A stretch of 64,000 bases of DNA from Phycisphaerae bacterium (lineage in GTDB: Bacteria > Planctomycetota > Phycisphaerae > JAJVII01). Below, one piece after another: positions 1 to 64,000 of this stretch. Position numbers and translations under genes: made by a program. Location: positions 1 to 64,000 of the forward strand of contig JAJVII010000005.1 in assembly GCA_022072085.1 (NCBI GenBank), written 5' to 3'. The notes beneath the pieces are model-generated. The model made no database searches, was not told where the DNA came from, and saw only the letters and a list, made by a program, of their open reading frames with translations. Numbering within the stretch: position 1 is the stretch's first letter; every line of letters starts with the position of its first letter.

Positions 1-2
1 GC

Positions 3-398
3 GTGCAGGTTTCTTACGTCCGCGTTCCGGGCGACCAGGAATACTACATCGTCTGGAAATCCGGTGCGCACTCCAGCGATTCGTTCACGCTCTCGTTCTA
101 CGATCCCACGGCCTCCGGCGTGGACCCGACCCCCGCCTTTACCTATGACATCGGTGCGGACATCGCCGGCGGCGCCGGCTTCCTCGTCAGCACCAGCGTG
201 ATTCAGTTTGTCACGGTCGACTGGGCGACGAACACACTCTACGTGATGGACGCAGGCACCTCCTCCGGCGGCGGCCAGGACGTCCGGGTTCACGTCTTCT
301 CCATCACCGCCGTTCCCGAACCGGCGACGATGACGCTACTGGCAATCGGCGGGTTCGGGCTGATCGGGGCGGGCATCCGCCGCCGCAGGTCGGCCTGA
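3..398 (+). CDS. PEP-CTERM sorting-domain protein, 5' partial
   Basis: C-terminal part of a secreted protein whose N-terminus lies before the window. The visible 131 residues are a beta-rich, Gly/Ser/Thr-rich region ending in a PEP-CTERM anchor: VPEPATM, a short hydrophobic helix (about residues 107-124) and the basic tail RRRRSA. Proteins with this tail are processed by an exosortase and attached to or released from the cell surface (established for the family). The last ~90 nt are nearly identical to the tails of the next two genes, so the three are recent paralogues or have exchanged tails. The ligand or structural role cannot be read from the fragment. The GTG at position 3 is only the first codon visible in frame, not a start call. 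Confidence 0.8.
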   Translation: MQVSYVRVPGDQEYYIVWKSGAHSSDSFTLSFYDPTASGVDPTPAFTYDIGADIAGGAGFLVSTSVIQFVTVDWATNTLYVMDAGTSSGGGQDVRVHVFSITAVPEPATMTLLAIGGFGLIGAGIRRRRSA

Positions 399-444
399 GC
401 AGATCGACACGTCATGGTCCAGGGCACATCGCCCCCGACGGCGG

Positions 445-495
445 ATGTTGCCGAGAAGCAACAGCGGGCAGGATCGTGTTGCCGGAAGTCAACAC
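445..495 (+). promoter_or_regulatory. Tandem dyad enhancer (UAS) upstream of sigma-54 promoter
   Basis: Two 20-bp imperfect palindromes lie at 445-464 (ATGTTG-N8-CAACAG) and 476-495 (GTGTTG-N8-CAACAC), 31 bp apart start to start. The same pair, with closely related cores, occurs at 1722-1773 upstream of the next PEP-CTERM gene. They end about 120 bp before a -24/-12 element, the position expected for an NtrC-family activator. That the activator is a PrsR-like regulator is inference. Confidence 0.6.
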
Positions 496-613
496 GGCCG
501 GTCTCTTCGGCACGAGGCGTCCCGAATCCGGATGTCCAAAATCGCACCATAACTTCTTTACTTGCATGATCGTGTGGTTTTGCCGGCGGGCTGTATGTCA
601 GTTCGGGCCCTCG

Positions 614-629
614 TGGTACGCCATTTGCA
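614..629 (+). promoter_or_regulatory. Sigma-54 (-24/-12) promoter
   Basis: TGGTACGCCATTTGCA has the invariant GG and GC separated by exactly 10 bp (GG 615-616, GC 627-628), matching the RpoN consensus TGGCAC-N5-TTGCW. It lies 55 bp before the ATG of the PEP-CTERM gene at 684. A near copy is at 1901-1916. RpoN control of PEP-CTERM genes has been reported in other bacteria. Confidence 0.7.
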
Positions 630-683
630 CTAGCTATTCCCGTTGTTCCTGACCGATGGGCCAAGAGAGAGAAGGAGAGAGAG

Positions 684-1517
684 ATGCTCAGGACAGGTCT
701 TGTCTTGACGGCGGCGGCCTTGCTGGCGGCCAGCCTGATGGCGACGTCGTCTCTGCATGCCGCTGTGATCCTCAGCGACACCTTCGACGCAGCGAACCAG
801 ACCGCCGGCCCGCCGCCAGGCTGGACAATCCAGTCGGGCGACACGAACATCTATGAGAATGGTGGCGTGTTGAAGGTCGTCACTTCGACCGGAACGGGCA
901 AGTTCACCAAGACGCTCTACAACGACACGACCATCCCGCTGGGCGTCACCATCACCGTCGATATCATCCCCGTGTCCCTCGGCTCGGGCGGCCACGGCAT
1001 GGGCATCCTGTTCGGGCAGAAGGACAACTCCACCTCGGCCAGCGCTTCCAACGCGGCCCACGGCTACCTGGCGGTCTTCAAGACCGGCGGCATCTCCACC
1101 GATCCCTGCCAGTTGGTGCTGTACGCCGACGACTTCAGCAGCGCATACCGCGGCGATGGAAACACGGCCGACGACGCGCTGGCCACGGTCAGCACCTTTG
1201 CCAACAATGACCTGGCGAGCGGGCACAACCACACCCTCAAGGTCTCCGACGACGGGCTCGGGCACATCAAGGTGTATCTGGATGACACGCTCTACATCGA
1301 CTTTGACGACTCGGCCAACTACTACCCCGCCGCCAACGGGAACTACACCACCGCCTATGTCGGGCTGGCAGTCGGCACCGGTTCGGCGGCAGCCGGCAAC
1401 TTCGACAACTTCCTCGTTGAGGTTGAGGCCGTTCCCGAGCCGGCGACGATGACACTGCTGGCGCTCGGCGGGGTCGGGTTGATCGGGGCGGGCATCCGCC
1501 GCCGCAGGTCGGCCTGA
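684..1517 (+). CDS. PEP-CTERM sorting-domain protein, lectin-like
   Basis: A 277-residue secreted protein. The ATG at 684 follows a strong GAAGGAG ribosome-binding site. Residues 1-27 form a signal peptide (hydrophobic LTAAALLAASLMA, then SLHAA). The body (about 28-245) is beta-rich and resembles a concanavalin/LamG-type fold: 'DTFDAANQTAGPPPGWTI' near the start and 'VYLDDTLYIDFDD' late, a pattern common in planctomycete PEP-CTERM proteins. It ends VPEPATM, a hydrophobic helix and RRRRSA. Expression is probably from the sigma-54 promoter at 614 with the dyad pair at 445-495. The likely role is a surface or matrix protein that may bind carbohydrate. The fold is judged by eye only. Confidence 0.85.
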   Translation: MLRTGLVLTAAALLAASLMATSSLHAAVILSDTFDAANQTAGPPPGWTIQSGDTNIYENGGVLKVVTSTGTGKFTKTLYNDTTIPLGVTITVDIIPVSLGSGGHGMGILFGQKDNSTSASASNAAHGYLAVFKTGGISTDPCQLVLYADDFSSAYRGDGNTADDALATVSTFANNDLASGHNHTLKVSDDGLGHIKVYLDDTLYIDFDDSANYYPAANGNYTTAYVGLAVGTGSAAAGNFDNFLVEVEAVPEPATMTLLALGGVGLIGAGIRRRRSA

Positions 1518-1721
1518 ACGAGTCGGCCAATCATCGTCGGAGCGTGCTCTGGCAATCCATCCCGCCCCGCTTCATGCGACAAGCCCTCGGCGGTGTCATG
1601 GCAGCCCCTGAGTGCCGCCATTGCCGGCATCGCCCGCATTCGGCATTCCCAGGCGCAGGCTCGCGCGGCCGCTCCGGGAGGCTGACGGGCCCGGCGATGC
1701 TCCGCCGTCGGTTGTGCAGCG

Positions 1722-1773
1722 ATGTTACGAAAGCTCAACATTGGTTGCGCATGATGTTGCGAGAAATCAACAT
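1722..1773 (+). promoter_or_regulatory. Tandem dyad enhancer (UAS), second copy
   Basis: Two dyads, ATGTTACGAAAGCTCAACAT at 1722-1741 and ATGTTGCGAGAAATCAACAT at 1754-1773, are 32 bp apart start to start (about three helical turns). Outer hexamers are RTGTTR and CAACAY, as at 445-495. They end 127 bp before the sigma-54 element at 1901. The rest of the 1518-2031 gap shows no convincing gene. Confidence 0.65.
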
Positions 1774-1900
1774 CCGGCGGATTCGGCAATCGGCTCGGAG
1801 TACGCGCGAAGGATTTGTCGTTTCACATAATACATTTTTTGAACAGAACTTAAGACGAATATCGCTCCCCAGGATATTTTCTGCCGTTCCTGCCGTGTTC

Positions 1901-1916
1901 TGGTACGCCGTTTGCT
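1901..1916 (+). promoter_or_regulatory. Sigma-54 (-24/-12) promoter, second copy
   Basis: TGGTACGCCGTTTGCT has GG at 1902-1903 and GC at 1914-1915 with the required 10-bp spacing. It matches the element at 614-629 at 14 of 16 positions, and both are followed by a similar ATTCCCGTYGTT stretch. It drives the PEP-CTERM gene starting at 2032, leaving a leader of roughly 100 nt. Confidence 0.7.
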
Positions 1917-2031
1917 ACACATTCCCGTCGTTGGACGAGGAAGCATTTGGCCGTCGCCCGCCTGCGATCAGGCTTCAGCGACGGCCCGCCTGGGGAATCT
2001 CGGTTCGACGGCAACTACCGGGAGGATAGAG

Positions 2032-3129
2032 ATGAACACGCTCGTGCAAGCGATGCGCAGGCAGACAGGGATTGCGGTCGCCGGCGCTTTGGCGATGCTG
2101 CTGGCCGGTCCGCTCCTGGCGGCGGACGTTGACATCACGCTGAACAGCCTGGATGGCTCCCCGGTCGTCGTGCGGGTCAGCCCAGGCTACAACGCGACGC
2201 ATCCGGCCGGCCTGGCCATGAATCGCGACACCGGCACGCTCTACTGGGGCCAGACGTGGAACGGCGGCAAGCAACTCCACAAGTCCGACTCCTCGGTCAC
2301 CAAGAAGCTCAGCGCCGCCAACGCCACTTCCAACGACGCGAATATGGGTATCATCTCCTACACTGCCAACAACACTTTCTACAACGGCAGCGTCGCCCTC
2401 GGGGCCCAGAACTCGATTGGACCGGCGTTTCCCGGCTGGATCCCGACCAGCGACACCCTCATGACCCAGGCCGGAGTCTCCAGCGCTTTGCGCATCATTG
2501 AAGTGATCAGCCAGACCGGCTCGGAGGCCACAGGCGTAGTCAACGAGGGGGCGTCCACGGCTTCCGGCGGGCCCAACGTCACCAACGGCGCGGTCGGGTC
2601 GGTGACCACCATGGCCACGGCCACCGGCAACCAGGGCGGCGGCCAACTTCAGTCCGGCGGGCTGGCCTGGACCGACCATGTCAACATCTCAGGCACCGAC
2701 TACGACCGCTTCTTCTTCGCCCATCAGAAGTACCAGACCAATGACCCGGCCAAGGTCATCCGCCTGGCCTGGATGACCGACGCCATCAACGGCTGGACCT
2801 CCACCGCCTACGGCTCGCGCACCGCCCTGCAACTGCACAACAACAGCCTGACGGATTCGCTGGTCATGGACGACGTCACTTTCGACGCCCTGGTACCGGC
2901 AGTCGCAGATTACATCCGGGATATGGCAGTCTTCAACGGCATGCTCTTCATCCTCTCCAACGACGGCACCGCCACCGGCGACACCTACCTGTCGGCCATC
3001 AAATACACCCTGCCGACCGACGGCACTACGGCGGTCAGCTACACCCTGGTCAATCTGGGCGGCGGGACCGACTACCTGAACCTGGACGGTCTGCTCACCG
3101 GCGCCGGGGTGACCAGCACCAAGCTCTAG
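2032..3129 (+). CDS. PEP-CTERM-type secreted protein, interrupted by in-frame TAG
   Basis: Encodes 365 residues to a TAG at 3127-3129. The ATG at 2032 is chosen because GGGAGGATAGAG precedes it and a signal peptide follows (residues 10-24, hydrophobic, ending LLAAD). An upstream start at 1912 would overlap the sigma-54 promoter. The body is a beta-rich extracellular protein of unknown fold. After the TAG the same frame stays open to 3312 and encodes 'GGGLDFGNDGTLYVAS', then a complete PEP-CTERM tail identical in style to the two upstream genes. The TAG therefore removes the sorting signal. If real, the product is secreted without an anchor, or a small readthrough fraction is anchored. A sequencing error is possible. 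Confidence 0.75.
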   Translation: MNTLVQAMRRQTGIAVAGALAMLLAGPLLAADVDITLNSLDGSPVVVRVSPGYNATHPAGLAMNRDTGTLYWGQTWNGGKQLHKSDSSVTKKLSAANATSNDANMGIISYTANNTFYNGSVALGAQNSIGPAFPGWIPTSDTLMTQAGVSSALRIIEVISQTGSEATGVVNEGASTASGGPNVTNGAVGSVTTMATATGNQGGGQLQSGGLAWTDHVNISGTDYDRFFFAHQKYQTNDPAKVIRLAWMTDAINGWTSTAYGSRTALQLHNNSLTDSLVMDDVTFDALVPAVADYIRDMAVFNGMLFILSNDGTATGDTYLSAIKYTLPTDGTTAVSYTLVNLGGGTDYLNLDGLLTGAGVTSTKL

Positions 3130-3312
3130 GGCGGCGGCCTGGACTTCGGCAACGACGGCACGCTCTACGTCGCCAGCGGCGGCTACCAGACCATCTTCAC
3201 GTTCGACGCGGTCTTCCCCGCCCCCGTTCCCGAGCCGGCGACGATGACGCTGCTGGCAATCGGCGGGGTCGGGCTGATCGGGGCGGGCATCCGCCGCCGC
3301 AGGTCGGCCTGA
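3130..3312 (+). pseudogene. Detached PEP-CTERM tail of the preceding gene
   Basis: Sixty codons in the same frame as the 2032 gene, directly after its TAG and ending with TGA at 3310-3312. They encode the end of the ectodomain (LYVASGGYQTIFTFD), then VPEPATM, a hydrophobic helix and RRRRSA. There is no start codon or ribosome-binding site of its own. Codon use is unchanged, so the stop looks recent or artefactual. Confidence 0.75.
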
Positions 3313-3347
3313 ACGAGTCGGCAGGCTTCAATCCGAAGAGGCCATCC

Positions 3348-3373
3348 GCGGCCCGCGCAACAGCGCGGGCCGC
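3348..3373 (+). terminator. Hairpin after the PEP-CTERM gene cluster
   Basis: A perfect 11-bp GC stem (GCGGCCCGCGC / GCGCGGGCCGC) with a 4-nt AACA loop, 35 bp after the last PEP-CTERM stop codon. No T-tract follows, so it could instead be an mRNA-stabilising hairpin. Confidence 0.5.
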
Positions 3374-3439
3374 TGGTCCGTACAGCCGGCATGCGGCTAC
3401 AATAGACGGGCATCGGATCGGTCCGAAAGGAGCGACGCC

Positions 3440-3685
3440 ATGTCGATGGAGCGTTGGATTCGCCTGATCGCCGGGGCCTTCGTGACGATCAGCCTGGCGC
3501 TGGGCTGGTGGGTCAGCCCGTACTTCTTCCTCTTCACGGCCTTCGTCGGGGTGAACCTTTTCCAGTCGGGCCTGACGCGCTGGTGCCTGATGGAGAAGAT
3601 TCTGGGGGCACTGGGCGTGAAGTCCGTCTGCGAGGTCTCCCAGGCCTCGCCGCCCAAGGCCGCCGGGTCCGGTGCGACCGGCTGA
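3440..3685 (+). CDS. DUF2892 (YgaP-like) small membrane protein
   Basis: An 81-residue inner-membrane protein. The ATG follows GAAAGGAG. Two closely spaced hydrophobic segments (about 7-24 and 27-45) are followed by the family-typical 'NLFQSGLTRWCLMEKILGALGV', compared with the usual 'CP(M/L)..LL..LG' ending. DUF2892 domains occur alone or fused to rhodanese in YgaP; their role is unclear, and the conserved cysteine suggests thiol or sulfur chemistry. The last residues are Ala/Gly-rich. It may be co-transcribed with the DUF1003 gene downstream. A -10-like TACAAT lies near 3398. Confidence 0.75.
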   Translation: MSMERWIRLIAGAFVTISLALGWWVSPYFFLFTAFVGVNLFQSGLTRWCLMEKILGALGVKSVCEVSQASPPKAAGSGATG

Positions 3686-3803
3686 CCGCCGGCTCGCCGC
3701 CCGCCGCCTCCGCCCGCCGCGCCGCGCCGGCTGCCGATTGACGCCGGCCTGCCCACATTGCATGATGACTGGATTCCCGTGCCGAGGATGGCGAGGTGCG
3801 ATC

Positions 3804-4517
3804 GTGTGCGCAGTGCATCGACACAGCGTGATCTGCCCGATCTGCGGCGTGCCGCGCCCGCCCGGCGACATGCTGCCGGGCGAGACGGTCCGCGAGGCGG
3901 TGGCCGCGGCGATCATGGCCGACCATCCCGCCTGGACCCGCGAGCAGGCCGTGTGCAGCCCCTGCCTTAACGGCTACCGCGCCGAATACGTCCGCCAGAT
4001 GCTCGAGGAGGAAAAGGGCGAACTGAACGCGATGGAAGAGGAGGTTCTCCAGAGCCTGCGCGACCAGGACGTCATCAGCGAAAACCTCAACGAGCAGTTC
4101 GAGGGGGAGTTGACCTTCGGCGAGCGGGCGGCCGACCGACTGGCCGACTTCGGCGGAAGCTGGACCTTCATCATCTCCTTCGCGGTCTTCCTGCTGGGGT
4201 GGATGGCCGTCAACGCGCTGGCCCTGTGGAGGCAATGGGACCCCTACCCCTTCATCCTGCTCAACCTGGTGCTCAGCACGCTGGCGGCGCTCCAGGCGCC
4301 GGTCATCATGATGAGCCAGAAACGCCAGGACGCCAAGGACCGCCTGCGCAGCGAGCAGGACTACCGCGTGAACCTGATGGCCGAGCTCCAGGTCCGCCTC
4401 CTGCACATGAAGGTGGACCAGTTGCTCAACCACCAGTGGCGGCGGCTGCTGGAAATCCAGCAGGTGCAGATGGACCTGATGCGTGAGAGCGTCGAACGCC
4501 GCGACCGAAGAAAGTGA
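3804..4517 (+). CDS. DUF1003 membrane protein
   Basis: Matches the DUF1003 family closely. An N-terminal CPICG...CSPCLN zinc-ribbon-like pair is followed by 'RAEYVRQMLEEEKGEL', then 'TFGERAADRLADFGGSWTF' leading into two transmembrane helices, then 'DPYPFILLNLVLSTLAALQAP' and 'IMMSQKRQDAKDRLR', and a coiled C-terminus. GTG at 3804 is preferred because GCGAGG lies 7-12 nt upstream and the family normally starts just before the CxxC motif. An in-frame ATG at 3762 lacks a ribosome-binding site. The function of DUF1003 is unknown; the ribbon and cytoplasmic coil suggest a regulatory or scaffold role at the inner membrane. Confidence 0.8.
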   Translation: MCAVHRHSVICPICGVPRPPGDMLPGETVREAVAAAIMADHPAWTREQAVCSPCLNGYRAEYVRQMLEEEKGELNAMEEEVLQSLRDQDVISENLNEQFEGELTFGERAADRLADFGGSWTFIISFAVFLLGWMAVNALALWRQWDPYPFILLNLVLSTLAALQAPVIMMSQKRQDAKDRLRSEQDYRVNLMAELQVRLLHMKVDQLLNHQWRRLLEIQQVQMDLMRESVERRDRRK

Positions 4518-4609
4518 TCCCGCCCTTCTCCTCTCCCTCTTCCTCCTCCTAACCGCCGGCCGAAGCCGGCGGATACTGAGCACCGCAGGGGCACTTCCCC
4601 GGCGCGCAA

Positions 4610-4641
4610 CGCGGGGCGTCCCGCAACCGGGACGCCCCGCG
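4610..4641. terminator. Strong hairpin between convergent genes
   Basis: A perfect 14-bp stem (CGCGGGGCGTCCCG / CGGGACGCCCCGCG) with a CAAC loop, placed between the 3' ends of the DUF1003 gene (+) and the lipoprotein gene (-). It has no T-tract on either side but could stop transcription from both directions. Confidence 0.6.
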
Positions 4642-4687
4642 GCTGAACTCGGACACTCACGTCAGCAGCAATCGCCGCCGCGTGAGC

Positions 4688-5497
4688 CTACCCGCCCTTC
4701 TTGAACGAGACGAGTTCCTGCATCACCTGCATGGAGCCCATCGCGTCGCTCTCGCTCTTGACCATGCCGCCCGGGATCTCGTCGCAGGTCCACATCTTGG
4801 AGGTCACGTCCTTGTCGCCGATCTTCATCTTGGCTTCGCGGACCTTGCAGGTCAGCTTCATGTCGCCGACGGTGATCGTCTCGTCGGGCAACTCTTTCAT
4901 CTCGGCGCCCTCGGGCATATGGGTCGGCATCGCGGTCCCCGAGGTCGTCACGACCCGCGGGAACTTCTGCGTGGTAGCCGGCATCGTCTGGTCGCCCATC
5001 TTCATCGCCATTTCGACTTCGACTTCCTTGTCGGTCACGGCCTTGACGACGTAGGTGTGCTCCATGCCGCCCATCATCTTGTAGGTGAGGGTGTCGCCGA
5101 CCTTGGCGATCGCCCAGGGCGTCTTGACTTCCGCGCCGCCAGCCGGCGGGGTCGCCGGCGTCTCGGTGGTCGGGGTGGTGGGCGTAGTCGGTGTCTCAGG
5201 CGTAGTCGGCGTCTCAGGCGTGGTCGGTGTCGTGGGCGTCTCGGGCGTTGTCGGCGTCGTCGGTGTCTCAGGCGTCGTCGGCGTCTCAGGCGTGGTCGGC
5301 GTCGTGGGCGTCTCGGGCGTCGTCGGCGTGGTTGGAGTCGTGGGGGTCTCCGGCGTCGTCGGCGGCTTGGGCTTCTCGGCGGCGGGGGTCGTCGGCTTGG
5401 CCGGCGCCGGCTTCGTCTCCTCCTTCTTGCAGCCGGCCAGCGAAATGCACAGGGCCAGCAGCGCCACACTTGACCACTGGATCAGTTGCTTCGTCAT
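4688..5497 (-). CDS. Thr/Pro-repeat lipoprotein
   Basis: A 269-residue lipoprotein. The ATG at 5497 follows GGGGAGGA; longer in-frame starts upstream lack a signal peptide. Residues 1-21 are a lipoprotein signal ending LSLAGC. A long low-complexity linker of TPETPTTP units follows (about residues 40-115), then a C-terminal domain with 'KVGDTLTYKMMGGMEHTYVVKAVTDKEVEVEMAMK' type beta strands and several paired cysteines (TCKV, WTCDEIPGGM). The Thr/Pro linker probably spans the periplasm or cell wall and may be O-glycosylated (inference). The C-terminal domain is not recognised. The repeat is near-perfect at DNA level and so prone to length change. Confidence 0.8.
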   Translation of the reverse strand: MTKQLIQWSSVALLALCISLAGCKKEETKPAPAKPTTPAAEKPKPPTTPETPTTPTTPTTPETPTTPTTPETPTTPETPTTPTTPETPTTPTTPETPTTPETPTTPTTPTTETPATPPAGGAEVKTPWAIAKVGDTLTYKMMGGMEHTYVVKAVTDKEVEVEMAMKMGDQTMPATTQKFPRVVTTSGTAMPTHMPEGAEMKELPDETITVGDMKLTCKVREAKMKIGDKDVTSKMWTCDEIPGGMVKSESDAMGSMQVMQELVSFKKGG

Positions 5498-5720
5498 GCG
5501 CAGTCCTCCCCGAAGTGAAGTGAAGGGAACGGAACTGGAACCGAATGCATCGACCCCATCCCGGGCGTCGGCCGCCGTTACGCGGGCGGCGAAGCCATCA
5601 TACACCTTCCGGGTACGGAATCAACGACCTGCCTCGACTTGACAGCCCACCGTCTTCGGGGAGATATTGGCGACGGAAGGACTTCCGGAAACCCGCCGCA
5701 CCCGGCATCGAGGAGCCGCC

Positions 5721-7892
5721 ATGCCCATCCGCCGCCTTGCCGCCGTCGCTCTGCTCCTGCTGGCCTGGCCGATCGCCGCCCAGTCCGCCGACCCCGCCCC
5801 GCCGGTCAGCATCGTCGACCAGGGGGCCAACTCCTGGGTGCTCCGCAGCCCGCTGCCCGGCGGACCGCCCTCGCCGCACATGGGCTACGAGTCGAGCATG
5901 TGCTACGACCCGGCCAACCACCGGCTGATCCGCTGGGGCGGGCACGACCCCGGCGGCGGCGGGCCGCAGCTCTCGGAGACCTGGGCCTACGACCTGGACG
6001 CCGGCACATGGACGTTCCTCCAGCCCAACAACAGCCCGCCGGGCAACTGCTGCTGCCGCGAGAACGTCCGCGACCCCGACGCCAACGCGTTCGTGCGATT
6101 CAGCTACCCCGCGTTCGGCCACGGCTGGATGTGGGATCGCGCGCGCTACCTGCGCGAGGACTCGGTCTGGACGTTCGACCTGGGCGCCGACCGCTGGACC
6201 GACATGCGCCCCGGCCGCGAGCCGGCGCTCAACGTCGGCAAGCCGGCGATGTGGGACCCCAACCACGGCGTGATCTGGGTCTACGACACCAAGCTGCGGC
6301 TGTACGACCCCTGGACCAACACGTGGCACACGGTGAACCCGGGCAAGGAGATCGGCAAGCGAACCTACGCCGGCATGGCCCTGGACCCCAGGCGCAACAA
6401 GATCGTCCTGTTCGGCGACCACTACCAGAGCGACGAGCGGACCTGGGTCTACGACATCGCCGCCGACGCCTGGACCGACATGAAGCCGGCCGTCCACCCG
6501 CCGGGCATCCGCACCTGCCCGACGATGGTCTACGACTCGGCCAACGACGTGATGATCTGCGTGATGCTGGCTGACCGCTGGGACACCAAGGACGCCGCGA
6601 AGAAACACCTGGAGACCTGGACCTACAAACTGGACACGAACACCTGGACGAAGATGGAGATGGCCGGCGGCCCGGACGACTCCGGCACGCGCGACCGGCT
6701 GATGCTCTACCTGCCTGACCGCAACATCGTGGTCCTCGAGGCCCGCACCAGCAAGGAGCAGCAGATCTGGACGTACCGGCTCGCCAAGCCCGCGCCGGCC
6801 GTGCTGCCGCCGACGCCAACGGAGATCGCCGTCGTCACGCTGGGCGACGGCAAGGCCGCGATCACCTGCAAAGGCATGCTCTACTCCGGCCGCGACGTGC
6901 GGTTCCAACTCTACCGCGCCGGCCCCCTCGAGCAGCCCTGGCAGACGCAGTTCAGGAAGGTGGCCGAGGGACCCAGCGGGACGCTGGATTTCACCGACAC
7001 CGACCTGGAGCCGGGCAAGGTCTACGACTACTACGCCACCTATCGCAGCGGGTCGTTTGAGAGCCCGCCGACGCGCGTCGTCCGCACCCAGCCGCACGTG
7101 ATCGTAGGCGGACGCGTGGACGTGCTCGCGCCCGACAAGGTGGTCTACTCCTGGAGCAAGTCGGCGGACCCTGACGTCACCGGCTACGTCGTCGAGCGGG
7201 CGGTGATGTATTCGATCTCCGCGGCCCAGAAGGTGAGCACGGCCAACGAATACACCAGCGAAGTCCCGCTGGCCGCCATGGCCGAGAAGCGCGGCCTGGG
7301 TCCGTGGCAGCGGCTGACGCCCCAGCCGATCGCCGAGACGAACTTTTCCGACGGCGTCGATCTGCGCACCAAGGTGGCCCTGGGCGAGATCATCTGGCAG
7401 CCCTGGTTCGGGGCCGCGCCCGAGAGCGGCCAGAACAAGGGCTATGACATGAGCAAGCCCCCCTGCCCGTTCACGATCTACGCCTATCGCGTGCGGGCGG
7501 TGAACCGCCTGGGCGTCGAGGGCGGGCCGAGCCCCTACCAGCTCACCATCGCCAACGAGGTCGAGAACCTGTTCAGCCGTGAGACCGACAAGGGCGCCGA
7601 ACTGAAGTGGGCCCCCAGCCCGCACAAGGACATCCGCGGCTACTACGTCTTCCGCCAGGACGGCCGCGGCTTCTCGTGGGACAAGGACAGCCACATCACG
7701 CTGCTGACGCCCGAGCCGATCCGCGAGACGACTTTCACCGACGCCACCGCCGGCGGCAAGGCCCGGCGCTATCACGTGGTCGTCGCCGACGCCCTCGGCC
7801 AGCAGGGCATCCCGAGTTGCCCCGTCTGGTCCAACCGCGAGTGGAGCAAAGTCTACGACCTCTGGACGCCGCGCGGGCAGTGGCACCAGTAG
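5721..7892 (+). CDS. Secreted Kelch-repeat / fibronectin type III protein
   Basis: 723 residues. The ATG at 5721 follows GAGGAG and begins a signal peptide (MPIRRLAAVALLLLAWPIAAQSA). Residues ~50-370 hold Kelch-type blades: 'MCYDPANHRLIRWGGHD', 'ETWAYDLDAGTWT', 'RNKIVLFGD', 'TWVYDIAADAWTDMKP', 'IWTYRLAKP'. The C-terminal half has fibronectin type III-like strands ('GKVYDYYATYRSGSFESPP', 'GYVVERAVMYS', 'IRGYYVFRQDG'). The fold suggests a beta-propeller that binds or oxidises sugars outside the cell, but no copper ligand set of galactose oxidase was identified. It probably forms an operon with the next two genes (28 and 1 bp gaps). Confidence 0.8.
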   Translation: MPIRRLAAVALLLLAWPIAAQSADPAPPVSIVDQGANSWVLRSPLPGGPPSPHMGYESSMCYDPANHRLIRWGGHDPGGGGPQLSETWAYDLDAGTWTFLQPNNSPPGNCCCRENVRDPDANAFVRFSYPAFGHGWMWDRARYLREDSVWTFDLGADRWTDMRPGREPALNVGKPAMWDPNHGVIWVYDTKLRLYDPWTNTWHTVNPGKEIGKRTYAGMALDPRRNKIVLFGDHYQSDERTWVYDIAADAWTDMKPAVHPPGIRTCPTMVYDSANDVMICVMLADRWDTKDAAKKHLETWTYKLDTNTWTKMEMAGGPDDSGTRDRLMLYLPDRNIVVLEARTSKEQQIWTYRLAKPAPAVLPPTPTEIAVVTLGDGKAAITCKGMLYSGRDVRFQLYRAGPLEQPWQTQFRKVAEGPSGTLDFTDTDLEPGKVYDYYATYRSGSFESPPTRVVRTQPHVIVGGRVDVLAPDKVVYSWSKSADPDVTGYVVERAVMYSISAAQKVSTANEYTSEVPLAAMAEKRGLGPWQRLTPQPIAETNFSDGVDLRTKVALGEIIWQPWFGAAPESGQNKGYDMSKPPCPFTIYAYRVRAVNRLGVEGGPSPYQLTIANEVENLFSRETDKGAELKWAPSPHKDIRGYYVFRQDGRGFSWDKDSHITLLTPEPIRETTFTDATAGGKARRYHVVVADALGQQGIPSCPVWSNREWSKVYDLWTPRGQWHQ

Positions 7893-7920
7893 CCGCCGCC
7901 GCCGCACCGGGAGGGGCAAC

Positions 7921-9693
7921 ATGATCCGTGAACTCTGCTGCACCGCAGCGATCCTCAGCCTGGCGATGCCGGCGGCCGCGCCGGCCCGGGCGGCCGCCCC
8001 GCCGCGGATGGTGCTGGCGTTCTACTACCCGTGGTACGGCAACCCCGACATCGCCGGCGGCAGCGGGCGGTGGTCGCACTGGGAGGGCGTGGACCCGGCC
8101 CGCCACACGATCCGCTCGGCGACGCACTATCCGGAACTGGGCGCTTACGACTCGCTGTCGCCCGACCTGATCGCCCGCCACTGCCGGATGGCCCGCGACG
8201 GGGGGCTGGACGGGCTGATCGCGAGCTGGTGGGGCAAGGGTTCATTCGAGGACCGGGCCATGCCCCGCCTGCTGGACGCGGCGGCCAAGACCGGCTTGAA
8301 GGTTTCCATCTACTACGAGACCGTCGCCGCGCCCAGGTCGGCCGATGCAGCCGCCGCGGACATCGCCGATCTGCTCGCCCGATTCACCAAACACCCCGCG
8401 TGGCTGAAGGTCGACGGGCGGCCGGTCGTGTTCATCTACAGCCGCGCGGTTGACGAGATAGGCCTGGAGGGCTGGTCCGATGTTGTCGCGATCCTCCGCA
8501 AGCGCATCGACCCGGCGCCGCTGCTGATCGGCGACAACCTGGGGCCGGCATCGGCCCTGGTCTTTGACGGCACGCACACCTACAACACGGCCGGCCTGGT
8601 GAAGGGCATGTCCGCCGACGGGGTCGCCGCATGGGCCCGGCTGGCCTGTCCGAACCAGGTGGACGTCGCCCGCAGCCGCAGCCGTATTTCCACCGTCACC
8701 GTCATCCCCGGCTACGACGACACGAAGATCCGCAAGCCGGGCCTGCGGGTTGATCGCCTCGACGGCCGACTCTACGCCGCCCAGTGGGAACAGGCCATTG
8801 CCGCCGACCCCGACTGGGTGCTGGTCACCTCGTTCAACGAGTGGCACGAGGGCAGCGAGATCGAACCGTCGCACGAGGACGGCCGCAGGTATCTCGACAT
8901 GACGGCGAAGTTCGCCGCGCGTTTCAAGGCCCTCCCGGCCGACCGCCGCGCCCCGACCACCCAGCCCGACGCCGCGCCGCTGACCGAGGGAATGCGCCGC
9001 CGCCTGCGCGAGCGGCTGGCCGGCGTGTCCGTCGCCCTGCTGCCCGGCGCGGACTCCTACGCCTGCTTCTGGCTTGGCGACCTGGGCATCACGCCCTCCC
9101 GGCTGACCTGGAAGCAACTGGTGAACCCGCCGAAGGACGCCCGTCCGCCCGACGTGCTGATCTACGGCGGCGGCGAGTCCTACCGCCAGACGGTGCGCGC
9201 CGCGGGCGACGTGGACGCGGCCATCGCCCGCTATCTCTCCGGCGGCGGACGGCTGGCCGTGCTGCCCGCCGGCCCGGTTCCCTTCTATCGCAACGAGAAG
9301 GGCGAGGTCGTCGACCGCGGCGCGGCGTTCGGCCTGTCGCTCGGCATCGGCCCACAGCAGGGCGGCTGGGAACAGCCGCCCGCAGACGCGGGGCTCCGCT
9401 TCCACCGCGCCAGCGACGCGATGGAGAGTCTGCCGGTCTCCTTCGCGTTCCCCGTCGAGGGCGACCGGCGATGGCGCCCGATTCTCGGCGGCGGAGTCGT
9501 GCCGCTGCTGACGCTCCGCGACAGGCAGGGAAAGGCACGCGGCACAGCCGTCGGCTGGCGGCCGGTCGGCGCCGGGGTCGTGGTCTACGCATGGTTCGAC
9601 CTGCTCAACGGCCCGCAGGCCGACGCCCTCCTCCACGATCTGTTCAACATGCTCGCCAACGATGTGAAGCGCCCCTCGCCGGGAAGGAACTGA
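7921..9693 (+). CDS. Secreted GH99-like (endo-mannosidase-type) protein
   Basis: 590 residues with a signal peptide (1-26). The N-terminal ~350 residues look like the GH99/GH71-like (beta/alpha)8 family: 'LAFYYPWYGNPDIAGGSGRWSHW', 'GLDGLIASWWGKGSFED', 'GLKVSIYYE', 'WLKVDGRPVVFIYSRA' and 'VLVTSFNEWHEGSEIEPS'. The last motif carries the acidic residues usual at the active site. Relatives act on mannan- or glycoprotein-type glycans. A C-terminal domain (~390-585) with 'DVLIYGGGESYRQTV' and 'YLSGGGRLAVLPAGP' resembles a class-I glutamine amidotransferase-like or ThuA-like fold. Substrate is unknown. It lies between a Kelch protein and a DUF4380 protein, all likely in one glycan-use operon. Confidence 0.78.
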   Translation: MIRELCCTAAILSLAMPAAAPARAAAPPRMVLAFYYPWYGNPDIAGGSGRWSHWEGVDPARHTIRSATHYPELGAYDSLSPDLIARHCRMARDGGLDGLIASWWGKGSFEDRAMPRLLDAAAKTGLKVSIYYETVAAPRSADAAAADIADLLARFTKHPAWLKVDGRPVVFIYSRAVDEIGLEGWSDVVAILRKRIDPAPLLIGDNLGPASALVFDGTHTYNTAGLVKGMSADGVAAWARLACPNQVDVARSRSRISTVTVIPGYDDTKIRKPGLRVDRLDGRLYAAQWEQAIAADPDWVLVTSFNEWHEGSEIEPSHEDGRRYLDMTAKFAARFKALPADRRAPTTQPDAAPLTEGMRRRLRERLAGVSVALLPGADSYACFWLGDLGITPSRLTWKQLVNPPKDARPPDVLIYGGGESYRQTVRAAGDVDAAIARYLSGGGRLAVLPAGPVPFYRNEKGEVVDRGAAFGLSLGIGPQQGGWEQPPADAGLRFHRASDAMESLPVSFAFPVEGDRRWRPILGGGVVPLLTLRDRQGKARGTAVGWRPVGAGVVVYAWFDLLNGPQADALLHDLFNMLANDVKRPSPGRN

Positions 9694-9694
9694 C

Positions 9695-10585
9695 TTGCAG
9701 GAGATCGATTACCGCGACTGGAAAGGCTGCGTCCGGCTGGCCAACAGGCACGTGGAACTGATCGCGACGACCGCGGTCGGCCCGCGGATCATCCACCTGG
9801 CGCCGGCAGGCGGGGAGAATCTCTTCTTTGTCGATCCGACGACGGCCGGTGCAACCGGGGGAGACGAGTGGCGCATCTACGGCGGCCATCGTCTCTGGCA
9901 CGCCCCAGAGCAGCGGCCGCGGACCTACTGCCCCGACAACGGACCGGTGTCGGCGGAGCCCATCGACGGCGGCATGCGGCTGACCCAGCCGGTCGAACCG
10001 GCCACCGGCATCGAGAAGCGGATGGACGTGCAACTCGCACCGGATGCGGCCGAGGTCCGCGTGGCGCATCGGCTAACCAACCGCGGGCCCTGGGCCGTGA
10101 CGCTGGCGCCCTGGGCGATCAGCGTGCTGGCCGGCGGCGTCGCGGTGCTGCCCCTGCCGCCGCGCGGGCCGCAGCCAGAGAACCTCGCGCCTGACTCGAT
10201 GATGGCTGCCTGGGCCTACCTCGACATGACCGACCCGCGCTGGACCTGGGGCCGCCGCTACGTTCTGCTCGCCCACGACGCCTCCGCCGCCGCGCCGCAG
10301 AAGACCGGCCTGCGCGTCACCGACGGCTGGTGCGCCGCGGTCGTCGGCGGCACGCTGCTGATCAAGTCGTTTGCGTACGATGCGGCGGCGGAGTATCCCG
10401 ACTTCGGCTGCACGGTCGAGAGCTTCACCAACGCCGACATCCTGGAACTGGAGACGCTGGGCCCGCTGGTTGAATTGGCCCCCGGTGCGTCGGCCGAACA
10501 CGTGGAGACCTGGCGGCTGTTCCCCAACGTCCCGCCGCCGACGTGCGACGCCGACGTTGAGCGCGACCTGCTGCCGCGAATCTGA
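9695..10585 (+). CDS. DUF4380 (aldose-epimerase-like) protein
   Basis: 296 residues, no signal peptide. The start is TTG at 9695 behind GGAAGGAA, one base after the stop of the GH99-like gene, so translation is probably coupled. Family hallmarks are 'GPRIIHLAPAGGENLFF', 'WRIYGGHRLWHAPE' and 'ITNRGPW'-type strands (here LTNRGPWAVTLAPWAI). DUF4380 proteins have a galactose-mutarotase-like beta-sandwich, and the His and Arg near 'GGHRLWH' suit sugar binding. A role in processing sugar released by the two upstream proteins is inference. Confidence 0.78.
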   Translation: MQEIDYRDWKGCVRLANRHVELIATTAVGPRIIHLAPAGGENLFFVDPTTAGATGGDEWRIYGGHRLWHAPEQRPRTYCPDNGPVSAEPIDGGMRLTQPVEPATGIEKRMDVQLAPDAAEVRVAHRLTNRGPWAVTLAPWAISVLAGGVAVLPLPPRGPQPENLAPDSMMAAWAYLDMTDPRWTWGRRYVLLAHDASAAAPQKTGLRVTDGWCAAVVGGTLLIKSFAYDAAAEYPDFGCTVESFTNADILELETLGPLVELAPGASAEHVETWRLFPNVPPPTCDADVERDLLPRI

Positions 10586-10614
10586 AAAGGGCGTCTGACT
10601 CCGTCTTTCCCGTC

Positions 10615-10788
10615 ATGATCGCGCCGGTCGTGCCGGCGACCACCGACCACGAGATGCCCGCGATCATCGCGGCAGCCGCGTCGGCCGGCGCCCGCGACGC
10701 GGGATACTTCCTCATGCGGCGGCCGCTGTCAGCCGCGGCGTTTCGGCGCCCCCTGCCAGCGAACAGCCAGATGGAGCTGTTTGATTGA
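10615..10788 (+). pseudogene. Relic of a radical SAM protein C-terminus
   Basis: A short frame encoding 'MIAPVVPATTDHEMPAII', 'AASAGARDAGYFLMRRPL' and ending 'NSQMELFD'. This matches in order the last third of the PA0069/Rv2578c-type (SPL-like) radical SAM proteins, whose 'VAPVIPGLNDHE', 'AGARxAGYxxLRLP' and 'LSLF' ends are well known to me. The stretch between 'RRP' and the end is too short by several dozen residues, and no iron-sulfur cluster motif exists upstream. It is thus the decayed tail of a deleted gene. It fills most of the 10586-10879 gap. Confidence 0.6.
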
Positions 10789-10832
10789 AGGGGCCGGTCT
10801 TTTTCGCGGCTCCAAAACAGGACCATAAGGGC

Positions 10833-10838
10833 TATAAT
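10833..10838 (+). promoter_or_regulatory. -10 box of the aceE operon
   Basis: A perfect TATAAT 41 bp before the aceE ATG, in an otherwise GC-rich region. No good -35 hexamer stands 16-18 bp upstream (CTCCAA at 10810), so activation may need a regulator or the promoter may be weak. Confidence 0.45.
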
Positions 10839-10879
10839 TCCCAGACCTCGAACGGCGTCGTTGCAGGCGAAAGGACGCG

Positions 10880-13552
10880 ATGAGCGAGACGGCACACACG
10901 GATAACGGATTGGAATCGCTGGAGACGCGCGACTGGCTGAACAGCCTGGACGACGTGATGAGCCTGCGCGGGCCCGGCCGCGTGGGCAGCCTGCTGCGGA
11001 CGCTTCAGATCCACGCCCAGCGGTTCGGCGTCGAGTTGCCGGTGACCAGCCAGACGCCCTACATCAACACCATCCCCGTCGACCGCCAGCCGCCTTACCC
11101 CGGCAGTCGCGAGATCGAACGGCGGATCAAGAGCATCATCCGCTGGAACGCAATGGCGATGGTCGTTCGGGCCAACCGCAACAGCGACGGCATCGGCGGA
11201 CACATCAGCACCTACGCGTCGGCGGCGACGCTGCTGGAGGTGGCGTTCAACCACTTCCTGCGCGGCCGCGACCACGAGTGCGGCGGCGACCTGGTCTACT
11301 TCCAGGGCCACGCCTCGCCCGGCCCCTATGCCCGGGCGTTCGTCGAGGGCCGCCTCAGCGAGGCCCAGCTCTCGCACTTCCGCCGCGAGCTTCAGCCCGG
11401 CGGGGGGCTCTCCAGCTACCCCCACCCCTGGCTGATGCCCGACTTCTGGCAGTTCCCCACCGTGTCGATGGGCCTGGGCCCGATCGGATCGATCTACCAG
11501 GCGCGGTTCATGCGCTACCTGGAAAACCGCGGCCTGCGCGAGCAGCGCGGCGCGAAGGTCTGGTGCTATGTCGGCGACGGCGAGACCGACGAGCCCGAGA
11601 CGCTGGGCGCGATCAGCCTGGCCGCCCGCGAAGGGCTGGACAACCTGATCTGGGTGGTCAACTGCAACCTCCAGCGCCTGGACGGACCGGTTCGCGGCAA
11701 CGCGAAGATCATCCAGGAACTCGAAGCCGTCTTCCGCGGCGTCGGCTGGAACGTGATCAAGGTCATCTGGGGCAGCGACTGGGACCCCCTGCTCGCGAAG
11801 GACGACGACGGCGTGCTCGTGCGGCGGATGGGCGACGCGGTGGACGGCGACTACCAGAAGTACGGCGTCGAGGGCGGGGCCTATATCCGCAAGCATTTCT
11901 TCGGCACCGACCCGCGGCTGGAGCGGATGGTCGCGCACCTCAGCGACAACGACCTGTGGCACCTGCGCCGCGGCGGGCACGACCCGGTCAAGGTCCACGC
12001 CGCCTACAAGGCCGCCGTCGAGCACGTCGGCGCCCCGACGGTCGTGCTGGCCAAGACCATCAAGGGCTACGGCTTGGGCGAAGCCGGCGAAGGCCGCAAC
12101 ATCTCGCACCAGCAGAAGAAGCTCAACGACGCCGAGCTGCTGCACTTCCGCGACCGGTTCGACATCCCGATCGCCGACCAGGACATCCACAAGGCCCCCT
12201 TCTACCGCCCGGCTGACGACAGCCCGGAGATGCAGTATCTGCTGGAGCGGCGGCGGGCCCTGGGCGGGTTCCTGCCGATGCGCCGCCCGACGCAGGTCCG
12301 CGTCGAGATGCCCGGCGACGACCTGTTCACCGAGTTCGCCGAGGGCACGGGCGACCGCGAGGTCTCCACGACGATGGCCTTCGTGCGGCTGCTGACCAAG
12401 CTGCTCAAGGACAAGAAGCTGGGCCGGCACATCGTGCCCATCGTGCCCGACGAGGCCCGCACCTTCGGCATGGAGGCCCTGTTCCGCCAGGTGGGCATCT
12501 ACGCCTCGACCGGCCAGCTCTACGAGCCCGTCGACGCCGACAGCCTGCTCTACTACCGCGAGGCCCGCGACGGGCAGGTCATCGAGGAGGGCATCACCGA
12601 GGCCGGCTCGATGAGCAGCTTCGTCGCCGCCGGAACCGCCTACTCCAACCTCGACGTCAACGCGATCCCGTTCTTCATCTACTACTCGATGTTCGGGTTC
12701 CAGCGGGTGGGCGACATGATGTGGCTGGCCGGCGACAGCCGGGCCAAGGGCTTCCTGCTCGGCGGCACGGCCGGCCGGACCACGCTCAACGGCGAAGGCC
12801 TCCAACACCAGGACGGCCACAGCCACGTGCTGGCGCTGCCGATTCCCAACCTGCTCTGCTACGACCCGGCGTTCGCGTTCGAGATCGGCGAGATCGTCCG
12901 CGACGGCATCGACCGCATGTATCACAAGGGCGAGGAGATCTTCTACTACCTCACGCTGGGCAACGAGAACTACGCCCAGCCCGCCCAGCCGCCCGGCAGC
13001 CGCGAGGGCATCCTCAGGGGTCTCTACCGCTTCCGCGACGCCCCCGGCAAGGGCCGCCCGCGGGCCCGGCTGTTCGGCAGCGGCTCGATCATGAACCACG
13101 CGATCAAGGCCCAGGAAGTGCTCGCGGAGCGTTTCAACGTGCAGGCCGACGTCTGGTCGGCGACCAGCTACAAGGAACTCTACCGCGACGCGGTGACCGC
13201 CCAGCGGTGGAACATGCTGCACCCGGACGAGCCGGCCCGCGTGCCCTACGTCACGCAGTGCTTCGACGGCAACGAGGGCGTCTTTGTCGCGGCGTCGGAC
13301 TACATGCGCGTCCTGCCGCAGATGCTGACGCAGTATCTGCCCGGCCCGCTGACGGCGCTGGGAACCGACGGGTTCGGCCGAAGCGAGAGCCGCGAGGCCC
13401 TGCGCGACCACTTCGAGGTGGACTACCGCTTCATCGCGACGGCTGCGCTGTTCGCGCTGGCTGCCCGCGGCGAGGCGGACCGCGAGGAAGTGGCCCGGGC
13501 GATCCGCGAATTCGACATCGACCCGGATAAGGCCAATCCGCTGTTCGCGTGA
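10880..13552 (+). CDS. aceE: Pyruvate dehydrogenase E1 component (homodimeric type)
   Basis: 890 residues, the usual AceE length. It catalyses thiamine-diphosphate-dependent decarboxylation of pyruvate and reductive acetylation of the E2 lipoyl group. Diagnostic stretches include 'RWNAMAMVVRANRNSDGIGGHISTYAS' near the N-terminus (about 93), the thiamine-diphosphate motif 'GDGETDEPETLGAI...NCNLQRLDGPVRGN', 'GRNISHQQKKLN', and 'GGTAGRTTLNGEGLQHQDGHS' in the transketolase-like half. It is followed by aceF and lpdA. The ATG at 10880 lies behind CGAAAGGACGCG. Presence of the homodimeric rather than alpha/beta E1 is clear from the length. Confidence 0.97.
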   Translation: MSETAHTDNGLESLETRDWLNSLDDVMSLRGPGRVGSLLRTLQIHAQRFGVELPVTSQTPYINTIPVDRQPPYPGSREIERRIKSIIRWNAMAMVVRANRNSDGIGGHISTYASAATLLEVAFNHFLRGRDHECGGDLVYFQGHASPGPYARAFVEGRLSEAQLSHFRRELQPGGGLSSYPHPWLMPDFWQFPTVSMGLGPIGSIYQARFMRYLENRGLREQRGAKVWCYVGDGETDEPETLGAISLAAREGLDNLIWVVNCNLQRLDGPVRGNAKIIQELEAVFRGVGWNVIKVIWGSDWDPLLAKDDDGVLVRRMGDAVDGDYQKYGVEGGAYIRKHFFGTDPRLERMVAHLSDNDLWHLRRGGHDPVKVHAAYKAAVEHVGAPTVVLAKTIKGYGLGEAGEGRNISHQQKKLNDAELLHFRDRFDIPIADQDIHKAPFYRPADDSPEMQYLLERRRALGGFLPMRRPTQVRVEMPGDDLFTEFAEGTGDREVSTTMAFVRLLTKLLKDKKLGRHIVPIVPDEARTFGMEALFRQVGIYASTGQLYEPVDADSLLYYREARDGQVIEEGITEAGSMSSFVAAGTAYSNLDVNAIPFFIYYSMFGFQRVGDMMWLAGDSRAKGFLLGGTAGRTTLNGEGLQHQDGHSHVLALPIPNLLCYDPAFAFEIGEIVRDGIDRMYHKGEEIFYYLTLGNENYAQPAQPPGSREGILRGLYRFRDAPGKGRPRARLFGSGSIMNHAIKAQEVLAERFNVQADVWSATSYKELYRDAVTAQRWNMLHPDEPARVPYVTQCFDGNEGVFVAASDYMRVLPQMLTQYLPGPLTALGTDGFGRSESREALRDHFEVDYRFIATAALFALAARGEADREEVARAIREFDIDPDKANPLFA

Positions 13553-13586
13553 GAAGAAGAGAGAACGTCCGCAGATTACGCCGATT

Positions 13587-13720
13587 CCGCAGATCAGGAA
13601 CCGGAGAAGAGAACCACGAATAGACGCGAATGAACACGAATGAGAGCGCCTCGTGTCCTTCTTCCTATTGGCGTCCATTCGCGTTCATTCGCGGTTCTCC
13701 GTTCTTTTCCGAATCTGCGG
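13587..13720. repeat. Inverted pair of 10-bp-phased CGAAT repeats
   Basis: Left arm 13587-13641 has CGAAT at 13617, 13627 and 13637, exactly 10 bp apart. Right arm 13668-13720 has its complement ATTCG at 13677 and 13687, and the two arms are reverse complements over ~50 bp with a few mismatches. The pattern (GAACCACGAATNNACGCGAATGAACACGAAT) recurs in many environmental bacterial genomes as an interspersed repeat of unknown function. It fills the aceE-aceF gap and could form a large hairpin in the mRNA. Confidence 0.75.
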
Positions 13721-13751
13721 ACAACCTGACGACTGACACTTGGGAGAGCAC

Positions 13752-15062
13752 ATGGCAACAGAGTTCAAGCTGCCGGAACTGGGGGAGAACGTTGACTCCG
13801 CGGACGTCGTGCGCGTGCTGATCGCGCCCGGCGACTCGGTGGACAAGGAGCAGCCCGTCGTCGAGGTTGAGAGCGACAAGGCCGCCCTGGAGGTCCCCTC
13901 GTCGGTCGCCGGCGTCGTCAGCGAGGTGCTGGTCAAGGAGGGCGACAAGGTAAAGCCCGGCCAGGTGCTCTTCACCGTCGACGCCAACGGCGCCGGCAAG
14001 AAGCCCGCGCCCAAGAAGGCCAAGGCCGACAAGCCCGAGGCCAAAGCCCCCAAGAAGCAGGAAGAGTCCAAACCCGCCAAGTCCAAGGCGGATGAGTCGA
14101 AGACGACTGCGACCGGGTCCGCACCGGCTGCCCCTGCCCCAGCCGGCGCCGAGGGGCCCGTCTTCGCCAGCCCGTCGGTGCGGCAGTTCGCCCGCGAGAT
14201 CGGCGTCGAGATCGCCCAGGTGACCGGCTCGGGCCCGGGCGGGCGGATCAGCGTGGACGACGTGAAGAAGTTCGCACGCGAGGCCAAAGGCGCCGGGCCC
14301 GCGACGGCCTCGCCCGCAGCCGAAGGAGCGCCCGCGGCCGTCAAGCTGCCCGACTTCACGCGCTGGGGGCCAGTGCGCCGCGAGAAGATGAGCAACGTGC
14401 GGCGGACAACGGTCCGGCACATGGCGCTGAGTTGGAGCCAGGTTCCGCACGTCACGCTGAACAACCGGGCCGACATCACCGCCATCGAGGAGATGCGCCA
14501 GCGGCTCAAGGGCAAGGCCGAGGCCGCCGGCGGCAAGCTCACCGTCACCGCGATCCTGCTCAAGGTGCTGGCGGCCGGGCTTAAGGCCCACCCCAAACTG
14601 AACGCCAGCCTCGACGTCGCCGCCGGCGAGGTCGTCTTCAAAGACTATGTCCACATCGGCGTGGCGGCCGACACCGACCGCGGCCTGGTCGTTCCCGTCG
14701 TCCGCGACGTGGACGCCAAGAGCATCGTCCAACTGGCCGTCGAACTGACCGAACTGGCGGAGAAGGCCCGGGCCGGGCGCCTGAGCCCCGACCAGATGGC
14801 CGGCGGAACATTCACTCTGACCAACCTGGGCGGCGTGGGCGTGGAGCACTTCACGCCGATCGTCAACTTCCCCGAGGTCGCAATCCTCGCGGTCGGCACC
14901 GCCCGGCGGCGGCTCGTCGAGTCAGCGGGCCAGTTCTCCCCGCGGCTGATCCTGCCGCTGTCGCTGTCGATCGATCATCGGCTGGTGGACGGCGCCGACG
15001 GGGCCCGGTTCCTCCAGTGGGTGGTGGACGCACTCCAGACGCCGCTGTTCGCCGAGATGTGA
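13752..15062 (+). CDS. aceF: Dihydrolipoamide acetyltransferase (PDH E2)
   Basis: 436 residues. The ATG at 13752 follows GGGAGA; an in-frame TTG at 13740 is unlikely. There is one lipoyl domain (residues 1-77) with the modified lysine K43 in VESDKAALEV, a Lys/Ala/Pro-rich linker (82-135), a peripheral-subunit-binding domain ('PSVRQFAREIGVEIAQVTGSGPGGRI', about 142-175) and a catalytic acyltransferase core with the HRLVDG motif near the end. It transfers acetyl groups to CoA and forms the core of the pyruvate dehydrogenase complex. The single lipoyl domain contrasts with three in E. coli. The next gene is lpdA. Confidence 0.95.
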   Translation: MATEFKLPELGENVDSADVVRVLIAPGDSVDKEQPVVEVESDKAALEVPSSVAGVVSEVLVKEGDKVKPGQVLFTVDANGAGKKPAPKKAKADKPEAKAPKKQEESKPAKSKADESKTTATGSAPAAPAPAGAEGPVFASPSVRQFAREIGVEIAQVTGSGPGGRISVDDVKKFAREAKGAGPATASPAAEGAPAAVKLPDFTRWGPVRREKMSNVRRTTVRHMALSWSQVPHVTLNNRADITAIEEMRQRLKGKAEAAGGKLTVTAILLKVLAAGLKAHPKLNASLDVAAGEVVFKDYVHIGVAADTDRGLVVPVVRDVDAKSIVQLAVELTELAEKARAGRLSPDQMAGGTFTLTNLGGVGVEHFTPIVNFPEVAILAVGTARRRLVESAGQFSPRLILPLSLSIDHRLVDGADGARFLQWVVDALQTPLFAEM

Positions 15063-15109
15063 CGCGGGCGAACGGCACGGATTGAACGACGAAAGAGCAA
15101 GGAGCATTC

Positions 15110-16540
15110 GTGTCCGACAACGGTATCAAGGACGGAAAGAAGGCTCCGGTCGCGGTCCTCGGGGCCGGGCCCGGCGGATATCCGGCGGCATTCCTGGCAG
15201 CCGACCTCGGCTTCGACGTGACGCTGATCGACGCCTCGCCCAATCCGGGCGGCGTCTGCCTGTTCCGCGGCTGCATCCCCTCCAAGGCGCTGCTGCACGT
15301 GGCCAGGCTGATCCACGAGTCGCGCGAGGCGGCCGATTGGGGCATCGGCTTCACAGGCCCGACGATCGACATGGACAAGCTGCGGGCCTGGAAGGACCAG
15401 GTCGTCGGCAAGCTTACCGGCGGGCTGGGCAGCATCGGCAGGAGCCGCAACGTCCGCTTCGTCCGCGGCCGCGGCCGATTCACCGACGCCCACACGCTGG
15501 CCGTAGAGGGCGACGACGGCGCCCAGACGATCGCGTTCGATTACGCGATCGTCGCGACCGGCTCGTCGCCGGCGCGGATCCCCAACCTCTGGATCGACAG
15601 CCCGCGGGTGATGGACTCGACCGCGGCGCTGAAGCTGGAGGCGGTCCCCTCCTCGCTGCTGGTGATCGGCGGCGGCTACATCGGGCTGGAGCTGGGCACC
15701 GTCTACCAGGCGCTGGGCAGCAAGGTGACCTGCGTCGAGATGACCCCGGGCCTGCTGCCGGGCGTGGACCGCGACCTCGTCCAGTACGTCCACAAGAACC
15801 TCCAGGGCCGCTTCGAGCATCTCTACACCGACACCCGCGTGCTGGAGATGAAGGAGGAGGCCGACGGCATCCGCGCCAAGTTCGTCGGGCTGCACGTCGA
15901 GCAGACCGAGCAACTCTTCGACCGCGTGCTGGTGGCCGTCGGGCGGCGGCCCAACAGCGCCGACCTGGGGCTGGAGAACATCGGCGTCACGGTCAGCCGA
16001 AAGGGCTTCATCGAGGTGGACCGCCAGCGCCGCACCAAGGTCGCCCACATCTTCGCGATCGGCGACGTGGCCGGCGAACCCATGCTCGCCCACAAGGCGA
16101 CCTACGAGGCCCGCATCGCCGTCGAGGCGATGGCCGACCAGCCGTCCGCCTACGACCCGGCCGCGATCCCCGCAGTGGTCTTCACCGATCCCGAGATCGC
16201 CTGGAGCGGGCTGAGCGAGACCGACGCCCTCAACCAGGGCCGCTCGGTCAAGATCGCCCGCTTCCCCTGGACCGCGTCCGGGCGGGCCACCACGCTGGAC
16301 CGCAACGACGGGCTGACCAAGATGGTGCTCGACCCGGTCAACCAGCGCGTGCTGGGCGTGGGCATCGCGGGCGTCGGCGCCGGCGAGATGATCGCCGAGG
16401 GAACGCTGGCCATTGAGATGGGCGCCACCGCCCAGGACGTGAAGATGACCATCCACGCCCACCCGACGCTGTCGGAGACGGTGATGGAGGCCGCCGAGGC
16501 GTTCTTCGGCCACAGCCCGCACATCCACGTTAAGCGGTGA
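15110..16540 (+). CDS. lpdA: Dihydrolipoyl dehydrogenase (PDH E3)
   Basis: 476 residues. GTG start at 15110 behind AAGGAG. An FAD-binding GAGPGGYPA (about 18-26) and redox-active cysteines C50-C55 in GVCLFRGCIPSKA lie in the N-terminal domain. The middle holds the NAD-binding GGGYIGLELG, then 'AIGDVAGEPMLAHKA'. The C-terminal dimer domain carries the catalytic 'HAHPTLSE' His-Glu pair. It reoxidises dihydrolipoamide of AceF and passes electrons to NAD+. 'CLFRGC' replaces the more common 'CLNVGC' but keeps the CxxxxC spacing. Third gene of the aceE-aceF-lpdA operon. Confidence 0.96.
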   Translation: MSDNGIKDGKKAPVAVLGAGPGGYPAAFLAADLGFDVTLIDASPNPGGVCLFRGCIPSKALLHVARLIHESREAADWGIGFTGPTIDMDKLRAWKDQVVGKLTGGLGSIGRSRNVRFVRGRGRFTDAHTLAVEGDDGAQTIAFDYAIVATGSSPARIPNLWIDSPRVMDSTAALKLEAVPSSLLVIGGGYIGLELGTVYQALGSKVTCVEMTPGLLPGVDRDLVQYVHKNLQGRFEHLYTDTRVLEMKEEADGIRAKFVGLHVEQTEQLFDRVLVAVGRRPNSADLGLENIGVTVSRKGFIEVDRQRRTKVAHIFAIGDVAGEPMLAHKATYEARIAVEAMADQPSAYDPAAIPAVVFTDPEIAWSGLSETDALNQGRSVKIARFPWTASGRATTLDRNDGLTKMVLDPVNQRVLGVGIAGVGAGEMIAEGTLAIEMGATAQDVKMTIHAHPTLSETVMEAAEAFFGHSPHIHVKR

Positions 16541-16631
16541 CGCGACGCGGCCGAACTTGCTGCTGTTGCTTCCCCCTCCGTGGGCAATCTGTTAGACTCC
16601 GGCGATCATCGGATTGCCACGGAGCCGACGG

Positions 16632-18644
16632 ATGGAACCTGTTCTGGATCGCCCCGACGACAACAACGGCCGGACGTTGATCGCCATCCTGGTCGGCTTG
16701 CTGGCCTCTCTGGCCATCTGGATCGCCGATCCCTTCACCTCCGTGCTGCTCGGGACCGGCTCGACGTGCAACGGCTATCTGCCCTCCTCTGTCCTGCTGC
16801 TGGCCTTCGTCCTGGTGCTCGTGATCAACCCCGTTCTGCGGCTGCTGGGCGAGGGGCTCGCCTTCAGCGGCCGACAGCTCGCTCTGATCGTCGCCATCGC
16901 CCTGATCGCGTCGGCTGTTCCCGGCCCGGGCGCGCTTCGGCTGATCCCTTACAACATCGTGGCGATTCCGCCGGCCGTCAGCCGGGCGCCGGACCTGGCC
17001 CAGCGCTACGCAGAACTCCGCCTGCCGCCGAGCCTGTTCCCCGACCCGCTGGCTTACGGCAGCCTGACGCCCAACTCCAACGGCTTTCTCACCCAGTTGG
17101 ACAGCAGCCAGCCGATTCCCTGGACCGCATGGACCGGTCCGGCACTGACCTGGGGCTCGATGCTGCTGTTCAGTTGGATGATGATGATCGGCCTGGCGAT
17201 GATCGTCCTGCCGCAGTGGCGTGACAACGAGCGGCTGCCCTTCCCGCTGCTCCAGGTGCAGCAGGCGATGATCGAGCCGCCGCAGCCGCGGCGGCTGCTG
17301 CCGGCAATCATGCGTCGCCGTCCCTTCTGGATCGGCGTGGGCAGCGCCCTGCTGATCTACGTGCTGATCGGTCTGAACGCCTATCACGCCGACCTCGTGC
17401 CGGCTATTCCGATCCGGTGGGACCTGACCTCGCTGTTCACCGAGGAGCCCTGGCGTCAGATGCCCGGTTACATCAAGCAGCACCAGGTCAGCTTCCTGTT
17501 CGTCGGCATCGCCTTCTTCATGAGCAACCGCTCCAGCTTCTCGATCTGGTTCTTCCTGGTGGCCTACGCCCTGTGGCGGGCGTTCGCCCCTTACTTCGGC
17601 GACAACTACTACATCGGCCAGATGGACGATCACCGCACCGGAGCCATCCTCGTCATGGCCGGGGCGGTCCTGTGGATCGGACGGGCGCACTGGCGGCAGG
17701 TCGCAGCCAGCCTGTTCCGCCGCCCACGCAGCGAGATCGACCGCCGCGACCGGACCAGCGGCTGGCTGTTCCTCCTGGGCGTCGGCGGGATGATCGCCTG
17801 GATGCGCTGGCTGGGCGTCGGGCTGCCCTGGGCGATGATCTACGTCCTCTACGCCTTCCTCGTCTCGCTGGTGGTCTGCCGCTTCGTCGCCGAGACGGGC
17901 GTGCCAGTCCTGCGCATCTACGACCGGCCGCTGCTGTTCATGCCCTTCGTGCCGATCACCTGGATCACGCCGGTCACGGTCTTCGCCGAGGGCGTCATCG
18001 CCGCCCTGTTCGGCATCGCCTCGCGGGCCAGCGCCGCCGTCCTGGGCCTGCACGCCCTGGGCATGGAGCGCGACCCGCAGCCGCGCCGGCAGCGCCACCT
18101 GGGCCTGGGGATGCTGGGCGTGATGGCGGTCGGCCTGGTCATCTGCGGCGCGGTCCACCTGGGCATCAACTACCGCAACAGCGCAACGCTGGACATCCAG
18201 GCCTCCTCGCCGCTGAATGCCGACTCCGTTTCGGGCTCATCCAGTTTCAACGAGACCAACAAGGCCCTGGGGGACCTGCACCGCGGCAAGCTGGACCTCC
18301 AGCCCTACAACCACGGCCTGCACCTCCTCATCGGGATGGGCATCGCCGCGGCTCTGTTCTCGCTCTGCATGCGGTTCCCGAGTTGGCCGCTGCACCCCCT
18401 GGGTTTCCTGCTGATCGACTCACACTTCGGCCACGTCGGCTGGGCGAGCGTCTTCATCGGCTGGGCGGCGCGCAACCTCATCATCCGCATCGGCGGCGCG
18501 AAGCTGTATGAGAAGTCCCGTCCGCTGTTCCTGGGCCTGATCGTCGGCGAGGTGCTGGCCGCCCTGCTCTGGACCGTGGTTCCGCTCTTCTTCCTCTGGG
18601 CCGGCCGAACCGACTTCGTTCACGTCCGCGTGCTTCAGTTCTGA
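16632..18644 (+). CDS. DUF6785/DUF6784 family polytopic membrane protein
   Basis: 670 residues with about 14 hydrophobic segments. The ATG at 16632 is chosen over an upstream TTG because it begins 'MEPVLDRPDDNNGRTLIAILVG', directly before the first helix. 'WMMMIGLAMIVLPQWRDNERLPFPLLQVQQAM' and 'FMSNRSSFSIWFF' are typical of planctomycete DUF6785/DUF6784 proteins. They resemble oligopeptide/OPT-type or SSS-like permeases, but no substrate is established. It follows the PDH operon after 91 bp and may have its own promoter. A substrate such as a small organic acid cannot be claimed. Confidence 0.72.
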   Translation: MEPVLDRPDDNNGRTLIAILVGLLASLAIWIADPFTSVLLGTGSTCNGYLPSSVLLLAFVLVLVINPVLRLLGEGLAFSGRQLALIVAIALIASAVPGPGALRLIPYNIVAIPPAVSRAPDLAQRYAELRLPPSLFPDPLAYGSLTPNSNGFLTQLDSSQPIPWTAWTGPALTWGSMLLFSWMMMIGLAMIVLPQWRDNERLPFPLLQVQQAMIEPPQPRRLLPAIMRRRPFWIGVGSALLIYVLIGLNAYHADLVPAIPIRWDLTSLFTEEPWRQMPGYIKQHQVSFLFVGIAFFMSNRSSFSIWFFLVAYALWRAFAPYFGDNYYIGQMDDHRTGAILVMAGAVLWIGRAHWRQVAASLFRRPRSEIDRRDRTSGWLFLLGVGGMIAWMRWLGVGLPWAMIYVLYAFLVSLVVCRFVAETGVPVLRIYDRPLLFMPFVPITWITPVTVFAEGVIAALFGIASRASAAVLGLHALGMERDPQPRRQRHLGLGMLGVMAVGLVICGAVHLGINYRNSATLDIQASSPLNADSVSGSSSFNETNKALGDLHRGKLDLQPYNHGLHLLIGMGIAAALFSLCMRFPSWPLHPLGFLLIDSHFGHVGWASVFIGWAARNLIIRIGGAKLYEKSRPLFLGLIVGEVLAALLWTVVPLFFLWAGRTDFVHVRVLQF

Positions 18645-18790
18645 CGCCCTCTGACGCGAGCATCGGAATCGGGACCTCCGCAAGACTCCTGGGAGAGTGG
18701 GCCTGGCACGCCCTTCGCCCCAAAGCCGGCGAAAGGTGAACCGGACCCCCGGGTTCTTCGGAGATCCCAATCCAAATCCCCAACGCGGCG

Positions 18791-19804
18791 TCAGGCCAGC
18801 GGGACGTTGAACCGGTTCCGGTCGGCGGCCTGCTGGGTGAGCAGACTGATCCGAGCGGCGGCGATGACCTCCGCGGTCGTCAGCGTCAGGCCCTTCCGCC
18901 CGGCGATCTCGCCCAGGAAGGCGTCGAAGTAGCCGCCCGGCGTGCCGGGCAGCGGGTCGATCTTCTTCGGCCCGCCGCCGGCGTCGGTGTAGAGCGTGAT
19001 CTGCGGATCGTTGGCCGCCGTTTCGAGTTGGCCCAGTTCGCCGTGGAACGTGTATCGCCAGTAGACGTTCTGCTTGTAGCCGCAACTGTCGGGCGCCAGG
19101 TAGCTCACGTCGCCCAGCACGCCGCCGCCGTTGTCCATCCGCAGCATCAGTTGGGCGCCGTCCTGGAACCAGTCGGGCCTGGCCCGGCAGTTCCACACGC
19201 GGGCCGCGACGACCTCGACCAGCCGCCGACCGGTCATCCAGGGGATCGCGTCCATCGCGTGGATCGCGATGTCGTTGATCGTGCCGCCCTGCTTGTCGGG
19301 CTCGAAGTACCAAGCCGGCCGCGAGCCGGCCAGCAGCGGGTGCTGGCCGCTGAAGGTGATCGTGTGCACCGGCCCGATCGTCCCGGCGGCGATCAACTCG
19401 CGGACCCGCAGCAGGTGCCCGCCGTCGCGCGAGGTCAGCATGCAGCCGACCGAGAGGCCCCGGGCGGCGGCCGTCTTCTCGATGCGGTCCAGTTCCTCCA
19501 GCCGCGTGCAGAGCGGCTTGTCGACGATGGCGTGGCGACCGGCTTCGAGGGTGCGCAGGATCACCTCGCCGCGGCGTCCGTAGTAGTCGCCCACGGCCAC
19601 CGCGTCGAACCCGCCGTCGCGGTACATCGCGTCGTAGCTGTCGTGCGTGAGCCGAACCGTGCCGGCCTTGCGGAGTTGCTCACGGGTCGGCCCGTGTTCC
19701 TCGCAGGCGGCAACGACCTCGACGTCGGCGCGGGCGGAGGCCAGCTTGTAGAGGCTCTGGATGTGTCCATGACGGAACCCGGCAAAGGCAAGCTTGAACG
19801 GCAT
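18791..19804 (-). CDS. Gfo/Idh/MocA family oxidoreductase
   Basis: 337 residues. The ATG at 19804 begins 'MPFKLAFAGFRHGHIQSLYKLA', the N-terminal Rossmann strand of this NAD(P)-dependent sugar/inositol dehydrogenase-like family; longer frames upstream add non-homologous sequence. 'AIVDKPLCTRLEELDRIEK' holds the family Lys-Pro pair, and 'GGTINDIAIHAMDAIPWMTG' carries the conserved D-x-x-x-H-type active-site region (here DIAIHAMD). Likely acts on a sugar or cyclitol; the substrate is unknown. It stands alone between a transporter and ferritin on opposite strands. An upstream promoter is not obvious. Confidence 0.88.
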   Translation of the reverse strand: MPFKLAFAGFRHGHIQSLYKLASARADVEVVAACEEHGPTREQLRKAGTVRLTHDSYDAMYRDGGFDAVAVGDYYGRRGEVILRTLEAGRHAIVDKPLCTRLEELDRIEKTAAARGLSVGCMLTSRDGGHLLRVRELIAAGTIGPVHTITFSGQHPLLAGSRPAWYFEPDKQGGTINDIAIHAMDAIPWMTGRRLVEVVAARVWNCRARPDWFQDGAQLMLRMDNGGGVLGDVSYLAPDSCGYKQNVYWRYTFHGELGQLETAANDPQITLYTDAGGGPKKIDPLPGTPGGYFDAFLGEIAGRKGLTLTTAEVIAAARISLLTQQAADRNRFNVPLA

Positions 19805-20027
19805 GGCGGTCCTCGTTTTCAGCGGATCGGGGCGACGGACCGCCCCGCGGAAGCATCGGCAACCCACTGTAAGTCGGTCCCCCGCCCGCGCCAAGGCCCG
19901 GGCTGTTTGACTCATCAAGCACAAAGGCGGCTGATATGCGCTTGATTCCGCGAATCGCCCATGCAATCATTCCCTGTGTGACGGAAATTGCAGGCACCCA
20001 CCATCAGCATCAGGAAAGGAACACGAC

Positions 20028-20543
20028 ATGCTGACTGCAAAGATGGCCAAGGCGCTGAACGAACAGATCAACGCCGAACTCTACTCTTCTTACCTCTATC
20101 TGGCGATGTCCGCCTACTTTCAGGGGGAAAACCTGACCGGTTTCGCCAAGTGGATGCGCGTGCAGGCCGACGAAGAGCGCATGCACGCGATGAAGTTCTA
20201 CGACTACGTGCTGGCCCGCGGCGGAACCGTGAAGCTCACGGCCATCGAGGCCCCGCCGGCGAGCTGGAAGAACGCCCTGGATGTCTTCAAGGCCGTCTAC
20301 GAGCACGAGCTGAAGGTCAGCGCGCTGATCAACGACCTCAGTTCCCTCAGCCAGCACGAGAAGGACCACGCATCGCACGCCACGCTCGAGTGGTTCGTCA
20401 CCGAGCAGGTGGAGGAAGAGGCGACCGCCGACAACATCGTCAAGCAGCTCAAGCTGGCCGGCAGCGCCCCCGGCGCCCTGTTCATACTTGACCGCGAACT
20501 GGGCGCCCGCGCCCCCAGCGCAGGCGCTGCCGGCGCGACCTGA
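20028..20543 (+). CDS. ftnA: Non-haem ferritin (FtnA-like)
   Basis: 171 residues. ATG behind AGGAAAGGAAC. A four-helix-bundle ferritin with ferroxidase ligands visible in 'NAELYSSYLYLAMSAYF' (Glu17 type), 'ADEERMHAMKFYDYV' (Glu-x-x-His) and 'EWFVTEQVEEEATAD' (Glu-x-x-x-Glu-Glu). It oxidises and stores iron in a 24-mer cage. The C-terminus has a short extra Ala/Gly tail (GARAPSAGAAGAT). It is a single-gene unit ending in a clear intrinsic terminator. No Fur box was recognised upstream. Confidence 0.95.
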   Translation: MLTAKMAKALNEQINAELYSSYLYLAMSAYFQGENLTGFAKWMRVQADEERMHAMKFYDYVLARGGTVKLTAIEAPPASWKNALDVFKAVYEHELKVSALINDLSSLSQHEKDHASHATLEWFVTEQVEEEATADNIVKQLKLAGSAPGALFILDRELGARAPSAGAAGAT

Positions 20544-20572
20544 GCCGCCCGGCAATTGAAGTCCGACGACCA

Positions 20573-20602
20573 GGCCCCCGGCCATTCGCCGGGGGCCTTT
20601 CT
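20573..20602 (+). terminator. Intrinsic terminator of ftnA
   Basis: A perfect 10-bp stem GGCCCCCGGC / GCCGGGGGCC with a 5-nt CATTC loop, followed by TTTCT. It starts 30 bp after the ferritin stop and ends exactly at the stop codon of the convergent minus-strand gene. Confidence 0.9.
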
Positions 20603-22299
20603 CATGGCCCGGAGCCGTCCTGGATCTGAAGAGTCGCCGGATCGCAGCCCGGACCGATCGTAATCGGCCCGTCGAAGGTGTTGCCCTCGATCTTCACGTT
20701 GCGGCTGTTGAGCAGGTGGATGGCGGCCCGGGCCGAATTGTTTCTGGGCCGGCGCGAGCATCGCTGGATCGTATTGCCGGCGACCACCGCGCCGTCGGCG
20801 CAGGCGATGAAGATGCCGCCGTTGTCGCTGTCGCGGATGACGTTGCCTTCGATCCGCACCCCGCGATGCACGCCGGGCAGCGGGGCGTACTTCCAGCTCG
20901 GCAGGTGCGCGAAGACCTCGATGGTCGCGTTCATGGAGGCCGTCGCGCCGCAGCACTCCTCGAACGTATTGTTGCGGATCGTCACGTCGCGCGTGCCGAT
21001 GCTCTCGGTCCAGTGGCCCACGTCGGTGCAGACGTGGATGCCGGCGCCGGTGCAGCCGCGGAAGGTGTTGCCTTCGACCAGGGCGTCGCGGGTCTGGATC
21101 AGGAATCCGCGCGCCCGGTTGCTCTCCACCCGGCAGCCGCGGATGACGAGTTTCGGCGCCCAGTCCGTGTCGCCCAGGAACCAGCCCTCCTTCAGGGCCT
21201 TGGGAGGCCCGCCGGCGAGCTTGAGCCGGTGCACCTTCGCGGCCGGGTCGACCGTCACCGCCTCCACCTTCACGGTCGCCGCTGGCAAGATCGTCGCCGG
21301 ATCAGTCAGCTCCATCAGGTCGCCGGGCGAAGGCGGCATCAGCCAGTCGTTGCGGCACTTTGTCAGGACCGTGCCGTCCGGCTCGACGCCAACGATGCGG
21401 TGCCACATGCCGTGAACGTTGGTCGCGTCGTCGCCCATGCCGGCAAAGCGGCAGTCGGTCATCGTGATCTTCCCGCGGCAGGCGTTGAAGTGCGTCGCGT
21501 CGGCCGTCGTGGACATGATCCGCTCCCCCCGCGGCACGACCGACAGGCGTTCGATGGCGATGTCCGCGGACTGGTGGCCGATCACTCCCATGCCCGGCGC
21601 GGTGAGAATGGTCACGTCGCGCACGGCGACGCCCGTGCATTCGTGGAAGTTGATCGCGTTGTAGCCGTACACCTGGTGGCGGAGGACGACCAGCGAGCCG
21701 ACCCGCGCCCGCACGCGCCCGCCCTTGAGCTTCACCCGCAGCTTCTGCGGGCCCAGCAGTTCGGTCGACGCAACGTCGTCGTAACCCTCGGCCCCCTGGC
21801 GCAGCGGGTGACGGGTCTTCGCGTCATACTCCATCCACGCCCCGACCGGCTCCCCGCCGGAGACGGGGAACGCCTCCTCGACCTGCACGTCAAACGTCCC
21901 CTCCCCGGTCGCGACCACCTTGCCTACCGAAAACGGCGGCCGGGCCCAGTCGATCGTCAGGTTGCGGACCTCGACGTCGCGGCACTTGCCGAAGCCCAGG
22001 CCGTTCATCAGCCCGCTGAACATCAGCGTCGCACCGTTGCCGTCGACCGTAACGCCGGCGGCCCCGTTGAATACGATGCCCATCTTGCTCGCCGGCGGCG
22101 AGAAGTCGTAGCGACCCTTCTCCAAGACCAATTGACCGCCGCCGTCAGCCTTCAGCTTGTCCGCGGCCCGGGCGATCGCAGCCGCGTCGTCCTTGCCGTC
22201 GTCGGGGATCGCCCCGAAGTCGCGGACGCGGACATCGCCGGCCCACAGGCAGGCAGGAATCAACAGGACCCACGCCGCCGCCATCGATCGGAGCCACAT
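20602..22299 (-). CDS. Secreted right-handed parallel beta-helix protein
   Basis: 565 residues. The ATG follows GAGGGA and a signal peptide (1-20, ending LWAG). 'VRDFGAIPDDGKDDAAAI' at the mature N-terminus and 'GGGQLVLEKGRYDF' are the classic start of pectate-lyase-like/GH28-like beta-helices. Repeating coils follow: 'VEVRNLTIDWA', 'VAVRDVTILTAPGMGVIGHQSADI', 'DALVEGNTFRGCTGAGIHV', 'GVRIEGNVIRDSDNGGIFIACAD', 'VVAGNTIQRCSRRPRNNS'. Likely a polysaccharide lyase or hydrolase; the catalytic residues cannot be assigned by eye. Its neighbour is a GH2 enzyme on the same strand. Confidence 0.82.
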   Translation of the reverse strand: MWLRSMAAAWVLLIPACLWAGDVRVRDFGAIPDDGKDDAAAIARAADKLKADGGGQLVLEKGRYDFSPPASKMGIVFNGAAGVTVDGNGATLMFSGLMNGLGFGKCRDVEVRNLTIDWARPPFSVGKVVATGEGTFDVQVEEAFPVSGGEPVGAWMEYDAKTRHPLRQGAEGYDDVASTELLGPQKLRVKLKGGRVRARVGSLVVLRHQVYGYNAINFHECTGVAVRDVTILTAPGMGVIGHQSADIAIERLSVVPRGERIMSTTADATHFNACRGKITMTDCRFAGMGDDATNVHGMWHRIVGVEPDGTVLTKCRNDWLMPPSPGDLMELTDPATILPAATVKVEAVTVDPAAKVHRLKLAGGPPKALKEGWFLGDTDWAPKLVIRGCRVESNRARGFLIQTRDALVEGNTFRGCTGAGIHVCTDVGHWTESIGTRDVTIRNNTFEECCGATASMNATIEVFAHLPSWKYAPLPGVHRGVRIEGNVIRDSDNGGIFIACADGAVVAGNTIQRCSRRPRNNSARAAIHLLNSRNVKIEGNTFDGPITIGPGCDPATLQIQDGSGP

Positions 22300-22327
22300 C
22301 GCGGTGTCCCTCGCAATTGTCAGGCAT

Positions 22328-22518
22328 TCATATCTTGCCGCCCCAGGAACCGTCGTCGTGCTTGCGCCAGGCCTCGCGTAGCCTGCTGACTAAGGCCGTA
22401 TCCAGCGTTGCCCCAGCACGCCGCCGCAGGCCAACTGGTCGGCCCCTCCCGGTTCAGCCGTCCCTACCCCCAGCGGCATGACGCTCAGCCCCGAGCGGTT
22501 GAATGTGTGCCGCGCCAT
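22328..22518 (-). pseudogene. Internally deleted gene relic, perhaps aldo/keto reductase
   Basis: On the minus strand, AAGGAGCCTGCC precedes an ATG at 22518 that opens a frame 'MARHTFNRSGLSVMPLGVGTA' ending in TAG at 22390. After a shift, a second frame encodes 'SRLREAWRKHDDGSWGGKI' ending in TGA at 22328. An N-terminus with a good ribosome-binding site followed directly by what looks like a C-terminus suggests a gene that lost its middle. 'SGLSVMPLGVGTA' resembles the first strand of aldo/keto reductases, but too little is left to be sure. Confidence 0.35.
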
Positions 22519-22610
22519 GGCAGGCTCCTTGCGCGCAGTGTTCGGATTCGCCTCTTCCGGTCGTCACCGTACCCTACGGTGGCCCCCGCGGCTTGTCCAG
22601 CCCGCGCCGC

Positions 22611-25895
<3,285 letters not shown>

Positions 25896-26477
25896 CTACA
25901 GGGCGGCTGGCGCCTCGTCCAGCGCCCGGTCGATCTCGCCCAGAAGATGCGCCATCGAGAGCGGCTTGGCCAGGCAGACGCGGGCGCCGCATTCGAGGAT
26001 CCGCCGGGCGGCCTCCTCGCTGCGGTCGGCGGTCACCGCAATGACCGCGATGTTGCGGGTCGACTCGCGCGACTTGATACGCCGGCAGACCTCGAAGCCG
26101 TCGATGTCGGGCATGCGCAGGTCCAGCACCACCACGTGCGGCGCCCAGGAGCCCACCATCTCGCCGGCCGAGAAGCCGTCATGGGCTTCGAGCACTTCGT
26201 GATCGGGCCGCTCGGTCTTGATCGTCTCGGCGATCAGGTGGGTGACGGCCACCTCGTCGTCGACGACAAGAATACGCGGCGAACCGGCCACCAGTTCGGC
26301 TGGAATGGGCAGGTTCTGACGCTTGAGGAACTCGATCAGATCCTCAACCGCAACGCGGCGGTGGCCGCCGGGCGTGCGTCCGGCCTTGAGCTGATCGCTG
26401 TCAATCCAGTTGGCGACGGACCCGACGGCGACGCCCAGCAGGCGCGCAACAGTTGTCGTAGAGAGCGTTTTCCTCAT
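25896..26477 (-). CDS. HTH (BldC/MerR-like) plus receiver domain regulator
   Basis: 193 residues with an unusual order. A DNA-binding domain of the excisionase/BldC/MerR type comes first (residues 1-52: 'LSTTTVARLLGVAVGSVANWID', 'GGHRRVAVEDLIEFL'). A CheY-like receiver domain follows (about 67-185) with acidic residues VVDDE, phospho-acceptor Asp in VVLDLRMPD, and Lys in CLAKP. Typical response regulators have the receiver first. It is divergent from an HD-GYP regulator gene, and the shared 224-bp gap carries phased GAATT repeats that are likely its operator. The kinase partner is unknown; the hybrid kinase downstream is a candidate. Confidence 0.85.
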   Translation of the reverse strand: MRKTLSTTTVARLLGVAVGSVANWIDSDQLKAGRTPGGHRRVAVEDLIEFLKRQNLPIPAELVAGSPRILVVDDEVAVTHLIAETIKTERPDHEVLEAHDGFSAGEMVGSWAPHVVVLDLRMPDIDGFEVCRRIKSRESTRNIAVIAVTADRSEEAARRILECGARVCLAKPLSMAHLLGEIDRALDEAPAAL

Positions 26478-26554
26478 CGTTATCCGACCCCCGACGCAGT
26501 CATTTCAACGCTATCACGCTGCCCTCTGGAAGAATAGTCGGTTCCTTTGATGGG

Positions 26555-26608
26555 GAATTCAAGTGAAATTGGGGAATTTGTCATAAGGATATTTCTAATG
26601 GGGAATTT
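26555..26608. promoter_or_regulatory. Phased GGGGAATT direct repeats (putative operator)
   Basis: GGGGAATT occurs at 26552, 26571 and 26600, all in the same direction. The inner GAA(A)TT element also appears at 26565, so sites fall at 26555, 26565, 26574 and 26603, about 10 bp or multiples apart. Head-to-tail, helically phased repeats are how BldC/MerR-like single HTH proteins are known to bind. The site lies between the divergent HTH-receiver and HD-GYP genes. Confidence 0.55.
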
Positions 26609-26701
26609 CCTTTTTTTGCCGTTCTGCCCCGGCAAACCAGCCGATGTACGCCTGTCACGTGCGGGCGCATGAGGAGAGATGCTGTACCGGGGACACTTGT
26701 A

Positions 26702-27760
26702 ATGAATGCCGAGTTGATCAACGTCCTTGTGCTGGACGCCGAGCCCCTTCTTCACGCCTCGATCGCAACCGAATTGGCCGACAGCCAGGCCGCCTGCACC
26801 ATGGCCTCTGGCGTGGAGGGGGCCTGCGAACTGCTCCGCACGCGACCGTTCGACGCGCTGATCGTGGACACGGAGCGCCCCGGGCCCGGCGTGGCCGAGC
26901 TGCTGACGACGGCGGCCCGCGTCGCCCCGGACTGCCGGGTCGTGCTCGTCGCCGGCGCCGAAGGCCGCGACGGACTGGCCCAGGGCATCATGATGGGGGC
27001 CGAAGACTACGTTGAGAAGCCCTTCAAGCCCGGCGAACTGGCCGAGGTGCTCCACAAAGTTCTCGGCGGGACGCCCTCGGCGGCCGCGTGGTCGCTGGCT
27101 GACGACGGGACCATGCAGTGGCGGCGCGAGCCCACGCGGGCCGCTCTGGCCGCCGTCCGCCAACTCGTGCTGGCCACCGAGGCCCGCGACCCGCTGACCC
27201 GCCGCCACCACGAGCACGTGGCCCACTACGCGACGGGACTGGCCGAGTTGATCGGCCTGTCCCGAGCCCAGGTCGAATCCATCCGCATCGCTGCGCTGGT
27301 TCACGACGTGGGCAAGATGTCGGTGCCGATCCACATCCTGCTCAAACAGGGGCGGCTGAACAGCCGCGAGTTCGAGTACATCCGCCGCCATCCTGAAGTC
27401 GGCGCCGACCTGCTGGCTAACCTGACGCTGTTCAAGGACGAGGCCGACCTGGTCCGCCACCACCACGAATCCTGGGACGGCCGGGGCTATCCCGACGGGT
27501 TGGCCTGCCGAGAGATCCCCGTCGGGGCGCGGATCATCCACGTCGCCGACGCGATGGACGGGATGCTCATGTCCCGCACCTACAAGCGGGCCTACAGCAC
27601 CGAGGAAATGCTCAGCGAGCTGATCCGCTGCGCCGGGACGCAGTATGACCGCGACGTGGCGTCGGCGGCCATCCGCTGGTGCGCCGAGCACCCGGACCAG
27701 TTGATCCTGCCGGTGACCGACGCCGCCTCGGCGACGCGGATCGCCGCCTCGGTCGCCTGA
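26702..27760 (+). CDS. Receiver-HD-GYP domain protein (c-di-GMP phosphodiesterase type)
   Basis: 352 residues. The ATG at 26702 directly starts the receiver domain ('MNAELINVLVLDAEPLLHA'). The N-terminal receiver (5-122) keeps the phospho-acceptor Asp in ALIVDTE and a Lys in YVEKPFKPGE, but has LDAE instead of the usual double acid. The C-terminal HD-GYP domain (about 150-330) has HDVGK, 'EFEYIRRHPEVGADLL', 'HHESWDGRGYPDGL' and 'RIIHVADAMDGM', with all metal ligands and the GYP motif intact. It should hydrolyse cyclic di-GMP. It is divergent from the HTH-receiver gene and precedes a hybrid histidine kinase, so the three may form one signalling unit. Confidence 0.9.
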   Translation: MNAELINVLVLDAEPLLHASIATELADSQAACTMASGVEGACELLRTRPFDALIVDTERPGPGVAELLTTAARVAPDCRVVLVAGAEGRDGLAQGIMMGAEDYVEKPFKPGELAEVLHKVLGGTPSAAAWSLADDGTMQWRREPTRAALAAVRQLVLATEARDPLTRRHHEHVAHYATGLAELIGLSRAQVESIRIAALVHDVGKMSVPIHILLKQGRLNSREFEYIRRHPEVGADLLANLTLFKDEADLVRHHHESWDGRGYPDGLACREIPVGARIIHVADAMDGMLMSRTYKRAYSTEEMLSELIRCAGTQYDRDVASAAIRWCAEHPDQLILPVTDAASATRIAASVA

Positions 27761-27811
27761 CCGGGGCCGCCGGAATACCCGAAAAGGCCGAATACTGCGA
27801 AGAAACTCGAT

Positions 27812-27839
27812 TTGCACTCTGCCGACAGTCGGCTACAAT
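27812..27839 (+). promoter_or_regulatory. Sigma-70-like promoter of the hybrid kinase
   Basis: TTGCAC (27812-27817), a 16-bp spacer and TACAAT (27834-27839). It leaves a leader of about 300 nt before the kinase start at 28140. The leader (27840-28139) shows no open gene or known riboswitch that I can recognise. Confidence 0.5.
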
Positions 27840-28139
27840 TATTGATAGCAATTACAGGGGCGGGTCGTCTGGGTGGAAGTGCGTAAGAGATGTGCCCGAG
27901 ACGCCTGAGCACGGCTGCGCTCGGGGCCGGTACGTTCGTGGCGGGATGGAGCCTCCCGTTGACGTGCCGCCCGTGGTTCTCTCTTTCCCCCAAAGATCGG
28001 GTCTTCCCAGTCCAAGCCCGAGGTTCTTTCCAATCCGTCGGGATAGAGAGGTGTCGGGTCGGCTGACGGCCGGCTGTCGTGATCGGCGCCGGATGCGCCA
28101 TGCGAGCCGATGCGCCATGTGTTCGAGCAGGAGTCACCG

Positions 28140-30908
28140 TTGAGCGGCAGATACACCACCGATCATCCGGTCCGCGAACCCCTGGGTCATGCGGACGCGG
28201 GGCAGCAGGCCGCGCCCTGCGACCCGTTCGAGGCGCTGGCTGACCTGGGCGATGCCGGCGTCATCCGCACGGACGCCGACGGCAACTGCACGTACGTCAA
28301 CCAGCGATGGTGCCAGATCGCCGGGCTTCAGCCGCACCAGGCCATGGGCCGCGGCTGGCTGGACGCCGTCGACATCGAAGACCGCGAGCGCATCACCCGG
28401 GAGTGGATGATCACGGCCGACACGCAACAGCCGTTCACCATGACCTGCCGCCTGCGGACAGCCGAAAAGATGACCGTCTGGCTGCTCGGCCGCGTCGCCC
28501 CCCTGCGGGACGCGGAAGGCCGGATCACCGGCTACCTCGGCGTCATCACGGACATCTCCGCGCGCAAGCGGGCGGAGAAGGCGTTGCGGATCACCGGCCA
28601 GCGCTATCGCGCCGCCATCGAAGGCCAGAGCGAACTGGTCTGCCGCATCACGCCCGGATTGAAGGTGGCGTTCGCCAACGAGGCCTTCCAGCGCCTTCTC
28701 CGTAGCCAGCGTCGGCAGTTGATCGGCAAGTCGATCCTCGACTTCGTTCCGCGGGAGGACCGCAAGTTCTTCCGGGCGCGCCTCGCGGTGCTTCTGCCCG
28801 AGAACCCCTCGCAGCTCGTCGAGCATCGCATGCTGCTTCCCAGCGGGCAGGCCGCCTGGATCGAATGGACCCAGCGCGCCATTTTCGATATGGGCGGGCA
28901 TCTCGCGGAATACCACTGCGTCGGGCGCGACGTCTCCCAGCGCAAGGCCGTCGAGCAGGACCTCCAGCGGCGTGAGCAGCAGTATCGCGATCTGCTGGAG
29001 AGCACGAACTTCCTGATCACCCAGGTCGATCGCGACGGCCGGTTCATTTACGTCAACGCAGCCGCCAGAAGCGTGTTCGGCCTGGAACCCCGGGACATGA
29101 TCGGCCAAAGCGCGTTTGACTTCGTACACCCCGACGACCGCGAGCAGACGCGGCGGGAATTCGAGAGCTGGATTCGCGATCGGCGCAGCCATCTGACCTT
29201 CGAGAACCGGCAGATCGGAACCGACGGCCGCACGCTGCACATGGCCTGGTCGATCAGCGCGCACTTCGGGCCTGACGGCCAGTTGACGTTTATCAACTCG
29301 GTCGCCCATGACATCACCGTGCGAAAGCAGGCCGAGGAGAAACTGAGGGCCAGCGAAGTCCGCTACCGCCTGCTGGCCCAGAACGTCAGCGACGTGATCT
29401 GGACGCTGGACCTGCACCAGCGGCTGACTTACGTGAGCCCGTCGGTGAAGCGTCTGCTCGGATACACGCCCGAGGAAGCGATAGCCGGCGGCCTGAACGA
29501 GGCACTCGGACCGGCGTCGATCCGCGTCGCCCGGGCGATCGCGGAGGAGGAACTGGCCGCCGAACGCGACGGCGTCGTCGACCCCATGCGGTCGCGGACC
29601 ATGGACGTCGAACTGCGCCGCCTGGACGGGACGAAGGTCTGGACGGAAACGCGGGCCAGTCTGTTGCGCGACGGCCGCGGACGGCCGCTCGGCTTTGTCG
29701 GCATCACGCGCGATATCAGCGACCGCAAGGAAATCGAGGCCCAACTCCGCCAGGCGCAGAAGATGGAGGCCATCGGCCAGCTCGCCGGCGGCGTGGCCCA
29801 CGACTTCCGCAACCAGCTCACGGTCATCCGCGGCTGGGGCGAACTGCTCGCCCGTCGCAAGCTGGTAGCCGGCGTCGGAGAGCAGTACCTCAACGACGTC
29901 CTCAAGGCCGTCGACCGGGCCGCGTCGCTCACCGAGCAGTTGCTGGCGTTCAGCCGCAAGCAGATCCTGCACCCGGAGGTGACGGACCTCAATCGGCTGG
30001 TTGACGAGACGGTCCGCTCCCTGCGTCAGATCATCGCCGAAAACGTTCAGCTCCGCGCCGACCTGTCCGACGGGCTCAAGAGCGTGATGGTCGACCCCGG
30101 CCAGTTCCAGCAGGCCCTGATCAACCTGGCCGTCAACGCCCGCGACGCGATGCCCGAGGGCGGCGAGCTGACGATCTCGACCGCCGACGTCACCCTCGAC
30201 CAGGCCTTCCTCCGCCACAACGTCGGGGCGTCGATGGGTCCGCACATCCGGATCACCGTGCGTGACACGGGCGTGGGCATGAACGAGGAAGTTCTCAAGC
30301 GCATCTTCGAGCCGTTCTACACCACCAAGGCTCCGGGCCAGGGAACCGGACTGGGCCTGCCGATGGTCTACGGCTTCGTCCGCCAGAGCGGCGGGTACAT
30401 CGCCGTGGACAGCACGCCCGGACGCGGCACGAGCGTGAACATCTACCTGCCGCGGGTCGCCTGCGCGCTGGAGGCCGAGCCGGCTCCGGCCTCGTCGGCC
30501 CCCCTGCCCGCCGGCAGCGAGACGATCCTGGTCGTCGAGGACGAGGAGCCCATCCGCCACGTCATGGTGCAGATGCTGACCGAGTGCGGATACACGGTGC
30601 TGGCCGCCGCCAACGCCCGCGAAGCCAAGCCCCTGGGCGAGCACTACGAGGGCGACATCGACCTGCTGCTGACCGACGTGATCATGCCCGGCGTCAACGG
30701 TGTGAAACTGGCCGAGCAGCTCCGCGCCGCCCGGCCGAGCATGAAGGTCCTGTTCGTTTCCGGCTACGCCGACCAGGCCCTGTCCGAGAAGGGCCTGGAT
30801 GGCCGATTCGCCGAGCTGCTGGTCAAGCCGTTCAGTTCCGACGCCCTGGTCAGGGCCGTCCGCCGCCTCCTCGAACAGCCCCCCGCCCCGCCGGCCCAGG
30901 ATGCCTGA
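28140..30908 (+). CDS. Hybrid sensor histidine kinase with four PAS domains
   Basis: 922 residues from a TTG at 28140, which has CAGGAG 8 nt upstream; an ATG at 28110 lacks a ribosome-binding site. There is no membrane segment, so it is a cytoplasmic sensor. Four PAS/PAC units (about 25-140, 150-265, 275-390, 400-530) lead to a HisKA domain with 'GQLAGGVAHDFRNQLTVIRGW' (the usual second Asn of the H-box is Arg), an ATPase domain ('NLAVNARDAMPEGGELTI', 'VRDTGVGMNEEV', 'GTGLGLPMVYGFV') and a C-terminal receiver ('VVEDEEPIR', Asp in LLTDVIMPG, Lys in LLVKPFSS). The signal is unknown. Partner regulators may be the HTH-receiver, HD-GYP or stand-alone receiver proteins nearby. Confidence 0.92.
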   Translation: MSGRYTTDHPVREPLGHADAGQQAAPCDPFEALADLGDAGVIRTDADGNCTYVNQRWCQIAGLQPHQAMGRGWLDAVDIEDRERITREWMITADTQQPFTMTCRLRTAEKMTVWLLGRVAPLRDAEGRITGYLGVITDISARKRAEKALRITGQRYRAAIEGQSELVCRITPGLKVAFANEAFQRLLRSQRRQLIGKSILDFVPREDRKFFRARLAVLLPENPSQLVEHRMLLPSGQAAWIEWTQRAIFDMGGHLAEYHCVGRDVSQRKAVEQDLQRREQQYRDLLESTNFLITQVDRDGRFIYVNAAARSVFGLEPRDMIGQSAFDFVHPDDREQTRREFESWIRDRRSHLTFENRQIGTDGRTLHMAWSISAHFGPDGQLTFINSVAHDITVRKQAEEKLRASEVRYRLLAQNVSDVIWTLDLHQRLTYVSPSVKRLLGYTPEEAIAGGLNEALGPASIRVARAIAEEELAAERDGVVDPMRSRTMDVELRRLDGTKVWTETRASLLRDGRGRPLGFVGITRDISDRKEIEAQLRQAQKMEAIGQLAGGVAHDFRNQLTVIRGWGELLARRKLVAGVGEQYLNDVLKAVDRAASLTEQLLAFSRKQILHPEVTDLNRLVDETVRSLRQIIAENVQLRADLSDGLKSVMVDPGQFQQALINLAVNARDAMPEGGELTISTADVTLDQAFLRHNVGASMGPHIRITVRDTGVGMNEEVLKRIFEPFYTTKAPGQGTGLGLPMVYGFVRQSGGYIAVDSTPGRGTSVNIYLPRVACALEAEPAPASSAPLPAGSETILVVEDEEPIRHVMVQMLTECGYTVLAAANAREAKPLGEHYEGDIDLLLTDVIMPGVNGVKLAEQLRAARPSMKVLFVSGYADQALSEKGLDGRFAELLVKPFSSDALVRAVRRLLEQPPAPPAQDA

Positions 30909-30915
30909 AAAAGCA

Positions 30916-30955
30916 GGGGACAGGCTCCATTCCTATGGAAGATCGGCCTGTCCCC
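30916..30955. terminator. Compound hairpin between convergent genes
   Basis: GGGGACAGGC (30916-30925) pairs with GCCTGTCCCC (30946-30955), and inside the loop TCCAT pairs with ATGGA. It sits between the 3' ends of the kinase and the sigma factor gene. The 'GGGGACAGGC' palindrome resembles ends of small repeated elements seen in other genomes, so it may also be a relic of one. Confidence 0.6.
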
Positions 30956-30980
30956 GCTGTTCGATCGATCCGTGGACCGA

Positions 30981-31775
30981 CTACGCCGCGATGTCGCCGC
31001 CGGAGGTTCGGTCCAGCTTGCGGCGGAGGCGCTCCAGGATCGACGTGTGCATCTGGCTGACGCGCGACTCGGACAGATCCAGCGTCGCGCCGATCTCCTT
31101 CATCGTCATCTCTTCGTAGTAATACAGCAGCACAAGCAGCCGCTCGGCCCGCGTCAGCCCGCGCATGATCAGGCCGCGCAGCTCGCCCGAGACGGCCCCC
31201 TGCTCGGGGGCCTGGGCCGACGGGTCGGCCACCACGTCGCCCACGGCGATGTCGTCGTCCTCGGAGCCGCTCTCGATGCGCATCGAACTGAGCGACGCGA
31301 CGTGCATCGTCTGGGCGTCGCGCTTCAGCTTGCGGAACTCGCGCGGCGGAACGTTCAGCTCGGCCATCAGTTCGGCGTCGGTGGGCACGCGGCCGAGGCG
31401 GCCGCGCAGCTCGTCGGAGGCCTCGTTCCATCGCCGGGCGCGGTAGCGGACCAGGCGCGGCGCCCAGTCCATCGACCGCAGTTCGTCAATCATCGCGCCG
31501 CGGATCCGCGGACCGCAGTAGGTCTCGAACTTGAAGCCCATCCCCGGATCGAACGTCTCGATCGCCCGGATCAGCCCCATGGTCCCCGAGCTGACCAGGT
31601 CGTCCAGCTCGACCTCGTCGCTGAGCCCGCCGAACAACTGGCGGGCGTGATACCGCACGACAGGCAGGTAGTGCTCCAGGAGGCGATTGCGGCTGGCATG
31701 GTCCCGCCGGCGACCGAACTCTCCCCACAGTCGGTTCTCCTGGCACGTCATGCTGTCGATTCGCGTTGCCGACAT
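30981..31775 (-). CDS. FliA/WhiG-type RNA polymerase sigma factor
   Basis: 264 residues. The ATG at 31775 follows AAGGAG at 8 nt. Region 2 is 'NRLLEHYLPVVRYHARQLF...VELDDLVSSGTMGLIRAIETFDPGMGFKFETY', with 'RIRGAMIDELRSMDWAPR' as in the FliA/WhiG group. Region 3 has 'LGRVPTDAELMAELNVPP' and region 4 'LTRAERLLVLLYYYEEMTMKEIGATLDLSESRVSQMHTSIL'. Members control flagellar, sporulation or stress genes; no flagellar genes are in this window, so the regulon is unknown. A single receiver and a second sigma factor lie just upstream on the same strand. Confidence 0.93.
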   Translation of the reverse strand: MSATRIDSMTCQENRLWGEFGRRRDHASRNRLLEHYLPVVRYHARQLFGGLSDEVELDDLVSSGTMGLIRAIETFDPGMGFKFETYCGPRIRGAMIDELRSMDWAPRLVRYRARRWNEASDELRGRLGRVPTDAELMAELNVPPREFRKLKRDAQTMHVASLSSMRIESGSEDDDIAVGDVVADPSAQAPEQGAVSGELRGLIMRGLTRAERLLVLLYYYEEMTMKEIGATLDLSESRVSQMHTSILERLRRKLDRTSGGDIAA

Positions 31776-31851
31776 GCTGCGCACTCCTTGTGTTCCGTCC
31801 CCTGAGCGATTTGGTCGCCGGACGTCCCGGCGACGACCGTAACCCCCCGAG

Positions 31852-32265
31852 TCAGGCCGCCATCGTGGGCCCGCCGCAGTTGAGCAGCCCGGCGGCCGTG
31901 GCGCGAAGTTCGTCGAGCTTGAACGGTTTGAAGAGATGCGCCACCGGGTGATCCGTCAGGGCCTCGATGGTGCGATGGTCATAGCGATAGGCGGTCAGGA
32001 CGATCGTCCGCGTCAGCAGTTGGGGCTTGAACCGCTTGAGAAACTTGAGAATCTGCCAGCCGTCGGGGTTGGGAATGACCAGATCCAGGATCACCAGGTC
32101 GAACCGGTTGAAGTTCAACTGGACGATGCCTTCCCAGCCGCTGTTGGCGACCGACACCCGTGCGTCGAACTCGGCGAACAGTTCGGTCACCAGCGAGGTG
32201 ATCTCGGGCCAGTCGTCGATGATCAGGATCCGTCGCTGGCGGAGCGAGGCCGTGGCGGTTTCCAT
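31852..32265 (-). CDS. Stand-alone response regulator receiver
   Basis: 137 residues, a single CheY-like domain with 'RILIIDDWPE' acidic pair, phospho-acceptor Asp in 'FDLVILDLVIPNPDG', Thr in 'TIVLTAYR' and Lys in 'HLFKPFKLDEL'. No output domain, so it probably passes a signal by protein contact, for example to an anti-sigma or partner-switch system for the flanking sigma factors (inference). A good ribosome-binding site (GGGAGAACACGCC) precedes the ATG at 32265. Confidence 0.88.
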   Translation of the reverse strand: METATASLRQRRILIIDDWPEITSLVTELFAEFDARVSVANSGWEGIVQLNFNRFDLVILDLVIPNPDGWQILKFLKRFKPQLLTRTIVLTAYRYDHRTIEALTDHPVAHLFKPFKLDELRATAAGLLNCGGPTMAA

Positions 32266-32300
32266 GGCGTGTTCTCCCGACGCGGATTCAATTGTTCAGT

Positions 32301-32873
32301 TCAGTCCCACAGACGGGCTGCAAGATCGCGCAGCCTCGTGATCAGACGCCGACAATGTGTCTCAACCGAACGGGCTGGCCGCCCCAGAAGGCGGCCGATC
32401 TGGTCGAACCCCCTGCCCTGGACATAGTGCATCCTCAGAATCTGCCGGTCGCGCGGCGCCAGCCGCGACATCAAGCATTGCAGCAGGTCGCGTATCTCCG
32501 CCTTGCGCTGAGGCGGATCGCACCGGGCGTCGGCAATGTCCCCGGCCCTCTCGCCGGCCTCGTCCGGGCCGGGCAACCGCACGAAACGCGGCGTATTCCC
32601 CGCGTCTTCGCGGACGAGGACGCGTTCGCGCCGCATCTGGTCGATCGCCAGGAACAGGCCCTTGCTGCTTGCGTAGTCCGCGAAGGGGATCTCGTGGGAG
32701 GGCTGGTAGGCGACGGCCGCCATCGTCAGGCCCCAGAGCGAGTAGCTCTTGAGTTCCTCGGCTCCCAGCCAGGCGTAGCGCCGTTTGAGTCTGGTGGCGA
32801 TTTGCCCGGCCAGGTGAAGATCGGCTTCGGCCAGGCGCACTGCGGCAGAGTCGGCTTGGGGCTCGCGGGACAT
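32301..32873 (-). CDS. Sigma-70 family RNA polymerase sigma factor
   Basis: 190 residues. Region 2 reads 'LAGQIATRLKRRYAWLGAEELKSYSLWGLTMAAVAYQPSHEIPFADYASSKGLFLAIDQMR', similar to FliA-type region 2 but shorter. Region 4 is 'LAPRDRQILRMHYVQGRGFDQIGRLLGRPARSVETHCRRLI'. Region 3 is short or absent, so it is between FliA-type and ECF-type. The ATG is followed by 'SREPQADSAAVRLAEADL'. It may control the receiver gene 35 bp downstream. A sigma-70-like promoter is visible upstream (32987-33014). Confidence 0.85.
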   Translation of the reverse strand: MSREPQADSAAVRLAEADLHLAGQIATRLKRRYAWLGAEELKSYSLWGLTMAAVAYQPSHEIPFADYASSKGLFLAIDQMRRERVLVREDAGNTPRFVRLPGPDEAGERAGDIADARCDPPQRKAEIRDLLQCLMSRLAPRDRQILRMHYVQGRGFDQIGRLLGRPARSVETHCRRLITRLRDLAARLWD

Positions 32874-32986
32874 CGGGAGTCCGGAGGTTGCTCTGGGTGG
32901 CTCGAACTCGGCCCACTCCGTCGTTCCCCGGCCGAGCCACGAAACTACCAGCCTCCGTGCCGATGCGGGTGAACTGTGCTGCTATC

Positions 32987-33014
32987 ACTATAATCGGAGG
33001 GAGCAGTCATACAA
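32987..33014 (-). promoter_or_regulatory. Promoter of the 32301 sigma factor gene
   Basis: On the minus strand TTGTAT (33014-33009), a 16-bp spacer and TATAGT (32992-32987), in an AT-rich stretch about 115 bp before the ATG at 32873. The adjoining 33015-33221 shows no gene. Confidence 0.45.
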
Positions 33015-33221
33015 ACAACAAAATTCGCAAATTTACTAAATAGGACAGAACCAGCACCTGTTACTTCTTCGGGTGTGAGGATTCAAGGCTGTGGCCAGAA
33101 ATGCTTTGCGCGCGGAGCAGTTCATCATGTCACAGGATTCGCGGAGGAGGCATGTCTGTCGATGAACTCGCCTGGTCGCCCCTCAATGGGTGTAGATCAA
33201 AGTTGTAGCGGTCCTTGGCGT

Positions 33222-33479
33222 TCAGGCTGCCACCGCTCCGAAGTCCGGGCAGCTTCGCAGAGATTCCTGTCGGTGATCAATGGACTCCTGGACCAGGTGG
33301 CCAAAGAGACGCCAGAGAATCTTCTGACCTTCCTGCCGCACCTCGGATTCCAACCGTTCCAGCGCCGGTGCGTCCTGCACCTGTCCGATTTGGCCCGCCA
33401 GGGCCTTGACCCACGCGGTGAACTGCGCGACGATTTGACCCAACTCCCCGCCTACGGCCTCCATGCCACAAGCATCCAT
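33222..33479 (-). pseudogene. Short helical frame, possible transposase N-terminal remnant
   Basis: An 85-residue frame with GAGGAGATACC before its ATG: 'MDACGMEAVGGELGQIVAQF', then 'ALERLESEVRQEGQKILWRL', and 'LVQESIDHRQESLR'. The composition and the acidic/helical 'ExxVRxEGxxI' pattern resemble the N-termini of some ISKra4-like transposases and related planctomycete proteins, where a cysteine-rich region would follow. Here the frame stops just after 'CPDFGAVAA'. It may be a 5' remnant or a small real gene. No partner is visible. Confidence 0.35.
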
Positions 33480-33480
33480 C

Positions 33481-33531
33481 GTGGTATCTCCTCATACAGA
33501 GGGACTTGAACACACCCCTCGGAGATACCAC
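33481..33531. repeat. 11-bp perfect inverted repeat over a ribosome-binding site
   Basis: GTGGTATCTCC (33481-33491) and GGAGATACCAC (33521-33531) are exact reverse complements separated by 29 bp. The left arm, read on the minus strand, contains the GGAG ribosome-binding site of the frame at 33479, so the hairpin could block its translation. Alternatively it is the end of a decayed mobile element. Confidence 0.55.
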
Positions 33532-33572
33532 TCCGCCTACCCCCGATGCTACTGATTTGCCCCGTCCCCCGA

Positions 33573-34781
33573 TCACTTGGATCGCCAGGCTTCCGCAAAA
33601 GCGTTCGCGGTCTGGGCGGCCGCAGCCCTGAGTTGGCCCGGCGTCAGAGTACCCGTCTCCACATAGCGGGACCAGGCCTCGGCCGCCAGCCGAACGGCGT
33701 CTTGGGTCGGCTCGAACTCCGCGAGCGGCTTGACCGTCGTCCAGAAGTAGTCTTGCCCGCAGATGGAGACCCCCGGCGTGAGCATTTCGATTTCCTGCCC
33801 ATAGGGAGATCCCGGCGTCACGGCGTAACGAGGCTGCATCGCCACGGCCTCATCAGACACCGTGGTCTTGGCCATGATGACGTATTGCCAGGGCTGGGCG
33901 GGGATGTCAGGGTACAACCCGGATGGATCAAAAGGCACCCAGCGACCGTCCTCGTGGAACTCCACGATGCGGTGCATTTCCTGGGGCATCGGGACCACGG
34001 CGATCACCGCCATGGAGCGGCACGCGAGACCCCGGGAACGGAAAAGGGCGGCGGCCAGATTGGCGTTGCCAGTGCAAACGCCACTGTCGCCGCTGCGGAG
34101 GATTTCCACGGCGTCAAAGGAGCGGGGCTGCTCCTTCTTGGTCGAGGCGGCGACGTGTCGCTGGATGTTGACGGCAAACTCGGCCGCCTGCCCACTGGCG
34201 GGCCAGAGTTTGGCCGCCAGCGTGGCGACGGCGTCCGCGTCCGCCTGGGCGCAGGGGCTCGCGGCGCGATAGGGCTCGGCGGGCGTCGGGTTCGGCGTGG
34301 CACTCCGGGACGCCAGCAGCACGACCGAAGACCACGCAATCCTGGCTTCATGGTCGCCGCCCTTCAGTCGCACGTTCACGACTACGTTACCATTCGGGGT
34401 TTGGCGGAGGCGAAACTCCTGCACGGCCTCCGAGGGCGTGCTCTTGAGGAATAGGCAGATGGGTACTTGGGCGTCGGCCAACTGCGGAATCGGCAGCAGA
34501 ACCTCAACGGGCTTGGCCGATGAGACCTTGAGGTGGGTCCCTCCCAAGGCGGCGGAGAGCCCGCTGCGCGTCGTCCTCCGCGCGGTTGCTGACGCGATGG
34601 TCTTCTCCAACTCGGCCTGAAGACCGGGGTCCACAACCGCCGTGACCACAACCCCCGGCGAAAGAACCGGCCGAGGAATCGGAGATGAGGCGAATCCCCA
34701 GAAAACACCGACCAACGCGCCCGCCACCCCGAGGCAGACCCCAAGCGACGCGAGACCGTAGATCAGGACCTTGCTCTTCAT
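33573..34781 (-). CDS. Transglutaminase-like domain protein, membrane anchored
   Basis: 402 residues. The ATG at 34781 follows GGGGAGG and opens an N-terminal membrane segment ('VLIYGLASLGVCLGVAGALVGVFWGFA', residues 5-31). The C-terminal half has the cysteine-protease-like triad order of the transglutaminase-like family: Cys in 'GDSGVCTGNANLAAALFRSRGLACR', His in 'MPQEMHRIVEFHEDGRW' and Asp in 'VPFDPSGLYPD'. The first ~170 extracytoplasmic residues are unrecognised. Such proteins often act as proteases or peptide-bond enzymes in the envelope. No operon partner overlaps it. Confidence 0.72.
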   Translation of the reverse strand: MKSKVLIYGLASLGVCLGVAGALVGVFWGFASSPIPRPVLSPGVVVTAVVDPGLQAELEKTIASATARRTTRSGLSAALGGTHLKVSSAKPVEVLLPIPQLADAQVPICLFLKSTPSEAVQEFRLRQTPNGNVVVNVRLKGGDHEARIAWSSVVLLASRSATPNPTPAEPYRAASPCAQADADAVATLAAKLWPASGQAAEFAVNIQRHVAASTKKEQPRSFDAVEILRSGDSGVCTGNANLAAALFRSRGLACRSMAVIAVVPMPQEMHRIVEFHEDGRWVPFDPSGLYPDIPAQPWQYVIMAKTTVSDEAVAMQPRYAVTPGSPYGQEIEMLTPGVSICGQDYFWTTVKPLAEFEPTQDAVRLAAEAWSRYVETGTLTPGQLRAAAAQTANAFAEAWRSK

Positions 34782-34913
34782 ACGCTTGACCTCCCCAATC
34801 TGGCGGACGACCATAGGACGGAACGTCGATGATCGACGGGTGCCATCGGTCGATGTGTTTGCGCCAGATAACGTAAGCAATTGTCCCCCGCCAGAAGCGT
34901 CCTGTAAATGCTC

Positions 34914-34995
34914 TGGAGCGCCCCGAGATCTGAACCGACGGCCGTGAGCCACCTTTGCACCGCGTTCGGGCCGCTACAACTCTGAGCTACACTCC
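34914..34995 (-). other. Degenerate tRNA-like sequence
   Basis: On the minus strand GGAGTGT pairs with GCGCTCC as a 7-bp acceptor-like stem (one G-T at the inner end), followed by TAGCTCAGAGTTGTAG, close to the D-arm consensus TAGCTCAGTTGGTAG, and later GGTTCAGATC, close to a T-loop. The D-stem 3' side and T-stem do not pair properly and the anticodon region is too long (82 nt in all). It is probably a decayed tRNA, useful as a past integration site marker. Confidence 0.35.
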
Positions 34996-35053
34996 CCTCA
35001 ATGGTGGGTCGACGGGATGGCAATCGTTCGGAAACAGGCCGCCATCGGCCGGG

Positions 35054-38000
35054 TCAGTCGCCCTGCCGGTCGAACTGGATGTCGCCATCCTGATCGGAAA
35101 TGTGAAGCGTCAGCGTGTTTCCGCTTCGCTTGAATGTGTAGACCCAGGCCCTGTCGTTCTCCGCCTTGCCCAGGATCTGATCGCCCTTCACCTGGAAGGT
35201 TCCCTGCACGGACATGACAAGCTGGTTGCCCTTGTAACTGTGCAGGGCGTAGTGGCCGTCGGCCGAGAGCTGAAGCCACAGTTGCCAGGCCGACCCGTCC
35301 GTCTCGGCGCCCTTGGCCATCCACAGCCCGTTGACGTCGGCGCCGGGCATCGCGGGCAGCGGCGGCGGAGGCAACGGCGGCAGGGGCGGCGGCGCCTGAT
35401 CGGTGCCGACATGCTGCGCCGGGGCGGGCTTACTGCTGGTCCTGGCGGCCTTCCTTGTCTTGATGATGGCCCGCACGACCTCCACCGGCAGCCCCTGCGT
35501 CTTCAGCAGCGCCACGATTTCGTCGTCGGTGTCGGCTTTCACCGACGGGTCGAGTTGGCTGTGCTCGACGAGGCTGCACGTCACGCCCAGCGGGTACTTC
35601 TCGCTGACGACGATCTTGATGTCGTCCACGGTGAGTTTGGGCGACTTGGCGTCCACCTTCGCAGCCAGCGCATCCAACCCCTCGGCGCCGCCCAACTCAC
35701 GGGCCCAGGCCAGGTGGGCCGACGCAACGGCATCTCGGCCGACCGTCGCCCACAGCCGGGCCAGGTCGACGTTCGCCTCGGCTGACCGGCTGCCGGTGGG
35801 GTAGTAGCTCAGGTAGTTGGAATACATCAGCGCCGCGAGATCCGGCTTGCCCACCTCGGTGGCGGCCTGGCCGAACTGCATGATCAGCCTCTCGTCCGGC
35901 GGCGTGTTCATCACGCCATAGCGGACGAAGCCCTTGTCGAAATACGGCAGGGCCTCGGCGTATCGCTTGACCGCGAACAGGCAGTTGCCGATCGTCCCCA
36001 GCACGACCGGGTTGTCCGGGAAGTCGTCCAGGACGCTCTTGTAGGCGGCGACGGCGGCGTCGGGATCCTTCTTCATCTCATAGTAGCGACCCGTGCCCAT
36101 GCGGGCGTCGAGGTTGGAGGGCATGATGACCGCCGCCTGCTCGTACTGCTTCTTGCCGGCCACCGGGTCGCCGGTGTCGAAGTAGATGTCGCCGGCCAGC
36201 ATGTACGGCTCCGGCGAGAGGTCGCCGACGACCTCCTTGGCCTTATCCAGGTGTTTGAGCGCCAGCCGGTAGTCCTTGCGGTCGTAGGCCACCTGGGCCC
36301 GGACGTACTGGCTCATCACGTCGCGCGGGTCGGCAGCGATCGCCCGGTCGGCGTACTTGGCCGCCTCGTCGAGTTCGCCGAAGCTGCGGTGCAGGTTGGC
36401 CAGCACCACCAGCGATTCCTGGTGCCTGGTGTTGCACTGAAGGGCCCGTTGGAGAATCCTGACGATGTTGTCCTTGTCCTCCTGGATCGCCTTGGGCTCC
36501 ATGTCCTTGACGTTCTTGGACAACTGCATGACCAGGCAGTTGGCCAACTGGCAGAAGGCGTCAGCCGAGTCCGGCTTCAGCCGCGTCGCCCGTACCGCCA
36601 GCCGCCGCGCGGTCGAGTGCGACCCGCAGTTGAGGTAGAGCCGCGACAGGCCGTAGCTGTCCAGGAAGTCCAGACGCCCGCCGTCCGGGGCGATGCCCAG
36701 CGTCGTCACCAGCGGCCATTCCTGGATGCACATCTCCACCGGCACGACGCCGAAGTAGTTCATCAGGTCGGTCGTCTGCTGGTTGGCGAACTTGTGCGGC
36801 TGCGGCAGCCAGGTGTTCAGGCCCACCACGCCGCCGGTGACCAGGCTGACGCAGGGCCCGCCGCTGTTGCCGTGCGTGATGGCCGCGTCGGTCAGGAACG
36901 AGACCAGCCGCCCGTCCGGCCCGCGGTTGAACCGCGTCACCACGCCGCGCGTGATGGTGATCGACACGCCCGGCATCAGGCTGCGGCTGGGGAACCCCAT
37001 CGTCACCACGCCGTCGCCGGCCTCGACGCAACTGATCGGCGTCAGCGGCATGGGCTCGTAGTCGCCCGCGTCGATCTTGAGCAGGGCGATGTCCACGCCG
37101 TGCTGCGACTCGGCGTAGGGGCTCAGCTCGAACCGATAGTCGACCAGCCTGGCGTACTCGCGATGCTTCTTGAGCGATTCGTCCCACTCCACGTAGAACG
37201 TCTTCTGCGGATGGCCGTGCTCCAGGTCATAGACCACGTGGCAGTTGGTCAGGATGTAGCCGTCGCGGCTGATGATGAAGCCGGTCCCCGTCCCCGCGCC
37301 GTCGGGCCCGTCGGCCACCACCGACACGACCGACGCCTTGTACCTCTTGACGATGTCACGGGCCTCCAGCGACCGCTCCAGCCGTGGCGGCAGCGGCTGG
37401 CCGAAGGAGGAGTCTGCAAGCACCTTTTCCATCACCGGGCGGACCTGGTCGTATCGGTCGGCCGGCGCCCGCCAGCTCACCAGGAAGATCGTCGATTCGC
37501 CGCGGGCGATGTAGGCGTCGATCCGGAAGTCACCGGGCGTCTCCTCCAGCGAGCCGCGATAGGCCCCCTTTGCGGCGCCGAGCTTGCCCAGCGTAGCTTT
37601 GGCAATCTCGCCGACCGGCTTGAGCCCGGGCTGGCTCACGCGGATCGCCGGCCCCAGCCGCTTGAGCAGGCTGATCGGATCCTGGCCCCACGCCGCCGAG
37701 GAATCGTCCAGCGGCAGCAGTTCCACCTGCATGGCCACCTGGAGCTTGTCGAAGTCGGTCTGGCCCACCTCGGGCGTCAGCACGCAGCTGACGTCGCTCT
37801 CGTGCAGCCGCCGCAGGAGTTGCCATTGGCGCGGGTAGTGCAACTCGAAGAACTTGCCTGTGTGCAGGTAGACGCCCGGCCGCGTTGGCGGCGTGATCTC
37901 GGTCACGTCGCCCTTGCGGTTGGTGACCGTCGGCGGGGCGATCCGCGCGTCCGGCGCGGTCGTCGGAGACATCAAGCCCGGCCCGGCTCGACTGCTGTCG

Positions 38001-38158
38001 CCCGGGGCGTCGTGCCCTCCCAGCAGCGAGCCGGCCGACCGGTCGGCCGCCAGCTCGGTCTCGGGCGGATCGGCCAAGCCGATCGCGCCCTGCATCAGCA
38101 GGAGTGCAAGCACCAGAGGCAGAACAACAGCGCCGGGCAGTCGGGCGACTCGTGGCAT
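35054..38158 (-). CDS. HtrA-like trypsin protease with TPR repeats
   Basis: 1034 residues. The ATG at 38158 follows AAGGAGG; signal peptide 1-29. An unassigned domain (~85-255, with 'HTGKFFELHYPRQWQLLRR' like DUF1795/PsbP-type) precedes a trypsin-like domain with triad H307 (LTNCHVVYD), D356 (HGVDIALLKID) and S432 (THGNSGGPCV). Then come TPR repeats (~520-850: 'EAAKYADRAIAADPRDVMSQYVRAQVAYDRKDYRLALKHLDKA', 'AVAAYKSVLDDFPDNPVVLGTIGNCLFAVKRYAEALPYF'), a Pro-rich linker and a C-terminal ~90-residue beta-barrel-like domain ('GADVNGLWMAKGA...'). An envelope quality-control or scaffold protease. No PDZ domain is seen, so TPRs may replace it in substrate binding. Confidence 0.88.
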   Translation of the reverse strand: MPRVARLPGAVVLPLVLALLLMQGAIGLADPPETELAADRSAGSLLGGHDAPGDSSRAGPGLMSPTTAPDARIAPPTVTNRKGDVTEITPPTRPGVYLHTGKFFELHYPRQWQLLRRLHESDVSCVLTPEVGQTDFDKLQVAMQVELLPLDDSSAAWGQDPISLLKRLGPAIRVSQPGLKPVGEIAKATLGKLGAAKGAYRGSLEETPGDFRIDAYIARGESTIFLVSWRAPADRYDQVRPVMEKVLADSSFGQPLPPRLERSLEARDIVKRYKASVVSVVADGPDGAGTGTGFIISRDGYILTNCHVVYDLEHGHPQKTFYVEWDESLKKHREYARLVDYRFELSPYAESQHGVDIALLKIDAGDYEPMPLTPISCVEAGDGVVTMGFPSRSLMPGVSITITRGVVTRFNRGPDGRLVSFLTDAAITHGNSGGPCVSLVTGGVVGLNTWLPQPHKFANQQTTDLMNYFGVVPVEMCIQEWPLVTTLGIAPDGGRLDFLDSYGLSRLYLNCGSHSTARRLAVRATRLKPDSADAFCQLANCLVMQLSKNVKDMEPKAIQEDKDNIVRILQRALQCNTRHQESLVVLANLHRSFGELDEAAKYADRAIAADPRDVMSQYVRAQVAYDRKDYRLALKHLDKAKEVVGDLSPEPYMLAGDIYFDTGDPVAGKKQYEQAAVIMPSNLDARMGTGRYYEMKKDPDAAVAAYKSVLDDFPDNPVVLGTIGNCLFAVKRYAEALPYFDKGFVRYGVMNTPPDERLIMQFGQAATEVGKPDLAALMYSNYLSYYPTGSRSAEANVDLARLWATVGRDAVASAHLAWARELGGAEGLDALAAKVDAKSPKLTVDDIKIVVSEKYPLGVTCSLVEHSQLDPSVKADTDDEIVALLKTQGLPVEVVRAIIKTRKAARTSSKPAPAQHVGTDQAPPPLPPLPPPPLPAMPGADVNGLWMAKGAETDGSAWQLWLQLSADGHYALHSYKGNQLVMSVQGTFQVKGDQILGKAENDRAWVYTFKRSGNTLTLHISDQDGDIQFDRQGD

Positions 38159-38415
38159 GGCTTCCTCCTTGAGCGACCGCGGACGCGCGGACTTCAACCC
38201 TAAGGTGAATGATAGGTCGATTCATCCGCGGATGTGCAACCCGCCCGCCGCGATCCGCCGGGGTTCAACCGGCCGACCGCCGCGGACGAGCGTGGGCATT
38301 CTAACCCGTGAGCCGCCCCGTCGTCCAGCGCCACGCACGTCGGACGGGCGCAGAGCGAATCCGGGCATTGTTGCGAAGGGAAACGCCAGCCCGCTGGAAG
38401 CGGGGCGGGAGGTTC

Positions 38416-38922
38416 TTAACCCGCGCCAACGCCGGCTGCCGGGGCGGTCGTGGGGGTTGCGGTCGAGGCCGGGGTCTCGGCCGACGGCGGGGGCGGCGGA
38501 ACGAGGGGGTCCAGCACCAGCCGATAGGCGTCGTCGTCCAGGTTCCAGATCCACCGGTGCTGCTCTTTGCCGTCGATGAACAGAATGACCGTCGGGAAGA
38601 ACGCGAATCCGTAACGCTTGAAGACCTCCCAATTGGTCGGCTGGAACCACAAGTACTCCATCTGATACCGCGCGACGATGACCCGGCCGTCATACTCGCC
38701 GGCCAGCTTGTCCATCACCGGCTCCAGCGACATGCAGGAGGCGCAGCCGAACTTCCAGAAGTCGACCATGACCGGCTTCTGGTTCGACTTGGCGATCAGG
38801 TCGTCCAGTTGCTCCTTGTCCTTGCCCAGGTCCACGACCTTGCCGGTGCATCCGCCCAGCATCAGGCCGCCCAGGCAGACGACAAGCACTCCCGCCGCGG
38901 TTGACACACGTTGATTAAGCAT
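38416..38922 (-). CDS. Thioredoxin-like lipoprotein (CASC)
   Basis: 168 residues. The ATG at 38922 follows GGAG. Lipoprotein signal with lipobox LMLGGC at C25. Thioredoxin fold with active site FGCASCMS (CxxC, residues ~60-63), cis-Pro in 'AFFPTVILFIDGKE' and a hydrophobic core. A short Pro/Thr-rich tail follows. It probably reduces or oxidises protein thiols in the periplasm. It is one of four thioredoxin-fold genes within 4 kb, near a DUF1573 and a MauE-like protein; the next paralogue upstream is 87 bp away on the same strand. Confidence 0.88.
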   Translation of the reverse strand: MLNQRVSTAAGVLVVCLGGLMLGGCTGKVVDLGKDKEQLDDLIAKSNQKPVMVDFWKFGCASCMSLEPVMDKLAGEYDGRVIVARYQMEYLWFQPTNWEVFKRYGFAFFPTVILFIDGKEQHRWIWNLDDDAYRLVLDPLVPPPPPSAETPASTATPTTAPAAGVGAG

Positions 38923-39008
38923 GAGTTCTCCAGGACTCCGTGACCTGCCCCTGCACCAGATCGTCGGCACGCTGCCGCCGCACTCGATTCGTTCGTTCAC
39001 GCCGCCCG

Positions 39009-39515
39009 TCAGTGGCCGGCCTCGGGCTGGGTGGTCGGCGCCCCCAGAACCTCGTCGATGGCCGCGTTGTAGTCCGTCCACAGGTAGTCCTGGACGAACC
39101 GCTTCCTCTCCTTGCCATCGACGTAGAGGATCACCGTCGGGTAGAGCAGGATTTCGTGCTTCTCGGCGAACTCGGGGGCCGCGCAGACGCCGTCGGCCTT
39201 CATCAGCAGGAACTTGGCGGCGGCGATGCGGCCTCCATACTCCGCGTTCAGCCCGCGCAGCGTGGTCTCGAAGGCGTTGCAGTGCTCGCAGCCCTGTTTG
39301 TAGTAGTCAACCAGGAGCGGCTTGTGCGTGGCGTCGATCAGCTCCTGCAACTCCGCGACGTCCCGCACTTCCGTGACGCTCGCGGGCCCGCAGCCGCCGG
39401 CCACCGCCAGCAGCAGCCCCCCCATCCCAGCCAGCAGCAAGCGCAGGCCCGTCACGGACCGGCCGCGACGCGTCGCCCGTCCCAAAGAGTCCCCCGGCTC
39501 ATGTGTCAGAAGCAT
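39009..39515 (-). CDS. Thioredoxin-like lipoprotein (CEHC)
   Basis: 168 residues. ATG at 39515 after GGGAGAACACC. An N-terminal basic stretch is followed by a hydrophobic segment and a lipobox-like LAVAGGC. Thioredoxin domain with 'YYKQGCEHCNAFETTL' (CEHC), an extra Cys in 'KADGVCAAPEF' and cis-Pro in 'ILLYPTVILYVDGKERKRFV'. Paralogue of the gene at 38416 (similar 'YPTVILxVDGKE' ends). CEHC is a more reducing-type motif than CASC, suggesting the two lipoproteins could work in sequence (inference). Confidence 0.87.
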   Translation of the reverse strand: MLLTHEPGDSLGRATRRGRSVTGLRLLLAGMGGLLLAVAGGCGPASVTEVRDVAELQELIDATHKPLLVDYYKQGCEHCNAFETTLRGLNAEYGGRIAAAKFLLMKADGVCAAPEFAEKHEILLYPTVILYVDGKERKRFVQDYLWTDYNAAIDEVLGAPTTQPEAGH

Positions 39516-39806
39516 GGTGTTCTCCCACAGATGTCCGACCGACATATCGGCATGGCCGCCAGGCGAGCGGCCGGTTGATCCGCGCAGTCGCTTCCCCCTG
39601 GACCGCCGTATATTGCACGCAGGCATCGCAGGCGAACTTGCAGGACCGCAAGAGCGCTGCCCATCGCCCGCCGGAGTGAGTCGCTGTTACTCTAACCCGA
39701 GCCCCGCGCGTGTCAAGTTCCAAGTCCCGCGGCGCCGGCCGGCGCGGAAGAGTGTTGTCTCTCCACACCTTCGCGATAGAATCGGGTATCGCTTGAAGGG
39801 AACCGC

Positions 39807-40292
39807 ATGACTGCACATCGCGCGACGAAATTCGTGACGGCTGCCTGCCTGGGAGTCGTTCTTGCCCTGGGCCTCAGCGCCTGCCGCAGCGACACCTCGG
39901 CCCCGCCGGCCCAGGGGCCTGACGCCTCGACGCCGCGCGGGCCGGACACGCAGCCCGACGCCGCGGGCCCGGCGGCCATCCAGGTGGACGGCAAGGAAGC
40001 CAGCGTCGACCTGGGGCCCGTGCAGCCGGCCAGCAAGCACACCATCGTGTTTCAGGTGAACAACGCAGCCGACAAGCCGCTCTTCTTCAGGACCGTCCGC
40101 GGCGAGTGCGAGTGCATCAACGCGGTCGAGCCGCCGCTCCGCGTCGAGGCAAACGGATCGGCGAAGATCACCGTCGACTTCGTCGCCCCCAAGGAGGCCG
40201 TGGACTACAAGACCAGGCTGATCATCCTGACCGACAGCCCCGAACGCAAGCTGATCTCGCTCTACGTCATGTCCCACCCGCCGGTGAACTGA
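39807..40292 (+). CDS. DUF1573 domain lipoprotein
   Basis: 161 residues. Lipoprotein signal ending LGLSAC (C26). An Ala/Pro-rich linker leads to an ASPM-SPD-2-Hydin-like (DUF1573) beta-sandwich: 'KEASVDLGPVQPASKHTIVFQVNNAADKPLFF', 'GECECINAVEPP', 'AKITVDFVAPKEAVDY', 'LIILTDSPERKLISLYV'. The 'CECI' cysteines are typical of this family. DUF1573 proteins are frequent beside thioredoxins and MauE-like proteins in Bacteroidetes and planctomycetes; function unproven. Its 3' end overlaps the convergent thioredoxin gene by 26 bp. Confidence 0.87.
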   Translation: MTAHRATKFVTAACLGVVLALGLSACRSDTSAPPAQGPDASTPRGPDTQPDAAGPAAIQVDGKEASVDLGPVQPASKHTIVFQVNNAADKPLFFRTVRGECECINAVEPPLRVEANGSAKITVDFVAPKEAVDYKTRLIILTDSPERKLISLYVMSHPPVN

Positions 40293-40794
40293 CCGGCCCG
40301 GGCGGAGCCGGCGGCGGAGGTGCGGGCGGCTCGGCCCGCTTCAGTTCCCGCTCGACCGTCGCCTCCAGTTCCTTCGCGATGGCGTCCAGGCCGGTCAGGC
40401 AGGTTTCGCCCACGAAGATCCGCGGTGGCGCCGCCGACTTCACCTTGTGCTTCTCCTCCAGCAGCATCACCGCCTCCAGGGCCTCGACGTCTTCCACATT
40501 CAGGTGCTTGACGCGTATCCTGTCGCCGAAACGCCCGGCCACGGTCTCGACGGTCTTGGACGCCTCCTTGCACTTGAGGCAGGTCGGCGAGAAGAAGTAG
40601 ATCACCTCCAGCGGATCGGTCGGCTGCGTCGTCGCCGGATCGGGCTGCGTCGTCGCCGGCTGCGTGGTGGCTGCCGGCTGCGTCGTGGGCTCGGGCGAAG
40701 CCGGGCAGCACGCGCCCGCCTCGGCCCGGACCACAGCCGGCACCGCGAAAAGCCAGGCCGCCGCCATCCAGTGAATTCGATGATGCACCTGCAT
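40267..40794 (-). CDS. Secreted thioredoxin-fold protein (CLKC)
   Basis: 175 residues. The ATG at 40794 follows AGGAG; signal peptide 1-25. A short TTQP-repeat linker precedes a small thioredoxin/glutaredoxin fold with 'YFFSPTCLKCKEASKTVETVA' (CLKC), then 'RIRVKHLNVEDVEALEAVMLLEEKHKV', cis-Pro-type 'APPRIFVGETCLTG', and a Pro-rich tail. The shape is like glutaredoxin-type periplasmic thiol carriers. Translation of its end overlaps the end of the DUF1573 gene on the other strand, and the MauE-like gene is 45 bp upstream in the same direction, so both probably share a transcript. Confidence 0.85.
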   Translation of the reverse strand: MQVHHRIHWMAAAWLFAVPAVVRAEAGACCPASPEPTTQPAATTQPATTQPDPATTQPTDPLEVIYFFSPTCLKCKEASKTVETVAGRFGDRIRVKHLNVEDVEALEAVMLLEEKHKVKSAAPPRIFVGETCLTGLDAIAKELEATVERELKRAEPPAPPPPAPPGPVSSPAGGT

Positions 40795-40839
40795 GGGCCC
40801 TGCTCCTGTCCAATCGTAGCGCGCCCGCCTCGCCGCCAA

Positions 40840-42108
40840 TCAATGCACGTTCGCGCGGACCGTCAGCGGAATGGCCGCCCGGCCTGCGCCGGCCGCCTGA
40901 ACGACGACCCGCCCCGACCAGTCGGCCGCCGGCGCGTCGGGCGCCGTGAACTTCACGCTGACCAGCCCGAACGAATGGGGCGGAATGCTCGCCGGGCAGC
41001 CTTCCACCGTCAGACGGTCCGACTCGCTGGTCGCCCCCGAGATCGCCATCGCGTTCGCTTCGGAGTTGCGGATCACGAACAGGACCGTGCGGCTGCTGCC
41101 CGGCGCGGCGTCGAGGGCCTGCTCGCCCGACACCGCCTCGACCGTCGGCAGGCCGGCGTCGAGCACCTGCTTGCGTTTGTCGTCGCCCTGGGCGATCACG
41201 ACATCGGTGACGACGCCGTCGTGCAGCCGCAGCACCGTGGGCGTCTGGGCGAACCAGTCGTGCGATTCGTCCAGTCGGCCGGTGAGGAACAGGCCGTCCT
41301 TCTGGACCAGTTCGCTGGGTTCCTTGAACGGCGGCAGGAAGATCAGCGCGACCTTCGCGACCTTGCCCGGCCCGGCGGCCCGCGCCGCGTCGGCCAGTTG
41401 CGGCACGAGGGCCCGGCAGCCCAGGCAGCCGTCGTGAACGATCGCCGCCAGCCAGTCGCCGCGCTTCAACTCATCCGCGATGTCGATGTAGCGGGCCAGC
41501 GGTAACGGCTGGCCGATCCACGTCTCGGGCTCCAGCACGATCGTGGCGCCCTCCTCGACCTTGACATCCCCCGTCGGCGGCAGCGTGACGGGCTTGAACC
41601 GCAGCACCGGGACCGCCGACGCCGCCATCACCGGCAGCACGCAGGCCCAGGCGATCGCGAACCGTCGCCACTGTCCCCAGGGTGACCACGGGGCGTTGCG
41701 CGGACGGATGAAGATCAGCAGCAGGAACAGGCTCGCGTCCAGGATGAGCGTGTATTTCGGCCGGACCTTCAAGCGGCCGAAGCAGCCGCAACTGTCGGCG
41801 CCGATCGCCAGCCGATGGGTCGTGTAGACGCAGAAGGTCGCAAAGGTGAGCAGCGCGACCAGCCAGGCCAGCCGACGGGCCCAGCCGCTGAGCAGCCACG
41901 CCGCCAGGGCCATCTCGTAGAACGACGCCAGCAGGTTGACCCATTTCTGGTCAAAGAACGCCTGGCTGGGCGGCGGCTCGGTCGAGAACTGGTGTATCTT
42001 CATCCCCGCCGCCGCCAGCAGCAGCAGGGCTACGGCCACACGCAGGATTGAGAAGAATTCCACGGGCCGGGCAGCCGGTCTCTGCTCTGGTGCGGACAGT
42101 TCATCCAT
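40840..42108 (-). CDS. MauE-like membrane protein fused to thioredoxin-like and DUF1573-like domains
   Basis: 422 residues. Four N-terminal transmembrane helices (about 20-165) with 'ADSCGCFGRLKV', the conserved cysteine motif of MauE/DoxX-type proteins that supply electrons or thiols. An extracytoplasmic region with a thioredoxin-like 'IVHDGCLGCRALVPQLADAA' (CLGC, ~235) follows, and the C-terminal ~110 residues are a DUF1573-like beta-sandwich ('SRTVLFVIRNSEANAMAISGATSESDRL'). The one chain therefore combines the three functions found separately in its neighbours. Likely an inner-membrane thiol electron-transfer protein, analogous to DsbD or VKOR in role (inference). Confidence 0.82.
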   Translation of the reverse strand: MDELSAPEQRPAARPVEFFSILRVAVALLLLAAAGMKIHQFSTEPPPSQAFFDQKWVNLLASFYEMALAAWLLSGWARRLAWLVALLTFATFCVYTTHRLAIGADSCGCFGRLKVRPKYTLILDASLFLLLIFIRPRNAPWSPWGQWRRFAIAWACVLPVMAASAVPVLRFKPVTLPPTGDVKVEEGATIVLEPETWIGQPLPLARYIDIADELKRGDWLAAIVHDGCLGCRALVPQLADAARAAGPGKVAKVALIFLPPFKEPSELVQKDGLFLTGRLDESHDWFAQTPTVLRLHDGVVTDVVIAQGDDKRKQVLDAGLPTVEAVSGEQALDAAPGSSRTVLFVIRNSEANAMAISGATSESDRLTVEGCPASIPPHSFGLVSVKFTAPDAPAADWSGRVVVQAAGAGRAAIPLTVRANVH

Positions 42109-42242
42109 GCCATCGGCTCCGATTCAGCTTCATCAAGATGCGGCATCACGGTCAGTCGCCAACGCCTGCCATTATTCCATTGAACGCCCGCAGTTCCAAG
42201 CCCGTTCCGCCCGACGACCGGCTACTGAATCCTGTAGAAGCA

Positions 42243-42366
42243 ATCTTCACCACAGAGAACACAGAGAGCACAGAGTCGGGAGTATCAAAAAATTCTTGAT
42301 TTCAGGCATTTCTTGACGCTTCTGACCTCCTCTGTGATCTCGGTGTCCTCTGTGGTGAATGAAGAT
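42243..42366. repeat. Inverted pair of phased CACAGAG repeats
   Basis: Left arm 42243-42275 has CACAGAG at 42251, 42260 and 42269 (9 bp apart). Right arm 42330-42366 holds the complement CTCTGTG and CTCTGTGGTGAA; the arms are largely reverse complements around a 54-bp spacer. A second, independent element with the same design as the CGAAT repeat at 13587. Both families occur widely in bacterial genomes, with unknown function. Confidence 0.7.
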
Positions 42367-42429
42367 TTCTTTTGCAGGCCTCAATAAGTGCAGACGCGGA
42401 TGTACTGACATGGAGGATCATGACTGACA

Positions 42430-42540
42430 GGGAATTTGATCCCGGCGGCGGGGTGGTCATGGGGCGTTCCCGGCTGGCCGGGGCCTCCCGTCTTCGCCTT
42501 CGGCTTCGCCGTGGCGAGCCTGGATCGCGGCGGGGGGGGG
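42430..42540 (+). repeat. Dispersed ~110-bp repeat, copy A
   Basis: Shares GGTGGTCATGGGGCGTTCCC, GGCTGGCCGGGGCCTCC and GTCTTCGC..TTCGCC..GGC.AGCCTGGATCGCGG with copies at 47171 and 47588, all in the same direction. A GC-rich stem CCCGG-CTGG-CCGGG is conserved. It lies in the gap between the MauE-like gene and a pseudopilin gene; the rest of that gap (42541-42655) shows no gene. Confidence 0.7.
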
Positions 42541-42655
42541 TACCGGTCCAGGGCGCCAGTCAGGTTGCCCGGTCGCCGCGCCGGTGGTGCGGCGGCTCGC
42601 GGGGTACTACGCCTCGGCGACGCCCGAGGGGACAGGACCATCGCGGTCGCGGGAA

Positions 42656-43531
42656 TCACTGGGGCGGCGGGGGCAGGCGGTCGGTGAAATCCCCACTGAA
42701 GAAGCGGTTGTTGCCGTTGTGGGTGAAGCTGCCGTCCTCGGCCACGTCGTAACCGAGTTGCTCGGGCGTGCGGCCCTGGACGTGCCCGTCGCAGAACAGC
42801 ACGTTGGCGTTGCCCTGGTGCCGGGGGTCGGGCGCGGTCCGCCGACCGTTGACGTCCGGAGTGGATGAGACGTAGTTGGAGGCGGGCAGGTGCGGCGGGT
42901 CGAGCGAGTAGCTGTGGTTGCCCAGGGCCCGCGGCTCGCTGCCCTTGGCCTGGTAGGCCAATCGCTGGTCGGCCGGAAACGCGGCCGCGGTGCCCATGCA
43001 GTCGCCGGCGAAGACCGTCCGCTCGGGCGCAGGAACATTCATCTCGTTTACCGGGAAGTTGATCGTGCCCCCTCCGCCGCGGACGCGGCTGTTGCCCAGG
43101 AACTGGTAGTTGTAGCCATAGGGGTAGTTCCGCTCGTCGGTCCAGGCCGGCACCGAAGGACAGGTGTAGACGGGCGAGGCGACGTTCTGGCGGTCGTCGG
43201 TGGGCGAAGGCGGGTTGAAGACGCTCTCGGTGTAGGGCCCGAGCAGGGCGAACCAGCGCGGGCGGATCTTCAGCCCGTTGCCGACGCCGGCGACGGCCAC
43301 CGAGCCGTTGGCGTTCTTGTCCAGTCGGAACGGCGGAAACTGCCCGTTGTTGTCCTTGAGGTACATGGCGGCGGCGAGGCCCAACTGGCGAAGGTTGCTG
43401 GCGCACTTGGCCGATCGGGCCACCTCGCGGGCCGCCCCCAGCGAGGGCATCAGGATCCCGATCAGCAGGGCGATGATCCCGATGACCACCATCAGCTCGA
43501 TCAGCGTAAAGCCGCGTCTGTCACCGCTCAT
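42656..43531 (-). CDS. Prepilin-type N-terminal cleavage protein (pseudopilin)
   Basis: 291 residues. The ATG at 43531 follows GAGGAGG. Type IV pilin/type II secretion N-terminus '[29 protein letters not shown]' with cleavage after Gly, then '[26 protein letters not shown]', the standard planctomycete (DUF1559-like, H-X9-DG) layout. '[13 protein letters not shown]' near the C-terminus is the DG motif. The soluble head is exposed outside or in the periplasm. Transcribed from a near-consensus promoter at 43632-43660. A similar gene lies at 44417 and a third was destroyed. Confidence 0.9.
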
Positions 43532-43631
43532 GGTCGCTACCTCCTCATCCGTCTCGAGTCGGGTTTGACTGCCAGCGTGCAATCAATGTGCATATAATAA
43601 AACATAAAATCATGTAACAACTCGTATGATT

Positions 43632-43660
43632 TATATATAAATCAATCGATTTACTGTCAA
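43632..43660 (-). promoter_or_regulatory. Consensus sigma-70 promoter of the pseudopilin gene
   Basis: On the minus strand TTGACA (43660-43655), a 17-bp spacer and TATATA (43637-43632), in a 140-bp AT-rich block (43590-43730) that contrasts with the GC-rich surroundings. It lies ~100 bp before the ATG at 43531. The closest to consensus in the window. Confidence 0.75.
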
Positions 43661-43736
43661 TCGAATTTGGAGATAATTTGGGGCGTTTTCTTAAGAATTT
43701 ATTTTATAAGTAATTATGTCTTGAGTGCCAGGATGG

Positions 43737-43804
43737 TCAGTCGGCGGTCGCGGGCAATCTGTCGGTGAAATCTCCGCTGAACCAGCGGTTGTCCCCATTG
43801 TGGG
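43737..43804 (-). pseudogene. 3' end of a third pseudopilin gene
   Basis: Encodes [20 protein letters not shown] and a stop. The intact genes at 42656 and 44417 end [18 protein letters not shown] and THNGHNRFFSGDYTDRLP. Upstream sequence is replaced abruptly by an IS110-family fragment on the opposite strand, so this gene was cut by insertion or deletion. Confidence 0.75.
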
Positions 43805-44064
43805 TGGCCCCACGGGTCAGCCAAAGCGGGCAGACCCGGCGCGACGGACCGATCAGCCGAACCGGGCGCGGCCCGCTGCGGGCGCTGCTGGTTCAGGCGG
43901 CCTGGGTGTGGATTCGTTATGACCCGGCGGCCCGAGGGGTGTTCAGCCGCCTGGCCGGCAACACCGGCTCGGCCCAGAAGGCGATCGTGGGGATGGCGCG
44001 TCGGCTGGCGGTCCGCTTATGGCGAATGACCGTGACCGGCGAGTTGTATCGCGCGGCGGCGTAG
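43804..44064 (+). mobile_element. IS110-family transposase C-terminal remnant
   Basis: In frame, about 87 residues: 'VAPRVSQSGQTRRDGPISRTG' then 'ALLVQAAWVWIRYDPAARGVF', 'IVGMARRLAVRLWRMTVTGELY' and stop. This is the Transposase_20 (C-terminal) domain of IS110-type DEDD recombinases, whose hallmark is 'GLxPxxxxSGxxxxxGxIsKxG'. The N-terminal DEDD catalytic domain is absent, so it is inactive. The following 44065-44416 shows no gene and probably contains the decayed element end. The 5' side joins directly onto a pseudopilin tail. Confidence 0.8.
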
Positions 44065-44416
44065 GAGCAAAGACGGGCTTCTGGAGAGAACGGATCTGGC
44101 GAGCGAGGCGACGAAGCGATGGCGTCAGAACTCGAACCGCGGGATGACCACGACCCCACCCGGTGCCACCCGGCACGCGGCGGAGATGGTGGCTCCCACG
44201 GCTCGACACTTTGAATCATCTAACTTGTGCCGCCGAGCACGAATAGCAGGCTGAGGCCTGACGCTGACGCATCACCGCTCCCCGCCGGCTGGCCCGGACG
44301 CAACACAACCCTTCACGCGTGGCCTCATAGCGGGGGGGGCAATGGCGCCGGCTCGCAAGAGCGCTGTGTCTATGACCTCCCGCGGCAGTGCGGGTTCCGG
44401 GAATCCGGGCCGGGCA

Positions 44417-45298
44417 TCACGTCCCGTCCGGCGGGAGGCGGTCGGTGTAGTCGCCGCTGAAGAAGCGGTTGTGGCCGTTGTGGGTGACGGTGCCGTCCGG
44501 CAGCACCTCGTAGCCGGCCTGCTGGAGCGTCATCGCCTCGACGTGCCCGTCACACATCAGCACGTTGGCCTTGCCCCCGTGCCGCGGGTCCAGGGCTGAG
44601 CGGTGGCCGTTGTAGTCGGGGTTGGCTGAGACGTAGTTGGGCGCGGGCAGGCGCGGCGGGTCGAGCACCCAGGCGTGGTTGCCCATGGCCTGGAAGCCGG
44701 TCCCGGTGGGCTGGTAGGCGATGCGCTGGTCGGCCGGGAAGGCGGCCGCCGTGCCCATGCAGTCCCCGGCCAGGATGGTGCGGGTCGGCTGGGGGATCCG
44801 CGATTCGTTGACCGGGAAGCGGATGAACTGAGCGGCGTCGCCCAGGCGGGGCCGCGTGTTGCCCAGGAACTGATGGTTGTAGCCGTAGGGGGTGTTGCGT
44901 TCGTCGGTCCAGTCGGGGGTTTCCGGGCACAGGACGATGCGAGAATCGACGGGCTGGCGCTCGTCGGTGGTCGAAGGCTCGTACCACGTCGGCTCGGTGT
45001 AGCGTCCGATGACGGCGTACCACCGCGGGCGGACTTTCACGCCGTTGCCGACGTCGACCAAGGGCTTGGTGCCGTCGGGGTTCTTGCCCAGGCGGCCAGG
45101 GGGGTAAACCCCGTCGTTGTCCTTGAGGTACATTGAGACGCCGATCCCGAGCTGGCGGAGGTTGCTGGCGCACGTGGCGGCCCGGGCGACGATGCGGGCC
45201 TGGCCCAGCGCCGGCAGCAGCACGCTGATCAGCAGGGCGATAATGGAGACGACGACCATCAGTTCGATCAGGGTGAATCCTCGGCCGCGAGCGCCCAT
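44417..45298 (-). CDS. Prepilin-type N-terminal cleavage protein (pseudopilin)
   Basis: 293 residues. ATG at 45298 after GGGAGAAGATT. '[66 protein letters not shown]' is the prepilin signal and conserved N-terminal block, with cleavage after Gly. C-terminal 'KANVLMCDGHVEAM' carries the DG motif. Close paralogue of the 42656 gene (shared 'PADQRxAYQ', '[15 protein letters not shown]', 'FSGDYTDRLP'). It lies beside a truncated cyclase gene and the IS110 remnant. Assembly requires a PilD-type peptidase not present in this window. Confidence 0.9.
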   Translation of the reverse strand: MGARGRGFTLIELMVVVSIIALLISVLLPALGQARIVARAATCASNLRQLGIGVSMYLKDNDGVYPPGRLGKNPDGTKPLVDVGNGVKVRPRWYAVIGRYTEPTWYEPSTTDERQPVDSRIVLCPETPDWTDERNTPYGYNHQFLGNTRPRLGDAAQFIRFPVNESRIPQPTRTILAGDCMGTAAAFPADQRIAYQPTGTGFQAMGNHAWVLDPPRLPAPNYVSANPDYNGHRSALDPRHGGKANVLMCDGHVEAMTLQQAGYEVLPDGTVTHNGHNRFFSGDYTDRLPPDGT

Positions 45299-45414
45299 AA
45301 TCTTCTCCCGGGTGGTTGACCACCTCTCTGAAATCAGCGGGTTTCAGGCAAAGCGGCCTGGGGCCGGGCCGATCCCCGCGGGCGGCCTGCCTCGGCCGGC
45401 GCGGGGGGCGCCGC

Positions 45415-45702
45415 TCATCTCATCGCCGGCAGCACCTCTTCGATCGCCAGCATGCAGTAGCAGGTGACGACGACGGGATGGCCCTCTTCAAAGCGGTCCG
45501 CGTCGTTGACCCAGTGGCCGTCCTCCTGCTGCGACTGGGCCAGCTTGCTGAGCAGGTCCGCCCGCCAGACGTGCTTGACGTTGGCCGGGTCGGCGATCAC
45601 GTCCACGTCGGCCGCCGTCAGCGGCCCTGTACATATTCGATGATAGAGCAAACGGCGTGCCAGGGCCGGCCGGGCCCCGGCTTTATCGGCTAAAGCGTGC
45701 AA
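45415..45702 (-). pseudogene. C-terminal remnant of a prenyltransferase / squalene-cyclase-like gene
   Basis: The last ~80 codons of a terpene-cyclase or prenyltransferase-type alpha/alpha barrel: 'VWRADLLSKLAQSQQEDGHWVND' (QW-type repeat: Q-x-DG-W) and 'EEGHPVVVTCYCMLAIEEVLP'. A full protein would be several hundred residues, and the only start is a TTG without a ribosome-binding site. It is therefore the 3' piece of a deleted gene. Confidence 0.6.
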
Positions 45703-45788
45703 TTGCAGTGTGTTAGGAGGAACAGGAAGACGTGTCGCCTCTGCCGGGCCCGCCGCTGCTGCACATCGAGTGGGCCCCGGGCGACCAA

Positions 45789-46085
45789 CTATTGGTCATC
45801 CCCGCCCTCCAGGCCCAGCTCGCGGAGTTTGTTCCGCGGCGTCCTTCGATGCAGGCCGAGCAGCGCCACGGCGGCCGACTGGTTGCACCCGGTCCGGGCC
45901 AAGGTCCGGCGAGTCAGCGCCCGCTCCAGCGGGCCGATCGCCCGCGCGTGCAGGTCGCCATCGTCCTGGCCGAGGGCGTCGAGGTAGGCGGCCAGCCGGG
46001 CCTCGGCCTCGTTGCCCCGGGCGCGGCGGCCGGCCTTACCGGCGACTTCCCTTCCTACGCATGGCCGCGAGCACCGTCGCCCCAA
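45789..46085 (-). pseudogene. Fis-type helix-turn-helix remnant of an NtrC-family regulator
   Basis: The last ~45 codons read 'IGPLERALTRRTLARTGCNQSAAVALLGLHRRTPRNKLRELGL', a clear HTH_8 (Fis) domain as found at the C-terminus of sigma-54 activators. The preceding ~30 residues are a weak linker, and the first part of the frame overlaps the 3' end of the PEP-CTERM gene at 46036, so a real start is not apparent. There is no AAA+ domain. Probably a truncated regulator, possibly once the partner of the sigma-54 type control seen at 614 and 1901. Confidence 0.5.
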
Positions 46086-47118
46086 GCATGAACAGGCCCA
46101 GCGAGGCCGGCTCGGGGACCACGTTGATCTTCACCGTGACGCCAAGGGTCGAGTCGGTGCCGCCCAGGTCGCCGGGCGTGGTGTAGGTCAGGTTCTCGAT
46201 GGTGATGCTGATGCTCTCGATGGTCATGCCCTGGAAGTCGGTCCCGTAGAGCCCGGCGAAATCGAAATCGCTTCCCACGACGCCATGTCCGCCGCCAGGA
46301 AGGAAGCCGCCTTGCACCTCCAGCTGCCACAGGGTCATGTCGTCCGCCTGGCCGTTGGTCAGCAGCGCGACCACCTCGTCGAAATCCGGGTCCGTCGCCG
46401 CGGTGGCGGTGAACGTCCTGCCGATGTCCGCGGCGGTGACCACAAGGCCCTCAAACAGGACATGGGGGTCGTAGACGGCCGGATCGGAGAACTCCAGTTG
46501 GACTGCGCTCGCCTCGTCAACCGTCAGGCTGGTCCCGCCGATCGCGCCAATTCTCTGCGTGTGGAGCGGCCACTCGCCGTAGACGTCGATCAAGACGTTC
46601 AGCTCGAGATCCGTTCCCCCCACGTCGTTCGGCGTGGTGAACGCGAGGTCCCAGAAGGACAGTGCGATCCGCTGAATCGTCGCGCCTTTGAAGTCGGTCC
46701 TCGTGCTGCCGAAGAACCCCCAGGATTCCGGGTACCCGCAGCCGATGCCCCCGTCGAACACGCCGTCCCGGCGGGTCTCGGCGAATGCGAAAACGTAGTC
46801 GTCGACGCCGTTGGTCAACAGGCTGGCCACGGTCGCGAAATGCGGGTCCGTGGCGGCCGTCGCCTCGAAAATCTTACCCATGTCAGCGGTAGTGACCACC
46901 TGCCCTCTGAGCACCGACTCGGACAACTCGCCGCCGAAGCTCAGTCCGATAGCCTCGTCGAGCACTTCCGAAGAGCCTCCCGAGACTTGGGTGAACATGG
47001 CTCCCAGCCAGGTGTCGCCGGCACACTTCCGGACGTTGCCGATGCTCATCAGCAGCACCGCAAGGCATGCGCAGAACAGAACGAAACCACGATTGGTCCT
47101 GGCGGCTTCCGCTTTCAT
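46036..47118 (-). CDS. PEP-CTERM protein with internal tandem duplication
   Basis: 360 residues. The ATG at 47118 follows GAGAGGAGG. A signal peptide spans ~10-34. The body contains two ~125-residue repeats: 'LRGQVVTTADMGKIFEATAATDPHFATVASLLTNG...' and 'FEGLVVTAADIGRTFTATAATDPDFDEVVALLTNG...', each followed by 'GTDFKGATIQRIALSFWDLAFTTPNDVGGTD' or 'GTDFQGMTIESISITIENLTYTTPGDLGGTD'. It ends VPEPASLGLFMLGATVLAAMRRKGSRR. The ligand is unknown. No sigma-54 promoter is visible; instead, copy B of the 110-bp repeat lies ~50 bp upstream. Confidence 0.85.
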   Translation of the reverse strand: MKAEAARTNRGFVLFCACLAVLLMSIGNVRKCAGDTWLGAMFTQVSGGSSEVLDEAIGLSFGGELSESVLRGQVVTTADMGKIFEATAATDPHFATVASLLTNGVDDYVFAFAETRRDGVFDGGIGCGYPESWGFFGSTRTDFKGATIQRIALSFWDLAFTTPNDVGGTDLELNVLIDVYGEWPLHTQRIGAIGGTSLTVDEASAVQLEFSDPAVYDPHVLFEGLVVTAADIGRTFTATAATDPDFDEVVALLTNGQADDMTLWQLEVQGGFLPGGGHGVVGSDFDFAGLYGTDFQGMTIESISITIENLTYTTPGDLGGTDSTLGVTVKINVVPEPASLGLFMLGATVLAAMRRKGSRR

Positions 47119-47170
47119 GGTGCCTCCTCTCGCGGGCGAGTTGACTGATAGGATCAACAGAGCAACTGAT

Positions 47171-47280
47171 AGGAAATTTGATTTGGCCTGCCTGGTGGTC
47201 ACGGGGCGTTCCCGGATGGCCGGGGCCTCCTGTCTTCGCGTTCCGCTTCGCCACGGCCAGCCTGGATCGCGGTGGGGGGA
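47171..47280 (+). repeat. Dispersed ~110-bp repeat, copy B
   Basis: Matches copies A (42430) and C (47588) over the whole length. It lies 53-162 bp before the start codon of the minus-strand PEP-CTERM gene (start at 47118). Preceded by CTGATAGGAAATTTG, compared with CTGACAGGGAATTTG at copy A. Confidence 0.7.
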
Positions 47281-47311
47281 TTGAGGCTCCCGATACCGGG
47301 AATTCATCATG

Positions 47312-47563
47312 TCACGCCGATGGTAGTTCCCTGTGAGACGCTTTCGCCACTCCCGCCAAGACAGCGACAAAGATCGCCACCTTCAGCGAGGTCAGCCATG
47401 AGATGGACCGGGCGATCAAACCTTGTTCGACAGCACCGGGGAAGAGGTCGGGAACAGTCCATGCCCACAGAACTTTGACCAAGAGCAACGTGACAACAAA
47501 CATGCCCGCCGCAATTGCCAACGCACCGGGGATAGCCGCTGTTAGAACCAGAGCCTTCTTCAT
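47312..47563 (-). CDS. Small two-helix membrane protein
   Basis: 83 residues. ATG at 47563 preceded by CGGAGG. Two hydrophobic segments, 'ALVLTAAIPGALAIAAGMFVVTLLLVKVLWAW' (4-35) and 'SLKVAIFVAVLAGVAKA' (59-75), flank a short loop. No family is recognised. The good ribosome-binding site and typical codon use favour a real gene. It is bracketed by copies B and C of the 110-bp repeat. Confidence 0.65.
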   Translation of the reverse strand: MKKALVLTAAIPGALAIAAGMFVVTLLLVKVLWAWTVPDLFPGAVEQGLIARSISWLTSLKVAIFVAVLAGVAKASHRELPSA

Positions 47564-47587
47564 GCCGTACCTCCGTGTCAGTTGACT

Positions 47588-47697
47588 GGCAAATCTGATC
47601 TGGGCTGCCTGGTGGTCATGGGGCGTTCCCGGCTGGCCGGGGCCTCCTGTCTACGCGTTCCGCTTCGCCATGGCGAGCTTGGATGCGGGTGGGGGTG
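47588..47697 (+). repeat. Dispersed ~110-bp repeat, copy C
   Basis: Third copy, beginning 25 bp before the minus-strand start codon at 47563, the same kind of position as copy B relative to its gene. The rest of the gap to 47940 shows nothing I can assign. Confidence 0.7.
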
Positions 47698-47940
47698 AGG
47701 GGTTAGGGGAGCGGGGGTATTTCGGTAAGCTGACCAACTCGACCTCAGCGCGGGCCGCTGGCCGCAGGTGGTCGGTTCCGACGGTCTTGATGCGTAAAGC
47801 CCCACAGACCCGCCCCGTTTCACGCAGAACTGATGCGATAGAGGCACTATAGCACCGGGCCGGGCTTCGGGCAAGCAGGATTGAATCGGCGTACCGACAT
47901 GGAATAATGGCCGGGCAGCCCTCTGGCGAAAGGAACCTGG

Positions 47941-49116
47941 ATGGCAGTGCATGGTGGCGGAACGGCGGAGGCGGACGGCATTCACGCGATGGCGCCGCGG
48001 GAGCGCATGAGCGAGGGGGCCCGCAAGCTCCGCGACGCCTACAACCTGGTGCCGGACGCCCCGCTGTACCGCCGGGAGTTCGGCTTCTACTGCATGGAGC
48101 GGTGGCACGAACAGGGGCTGGCGTGCGACGCGAACATCGCGGAGCTGTTCAGCTACGACCCGCCGGGCAACCACGCGCTGTGGGGGCTGGGCTGGTGCGA
48201 GTCGGCCTTCTCGCCCGCCTACGAGATCGGCGTGATAGAGGACCGCGGCAACCACGAGTTGATTCGCGACGTGGCCGGCAGGAGCGTGCTGGTGTTCAAG
48301 GGCCGGCGAAGCGGTTTCATGCCGGAGTACGTCGACCATCCGGTCAAGGACATGCGGACGTGGCGTGAGGACGTGAAGTGGCGGCTGGACCCGGCCACGC
48401 CGGCGCGGTGGGCGGACATGGACAAGCGGATGGCCGACGCCCGGGCCGCAGCAGGGGCGGGCCTGATCGTCAGCCAGCGGGTGATCGGCGGGTACATGTT
48501 TCTCCGCAGCCTCATCGGGCCCGAGCAGCTCTTCTATGCCTTCTACGACATGCCGGAGGTGATCGAGGAGTGCATGCAGGCGTGGCTGGCGCTGGCCGAC
48601 GCGGTGATCGCCCGCCACCAGCGGCACGTGACGATCGATGAGATATTCCTCGCCGAGGACATCTGCTACAACCACGGGCCGCTCTGCTCGCCGGAGATGA
48701 TGCGGCGGTTCCTGCTGCCGTACTACCAGCAGTTGATCACAAACCTGCGCGGCCGCCAGATCGACCGCGGGCGCAAGCTCTTCGTGCAGGTGGACACCGA
48801 CGGCTTCGCCGACCCGGTGATTCCGGTCTATCGCGAATCGATCGAGCTGAACGGCATGAGCCCGTTTGAGGTGGCCGCCGGCTGCGACGTGCTGCGCACC
48901 GGGCGCGAGCATCCCGACATGGTCATCCTGGGCGGGATCGACAAGCGGGTGCTGGCAACGACCCGCGCCAAGATCGACCGGATGGTCGAGCGGATCCTGC
49001 CGGCCATGCGGGCTCGCGGCGGCTACGTGCCGACGTGCGACCACGGCGTGCCGGAAGAGGTGACGCTGGAGAACTACCTGCACTACCGCAAGCGGTGCGT
49101 GGAACTGGGGGGCTGA
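47941..49116 (+). CDS. Uroporphyrinogen decarboxylase (URO-D) family protein
   Basis: 391 residues, a (beta/alpha)8 barrel of the URO-D/MtaA-type family. Visible elements are 'LIVSQRVIGGYMFLRSLIGPEQLFYAFYDMPEVIEECMQAWLALADAVI', 'EIFLAEDICYNHGPLCSPEMMRRFLLPYYQQLI', 'FVQVDTDGFADPVIPVY' and 'ILGGIDKRVLATTRAKID'. Many planctomycete and clostridial members are cobamide-dependent methyltransferase-type rather than haem enzymes. The Arg pair of true HemE near the N-terminus is not evident, so methyl transfer or an unknown role is more likely. Confidence 0.82.
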   Translation: MAVHGGGTAEADGIHAMAPRERMSEGARKLRDAYNLVPDAPLYRREFGFYCMERWHEQGLACDANIAELFSYDPPGNHALWGLGWCESAFSPAYEIGVIEDRGNHELIRDVAGRSVLVFKGRRSGFMPEYVDHPVKDMRTWREDVKWRLDPATPARWADMDKRMADARAAAGAGLIVSQRVIGGYMFLRSLIGPEQLFYAFYDMPEVIEECMQAWLALADAVIARHQRHVTIDEIFLAEDICYNHGPLCSPEMMRRFLLPYYQQLITNLRGRQIDRGRKLFVQVDTDGFADPVIPVYRESIELNGMSPFEVAAGCDVLRTGREHPDMVILGGIDKRVLATTRAKIDRMVERILPAMRARGGYVPTCDHGVPEEVTLENYLHYRKRCVELGG

Positions 49117-49288
49117 TTCGGCGACGGAGGAATGAGGGGGAAGAAAGAGCCCCCGGCGCATTCAGCATTCTGCGCCCGGGCAAATGTGGGGTTGCACAAC
49201 AAGAGTGCCTCCTGCCAGGAAGCTGCCCGTAACTAAGGGATAAGCAGGTGGAGTAAGAGCCTCCTCCCGAGCAGGCGGGGCGGCGCGC

Positions 49289-49604
49289 GAGACGGCCTAT
49301 CCGCCGGAACTGGACATGGTCATGCTCGGCGCCAAGCTGAAGGCCCCCCGACGGCCAGATGTTGTGGCCGGTATACGACTGCACGAAGAACGCCTGGTTC
49401 GGAGCGAAACTCGGTGGCACCGACCCGATGGGAAAGAACGCGTTCGACGTGAGCATGGCGCTGGTCTACGATCCCAACCGCAGACTAGTCTGGACCGTGG
49501 ACGCCAACGGCCAACTCTCCGTGCTTCGGTTCGCCCCCAAGACCGCGGACCTGGCGGACCTCAATCAACTCCCCGCGCCTTCCGATGCACCGAAGGCCCA
49601 ATGA
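49289..49604 (+). pseudogene. C-terminal remnant of a Kelch-like protein with frameshift
   Basis: A frame encoding 'ETAYPPELDMVMLGAKLKAP' shifts at the C6 run 49344-49349 into 'GQMLWPVYDCTKNAWFGAKL', then 'MALVYDPNRRLVWTVDANGQ' and 'LSVLRFAP'. The pieces join sensibly if one C is removed. 'YDCTKNAW' and 'VYDPNRRLVW' are blade-type motifs like those in the Kelch gene at 5721. No start is present, so it is the 3' end of a deleted gene. The remaining 49117-49288 and 49605-49729 show nothing. Confidence 0.6.
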
Positions 49605-49729
49605 CTTCGTATCCCTGTTCCCAACGGCCGGTGAATGGTCCTGACTACAGCGACAGTTTCGCCGAGGTTGGACGTCGTCGGTTGGCAGGGAAGATTTGAC
49701 AAAAGTTCGCCATGTGTTAGGTTATTCAC

Positions 49730-51277
49730 ATGCTCATCATCTCTGGAACTTCCCGCGAGCAGAGCAGGCGAGACTTACTCGACCAGTTGTGCCAGGCCAG
49801 GATTCCGACACGGCTGGCCGTTCCCCGGTCGCACTTGGTGGCAACGTCCCTGCCGTGGCGGGAATACTGGAACCCGTGCCGGCCGTTCTTCCAGGCGGAC
49901 GCGCGGCTAGTCCAACGACTTAACCGGTTGAAGAAGGCGTGGTTAGGTATCTTGCGAAGGCCTGCCGACAGACTGTGCCAGATGCGATACTGCTGGCGGT
50001 ATTTCGGCCTTCTCCATCACACCTTGCGCATTGCCGTGCAGGAACCAGAGCGCTCGGCACCACTGACGGCAATCCGTCGAATAATCGGCTTCGAGACCTT
50101 TGGCTTGGAGGCATTGGGGGAGGCTGGCGTCGCCGCCGGCACAGTCGCTGAACGGAATCCGCTATTCCTGCTGGGGCAGTTGGGAGGGGCACCAACCGTT
50201 CCGACTCCGCGGCAAGTGCCGCTTCTACGACCTAGCGACTGCGATGATATCTTTTACTACTATCGACAGCTCTTCGTGCCCGGCCCCCCGTCCCGAACGC
50301 TCTTGCTGAGCCCGACCACCCGGTTGCCCGCGCGGCCACAGAGTTTCATTCCGATCGACCGCATCACCCGGCTGGTCAGCGACCGCGCTGATCCCTACTG
50401 GAAGCCCCGAGCGCGGTTGCTAGCCCGCCGCATTCTCAAGCCGTTGATTACGGCGCGGGTCTCAGGGGCTTCATCCACCTCGCCGCTCACCGTGCTCGAT
50501 CTCGGAGCGGGAACGGGGCACCTGATCGCCAAGGCATGGACGTACTTGGGAAAGCTGTCTCCCGCGGATCGTCCAGCCGTCGCGTTCCATTTCGTAGACA
50601 GCAATCCACCCGCCTTTGGCCGGTCGTTCGGGCTCTCGCGCCACGGCGACGGCGTCGCGCATGTGGAGTGGACGACGGCTGACTATCGAAGCCTTGTCGA
50701 CGATGACGAATGGCTGGCGAAATGCGGTCCCTTTGACTGGACATTCGCGTGCCGGATACTGGACAACGCGAGCAATTTCATGATCGAACAACTGTGCGGG
50801 CATGCTCGGCAAGGCTTGGAATGCCTCCCGCACTCCTGTCTGGCACCACGGCGTCAGCCAGAAGGAATGACTCGCCTTCAGGTCTCCTGCACTCGCAGGC
50901 AATACAACGGTGGAACCGTTCTTCCGCAGTATTCGCTTCGCGATTACTTCTCCGCCCTGCAGGTGCTGGAGACTAGTACGATCGAGAACCTGCACGAAGG
51001 TGAATGGTATCTGCCTGTCCGTCGATTCAATCCCGGCTGCCTGATTACGCCCAGCGGGAGGAGCCTGATCGCACAACTCTTGAAAGTGAGTCGGGCCGTG
51101 ATTATCGAAGATGTGGACGTCGAGCCGGCGCATCTGAAACAACACCGTGCGGATTTTGGACTGGCCGGGACGGCTGCGGTCTTCTGCACCGGTGACGGCT
51201 TCCGAACCGAGGCGAGGCAGTACGTCATCACCGCGCCCTTCTGGGCCGATCAGCTCAAAGGCGAGCGTCTATGGTGA
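49730..51277 (+). CDS. SAM-dependent methyltransferase paired with radical SAM protein
   Basis: 515 residues from an ATG at 49730 with only a weak TAGG upstream. The middle has a class-I methyltransferase motif I 'LTVLDLGAGTGHLIAKAW' (about 245-262), then 'VAFHFVDSNPPAFG' and 'PFDWTFACRILDNASNF'. The N-terminal ~240 residues, with a Cys/Trp-rich basic stretch, and the C-terminal ~130 are unrecognised. It overlaps the next gene by 7 bp (ATGGTGA), so they are coupled. GC content looks lower than in the neighbours, suggesting transfer. Substrate unknown; a modified tRNA, protein or DNA target is possible. Confidence 0.65.
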   Translation: MLIISGTSREQSRRDLLDQLCQARIPTRLAVPRSHLVATSLPWREYWNPCRPFFQADARLVQRLNRLKKAWLGILRRPADRLCQMRYCWRYFGLLHHTLRIAVQEPERSAPLTAIRRIIGFETFGLEALGEAGVAAGTVAERNPLFLLGQLGGAPTVPTPRQVPLLRPSDCDDIFYYYRQLFVPGPPSRTLLLSPTTRLPARPQSFIPIDRITRLVSDRADPYWKPRARLLARRILKPLITARVSGASSTSPLTVLDLGAGTGHLIAKAWTYLGKLSPADRPAVAFHFVDSNPPAFGRSFGLSRHGDGVAHVEWTTADYRSLVDDDEWLAKCGPFDWTFACRILDNASNFMIEQLCGHARQGLECLPHSCLAPRRQPEGMTRLQVSCTRRQYNGGTVLPQYSLRDYFSALQVLETSTIENLHEGEWYLPVRRFNPGCLITPSGRSLIAQLLKVSRAVIIEDVDVEPAHLKQHRADFGLAGTAAVFCTGDGFRTEARQYVITAPFWADQLKGERLW

Positions 51278-52227
51278 GCCTGGATCGCCGAGTTCGTAAG
51301 GGCCCGGTCCTGACACGGTCGTCGCTACCATGCCTGAGGCACGCGGCCAGCGTCAACCTCACCGAGGGCTGCGCCCACCAGTGCATTTACTGCTACTCAC
51401 AGGGATACTCCAATTTTCCCGGCCCCGGCCGCGTCGTCCTGTTTGAGAATACGCCCGAGCAACTGGCCGCGGAACTCAGACGCAAACGAAGGCCGCCGCG
51501 ACGGGTGTACTTCAGCCCGTCGAGCGACCCCTTTCAGCCGCCGCCGGCGGTGCAGGAGGCGACGGCCCGCTCGATGTCGATCCTCCTACGGGCCGGCGTC
51601 GAGGTGGCGTTCCTGACCAAGGGCAGCATGGGTCCGTCCGTCATCGAACAACTCGCCCAATCATCGGAAAGAGTCTTCGCACAGGTCGGGATCACGACAA
51701 CGAACCCGGCAATGGCCGAGGCGTTCGAGCCCTACGCCGCTTCACCCGCACAGCGGCTGGAGACGATCGACCAGTTGATCCAGGCCGGCATTCGGGTGCG
51801 GCCGCGACTCGATCCGCTGATTCCGGGCCTGACCGACACAGACGACTGCTTTACTGAGATCCTCTGCCGGTTGGCCGAACGCGGAGTCCGCTCCGTCGCC
51901 GCCAGTTACCTTTTTCTTAGGCCGGCTTTCGCCCGCCGTCTGCTCGAACAGATGCAGAGCCTCGGGCAGTCGCCCACCATGCGTTGGGTCTTGCAGCGCG
52001 GAGTGAACGGCCTTGGTAGCAGCCAAGTGCTGCCAGCCGTCGAACGGCAACAGCGATTCGCTCCCCTTCGGGCGATGGCCGCCAAGTACGGCATCTCCGT
52101 TCACGTCTGTTCGTGCAAGAACCCCGACGTCGCCGAGGCCGAGGCATGCCAGATTGCGGGACCGCCGTTCGCCCAATCCAGTTCCGAGCCAGTCGGCCTG
52201 TTCAGCCAGCCATCAGCCCCTGATTGA
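51271..52227 (+). CDS. SPL-type radical SAM protein
   Basis: 318 residues. The [4Fe-4S] motif CAHQCIYC (CxxxCxxC, about residues 32-39) sits in 'NLTEGCAHQCIYCYSQGY', as in the spore photoproduct lyase-like (PA0069/Rv2578c) branch. Also 'VYFSPSSDPFQP', 'VEVAFLTKGSMGPSVIEQL', 'QVGITTTNPAMAEAFEP' and 'RLDPLIPGLTDTDD' line the barrel. It cleaves SAM to start radical chemistry; the substrate is unknown. Translation is coupled to the methyltransferase. Its family also supplies the relic at 10615, though that relic ends differently. Confidence 0.85.
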   Translation: MVSLDRRVRKGPVLTRSSLPCLRHAASVNLTEGCAHQCIYCYSQGYSNFPGPGRVVLFENTPEQLAAELRRKRRPPRRVYFSPSSDPFQPPPAVQEATARSMSILLRAGVEVAFLTKGSMGPSVIEQLAQSSERVFAQVGITTTNPAMAEAFEPYAASPAQRLETIDQLIQAGIRVRPRLDPLIPGLTDTDDCFTEILCRLAERGVRSVAASYLFLRPAFARRLLEQMQSLGQSPTMRWVLQRGVNGLGSSQVLPAVERQQRFAPLRAMAAKYGISVHVCSCKNPDVAEAEACQIAGPPFAQSSSEPVGLFSQPSAPD

Positions 52228-52420
52228 CCCTGCGTCAACCCGCACAAGCGGGACTCTGCCAAGAGGGAGGCTGGCCGTCATGGGTTCGCAAATTATGGTA
52301 ATCACTTAGGTTACGAATTCACATTCCATGCATTACCCTAACTAGCGCTTGCATCGAACTCTTCCCTAATCAATCGGAGAACCATGACGGCGCCGCAAGT
52401 TAGGTGAGGCGGCTCATAGC

Positions 52421-52581
52421 TGTACTTGCACCTGTACTTGCACTTCCTACAGTCCCGCGTAGACGCTGTAGACGCTGGTGGCACGGAATCGGCCTTGGCG
52501 GGCGGGTGGCGGGGCGGGCCGGAGGGGGCGCAAGTCGCGACGGGGGTACGCGATAGACGCCGGTGTCTTCAATAGACGCCG
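52421..52581. repeat. Short direct repeats beside the tRNA attachment site
   Basis: TGTACTTGCAC occurs at 52421 and 52433. TAGACGCTG occurs in tandem at 52460 and 52469, and TAGACGCCG at 52554 and 52573, the last two inside 15-bp repeats (52553, 52572). Such clusters of short direct repeats flank integrase attachment cores as arm-type sites in many phages and islands. The upstream 52228-52420 is AT-richer and shows no gene. Confidence 0.45.
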
Positions 52582-52591
52582 GCGTCATAAA

Positions 52592-52632
52592 AGCGGGCGA
52601 TGGGATTCGAACCCACGACGTCCAGCTTGGGA
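52592..52632 (-). other. 3' half of tRNA-Gly(CCC), probable island attachment site
   Basis: On the minus strand: a CCC anticodon within TTCCCAA, anticodon-stem GCTGG, variable region, T-arm GTGGG-TTCGAAT-CCCAT and acceptor 3' strand CGCCCGC plus T. The 5' half (acceptor, D-arm) is absent; on its right the sequence turns into unrelated DNA immediately after the anticodon loop. A 3' tRNA fragment is what site-specific integration into a tRNA gene leaves at the distal end. By orientation the full tRNA and the integrase should be to the right, beyond 64 kb. Confidence 0.8.
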
Positions 52633-52933
52633 ACGGACGACGATCCGGGTCTATCGCTCGCGTTTGTCAAGACTTACGCACCATGCGCCACGACCTCGCA
52701 CCAATCCTTGCACCAGCGTCGCGCCACGCCCCCGATAGGCTATCCCTGGGGGTTCATGCCCTCAGCCGGTCGCTCAGCGCCGTCAGGAATCCGCACGCCC
52801 GCTCCCAGGCGGCATCGAAGTCAGTAGCTCCACCAGCCGGCAGAAGGTGCATCAAGTTCCGCTGCCAGTCCGCCCGGCGGCCGAGAGACGACTGAGTGCC
52901 ATTGCGGCCGGAGCCGACAAGGTTCCACGTTGT

Positions 52934-52986
52934 TTAGTCCTACACACGATCTTCGCCCGTTACGAGAAATCCGCGTATAGGACTAA
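52934..52986. repeat. Inverted repeat TTAGTCCTAYAC
   Basis: TTAGTCCTACAC (52934-52945) and GTATAGGACTAA (52975-52986) are reverse complements with one mismatch, separated by 29 bp. It lies within the otherwise featureless 52633-53050 stretch, between the attachment site and the Fic gene end. May be an operator or a small element end. Confidence 0.45.
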
Positions 52987-53050
52987 CCGCCTGATACGCC
53001 TCGGTCACTCCGTGCCGTTGTGCAGGCGAGGTCGGCACGACATACATCAG

Positions 53051-54100
53051 CTACTGCTCGGCGATCACTTCCCACCTCGCACCACGCCCACGGCCGACCA
53101 GTCGCACCTGGCCGGCCTTCTTCATCTCGCCCAGCACCTTCTTCACCTGCTGCACGCTGACGCCCGGAAGCTGGCCCCGCAGATCGCCCAGCGTGAACGG
53201 CCCGACCTGGGCACGGACGGCATTACGCACCAGTTCCCCCTTGGCCGGCCGACGCGAAGCCGATTCCACCTGAGCGGCAAAGTCCTGATACGCCCGACGG
53301 ACGAAGCCCAGGAAGTAGTTCCACCACGGCACGACGACGTTCTTGCCCTCGTGCCAGCCATTGGAGCACTCGCCCAGCACCCGATAGTAGTCGGCCTTGG
53401 TTTCCTCCACGATTCGTTCCATGCTCACGTATCGGCCAACCTCGAACCCGTGCCCAAGCAGAAGGAACGTCGTCAACAGCCGCGATACCCGGCCATTGCC
53501 GTCGCGGAACGGGTGGACGCACAGGAAGTCAAAGACGAACGTGGCCGCCGTCAGCAGCGGTGGGATGGCCGAATCCTCGGACGCCTCCCGGTAATTGCCG
53601 CACAGCTCTGCAATGGCCTTGGGTGTGTCCTTGGCTGCGGTAGGCTTGAATCGGACGGTTCGCTGGCCGTCGGGCAGGAACTCGATGATCTCGTTGTCCC
53701 GTCGCTTCCACTGCCCCGCGTCCCCGGCCAACCCGCCTTGGGCCGTCGCGTGCAGGTGTAGGATCACCTTCGGCTCGACGGCCACGCGGAACTTGCGGGT
53801 GAATATCCAGTCCAACGCCTTGCGGTAGCCCGCCAGTTCCTCTTCGGAGCGATCGCGGGGCCTAGCCTTGCCCAATACCACCGGCCGCAGGCGCCCCGGC
53901 TCGACCGTCACGCCTTCGATCCGGTTGGACGACTCGGCGCTCTGGATGATGGCCTGCTCGCGCAAGGCCGCCAGGACCTCCGGCCGCTGCCGCATCCAGA
54001 GCTCCTGCTTGCCCCGGGCCTCCATGCAATCGCCAAGCAGCCAACTCGTGCTCACCGGGACAGAGAGCCGCCTCAACCGATCCGCCTGCAAGGAAAGCAT
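53051..54100 (-). CDS. Fic family protein with C-terminal winged helix
   Basis: 349 residues. The ATG at 54100 follows AAAGGAGG. Class II layout: an N-terminal inhibitory helix motif SSNRIEG (SxxxEG, residues 57-63), the Fic core with HPFRDGNGR (196-204; catalytic His196), and a C-terminal winged-helix domain ('FTLGDLRGQLPGVSVQQVKKVLGEMKKAGQVRLVGRGRGARWE', ~300-345). It transfers AMP (or another NMP) from a nucleotide to a protein hydroxyl; targets unknown. The winged helix may bind its own promoter at the phased TAGGCTA repeats. Its position beside the attachment site and HipBA fits an island accessory or toxin-like role. Confidence 0.9.
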   Translation of the reverse strand: MLSLQADRLRRLSVPVSTSWLLGDCMEARGKQELWMRQRPEVLAALREQAIIQSAESSNRIEGVTVEPGRLRPVVLGKARPRDRSEEELAGYRKALDWIFTRKFRVAVEPKVILHLHATAQGGLAGDAGQWKRRDNEIIEFLPDGQRTVRFKPTAAKDTPKAIAELCGNYREASEDSAIPPLLTAATFVFDFLCVHPFRDGNGRVSRLLTTFLLLGHGFEVGRYVSMERIVEETKADYYRVLGECSNGWHEGKNVVVPWWNYFLGFVRRAYQDFAAQVESASRRPAKGELVRNAVRAQVGPFTLGDLRGQLPGVSVQQVKKVLGEMKKAGQVRLVGRGRGARWEVIAEQ

Positions 54101-54118
54101 GACTCACCTCCTTTATAG

Positions 54119-54156
54119 TAGCCTAAGAATAGCCTATTATCGGCAGCAGTAGCCAA
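54119..54156 (-). promoter_or_regulatory. Phased TAGGCTA repeats upstream of fic
   Basis: On the plus strand TAGCCTA occurs at 54119 and 54130 (11 bp apart) and TAGCCAA at 54150 (20 bp further). They lie 19-56 bp upstream of the fic start codon, in an AT-rich stretch that also holds the likely -10 region. An autoregulatory site for the winged-helix Fic protein is a reasonable inference. Confidence 0.45.
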
Positions 54157-54343
54157 TTATTCCCGGGAAAACCGGAGTGTCCCTTCGCGTGGATTCTCCG
54201 CCCACTTAGGAACCATCCGCCACAGGATCCCACCAATCCCTGCACGATGAAAACACGGGCTAATATGTTATCTGTATAGTGCCGATGTACGGCTACAAGG
54301 ACAACGTATTCCCTTTAGATATACGTCGTGGTAGAATCCTGGT

Positions 54344-54655
54344 ATGAATGCGACGACGCTATCGTTGGTGGGGCCGGCGGAGATGGGGAAGTCGCTGGCC
54401 GATCGAGCCAAGGCACTCCGCCTACTCAAAGGCTGGACACGGAACACGCTGGCTGCACGAGCCGGTGTGTCGGCCGCCTCGCTGAAGCGGTTCGAGACGA
54501 CCGGCAAGGCATCGCTGGATCTGGTGCTCAAGGTCGCCCACGCCCTGGCCCGGCTAGAGGAATTCAGCAGGCTGCTCCAGCCGCCGCCGGCGCAAAGCAT
54601 CGAGGAACTCGAACAGCGAGCCACCAAGCCCCCCCGCAAGCGAGGCCGGATATGA
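54344..54655 (+). CDS. hipB: HipB-type antitoxin (XRE family HTH)
   Basis: 103 residues. A Cro/C1-type helix-turn-helix spans ~18-75: 'LADRAKALRLLKGWTRNTLAARAGVSAASLKRFETTGKASLDLVLKVAHAL'. The C-terminal tail (IEELEQRATKPPRKRGRI) is basic. In HipBA pairs this protein neutralises the kinase and represses the operon. Its stop overlaps the hipA start (ATGA at 54652-54655), the usual arrangement. No ribosome-binding site stronger than 'GGTA' is visible before the ATG. Confidence 0.87.
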   Translation: MNATTLSLVGPAEMGKSLADRAKALRLLKGWTRNTLAARAGVSAASLKRFETTGKASLDLVLKVAHALARLEEFSRLLQPPPAQSIEELEQRATKPPRKRGRI

Positions 54656-55881
54656 AGAAGCTGGAGGTCCACTTCAGCCGCAGTCCTGAAGACGCGACGA
54701 CCGTCGGCACGCTGGCCGAAGACCGCGGGCGGGTCTACTTCCAGTACGCCGCCGAGTTCCTGGCGACCGGCCTGAACTTGTCGCCCTTTCGTCTACCCTT
54801 CGAGCCGGGCCTGTTCGAGCATACCGACCGCGACTTCGGTCCCCTGCCCGGCCTGTTCGATGACTCCCTGCCCGACGGCTGGGGCCTGCTGCTGATGGAC
54901 CGCCACTTCCGCTCCCGAGGCATGAACCCGGCCGAGGTCAGCCCGCTGGACCGGCTCACGTGGCTTGGCACGCGGACAATGGGCGCGTTAACCTATCACC
55001 CACCGGCCGACTGCGAGAACGTCGACGCCGATATGTTCGACCTACACGAGCTGGCCCGCAATTCGCAGGAGATCCTGGCCGGCACGGCTGCGGAAGTCCT
55101 GCCGCAGCTGGTGCGTGCCGGCGGGTCGCCTGGCGGCGCCCGGCCAAAGGTGCTCGTCGGCTTCAATCCGGCCACGGGCGGCATCATCTCCGGCGAGGAC
55201 GACCTGCCCGACGGCTTCGAGCACTGGATCGTCAAGTTCCCGGCCAAGGCCGACACGCCCGACGCCGGCGCCGTCGAGTACGCCTACTCGCTCATGGCCC
55301 GCGCCGCCGGCATCGACATGCCGCCCACCCGGTTGTTTCAGACCACCCAGGGCGACCGGTTCTTCGGCATTCAGCGGTTCGACCGTGCCGGCCGCCGGCG
55401 GTTCCACGTCCACACGTTCGGCAATCTGATCCAGTCCAATTTCCGCATCCCGTCAGCCGACTACGCCGACCTGCTCAAGGCCACGTCGCTGCTGACGCGG
55501 AACCACCAGGACGTCCTGCGGGTCTTCCGCCTGATGGTTTTCAACGTCCTGGCCCACAACCGCGACGACCACGTGAAGAACTTCGCCTTCATCCTGGACG
55601 ACGCAACCGGCGAATGGCGCCTGTCACCCGCGTACGACCTGTCCTTCACGCCCGGCCCCGGCGGCGAGCACACGATGACGCTGGCCGGCGAGGGAAAGAA
55701 CCCAGGCCGGCCGCACATGCTGCGCCTGGCCCAACAGGCCGATGTGTCCGACCGCGAAGCCGCGACGCTCATCGACCAAGCGCAGGCCGCTGTCGCCGGC
55801 TGGCCGCACTTCGCCGCTGAAGCGAACGTCGTGAAGAGGATCGCCAAGGGGATCGCCGAGTCGATTGCACCGCCAAAGTAG
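54652..55881 (+). CDS. hipA: HipA-type serine/threonine kinase toxin
   Basis: 409 residues, near the E. coli HipA length. The ATG at 54652 overlaps the hipB stop and starts the N1 subdomain ('VGTLAEDRGRVYFQYAAEFL'). 'GGARPK' (161-166) is the Gly-rich loop, 'EHWIVKFP' holds the ATP-contacting Lys, 'FNVLAHNRDDHVKNFAFI' the catalytic loop with D306, and 'SPAYDLSF' the metal-binding Asp (329). It phosphorylates glutamyl-tRNA synthetase or a similar target in known cases, halting growth. All kinase motifs are intact, so the toxin is likely active. As an island gene it may serve addiction or defence. Confidence 0.92.
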   Translation: MKKLEVHFSRSPEDATTVGTLAEDRGRVYFQYAAEFLATGLNLSPFRLPFEPGLFEHTDRDFGPLPGLFDDSLPDGWGLLLMDRHFRSRGMNPAEVSPLDRLTWLGTRTMGALTYHPPADCENVDADMFDLHELARNSQEILAGTAAEVLPQLVRAGGSPGGARPKVLVGFNPATGGIISGEDDLPDGFEHWIVKFPAKADTPDAGAVEYAYSLMARAAGIDMPPTRLFQTTQGDRFFGIQRFDRAGRRRFHVHTFGNLIQSNFRIPSADYADLLKATSLLTRNHQDVLRVFRLMVFNVLAHNRDDHVKNFAFILDDATGEWRLSPAYDLSFTPGPGGEHTMTLAGEGKNPGRPHMLRLAQQADVSDREAATLIDQAQAAVAGWPHFAAEANVVKRIAKGIAESIAPPK

Positions 55882-55958
55882 CCGCGCCCGGAGGCGGTGA
55901 AACTGCCGGCGAAACATTTACGTTTGGCGGTCCTGATACCAGCCCTCGGCGATCCCGA

Positions 55959-58481
55959 TCAGCCCAGTCCGGCACCCGGTTCTGCCGTGGCTTCCCGCTG
56001 GAGATCGATAGCGAGCATGGATTCGAGCGAGTCGATGCAACTGGGCCACAGGAAGCCGAATTCTCGCAGGCCCTTTTCAACACTGATGGCAACATCCTCA
56101 TCTCGCTGCGCCTCGACGAACTCCAGCAAGTTGGCCAATCGTTCGCAGAGGCCCGCGAATTGCTCGACGCCGATCACTTGCAGGTCGTCTGCCGGGTTGG
56201 CCTCTTGCGCAACTCGTAGCCGCGGCCCAACGATGACCTTTCTGAATGCGTTGCCCGGAAACCGCTTGGCCGCCCACCGAACATGGTCGTCAAATTGAGC
56301 AATCTCGTCCTTCTTGCGATACTGCGATGTCGGTTTCTTGTCGGTCTTGGCCTCCAGCATCACGCCCTCGTGCGTGCCTGGGGACTGCCACAGCACGTCC
56401 GGGCCTGTGTGCTCTTCATTGTCAGGCCGCGATGCGTTCAGCCCAAGCAGGTCGCCAAGCTCCTTTAATGCCTGCTCCGCTGGCTTCGTGTCAGGCCCGT
56501 TAGTCAGTCGCTTTCTCACCTCATCGCATTGCGCCCGTAACTTGGCCCCAGCTTTCGAGATCGCGACTGCGATTCTCTTGGCTTGTGGGCCAGGCACAAT
56601 GTCGCGGCCACTGACGATCAAGCCCGCCCGGACCTGTGGTCGCCCAAGCTCCGACCTCAAGTTCGCAGCCTGCGTGTAGGCCAGAACCGCGTTTGCGCCC
56701 TTGCCACAGTAGTCCAAGCACAGCCCCTCCCAGTGTCGGTACCAGGCGGCCAGACGGCGATCGTGCTCCAATGCCGCCCCAGCGAGCTTTCCGTAAGCAT
56801 CTGCTGCCGCTGGGAAGTTGCCGTCCCAGAGCATCCGATAAGCGTCCTTCTCACCCAAGATCAATTCCGTGAACCACGCGGCCCAACCAGGATTCGTTTC
56901 GACATCGCAATCATCGAGAAACTCACGATAGCGTTTGTCCCAGTCGGGTGTCCCATCAAGCACCTTCGCAAGAAGCGTATCGTAGTCTGCCTTTCCCTGA
57001 TCGACCATCCGCCGGAGAGCCAAACCAAGTTGCACCTGCTTTTGCAGAAGCACTGGCATGCATTTCTGGTTGTTGGGGTCTTTGAACCAGCGCTGCAAGT
57101 CGGTCCCGCAGGCAACGACAGCCCCGTGATCAGTGTTGCTGCGGAATATGCGACCAATGGCCTGCACGACACGGCTAGCCAGATGCGCCAGCCGCAGTTC
57201 GGCAATTCGCAGAGTCCCGTCCAGGAACCTGTCCAGCAGGCACGCCCCCCGCGGCAACCCGTCCAGGATAAGTATTCGACATGCCTTCCCCGGAAGATCG
57301 ATACCATCATACCTGGCCGCAAGAATCAATTTGTCCGCTTTCGTGGATGCTGCAAATTGTTCAATGCCGGCGTGCCCGCTTCGACCATCATATTTTCGGC
57401 CAATGTCGGTCCAGAGATTCGCTGCCTGGTCCGAGGGCGTGATGACACACGCCTTCTCCGTCTGGATCAAGCGGCATACCTCTTTGTGTTGCTCGTCGTC
57501 GCCTTCCGCCGCCGGAAAGATGAAGAGCCGCTGGGCCTCTCCGGACTTCCCGCCAGGGGCGACGCACGTTCCGGGCGTCACGCCAAAAGTCGACGCAAAT
57601 TCGACTTGCGAGGGCAGTGTCGCCGTAAGATACACCCTGCGGACACCGGGGTTGAAATAGGGCGTCGTATGCAAGGGCAGCATCGGCGGTGTAATCTCTA
57701 TTCCCATTCCTGAGATGATAACGACGCATCGATTCAGGCTGTCCTTCACGTGTGCCCACGGATAAGCAAGATGCTCATCTTCGGTAATGCCCGAGTCGGC
57801 CAATAGTTTACGCATCACGTCGGCCTGTCGCTTGACTTCGTACATCGGCACGAACAAGAGCGAGAAGCCGTGTCCGCTCAGAGCCTCCTCGAACTGCTGG
57901 ATCTGGCTATTTGCCGCGAAGACGCCCCGATAGAGGTTGGCCAAGGGCAAAAAACGTTCGTCTGCCTGACTGAAGGACAGGGTAAAGCAATTCCTGATAA
58001 CGTTGCTGGCGACGTGCGCGTCGTCGAAGACAAGGGCCTTCAGGTCGAGCTTCCGAAACTTACTGAACCCGTGAAAGATAGCGTGGTAGTTTGTGATGCA
58101 CGGTCCTGAGCAAGTATCGAATGCATCGCCTGTCCATTTCGTCTGCATGTACGTGGTGACATCGATGCCGCATTCGGCTGCTCGTTTCGCGGTCTGCTCG
58201 ACCAGTTGGTTAGTGGGGCAGGCGTAAACGACTCTGCCTTTGGTTTCGATCACCAGTGATTGAGCGATCACGAGACCAACAAGCGTCTTCCCACCGCCTG
58301 TGTTCATCTGAACCATCACGTCCGCTTGAGCACGGTTCGCGTGCCAGGTTCTCAAGGCATCGGCCTGAGGGTCCCAGATGTTGTCGATTGAACCCCGAAG
58401 AGTCAGACTCTCGAATAGGGCTATCGGCTCGTATATCCGCGTCCGCTTGGTTGCCTTGATTGGAAGGTCTGAAAGGTCCAT
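55959..58481 (-). CDS. DEAD/DEAH-like helicase with C-terminal PD-(D/E)XK-like motif
   Basis: 840 residues. ATG at 58481 after GGAGG. Superfamily 2 helicase: Walker A MNTGGGKTL (TGGGKT 61-66), motif Ia 'VVYACPTNQLVEQ', motif II as DDAH (153-156), motif III-like 'VYLTATLPS' and motif VI 'QAIGRIFRS'. The middle 430-650 is mostly helical and unassigned. Near the C-terminus 'TGPDVLW' (~692-698) and 'EGVMLEAKTDKK' (E710-x-K712) match a PD-(D/E)XK nuclease core, with a following 'QYRKKDEIAQFDDH' helix. Acts with the DUF499 ATPase and DUF1156 methylase in the same operon (58 bp gap upstream). Restriction of unmodified phage DNA is the inferred role. Confidence 0.85.
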   Translation of the reverse strand: MDLSDLPIKATKRTRIYEPIALFESLTLRGSIDNIWDPQADALRTWHANRAQADVMVQMNTGGGKTLVGLVIAQSLVIETKGRVVYACPTNQLVEQTAKRAAECGIDVTTYMQTKWTGDAFDTCSGPCITNYHAIFHGFSKFRKLDLKALVFDDAHVASNVIRNCFTLSFSQADERFLPLANLYRGVFAANSQIQQFEEALSGHGFSLLFVPMYEVKRQADVMRKLLADSGITEDEHLAYPWAHVKDSLNRCVVIISGMGIEITPPMLPLHTTPYFNPGVRRVYLTATLPSQVEFASTFGVTPGTCVAPGGKSGEAQRLFIFPAAEGDDEQHKEVCRLIQTEKACVITPSDQAANLWTDIGRKYDGRSGHAGIEQFAASTKADKLILAARYDGIDLPGKACRILILDGLPRGACLLDRFLDGTLRIAELRLAHLASRVVQAIGRIFRSNTDHGAVVACGTDLQRWFKDPNNQKCMPVLLQKQVQLGLALRRMVDQGKADYDTLLAKVLDGTPDWDKRYREFLDDCDVETNPGWAAWFTELILGEKDAYRMLWDGNFPAAADAYGKLAGAALEHDRRLAAWYRHWEGLCLDYCGKGANAVLAYTQAANLRSELGRPQVRAGLIVSGRDIVPGPQAKRIAVAISKAGAKLRAQCDEVRKRLTNGPDTKPAEQALKELGDLLGLNASRPDNEEHTGPDVLWQSPGTHEGVMLEAKTDKKPTSQYRKKDEIAQFDDHVRWAAKRFPGNAFRKVIVGPRLRVAQEANPADDLQVIGVEQFAGLCERLANLLEFVEAQRDEDVAISVEKGLREFGFLWPSCIDSLESMLAIDLQREATAEPGAGLG

Positions 58482-58539
58482 TATCCATCCTCCAAATCGC
58501 CGTTGCCGGTCTTTTCATTCGAGGTATGTACGCCGTGCG

Positions 58540-61500
58540 TTAGCGAACCTGGAAGCCGTCCTTCAGGCCGTCGAGGAGTTTGTTCAACTCCGCGGCAGCA
58601 GCGGGGGCGGGCTTCTGTGTGCCATCGCCGGCTTCCAGACGGACATGGAACCGCAGCTGAATCTTGGCCTTCGCCTTGAACTCCAACAACTGCGGCACGA
58701 GATCGGCCAGGTCCTGAACCTCGGACGGCTCGAATTCGGCGCTGGCGACGAGCATCGTGGGTTCGACCGCTGCCGTGCCACCACCGCCCGTCTCGCCGCC
58801 CGTGGCGGCAACAGGAACCTTGATCTTCACCGTGTTGGCGGCGGGTAGATCGCAAGGCCACGGAGCCGAGCCATCTGCGAGGGCGATGAACCTGGCCTGA
58901 AGCGACCCGCCGATCACGTCACGCACTGTCTTCCACGGCAGTGTGCTGCCTGCCTGCTGAGACAGCGCCGCGGCAATGGACAGGGCTGTAGTGCCTCCAT
59001 TCTTCCAGGCTGGGGCCAGGGTTTCGGGCAGGATGGCGGCCGCGGAGATTGGTGACGGCGGCACGCGCAGCTTCGACGTGGCGGCCAACACGCCCGTCGG
59101 AATAGGTTCGCCCAGCAGGCTGGCAGGGCCGGAGATCAGCCAGGCCTTGCCGGCCGCGACCGCGTCCGCGATAGCGGCCTCGACGACCTGTGCCGACGCC
59201 TTGGGCACGGGCACAGCCTCCGTAAAACCGCCCTTGTCGACTTGGACCACCGTCTTACCGCTGAAGTAGTCAGTCACGGCCTGGGCTGTGATCTCATCAC
59301 CCGGCCACAAGTCGGGCAACGCCTTGGGCGCCAGCAATTCGCCAGGAATCTCGCCCAGTTCCGCCGCCTCCGGCAGGACCAGCTCAATCGCCGGGTCATT
59401 CAGAGCAGCATCGTCCGGGCGCGTGCGCCACCAGGTCCGGAAGGTCCGGTCAGGCCGCGTCAGTTTCAGCACGAACGTGCCCTGAACGCAACCCTCAATC
59501 AACGTCTCCACGATTGCCTGAGACTTGAGCATCTTCGGCAGATGCGGAAGCTGCGCGAACGCCCCGGCCAGGTCCTTCACGCGTCGGCTGGTTTCGCCAC
59601 CTTTCCACAGGTTGTATGGGCCGTCGGGCAGCAGGGCCTCGGCGGTGATAGCCGTATCCTGCACGCGCGAGCGTGAATCCCTCTTGATCGTCTCGAAGTG
59701 GGCATCGTCCGTGACCGTGATCTTGAATGCCTGCGCATCGTCCTTGTCCGACACGGTCACGACAATGCAGTACGCCTGGCGAATAGCCTCCGGCACGCGC
59801 CCCCTGGCCTTGTCGATATTGATCTTGAGAGTCTGCAGCCGGGCGACATCGACCGACCCCTTCTGCTTCTTCTCCTCGTCGTTCCTGGGCGTCAGTTCGT
59901 TCATGACCCGCTCCCAGGCCAGGTAATCGCGCACGCGGGCCTCGGCGGCGCTCAGGCCGTCCCTGGACGCTGTCAGCAGCAGGACCGCGTTGCGGAACAC
60001 ACGCGGCTTCTCCGTCCCCGTCGTCTCATCCAGGAACCGCCTGGCCTCCGCGCTGGGCTTGCCGGAGTCCGACGCGGCGCTGGGCGGCAAAACGGCATAG
60101 TGGAACAGGCCGTCGTCCTCGATGTCCCTGGGCTTGGTCGGCAGCGTATGGACCCGCACGCCCGACGCCGACGCGCCGCTGGTCAGCGTCTTGGCCTTGC
60201 CGATCTCCTCGATCAGCCGGGCCTTCACCACGTCGTCCGAGATCTGTGCGGCCGCCGCCGACTGCATCTGGTTCAGGTTCGGGCGATTACCCAGCCGCCA
60301 TTCGGCGGGCAACTGGCCGTCCTTGTCGGGCATGTTGGTGTCGTCGAGCCAGTAACTGTTCCGCGCCCAGCGGCCCAGGCCCTTCTCCAGCTCGATCTTG
60401 TCCGGCCGGCACGGGCCGATCAGAAGCATCAGGTCGCGCGTCTTGGCGCTGCGGCCGGTCGGCTGGGAGTGCAGGAAGGTCGCCATCACCGCCTGCTCGA
60501 TCTCGCGTAGCTTCAGCCCGACCGACTCGGATTGCACCTGGCGGGCGCTGCCCAGCTCGTTCTCGACGATGCCCGTCCACCGCGTCGCCTGGCCGTCGCT
60601 GACGATGGTGTCGGCGATGGACACCAGCTCGCGGGCCGATTCGGACAAGCCTTCCTTCTTGGGGGCGTTGAGGAACACAGCCGGCCCAACCAGCGGGCTG
60701 TCATCCCACTTCTCGGCCTCGCGCAGCGCCAGGGCGAAGGTCCGCAGCACGCCGCGCGTCTTCTGGAACCGCTCGATGCCCGCCGACCACTTGGTGTAGA
60801 ACACCTCCGTCAGTTCGGGGTGGAACGGGAAACTCTTGAGGTAACGCTCCTCAGCAGCCGCGCCATTCTTGGCCGTCTGATCGTCCAGGGCGGCGATGCC
60901 CTTGATCGCCGCGATCACATGCTGCGGCCACGTTCCGCGAAGCTCCACGGACTTGGGATCGAACAGCCGACGCCGCAGCACCTCGGCCACGTCGTCCTTC
61001 TCCACCGGCTGGACCGCCTCCTCGCGCTGGCGCTGGAAGATGTCGTACAGGTCGGAGACGATCTTCTTGCCCAGCGGGTCGGCCTGGTCCTTCGGCTCGC
61101 TCGACAGCAGCGACGCCACGATGCAGCACTTCTCGACCTTCGCCGCCGCCTGGGTCAGGTACTGGAAGAACCCGATCAGCACGTCGAGGAAACCTGGCTC
61201 GGTGTGGCAGCGCACCTTGGCGTACAGCAGCACCTCGTCCAGCAGAATCAGCGTGCCCATGCCTTGCTTCAGTGGCAGCGACAGCAGGTCCGTCAGCGTG
61301 TTCTCGGCGGGCGGCGTGGCGCGTTCCTCCGCCTTGCCGTCGGCGTGCAGGAGCTTGAGCCCCTCGTCCCCGGCGATCTGGTAGGCCAGCAGGCTCCACG
61401 GCTGCTTGAGCCGACGCACCGCGCCGTCCGGGCTGCGCACGTCGCAGCCGGTCTCGACGTCCAGCTTGTCGAAGCACAGCGCCGCCACGCGGGCCTGCGG

Positions 61501-61878
61501 GGGCGTCTGGCCGATGGTCTCGGTGAACTCCCGCACGGCGGGCAGGTCCGGCAGGTTCGCCGGGTCGTTCACCAGGTGGCGCATGGTGATCAGCGTGTGC
61601 GTCTTGCCGCCGCCGTAGGTCAGCTCGAGCTGCCGCACCGCCTTGTCGTTCTTGCCCGCCAGGCGCAGCACCACGTCCCGCACCAGGCCGCGCAGGTTGT
61701 GCGTGGGGAAGGTCAGCGCGAAGAACTCGTCGGGCCGCTCGTAGATCGGCCGCTTGCCGTTCTGCATCATGACCTCGTAGAGGTCCGCCGCGAACATGTG
61801 CAGCGGCAGATCGCCCGAGCGCAGGTCGTCCCGCAGCTTCACGACCTCGTGCCACGTCTTCCAGGGTTGCTTTGCCAT
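58540..61878 (-). CDS. DUF499 family AAA+ ATPase
   Basis: 1112 residues. The ATG at 61878 follows AAAGGTGA; an in-frame GTG 9 nt upstream is less likely. 'WHEVVKLRDDLRSGDLPLHMFAADLYEVM' and 'EFFALTFPTHNLRGLVRDVVLRL' are the DUF499 N-terminal signature. Walker A 'LELTYGGGKTHTL' (GGGKT 89-93) and Walker B 'GTLILLDEVLLYA' (LLDE 212-215) are intact. The C-terminus has a Gly-rich linker and a ~60-residue domain. DUF499 (COG1483) ATPases are nearly always next to DUF1156 DNA methylases (COG1743) in defence islands (established observation). Its role may be DNA scanning or loading of the helicase. Confidence 0.9.
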   Translation of the reverse strand: MAKQPWKTWHEVVKLRDDLRSGDLPLHMFAADLYEVMMQNGKRPIYERPDEFFALTFPTHNLRGLVRDVVLRLAGKNDKAVRQLELTYGGGKTHTLITMRHLVNDPANLPDLPAVREFTETIGQTPPQARVAALCFDKLDVETGCDVRSPDGAVRRLKQPWSLLAYQIAGDEGLKLLHADGKAEERATPPAENTLTDLLSLPLKQGMGTLILLDEVLLYAKVRCHTEPGFLDVLIGFFQYLTQAAAKVEKCCIVASLLSSEPKDQADPLGKKIVSDLYDIFQRQREEAVQPVEKDDVAEVLRRRLFDPKSVELRGTWPQHVIAAIKGIAALDDQTAKNGAAAEERYLKSFPFHPELTEVFYTKWSAGIERFQKTRGVLRTFALALREAEKWDDSPLVGPAVFLNAPKKEGLSESARELVSIADTIVSDGQATRWTGIVENELGSARQVQSESVGLKLREIEQAVMATFLHSQPTGRSAKTRDLMLLIGPCRPDKIELEKGLGRWARNSYWLDDTNMPDKDGQLPAEWRLGNRPNLNQMQSAAAAQISDDVVKARLIEEIGKAKTLTSGASASGVRVHTLPTKPRDIEDDGLFHYAVLPPSAASDSGKPSAEARRFLDETTGTEKPRVFRNAVLLLTASRDGLSAAEARVRDYLAWERVMNELTPRNDEEKKQKGSVDVARLQTLKINIDKARGRVPEAIRQAYCIVVTVSDKDDAQAFKITVTDDAHFETIKRDSRSRVQDTAITAEALLPDGPYNLWKGGETSRRVKDLAGAFAQLPHLPKMLKSQAIVETLIEGCVQGTFVLKLTRPDRTFRTWWRTRPDDAALNDPAIELVLPEAAELGEIPGELLAPKALPDLWPGDEITAQAVTDYFSGKTVVQVDKGGFTEAVPVPKASAQVVEAAIADAVAAGKAWLISGPASLLGEPIPTGVLAATSKLRVPPSPISAAAILPETLAPAWKNGGTTALSIAAALSQQAGSTLPWKTVRDVIGGSLQARFIALADGSAPWPCDLPAANTVKIKVPVAATGGETGGGGTAAVEPTMLVASAEFEPSEVQDLADLVPQLLEFKAKAKIQLRFHVRLEAGDGTQKPAPAAAAELNKLLDGLKDGFQVR

Positions 61879-61944
61879 TATCTTCACCTTTGCCTTTCGG
61901 GTCGCCGCATGATGCTCGCCCGCGTGTTCGTTTTCCGGGTTCGT

Positions 61945-64000
61945 TTACTCGTTCTCATTGAACAGCACCGGGCCGCGATCCTTGACCGCGCCCTTCGCGC
62001 CGATGTGGTTGCTGATGCTCTCCAGCAGCGACCGCTCGCTGTTGGTGGACAGTTCGATCAGCGACTGCACCACGCGCTTGAATAACTCGTTCTGCCGCAG
62101 GGCGTGCTGGTCGAGGTACTCGTCCACCTTCAGGACGTCGCCTTCCTTCCACAGGTGCATCACGCGGTGGATGCGGTCGATCAGCGGCACGGCCTTGCCT
62201 TCGGGGGCTTCCAAGCCCATGCTCTTGCCGCGCCGGTGGTTCCAGGACTTGAGCTTCACCTTGCTACCACCACCGGAGCCGCCGTCGTCGTCCGCGTCGT
62301 TTCCGGGGGCGTCGCTGTCGGAATCGTCCGACTCCGCCGCCTCATCGGCCTCTGCGGCCAGGGCCGCGTCGCTGCCCACATGGATCAGCACGTCCCATGT
62401 CTTGTCCAACTCACCGTCCGACAGGCTGCACGCCGTTGCGTAGAGGATGCACGCGCCGACGGGCGCTTCGTCCATGCCGAAGTCGTGGCGGTGCAGCAGG
62501 TAATAGGCCGTCACCTCGTCCAGCCGGTCGGCGGCGGCCAGGTCCGAGCCCTGCTCGCCGGTCAGCACTTGGCCGACGACGTAATCCACCACCATCCGGC
62601 GGACGTGGTTGAGGAACTCGCCCACGCCCATCGTGGCGTTCGGCTCGTTGGCCTTGCGCACCACGGGATGCTTGCTGTACGCCTCCATCGCCGGACCAGT
62701 CGCTGCCCATACGAAGTCCGGCCCCCGAATCCCGGCGTCCCAAAACTCGCGTAGCTTGATGGCGATGTTCGACTTCATTTCTTCCAGAACACTGTTGTCC
62801 CAGCCGGGACGCGCTGTAGCGGAACGTCTCTTGCACACAAGCCAAAGCGAAGATGCAAGGGCCGCAGAAGCGCGGGCCCGACTTCGGGTTGCGTTTTCCG
62901 TCTGAATCGGCCAACTTGCATCAACAACGAAGCCCGCTCGGATAAGAGCCGCCGCCAGTGTTTCCCACGCCAACGCGTCCTTGTGGGCAAACACAACGAC
63001 CATTCTGCCGTTTTCGACCAGCATCTCGCCGCACCGCCGAAAGACCCGGAACATTCCGTCTTCATAGGTGTGACGTGACGCAATTGCATCGCCATCATGG
63101 CGGGTCTCATCGTCGATCAGTTCGCCGTCGTTCGCCTCGCGGTCCCATTTGGGCGACAACGCTGAGTCTCGTAGCCGCGCATAGCCAGGAGAAACGTCCA
63201 CCATTGTTCGACGTAGCCAAATGTAAAACAGGTCCATTAGGTCGGAGTATGGGATGGCGTCATAGTAGGGCGGATCAGTGACGACGAGATCAATTCGCCG
63301 CCCGACATCGCCAGCTAGTGACGACGCCTGCACAACTAGGGGGACAGGAGCGCCGTTCGCCGCAACGAGGGCGTGATCGAGCGCCGATGAGCACATCCGG
63401 ACGGCACTGGACCAACTTCCACCCCCATCGAACATCGGGTTGGCCTCAGCGTAGTCCCACATTATTGGTAGCGCATACCGCACGTAGGTGTGCTTCACGT
63501 TCTCCCCGGGCAAATACCACGTGCATAGGGTGGTAGACTGATCCACAAGGCGATTGAGCGAAGCCGAAAGATAAGCACGAACGGGCTCACCCCAATCGGC
63601 ACCGGCCGCGGCGCCAGCGGTCTCGACCGGGACCTCCCGAATTGACCTGGCCAGTGTGCCGAGAGCGACCAGTTGGCGACTCGTGAACAGATCACACCAC
63701 CGCATCAGACCATAATTCTGAACCGAGAACGCCCGTGCTGCTCCGCGGCCCCCTCCTGCGGGCGTGGGCTCCACAGGAACGCCAAACGGCACATCTGCGT
63801 ATATCCGGTCAATCTCGCGGCTGACCTCCGACGCGCATCGCTGTTCTTCCGGGGTCGGCAGCCGGTACTCTTTGCCTTTCTGGCCGTCCACAGCAACCGC
63901 TGTCATAACTGCGCCCAATTGTCCCGCCTTACCCTCCACGCGGATATCTTCCATCCTCATAATCGTCGGGCAACAGGGACACTTCGCGCCCGCCCGACTC
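61945..64000 (-). CDS. DUF1156 adenine-specific DNA methylase, 5' partial
   Basis: At least 685 residues, running off the right edge. The frame is open beyond an apparent ATG at 63960: upstream codons read 'AKCPCCPTIMRMEDIRVEGK', a zinc-ribbon half and the typical start of the second DUF1156 block. 'LVVTDPPYYDAIPYSDLMDLFYIWLRR' holds the catalytic DPPY motif of amino-methyltransferases. C-terminal part: an Asp/Ser/Gly-rich linker and a helical region. It should methylate adenine (or cytosine N4) in DNA to protect self. With DUF499 57-67 bp downstream it forms the classic pair. The missing N-terminus should carry the SAM-binding FxGxG motif. Confidence 0.9.
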   Translation of the reverse strand, partial: SRAGAKCPCCPTIMRMEDIRVEGKAGQLGAVMTAVAVDGQKGKEYRLPTPEEQRCASEVSREIDRIYADVPFGVPVEPTPAGGGRGAARAFSVQNYGLMRWCDLFTSRQLVALGTLARSIREVPVETAGAAAGADWGEPVRAYLSASLNRLVDQSTTLCTWYLPGENVKHTYVRYALPIMWDYAEANPMFDGGGSWSSAVRMCSSALDHALVAANGAPVPLVVQASSLAGDVGRRIDLVVTDPPYYDAIPYSDLMDLFYIWLRRTMVDVSPGYARLRDSALSPKWDREANDGELIDDETRHDGDAIASRHTYEDGMFRVFRRCGEMLVENGRMVVVFAHKDALAWETLAAALIRAGFVVDASWPIQTENATRSRARASAALASSLWLVCKRRSATARPGWDNSVLEEMKSNIAIKLREFWDAGIRGPDFVWAATGPAMEAYSKHPVVRKANEPNATMGVGEFLNHVRRMVVDYVVGQVLTGEQGSDLAAADRLDEVTAYYLLHRHDFGMDEAPVGACILYATACSLSDGELDKTWDVLIHVGSDAALAAEADEAAESDDSDSDAPGNDADDDGGSGGGSKVKLKSWNHRRGKSMGLEAPEGKAVPLIDRIHRVMHLWKEGDVLKVDEYLDQHALRQNELFKRVVQSLIELSTNSERSLLESISNHIGAKGAVKDRGPVLFNENE

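Follow-up and report, generated by a model that had tools for sequence, protein, structure and literature searches.

A divergent Hma operon of a planctomycete ends with an Hna-family helicase-nuclease, suggesting a layering of restriction and abortive infection

An operon in which a DUF499 ATPase gene accompanies a gene for an SNF2 helicase with a fused DUF3883 restriction endonuclease has been described (PMC3710099). Such an operon was named Hma (PMC8565338) and renamed Type-1 BREX-related (PMC12839542). HEPN and other auxiliary effectors are known within such operons, and fusions of a PD-(D/E)XK nuclease to an SF2 helicase are listed among the auxiliary effectors of BREX/BR loci, with no mention of Hna (PMC12839542). 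Hna itself is a DinG/XPD-like SF2 helicase without FeS cluster that carries a C-terminal PD-(D/E)XK nuclease, about 845 aa in total. In S. meliloti it degrades ssDNA as a 3'-5' exonuclease and requires free 3' ends; it forms an ATP-autoinhibited dimer, is activated by phage SSB and works by abortive infection as a single gene (PMC13381803). In the open-access literature that we searched, no paper that places Hna within operons of the Hma, RM or BREX type was found, priority being uncertain.

The window studied here, a stretch of 64,000 nucleotides, is part of an 83,453 bp contig (C34) of a 5.49 Mb planctomycete genome, and the numbering is identical in both. An operon that crosses the end of the window is encoded entirely on the minus strand, in the order hmaA - abi_C - hmaB - hmaC - hna. 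The relevant features are:

54652-55881, plus strand: HipA gene, overlapping the HipB gene by 4 bp and convergent with hna (HipA ends at 55881, hna at 55959)
55959-58481, minus strand: hna-like gene (PADLOC PDC-S28), 840 aa, closing the operon at a distance of 58 bp from hmaC
58540-61878, minus strand: hmaC, DUF499 AAA+ ATPase, about 1112 aa from ATG 61878 (alternative start GTG 61887)
61945-65241, minus strand: hmaB, DUF1156 N6-adenine methylase, 1098 aa, running past the window end at 64000
65238-66071, minus strand: abi_C, HEPN-like (Pfam Abi_C), 277 aa, outside the window
66068-69649, minus strand: hmaA, XRE HTH, SNF2 helicase and NOV_C nuclease-like domain, 1193 aa, outside the window

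Judged by profile matches, the core of the operon is of the Hma (Type-1 BREX-related) kind, with HmaA, HmaB and HmaC all present. The initial annotation had proposed a DUF499/DUF1156 antiphage locus of this kind, and the PADLOC models bear it out. HmaC matches Pfam DUF499 and the PADLOC HmaC model (231 bits) and contains the Walker A motif GGGKT. The full HmaB protein scores 364 bits with the PADLOC HmaB model and carries DUF1156 at residues 11-61, the SAM motif DPFAGGG at 135 and DPPY at 656. HmaA (483 bits, PADLOC HmaA) is composed of Pfam HTH_3, SNF2 and NOV_C, the last with an ExK motif; NOV_C is what we take to be the former DUF3883. The described Hma operons and the present one thus share a DUF499 AAA+ ATPase, a DUF1156 N6-methylase and an SNF2 helicase that ends in a PD-(D/E)XK-type domain. 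No match to DUF3780 (Type-2) or to PglZ/iSTAND (Type-3) was obtained for any of the five operon genes.

The operon is nevertheless a divergent Hma. Firstly, the HmaB and HmaC scores (364 and 231 bits) are low beside the approximately 1100-1600 bits of two other operons (L049 and L063). Secondly, an XRE-type HTH fills residues 18-61 of HmaA, where an N-terminal TUDOR is expected. Thirdly, the HEPN-like protein is encoded by a separate gene, abi_C, and not fused to DUF499, and hna is appended at the end. The N-terminal XRE HTH is common to a planctomycete subclade of HmaA together with L101, L102 and L103. Its fusion to the helicase suggests self-regulation, of HmaA itself and of the Hma operons in this subclade.

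Within the window, the three long, close, same-strand ORFs that the initial annotation described (55959-58481, 58540-61887 and 61945 to past 64000) are indeed present. Its gap of 58 bp between hmaC and hna is exact. The 66 bp between hmaB and hmaC hold with ATG 61878 as the hmaC start, a choice backed by the homologues in L101-L103; with GTG 61887 the gap is 57 bp. Beyond 64 kb, where the annotation expected the methylase N-terminus and further genes, the former is complete, DUF1156 included, and abi_C and hmaA follow. The abi_C gene is joined to both neighbors, hmaA and hmaB, by 4-bp ATGA-type overlaps. The shared strand, these overlaps, the 58-bp gap and a minus-strand scan of contig 54.0-62.5 kb that showed nothing resembling a terminator make the single transcript proposed earlier probable. 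The GC3 of hna (0.68) and abi_C (0.65) is below that of hmaA and hmaC (both 0.87), and these two genes are therefore possible late arrivals; such later insertion may have taken place, and the GC3 difference fits it without proving it.

The helicase in the window is a full-length Hna homologue, as judged by its sequence, predicted fold and active site. Its 840 aa match Pfam DEAD, ResIII and Helicase_C_2, and its predicted architecture comprises a DinG/XPD-type SF2 helicase, a helical region and a C-terminal PD-(D/E)XK nuclease. Among PADLOC models it matches PDC-S28 with 749 bits. In a phmmer search against PDB sequences the sole strong match was Hna (10uj/9yhn/9ykj; E 7.7e-63). The AlphaFold model, built with 25 sequences (pLDDT 85.9), found the Hna monomer as its best PDB match in Foldseek (E 6.9e-45, 838 columns), with DinG/XPD helicases ranked below the Hna entries. 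The nuclease residues P694/D695/E710/K712 align to Hna P712/D713/E727/K729, and Q39 and the helicase motifs show little or no variation in the family alignment. The earlier idea that modification and cleavage are both encoded here holds, as far as can be read from the genes.

In addition to its full-length match, fold, helicase motifs and nuclease residues, which it shares with the described Hna, the window protein also shows differences. Hna was described as a single-gene system, whereas here it stands at the end of an Hma operon; for this reason we file it as an Hna-family protein in an Hma operon and not as a stand-alone Hna. The S. meliloti protein belongs to a different large clade of the tree, and its dimer-interface residues T30/D31/P34 correspond to G30/S31/N34 in the window protein. 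These positions are variable in most of the family and therefore are not a defining feature of Hna. Because they are not conserved, auto-inhibition of the S. meliloti type may not apply.

The second accessory gene, abi_C, contains RNKQGTGH (Rx6H) inside its Pfam Abi_C match, which fits the HEPN Rx4-6H motif. A single-sequence structure model (pLDDT 39) was too poor to confirm the fold. Homologues are scarce: two, both weak, among 294 genomes.

On the 3' side of the operon, real genes for Fic (minus strand) and HipBA (plus strand) lie within the window at 53051-55881. The initial annotation saw in them an abortive back-up; we found no tie to the operon. Both lie outside the predicted transcript, HipBA being convergent, and neither Fic nor HipBA recurs among the Hma operons searched, those at the Hna loci and, by eye, the others, so we rejected both as parts of the system. 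Hna and Abi_C, which belong to the operon, are better candidates for an abortive back-up. On the other side, just upstream of hmaA, contig positions of about 69.8-83.4 kb (L003, L004) hold prophage-like late genes on the same strand as the operon. A tail tape measure protein is encoded at 73179-75461 (PHROGs, E 3e-58), and capsid-region-like ORFs were seen by eye near the contig end. As the defence operon lies directly downstream of these genes, it may be prophage cargo. No tRNA was found in contig 45-83 kb.

In a scan of genome contigs, 126 Hna relatives were confirmed and 80 of them kept. Besides the present locus, hna occurs in canonical Hma operons of a member of Chloroflexota (L049) and of a proteobacterium (L063/L120). 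In L049 the order is hmaA (1686 bits), a 264-aa ORF, hna, hmaB and hmaC; hna is thus placed after hmaA and before hmaB, and the gaps on its two sides measure 39 and 6 bp, the shorter being the one to hmaB. In L063/L120, hmaA is followed by ATPase-like and TOPRIM-like ORFs (by eye), hmaB, HEPN, two ATPase-like ORFs, hmaC and, at a distance of 321 bp from hmaC, hna; two opposite-strand ORFs come after hmaA. Ten further loci hold hna inside type I RM operons (L014, L022, L048, L052, L070, L071, L072, L075, L077 and L090), and in two it follows the BREX genes PglZ-BrxL (L018 and, in Chloroflexota, L124, with BrxL assigned by profile and PglZ by eye).

In an Hna tree of 87 rows, made by a quick method, linkage to Hma appears as three independent changes and linkage to RM as six, and the starred branches force all of them. 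Read from this tree, the pairing of Hma with Hna represents three separate recruitments. The P-D-E-K residues are kept in all three Hma-linked proteins and in the BREX-linked copies on the tree. In six RM-linked proteins, near relatives of one another, the catalytic Lys has given way to Tyr. The clade with P-D-E-Y consists of L070, L071, L072, L075, L077 and L090 (also L068, L081, L084 and L097). As Tyr replaces the catalytic Lys in this RM-embedded clade, its nuclease may be altered or dead.

These associations involve a minority of Hna genes. When genomic loci flanked on either side by more than 4 kb are considered, 11 of 51 are linked (RM-I 8, Hma 2, BREX 1) and the other 40 are unlinked to RM-I, Hma or BREX. 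When RM, Hma or BREX genes occur in the roughly 10 kb around hna, they mostly adjoin it directly and on the same strand. This pattern suggests more than loose clustering in defence islands, a comparison judged without a matched control set and including six RM cases that are near relatives. Among 294 planctomycete genomes HmaC occurs in 46 and Hna in 7, the two being adjacent at the present locus only. The corresponding numbers for 261 Chloroflexota genomes are 64 and 5, with adjacency only in the genome of L049, in which it had been discovered. A general coupling of Hma and Hna in Planctomycetota or Chloroflexota was not found, adjacency being confined to the discovery genomes. As an accessory Hna is rare, since the majority of Hna genes are solitary and the majority of Hma operons have none. 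As to mobile elements, plasmids carry many Hna relatives and many DUF499 genes, a phage collection gave one record, and IMG/VR three distant Hna relatives, beside which Hma genes were not detected.

The planctomycete Hma operons L101-L113 carry differing extra genes between their core genes, among them a HEPN/nucleotidyltransferase-like pair, PIN-like genes and ATPase ORFs (all labels by eye). By its gene content the Hma operon looks as if it were a chassis for swappable effectors. Such varied extras are in line with the auxiliary effectors reported by others (PMC12839542).

We suggest that the operon is a layered defence, in which a restriction-like Hma core is joined by two accessory effectors, Abi_C/HEPN and Hna. 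We give this reading a probability of roughly 0.6. It is supported by gene identities, gene order, overlaps, conserved catalytic residues and the recurrence of hna in Hma, RM and BREX operons. A possible course of events, in which the single transcript, the activities, the trigger and the cooperation of the layers are inferred from the genes, is as follows. HmaB would methylate host DNA. HmaC, the DUF499 ATPase, and HmaA, the SNF2 helicase with PD-(D/E)XK nuclease, would survey and restrict unmodified phage DNA. Meanwhile, the Hna-like protein would be a nuclease gated by its helicase and inactive as long as there is no infection, a state that an ATP-dependent dimer maintains in S. meliloti Hna. 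A signal of phage replication, which is phage SSB in S. meliloti, would unleash it on DNA 3' ends, and the infection would be aborted when restriction fails. The HEPN-like Abi_C may add an RNA-cleaving suicide layer. PrrC is a back-up effector inside a restriction operon. The proposed arrangement is like that of PrrC and of the PARIS-like and HEPN modules in BREX/BR (PMC12839542) in that a suicide effector rides in a restriction operon. No homology of these to Hna is claimed, however, and none of their triggers is known to activate Hna.

The strongest alternative is that Hma and a single-gene Hna are independent known systems, each working alone, that happen to adjoin in a defence island next to a prophage. 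Hna mostly is stand-alone and acts alone in S. meliloti, in two phyla it is rarely found adjacent to Hma, GC3 differs and prophage genes are next door. Three independent pairings on the tree, the wedged position of hna in L049 and the predominance of direct same-strand neighbors (no matched control set) are harder to reconcile with mere abutment, which we regard as possible and distinctly less likely than layering. Another alternative makes Hna the processing nuclease of the Hma reaction, degrading ssDNA ends from the HmaA/HmaC complex with no separate abortive trigger. The requirement of S. meliloti Hna for free 3' ends would suit this role, and hna adjoins restriction subunits (hsdR) in several loci; yet HmaA has a PD-(D/E)XK-type domain of its own, most Hma operons do without Hna, and the catalytic Lys is gone in six RM-embedded proteins, so that we consider such a role improbable. 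Finally, the view of the initial annotation that the window helicase is the Hma helicase completing a trio, to which the order and spacing of the three ORFs had led, is hardly tenable, since the protein has no match to HmaA with PADLOC models, the true HmaA is a separate gene upstream in the same operon, and sequence and fold both assign it to Hna.

Layered restriction and abortive infection is thus the reading that the evidence best supports, and the layers may cooperate. A more general and rather doubtful idea is that Hna is a plug-in effector repeatedly recruited to methylation-based operons, where it would be gated by, or guard, the host restriction complex. The single-gene Hna would then be one deployment of a shared module.

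Taken together, the parts of this operon are known and their combination, which suggests stacked defence layers, is unusual; the joining of Hna to Hma has come about independently in other bacteria as well. For annotators it means that adjoining PDC-S28 and Hma matches can be one locus. Hna has been treated as solitary; its recurrence beside Hma, type I RM and BREX offers a concrete case in which to test whether abortive infection backs up restriction, the two possibly being on one transcript.
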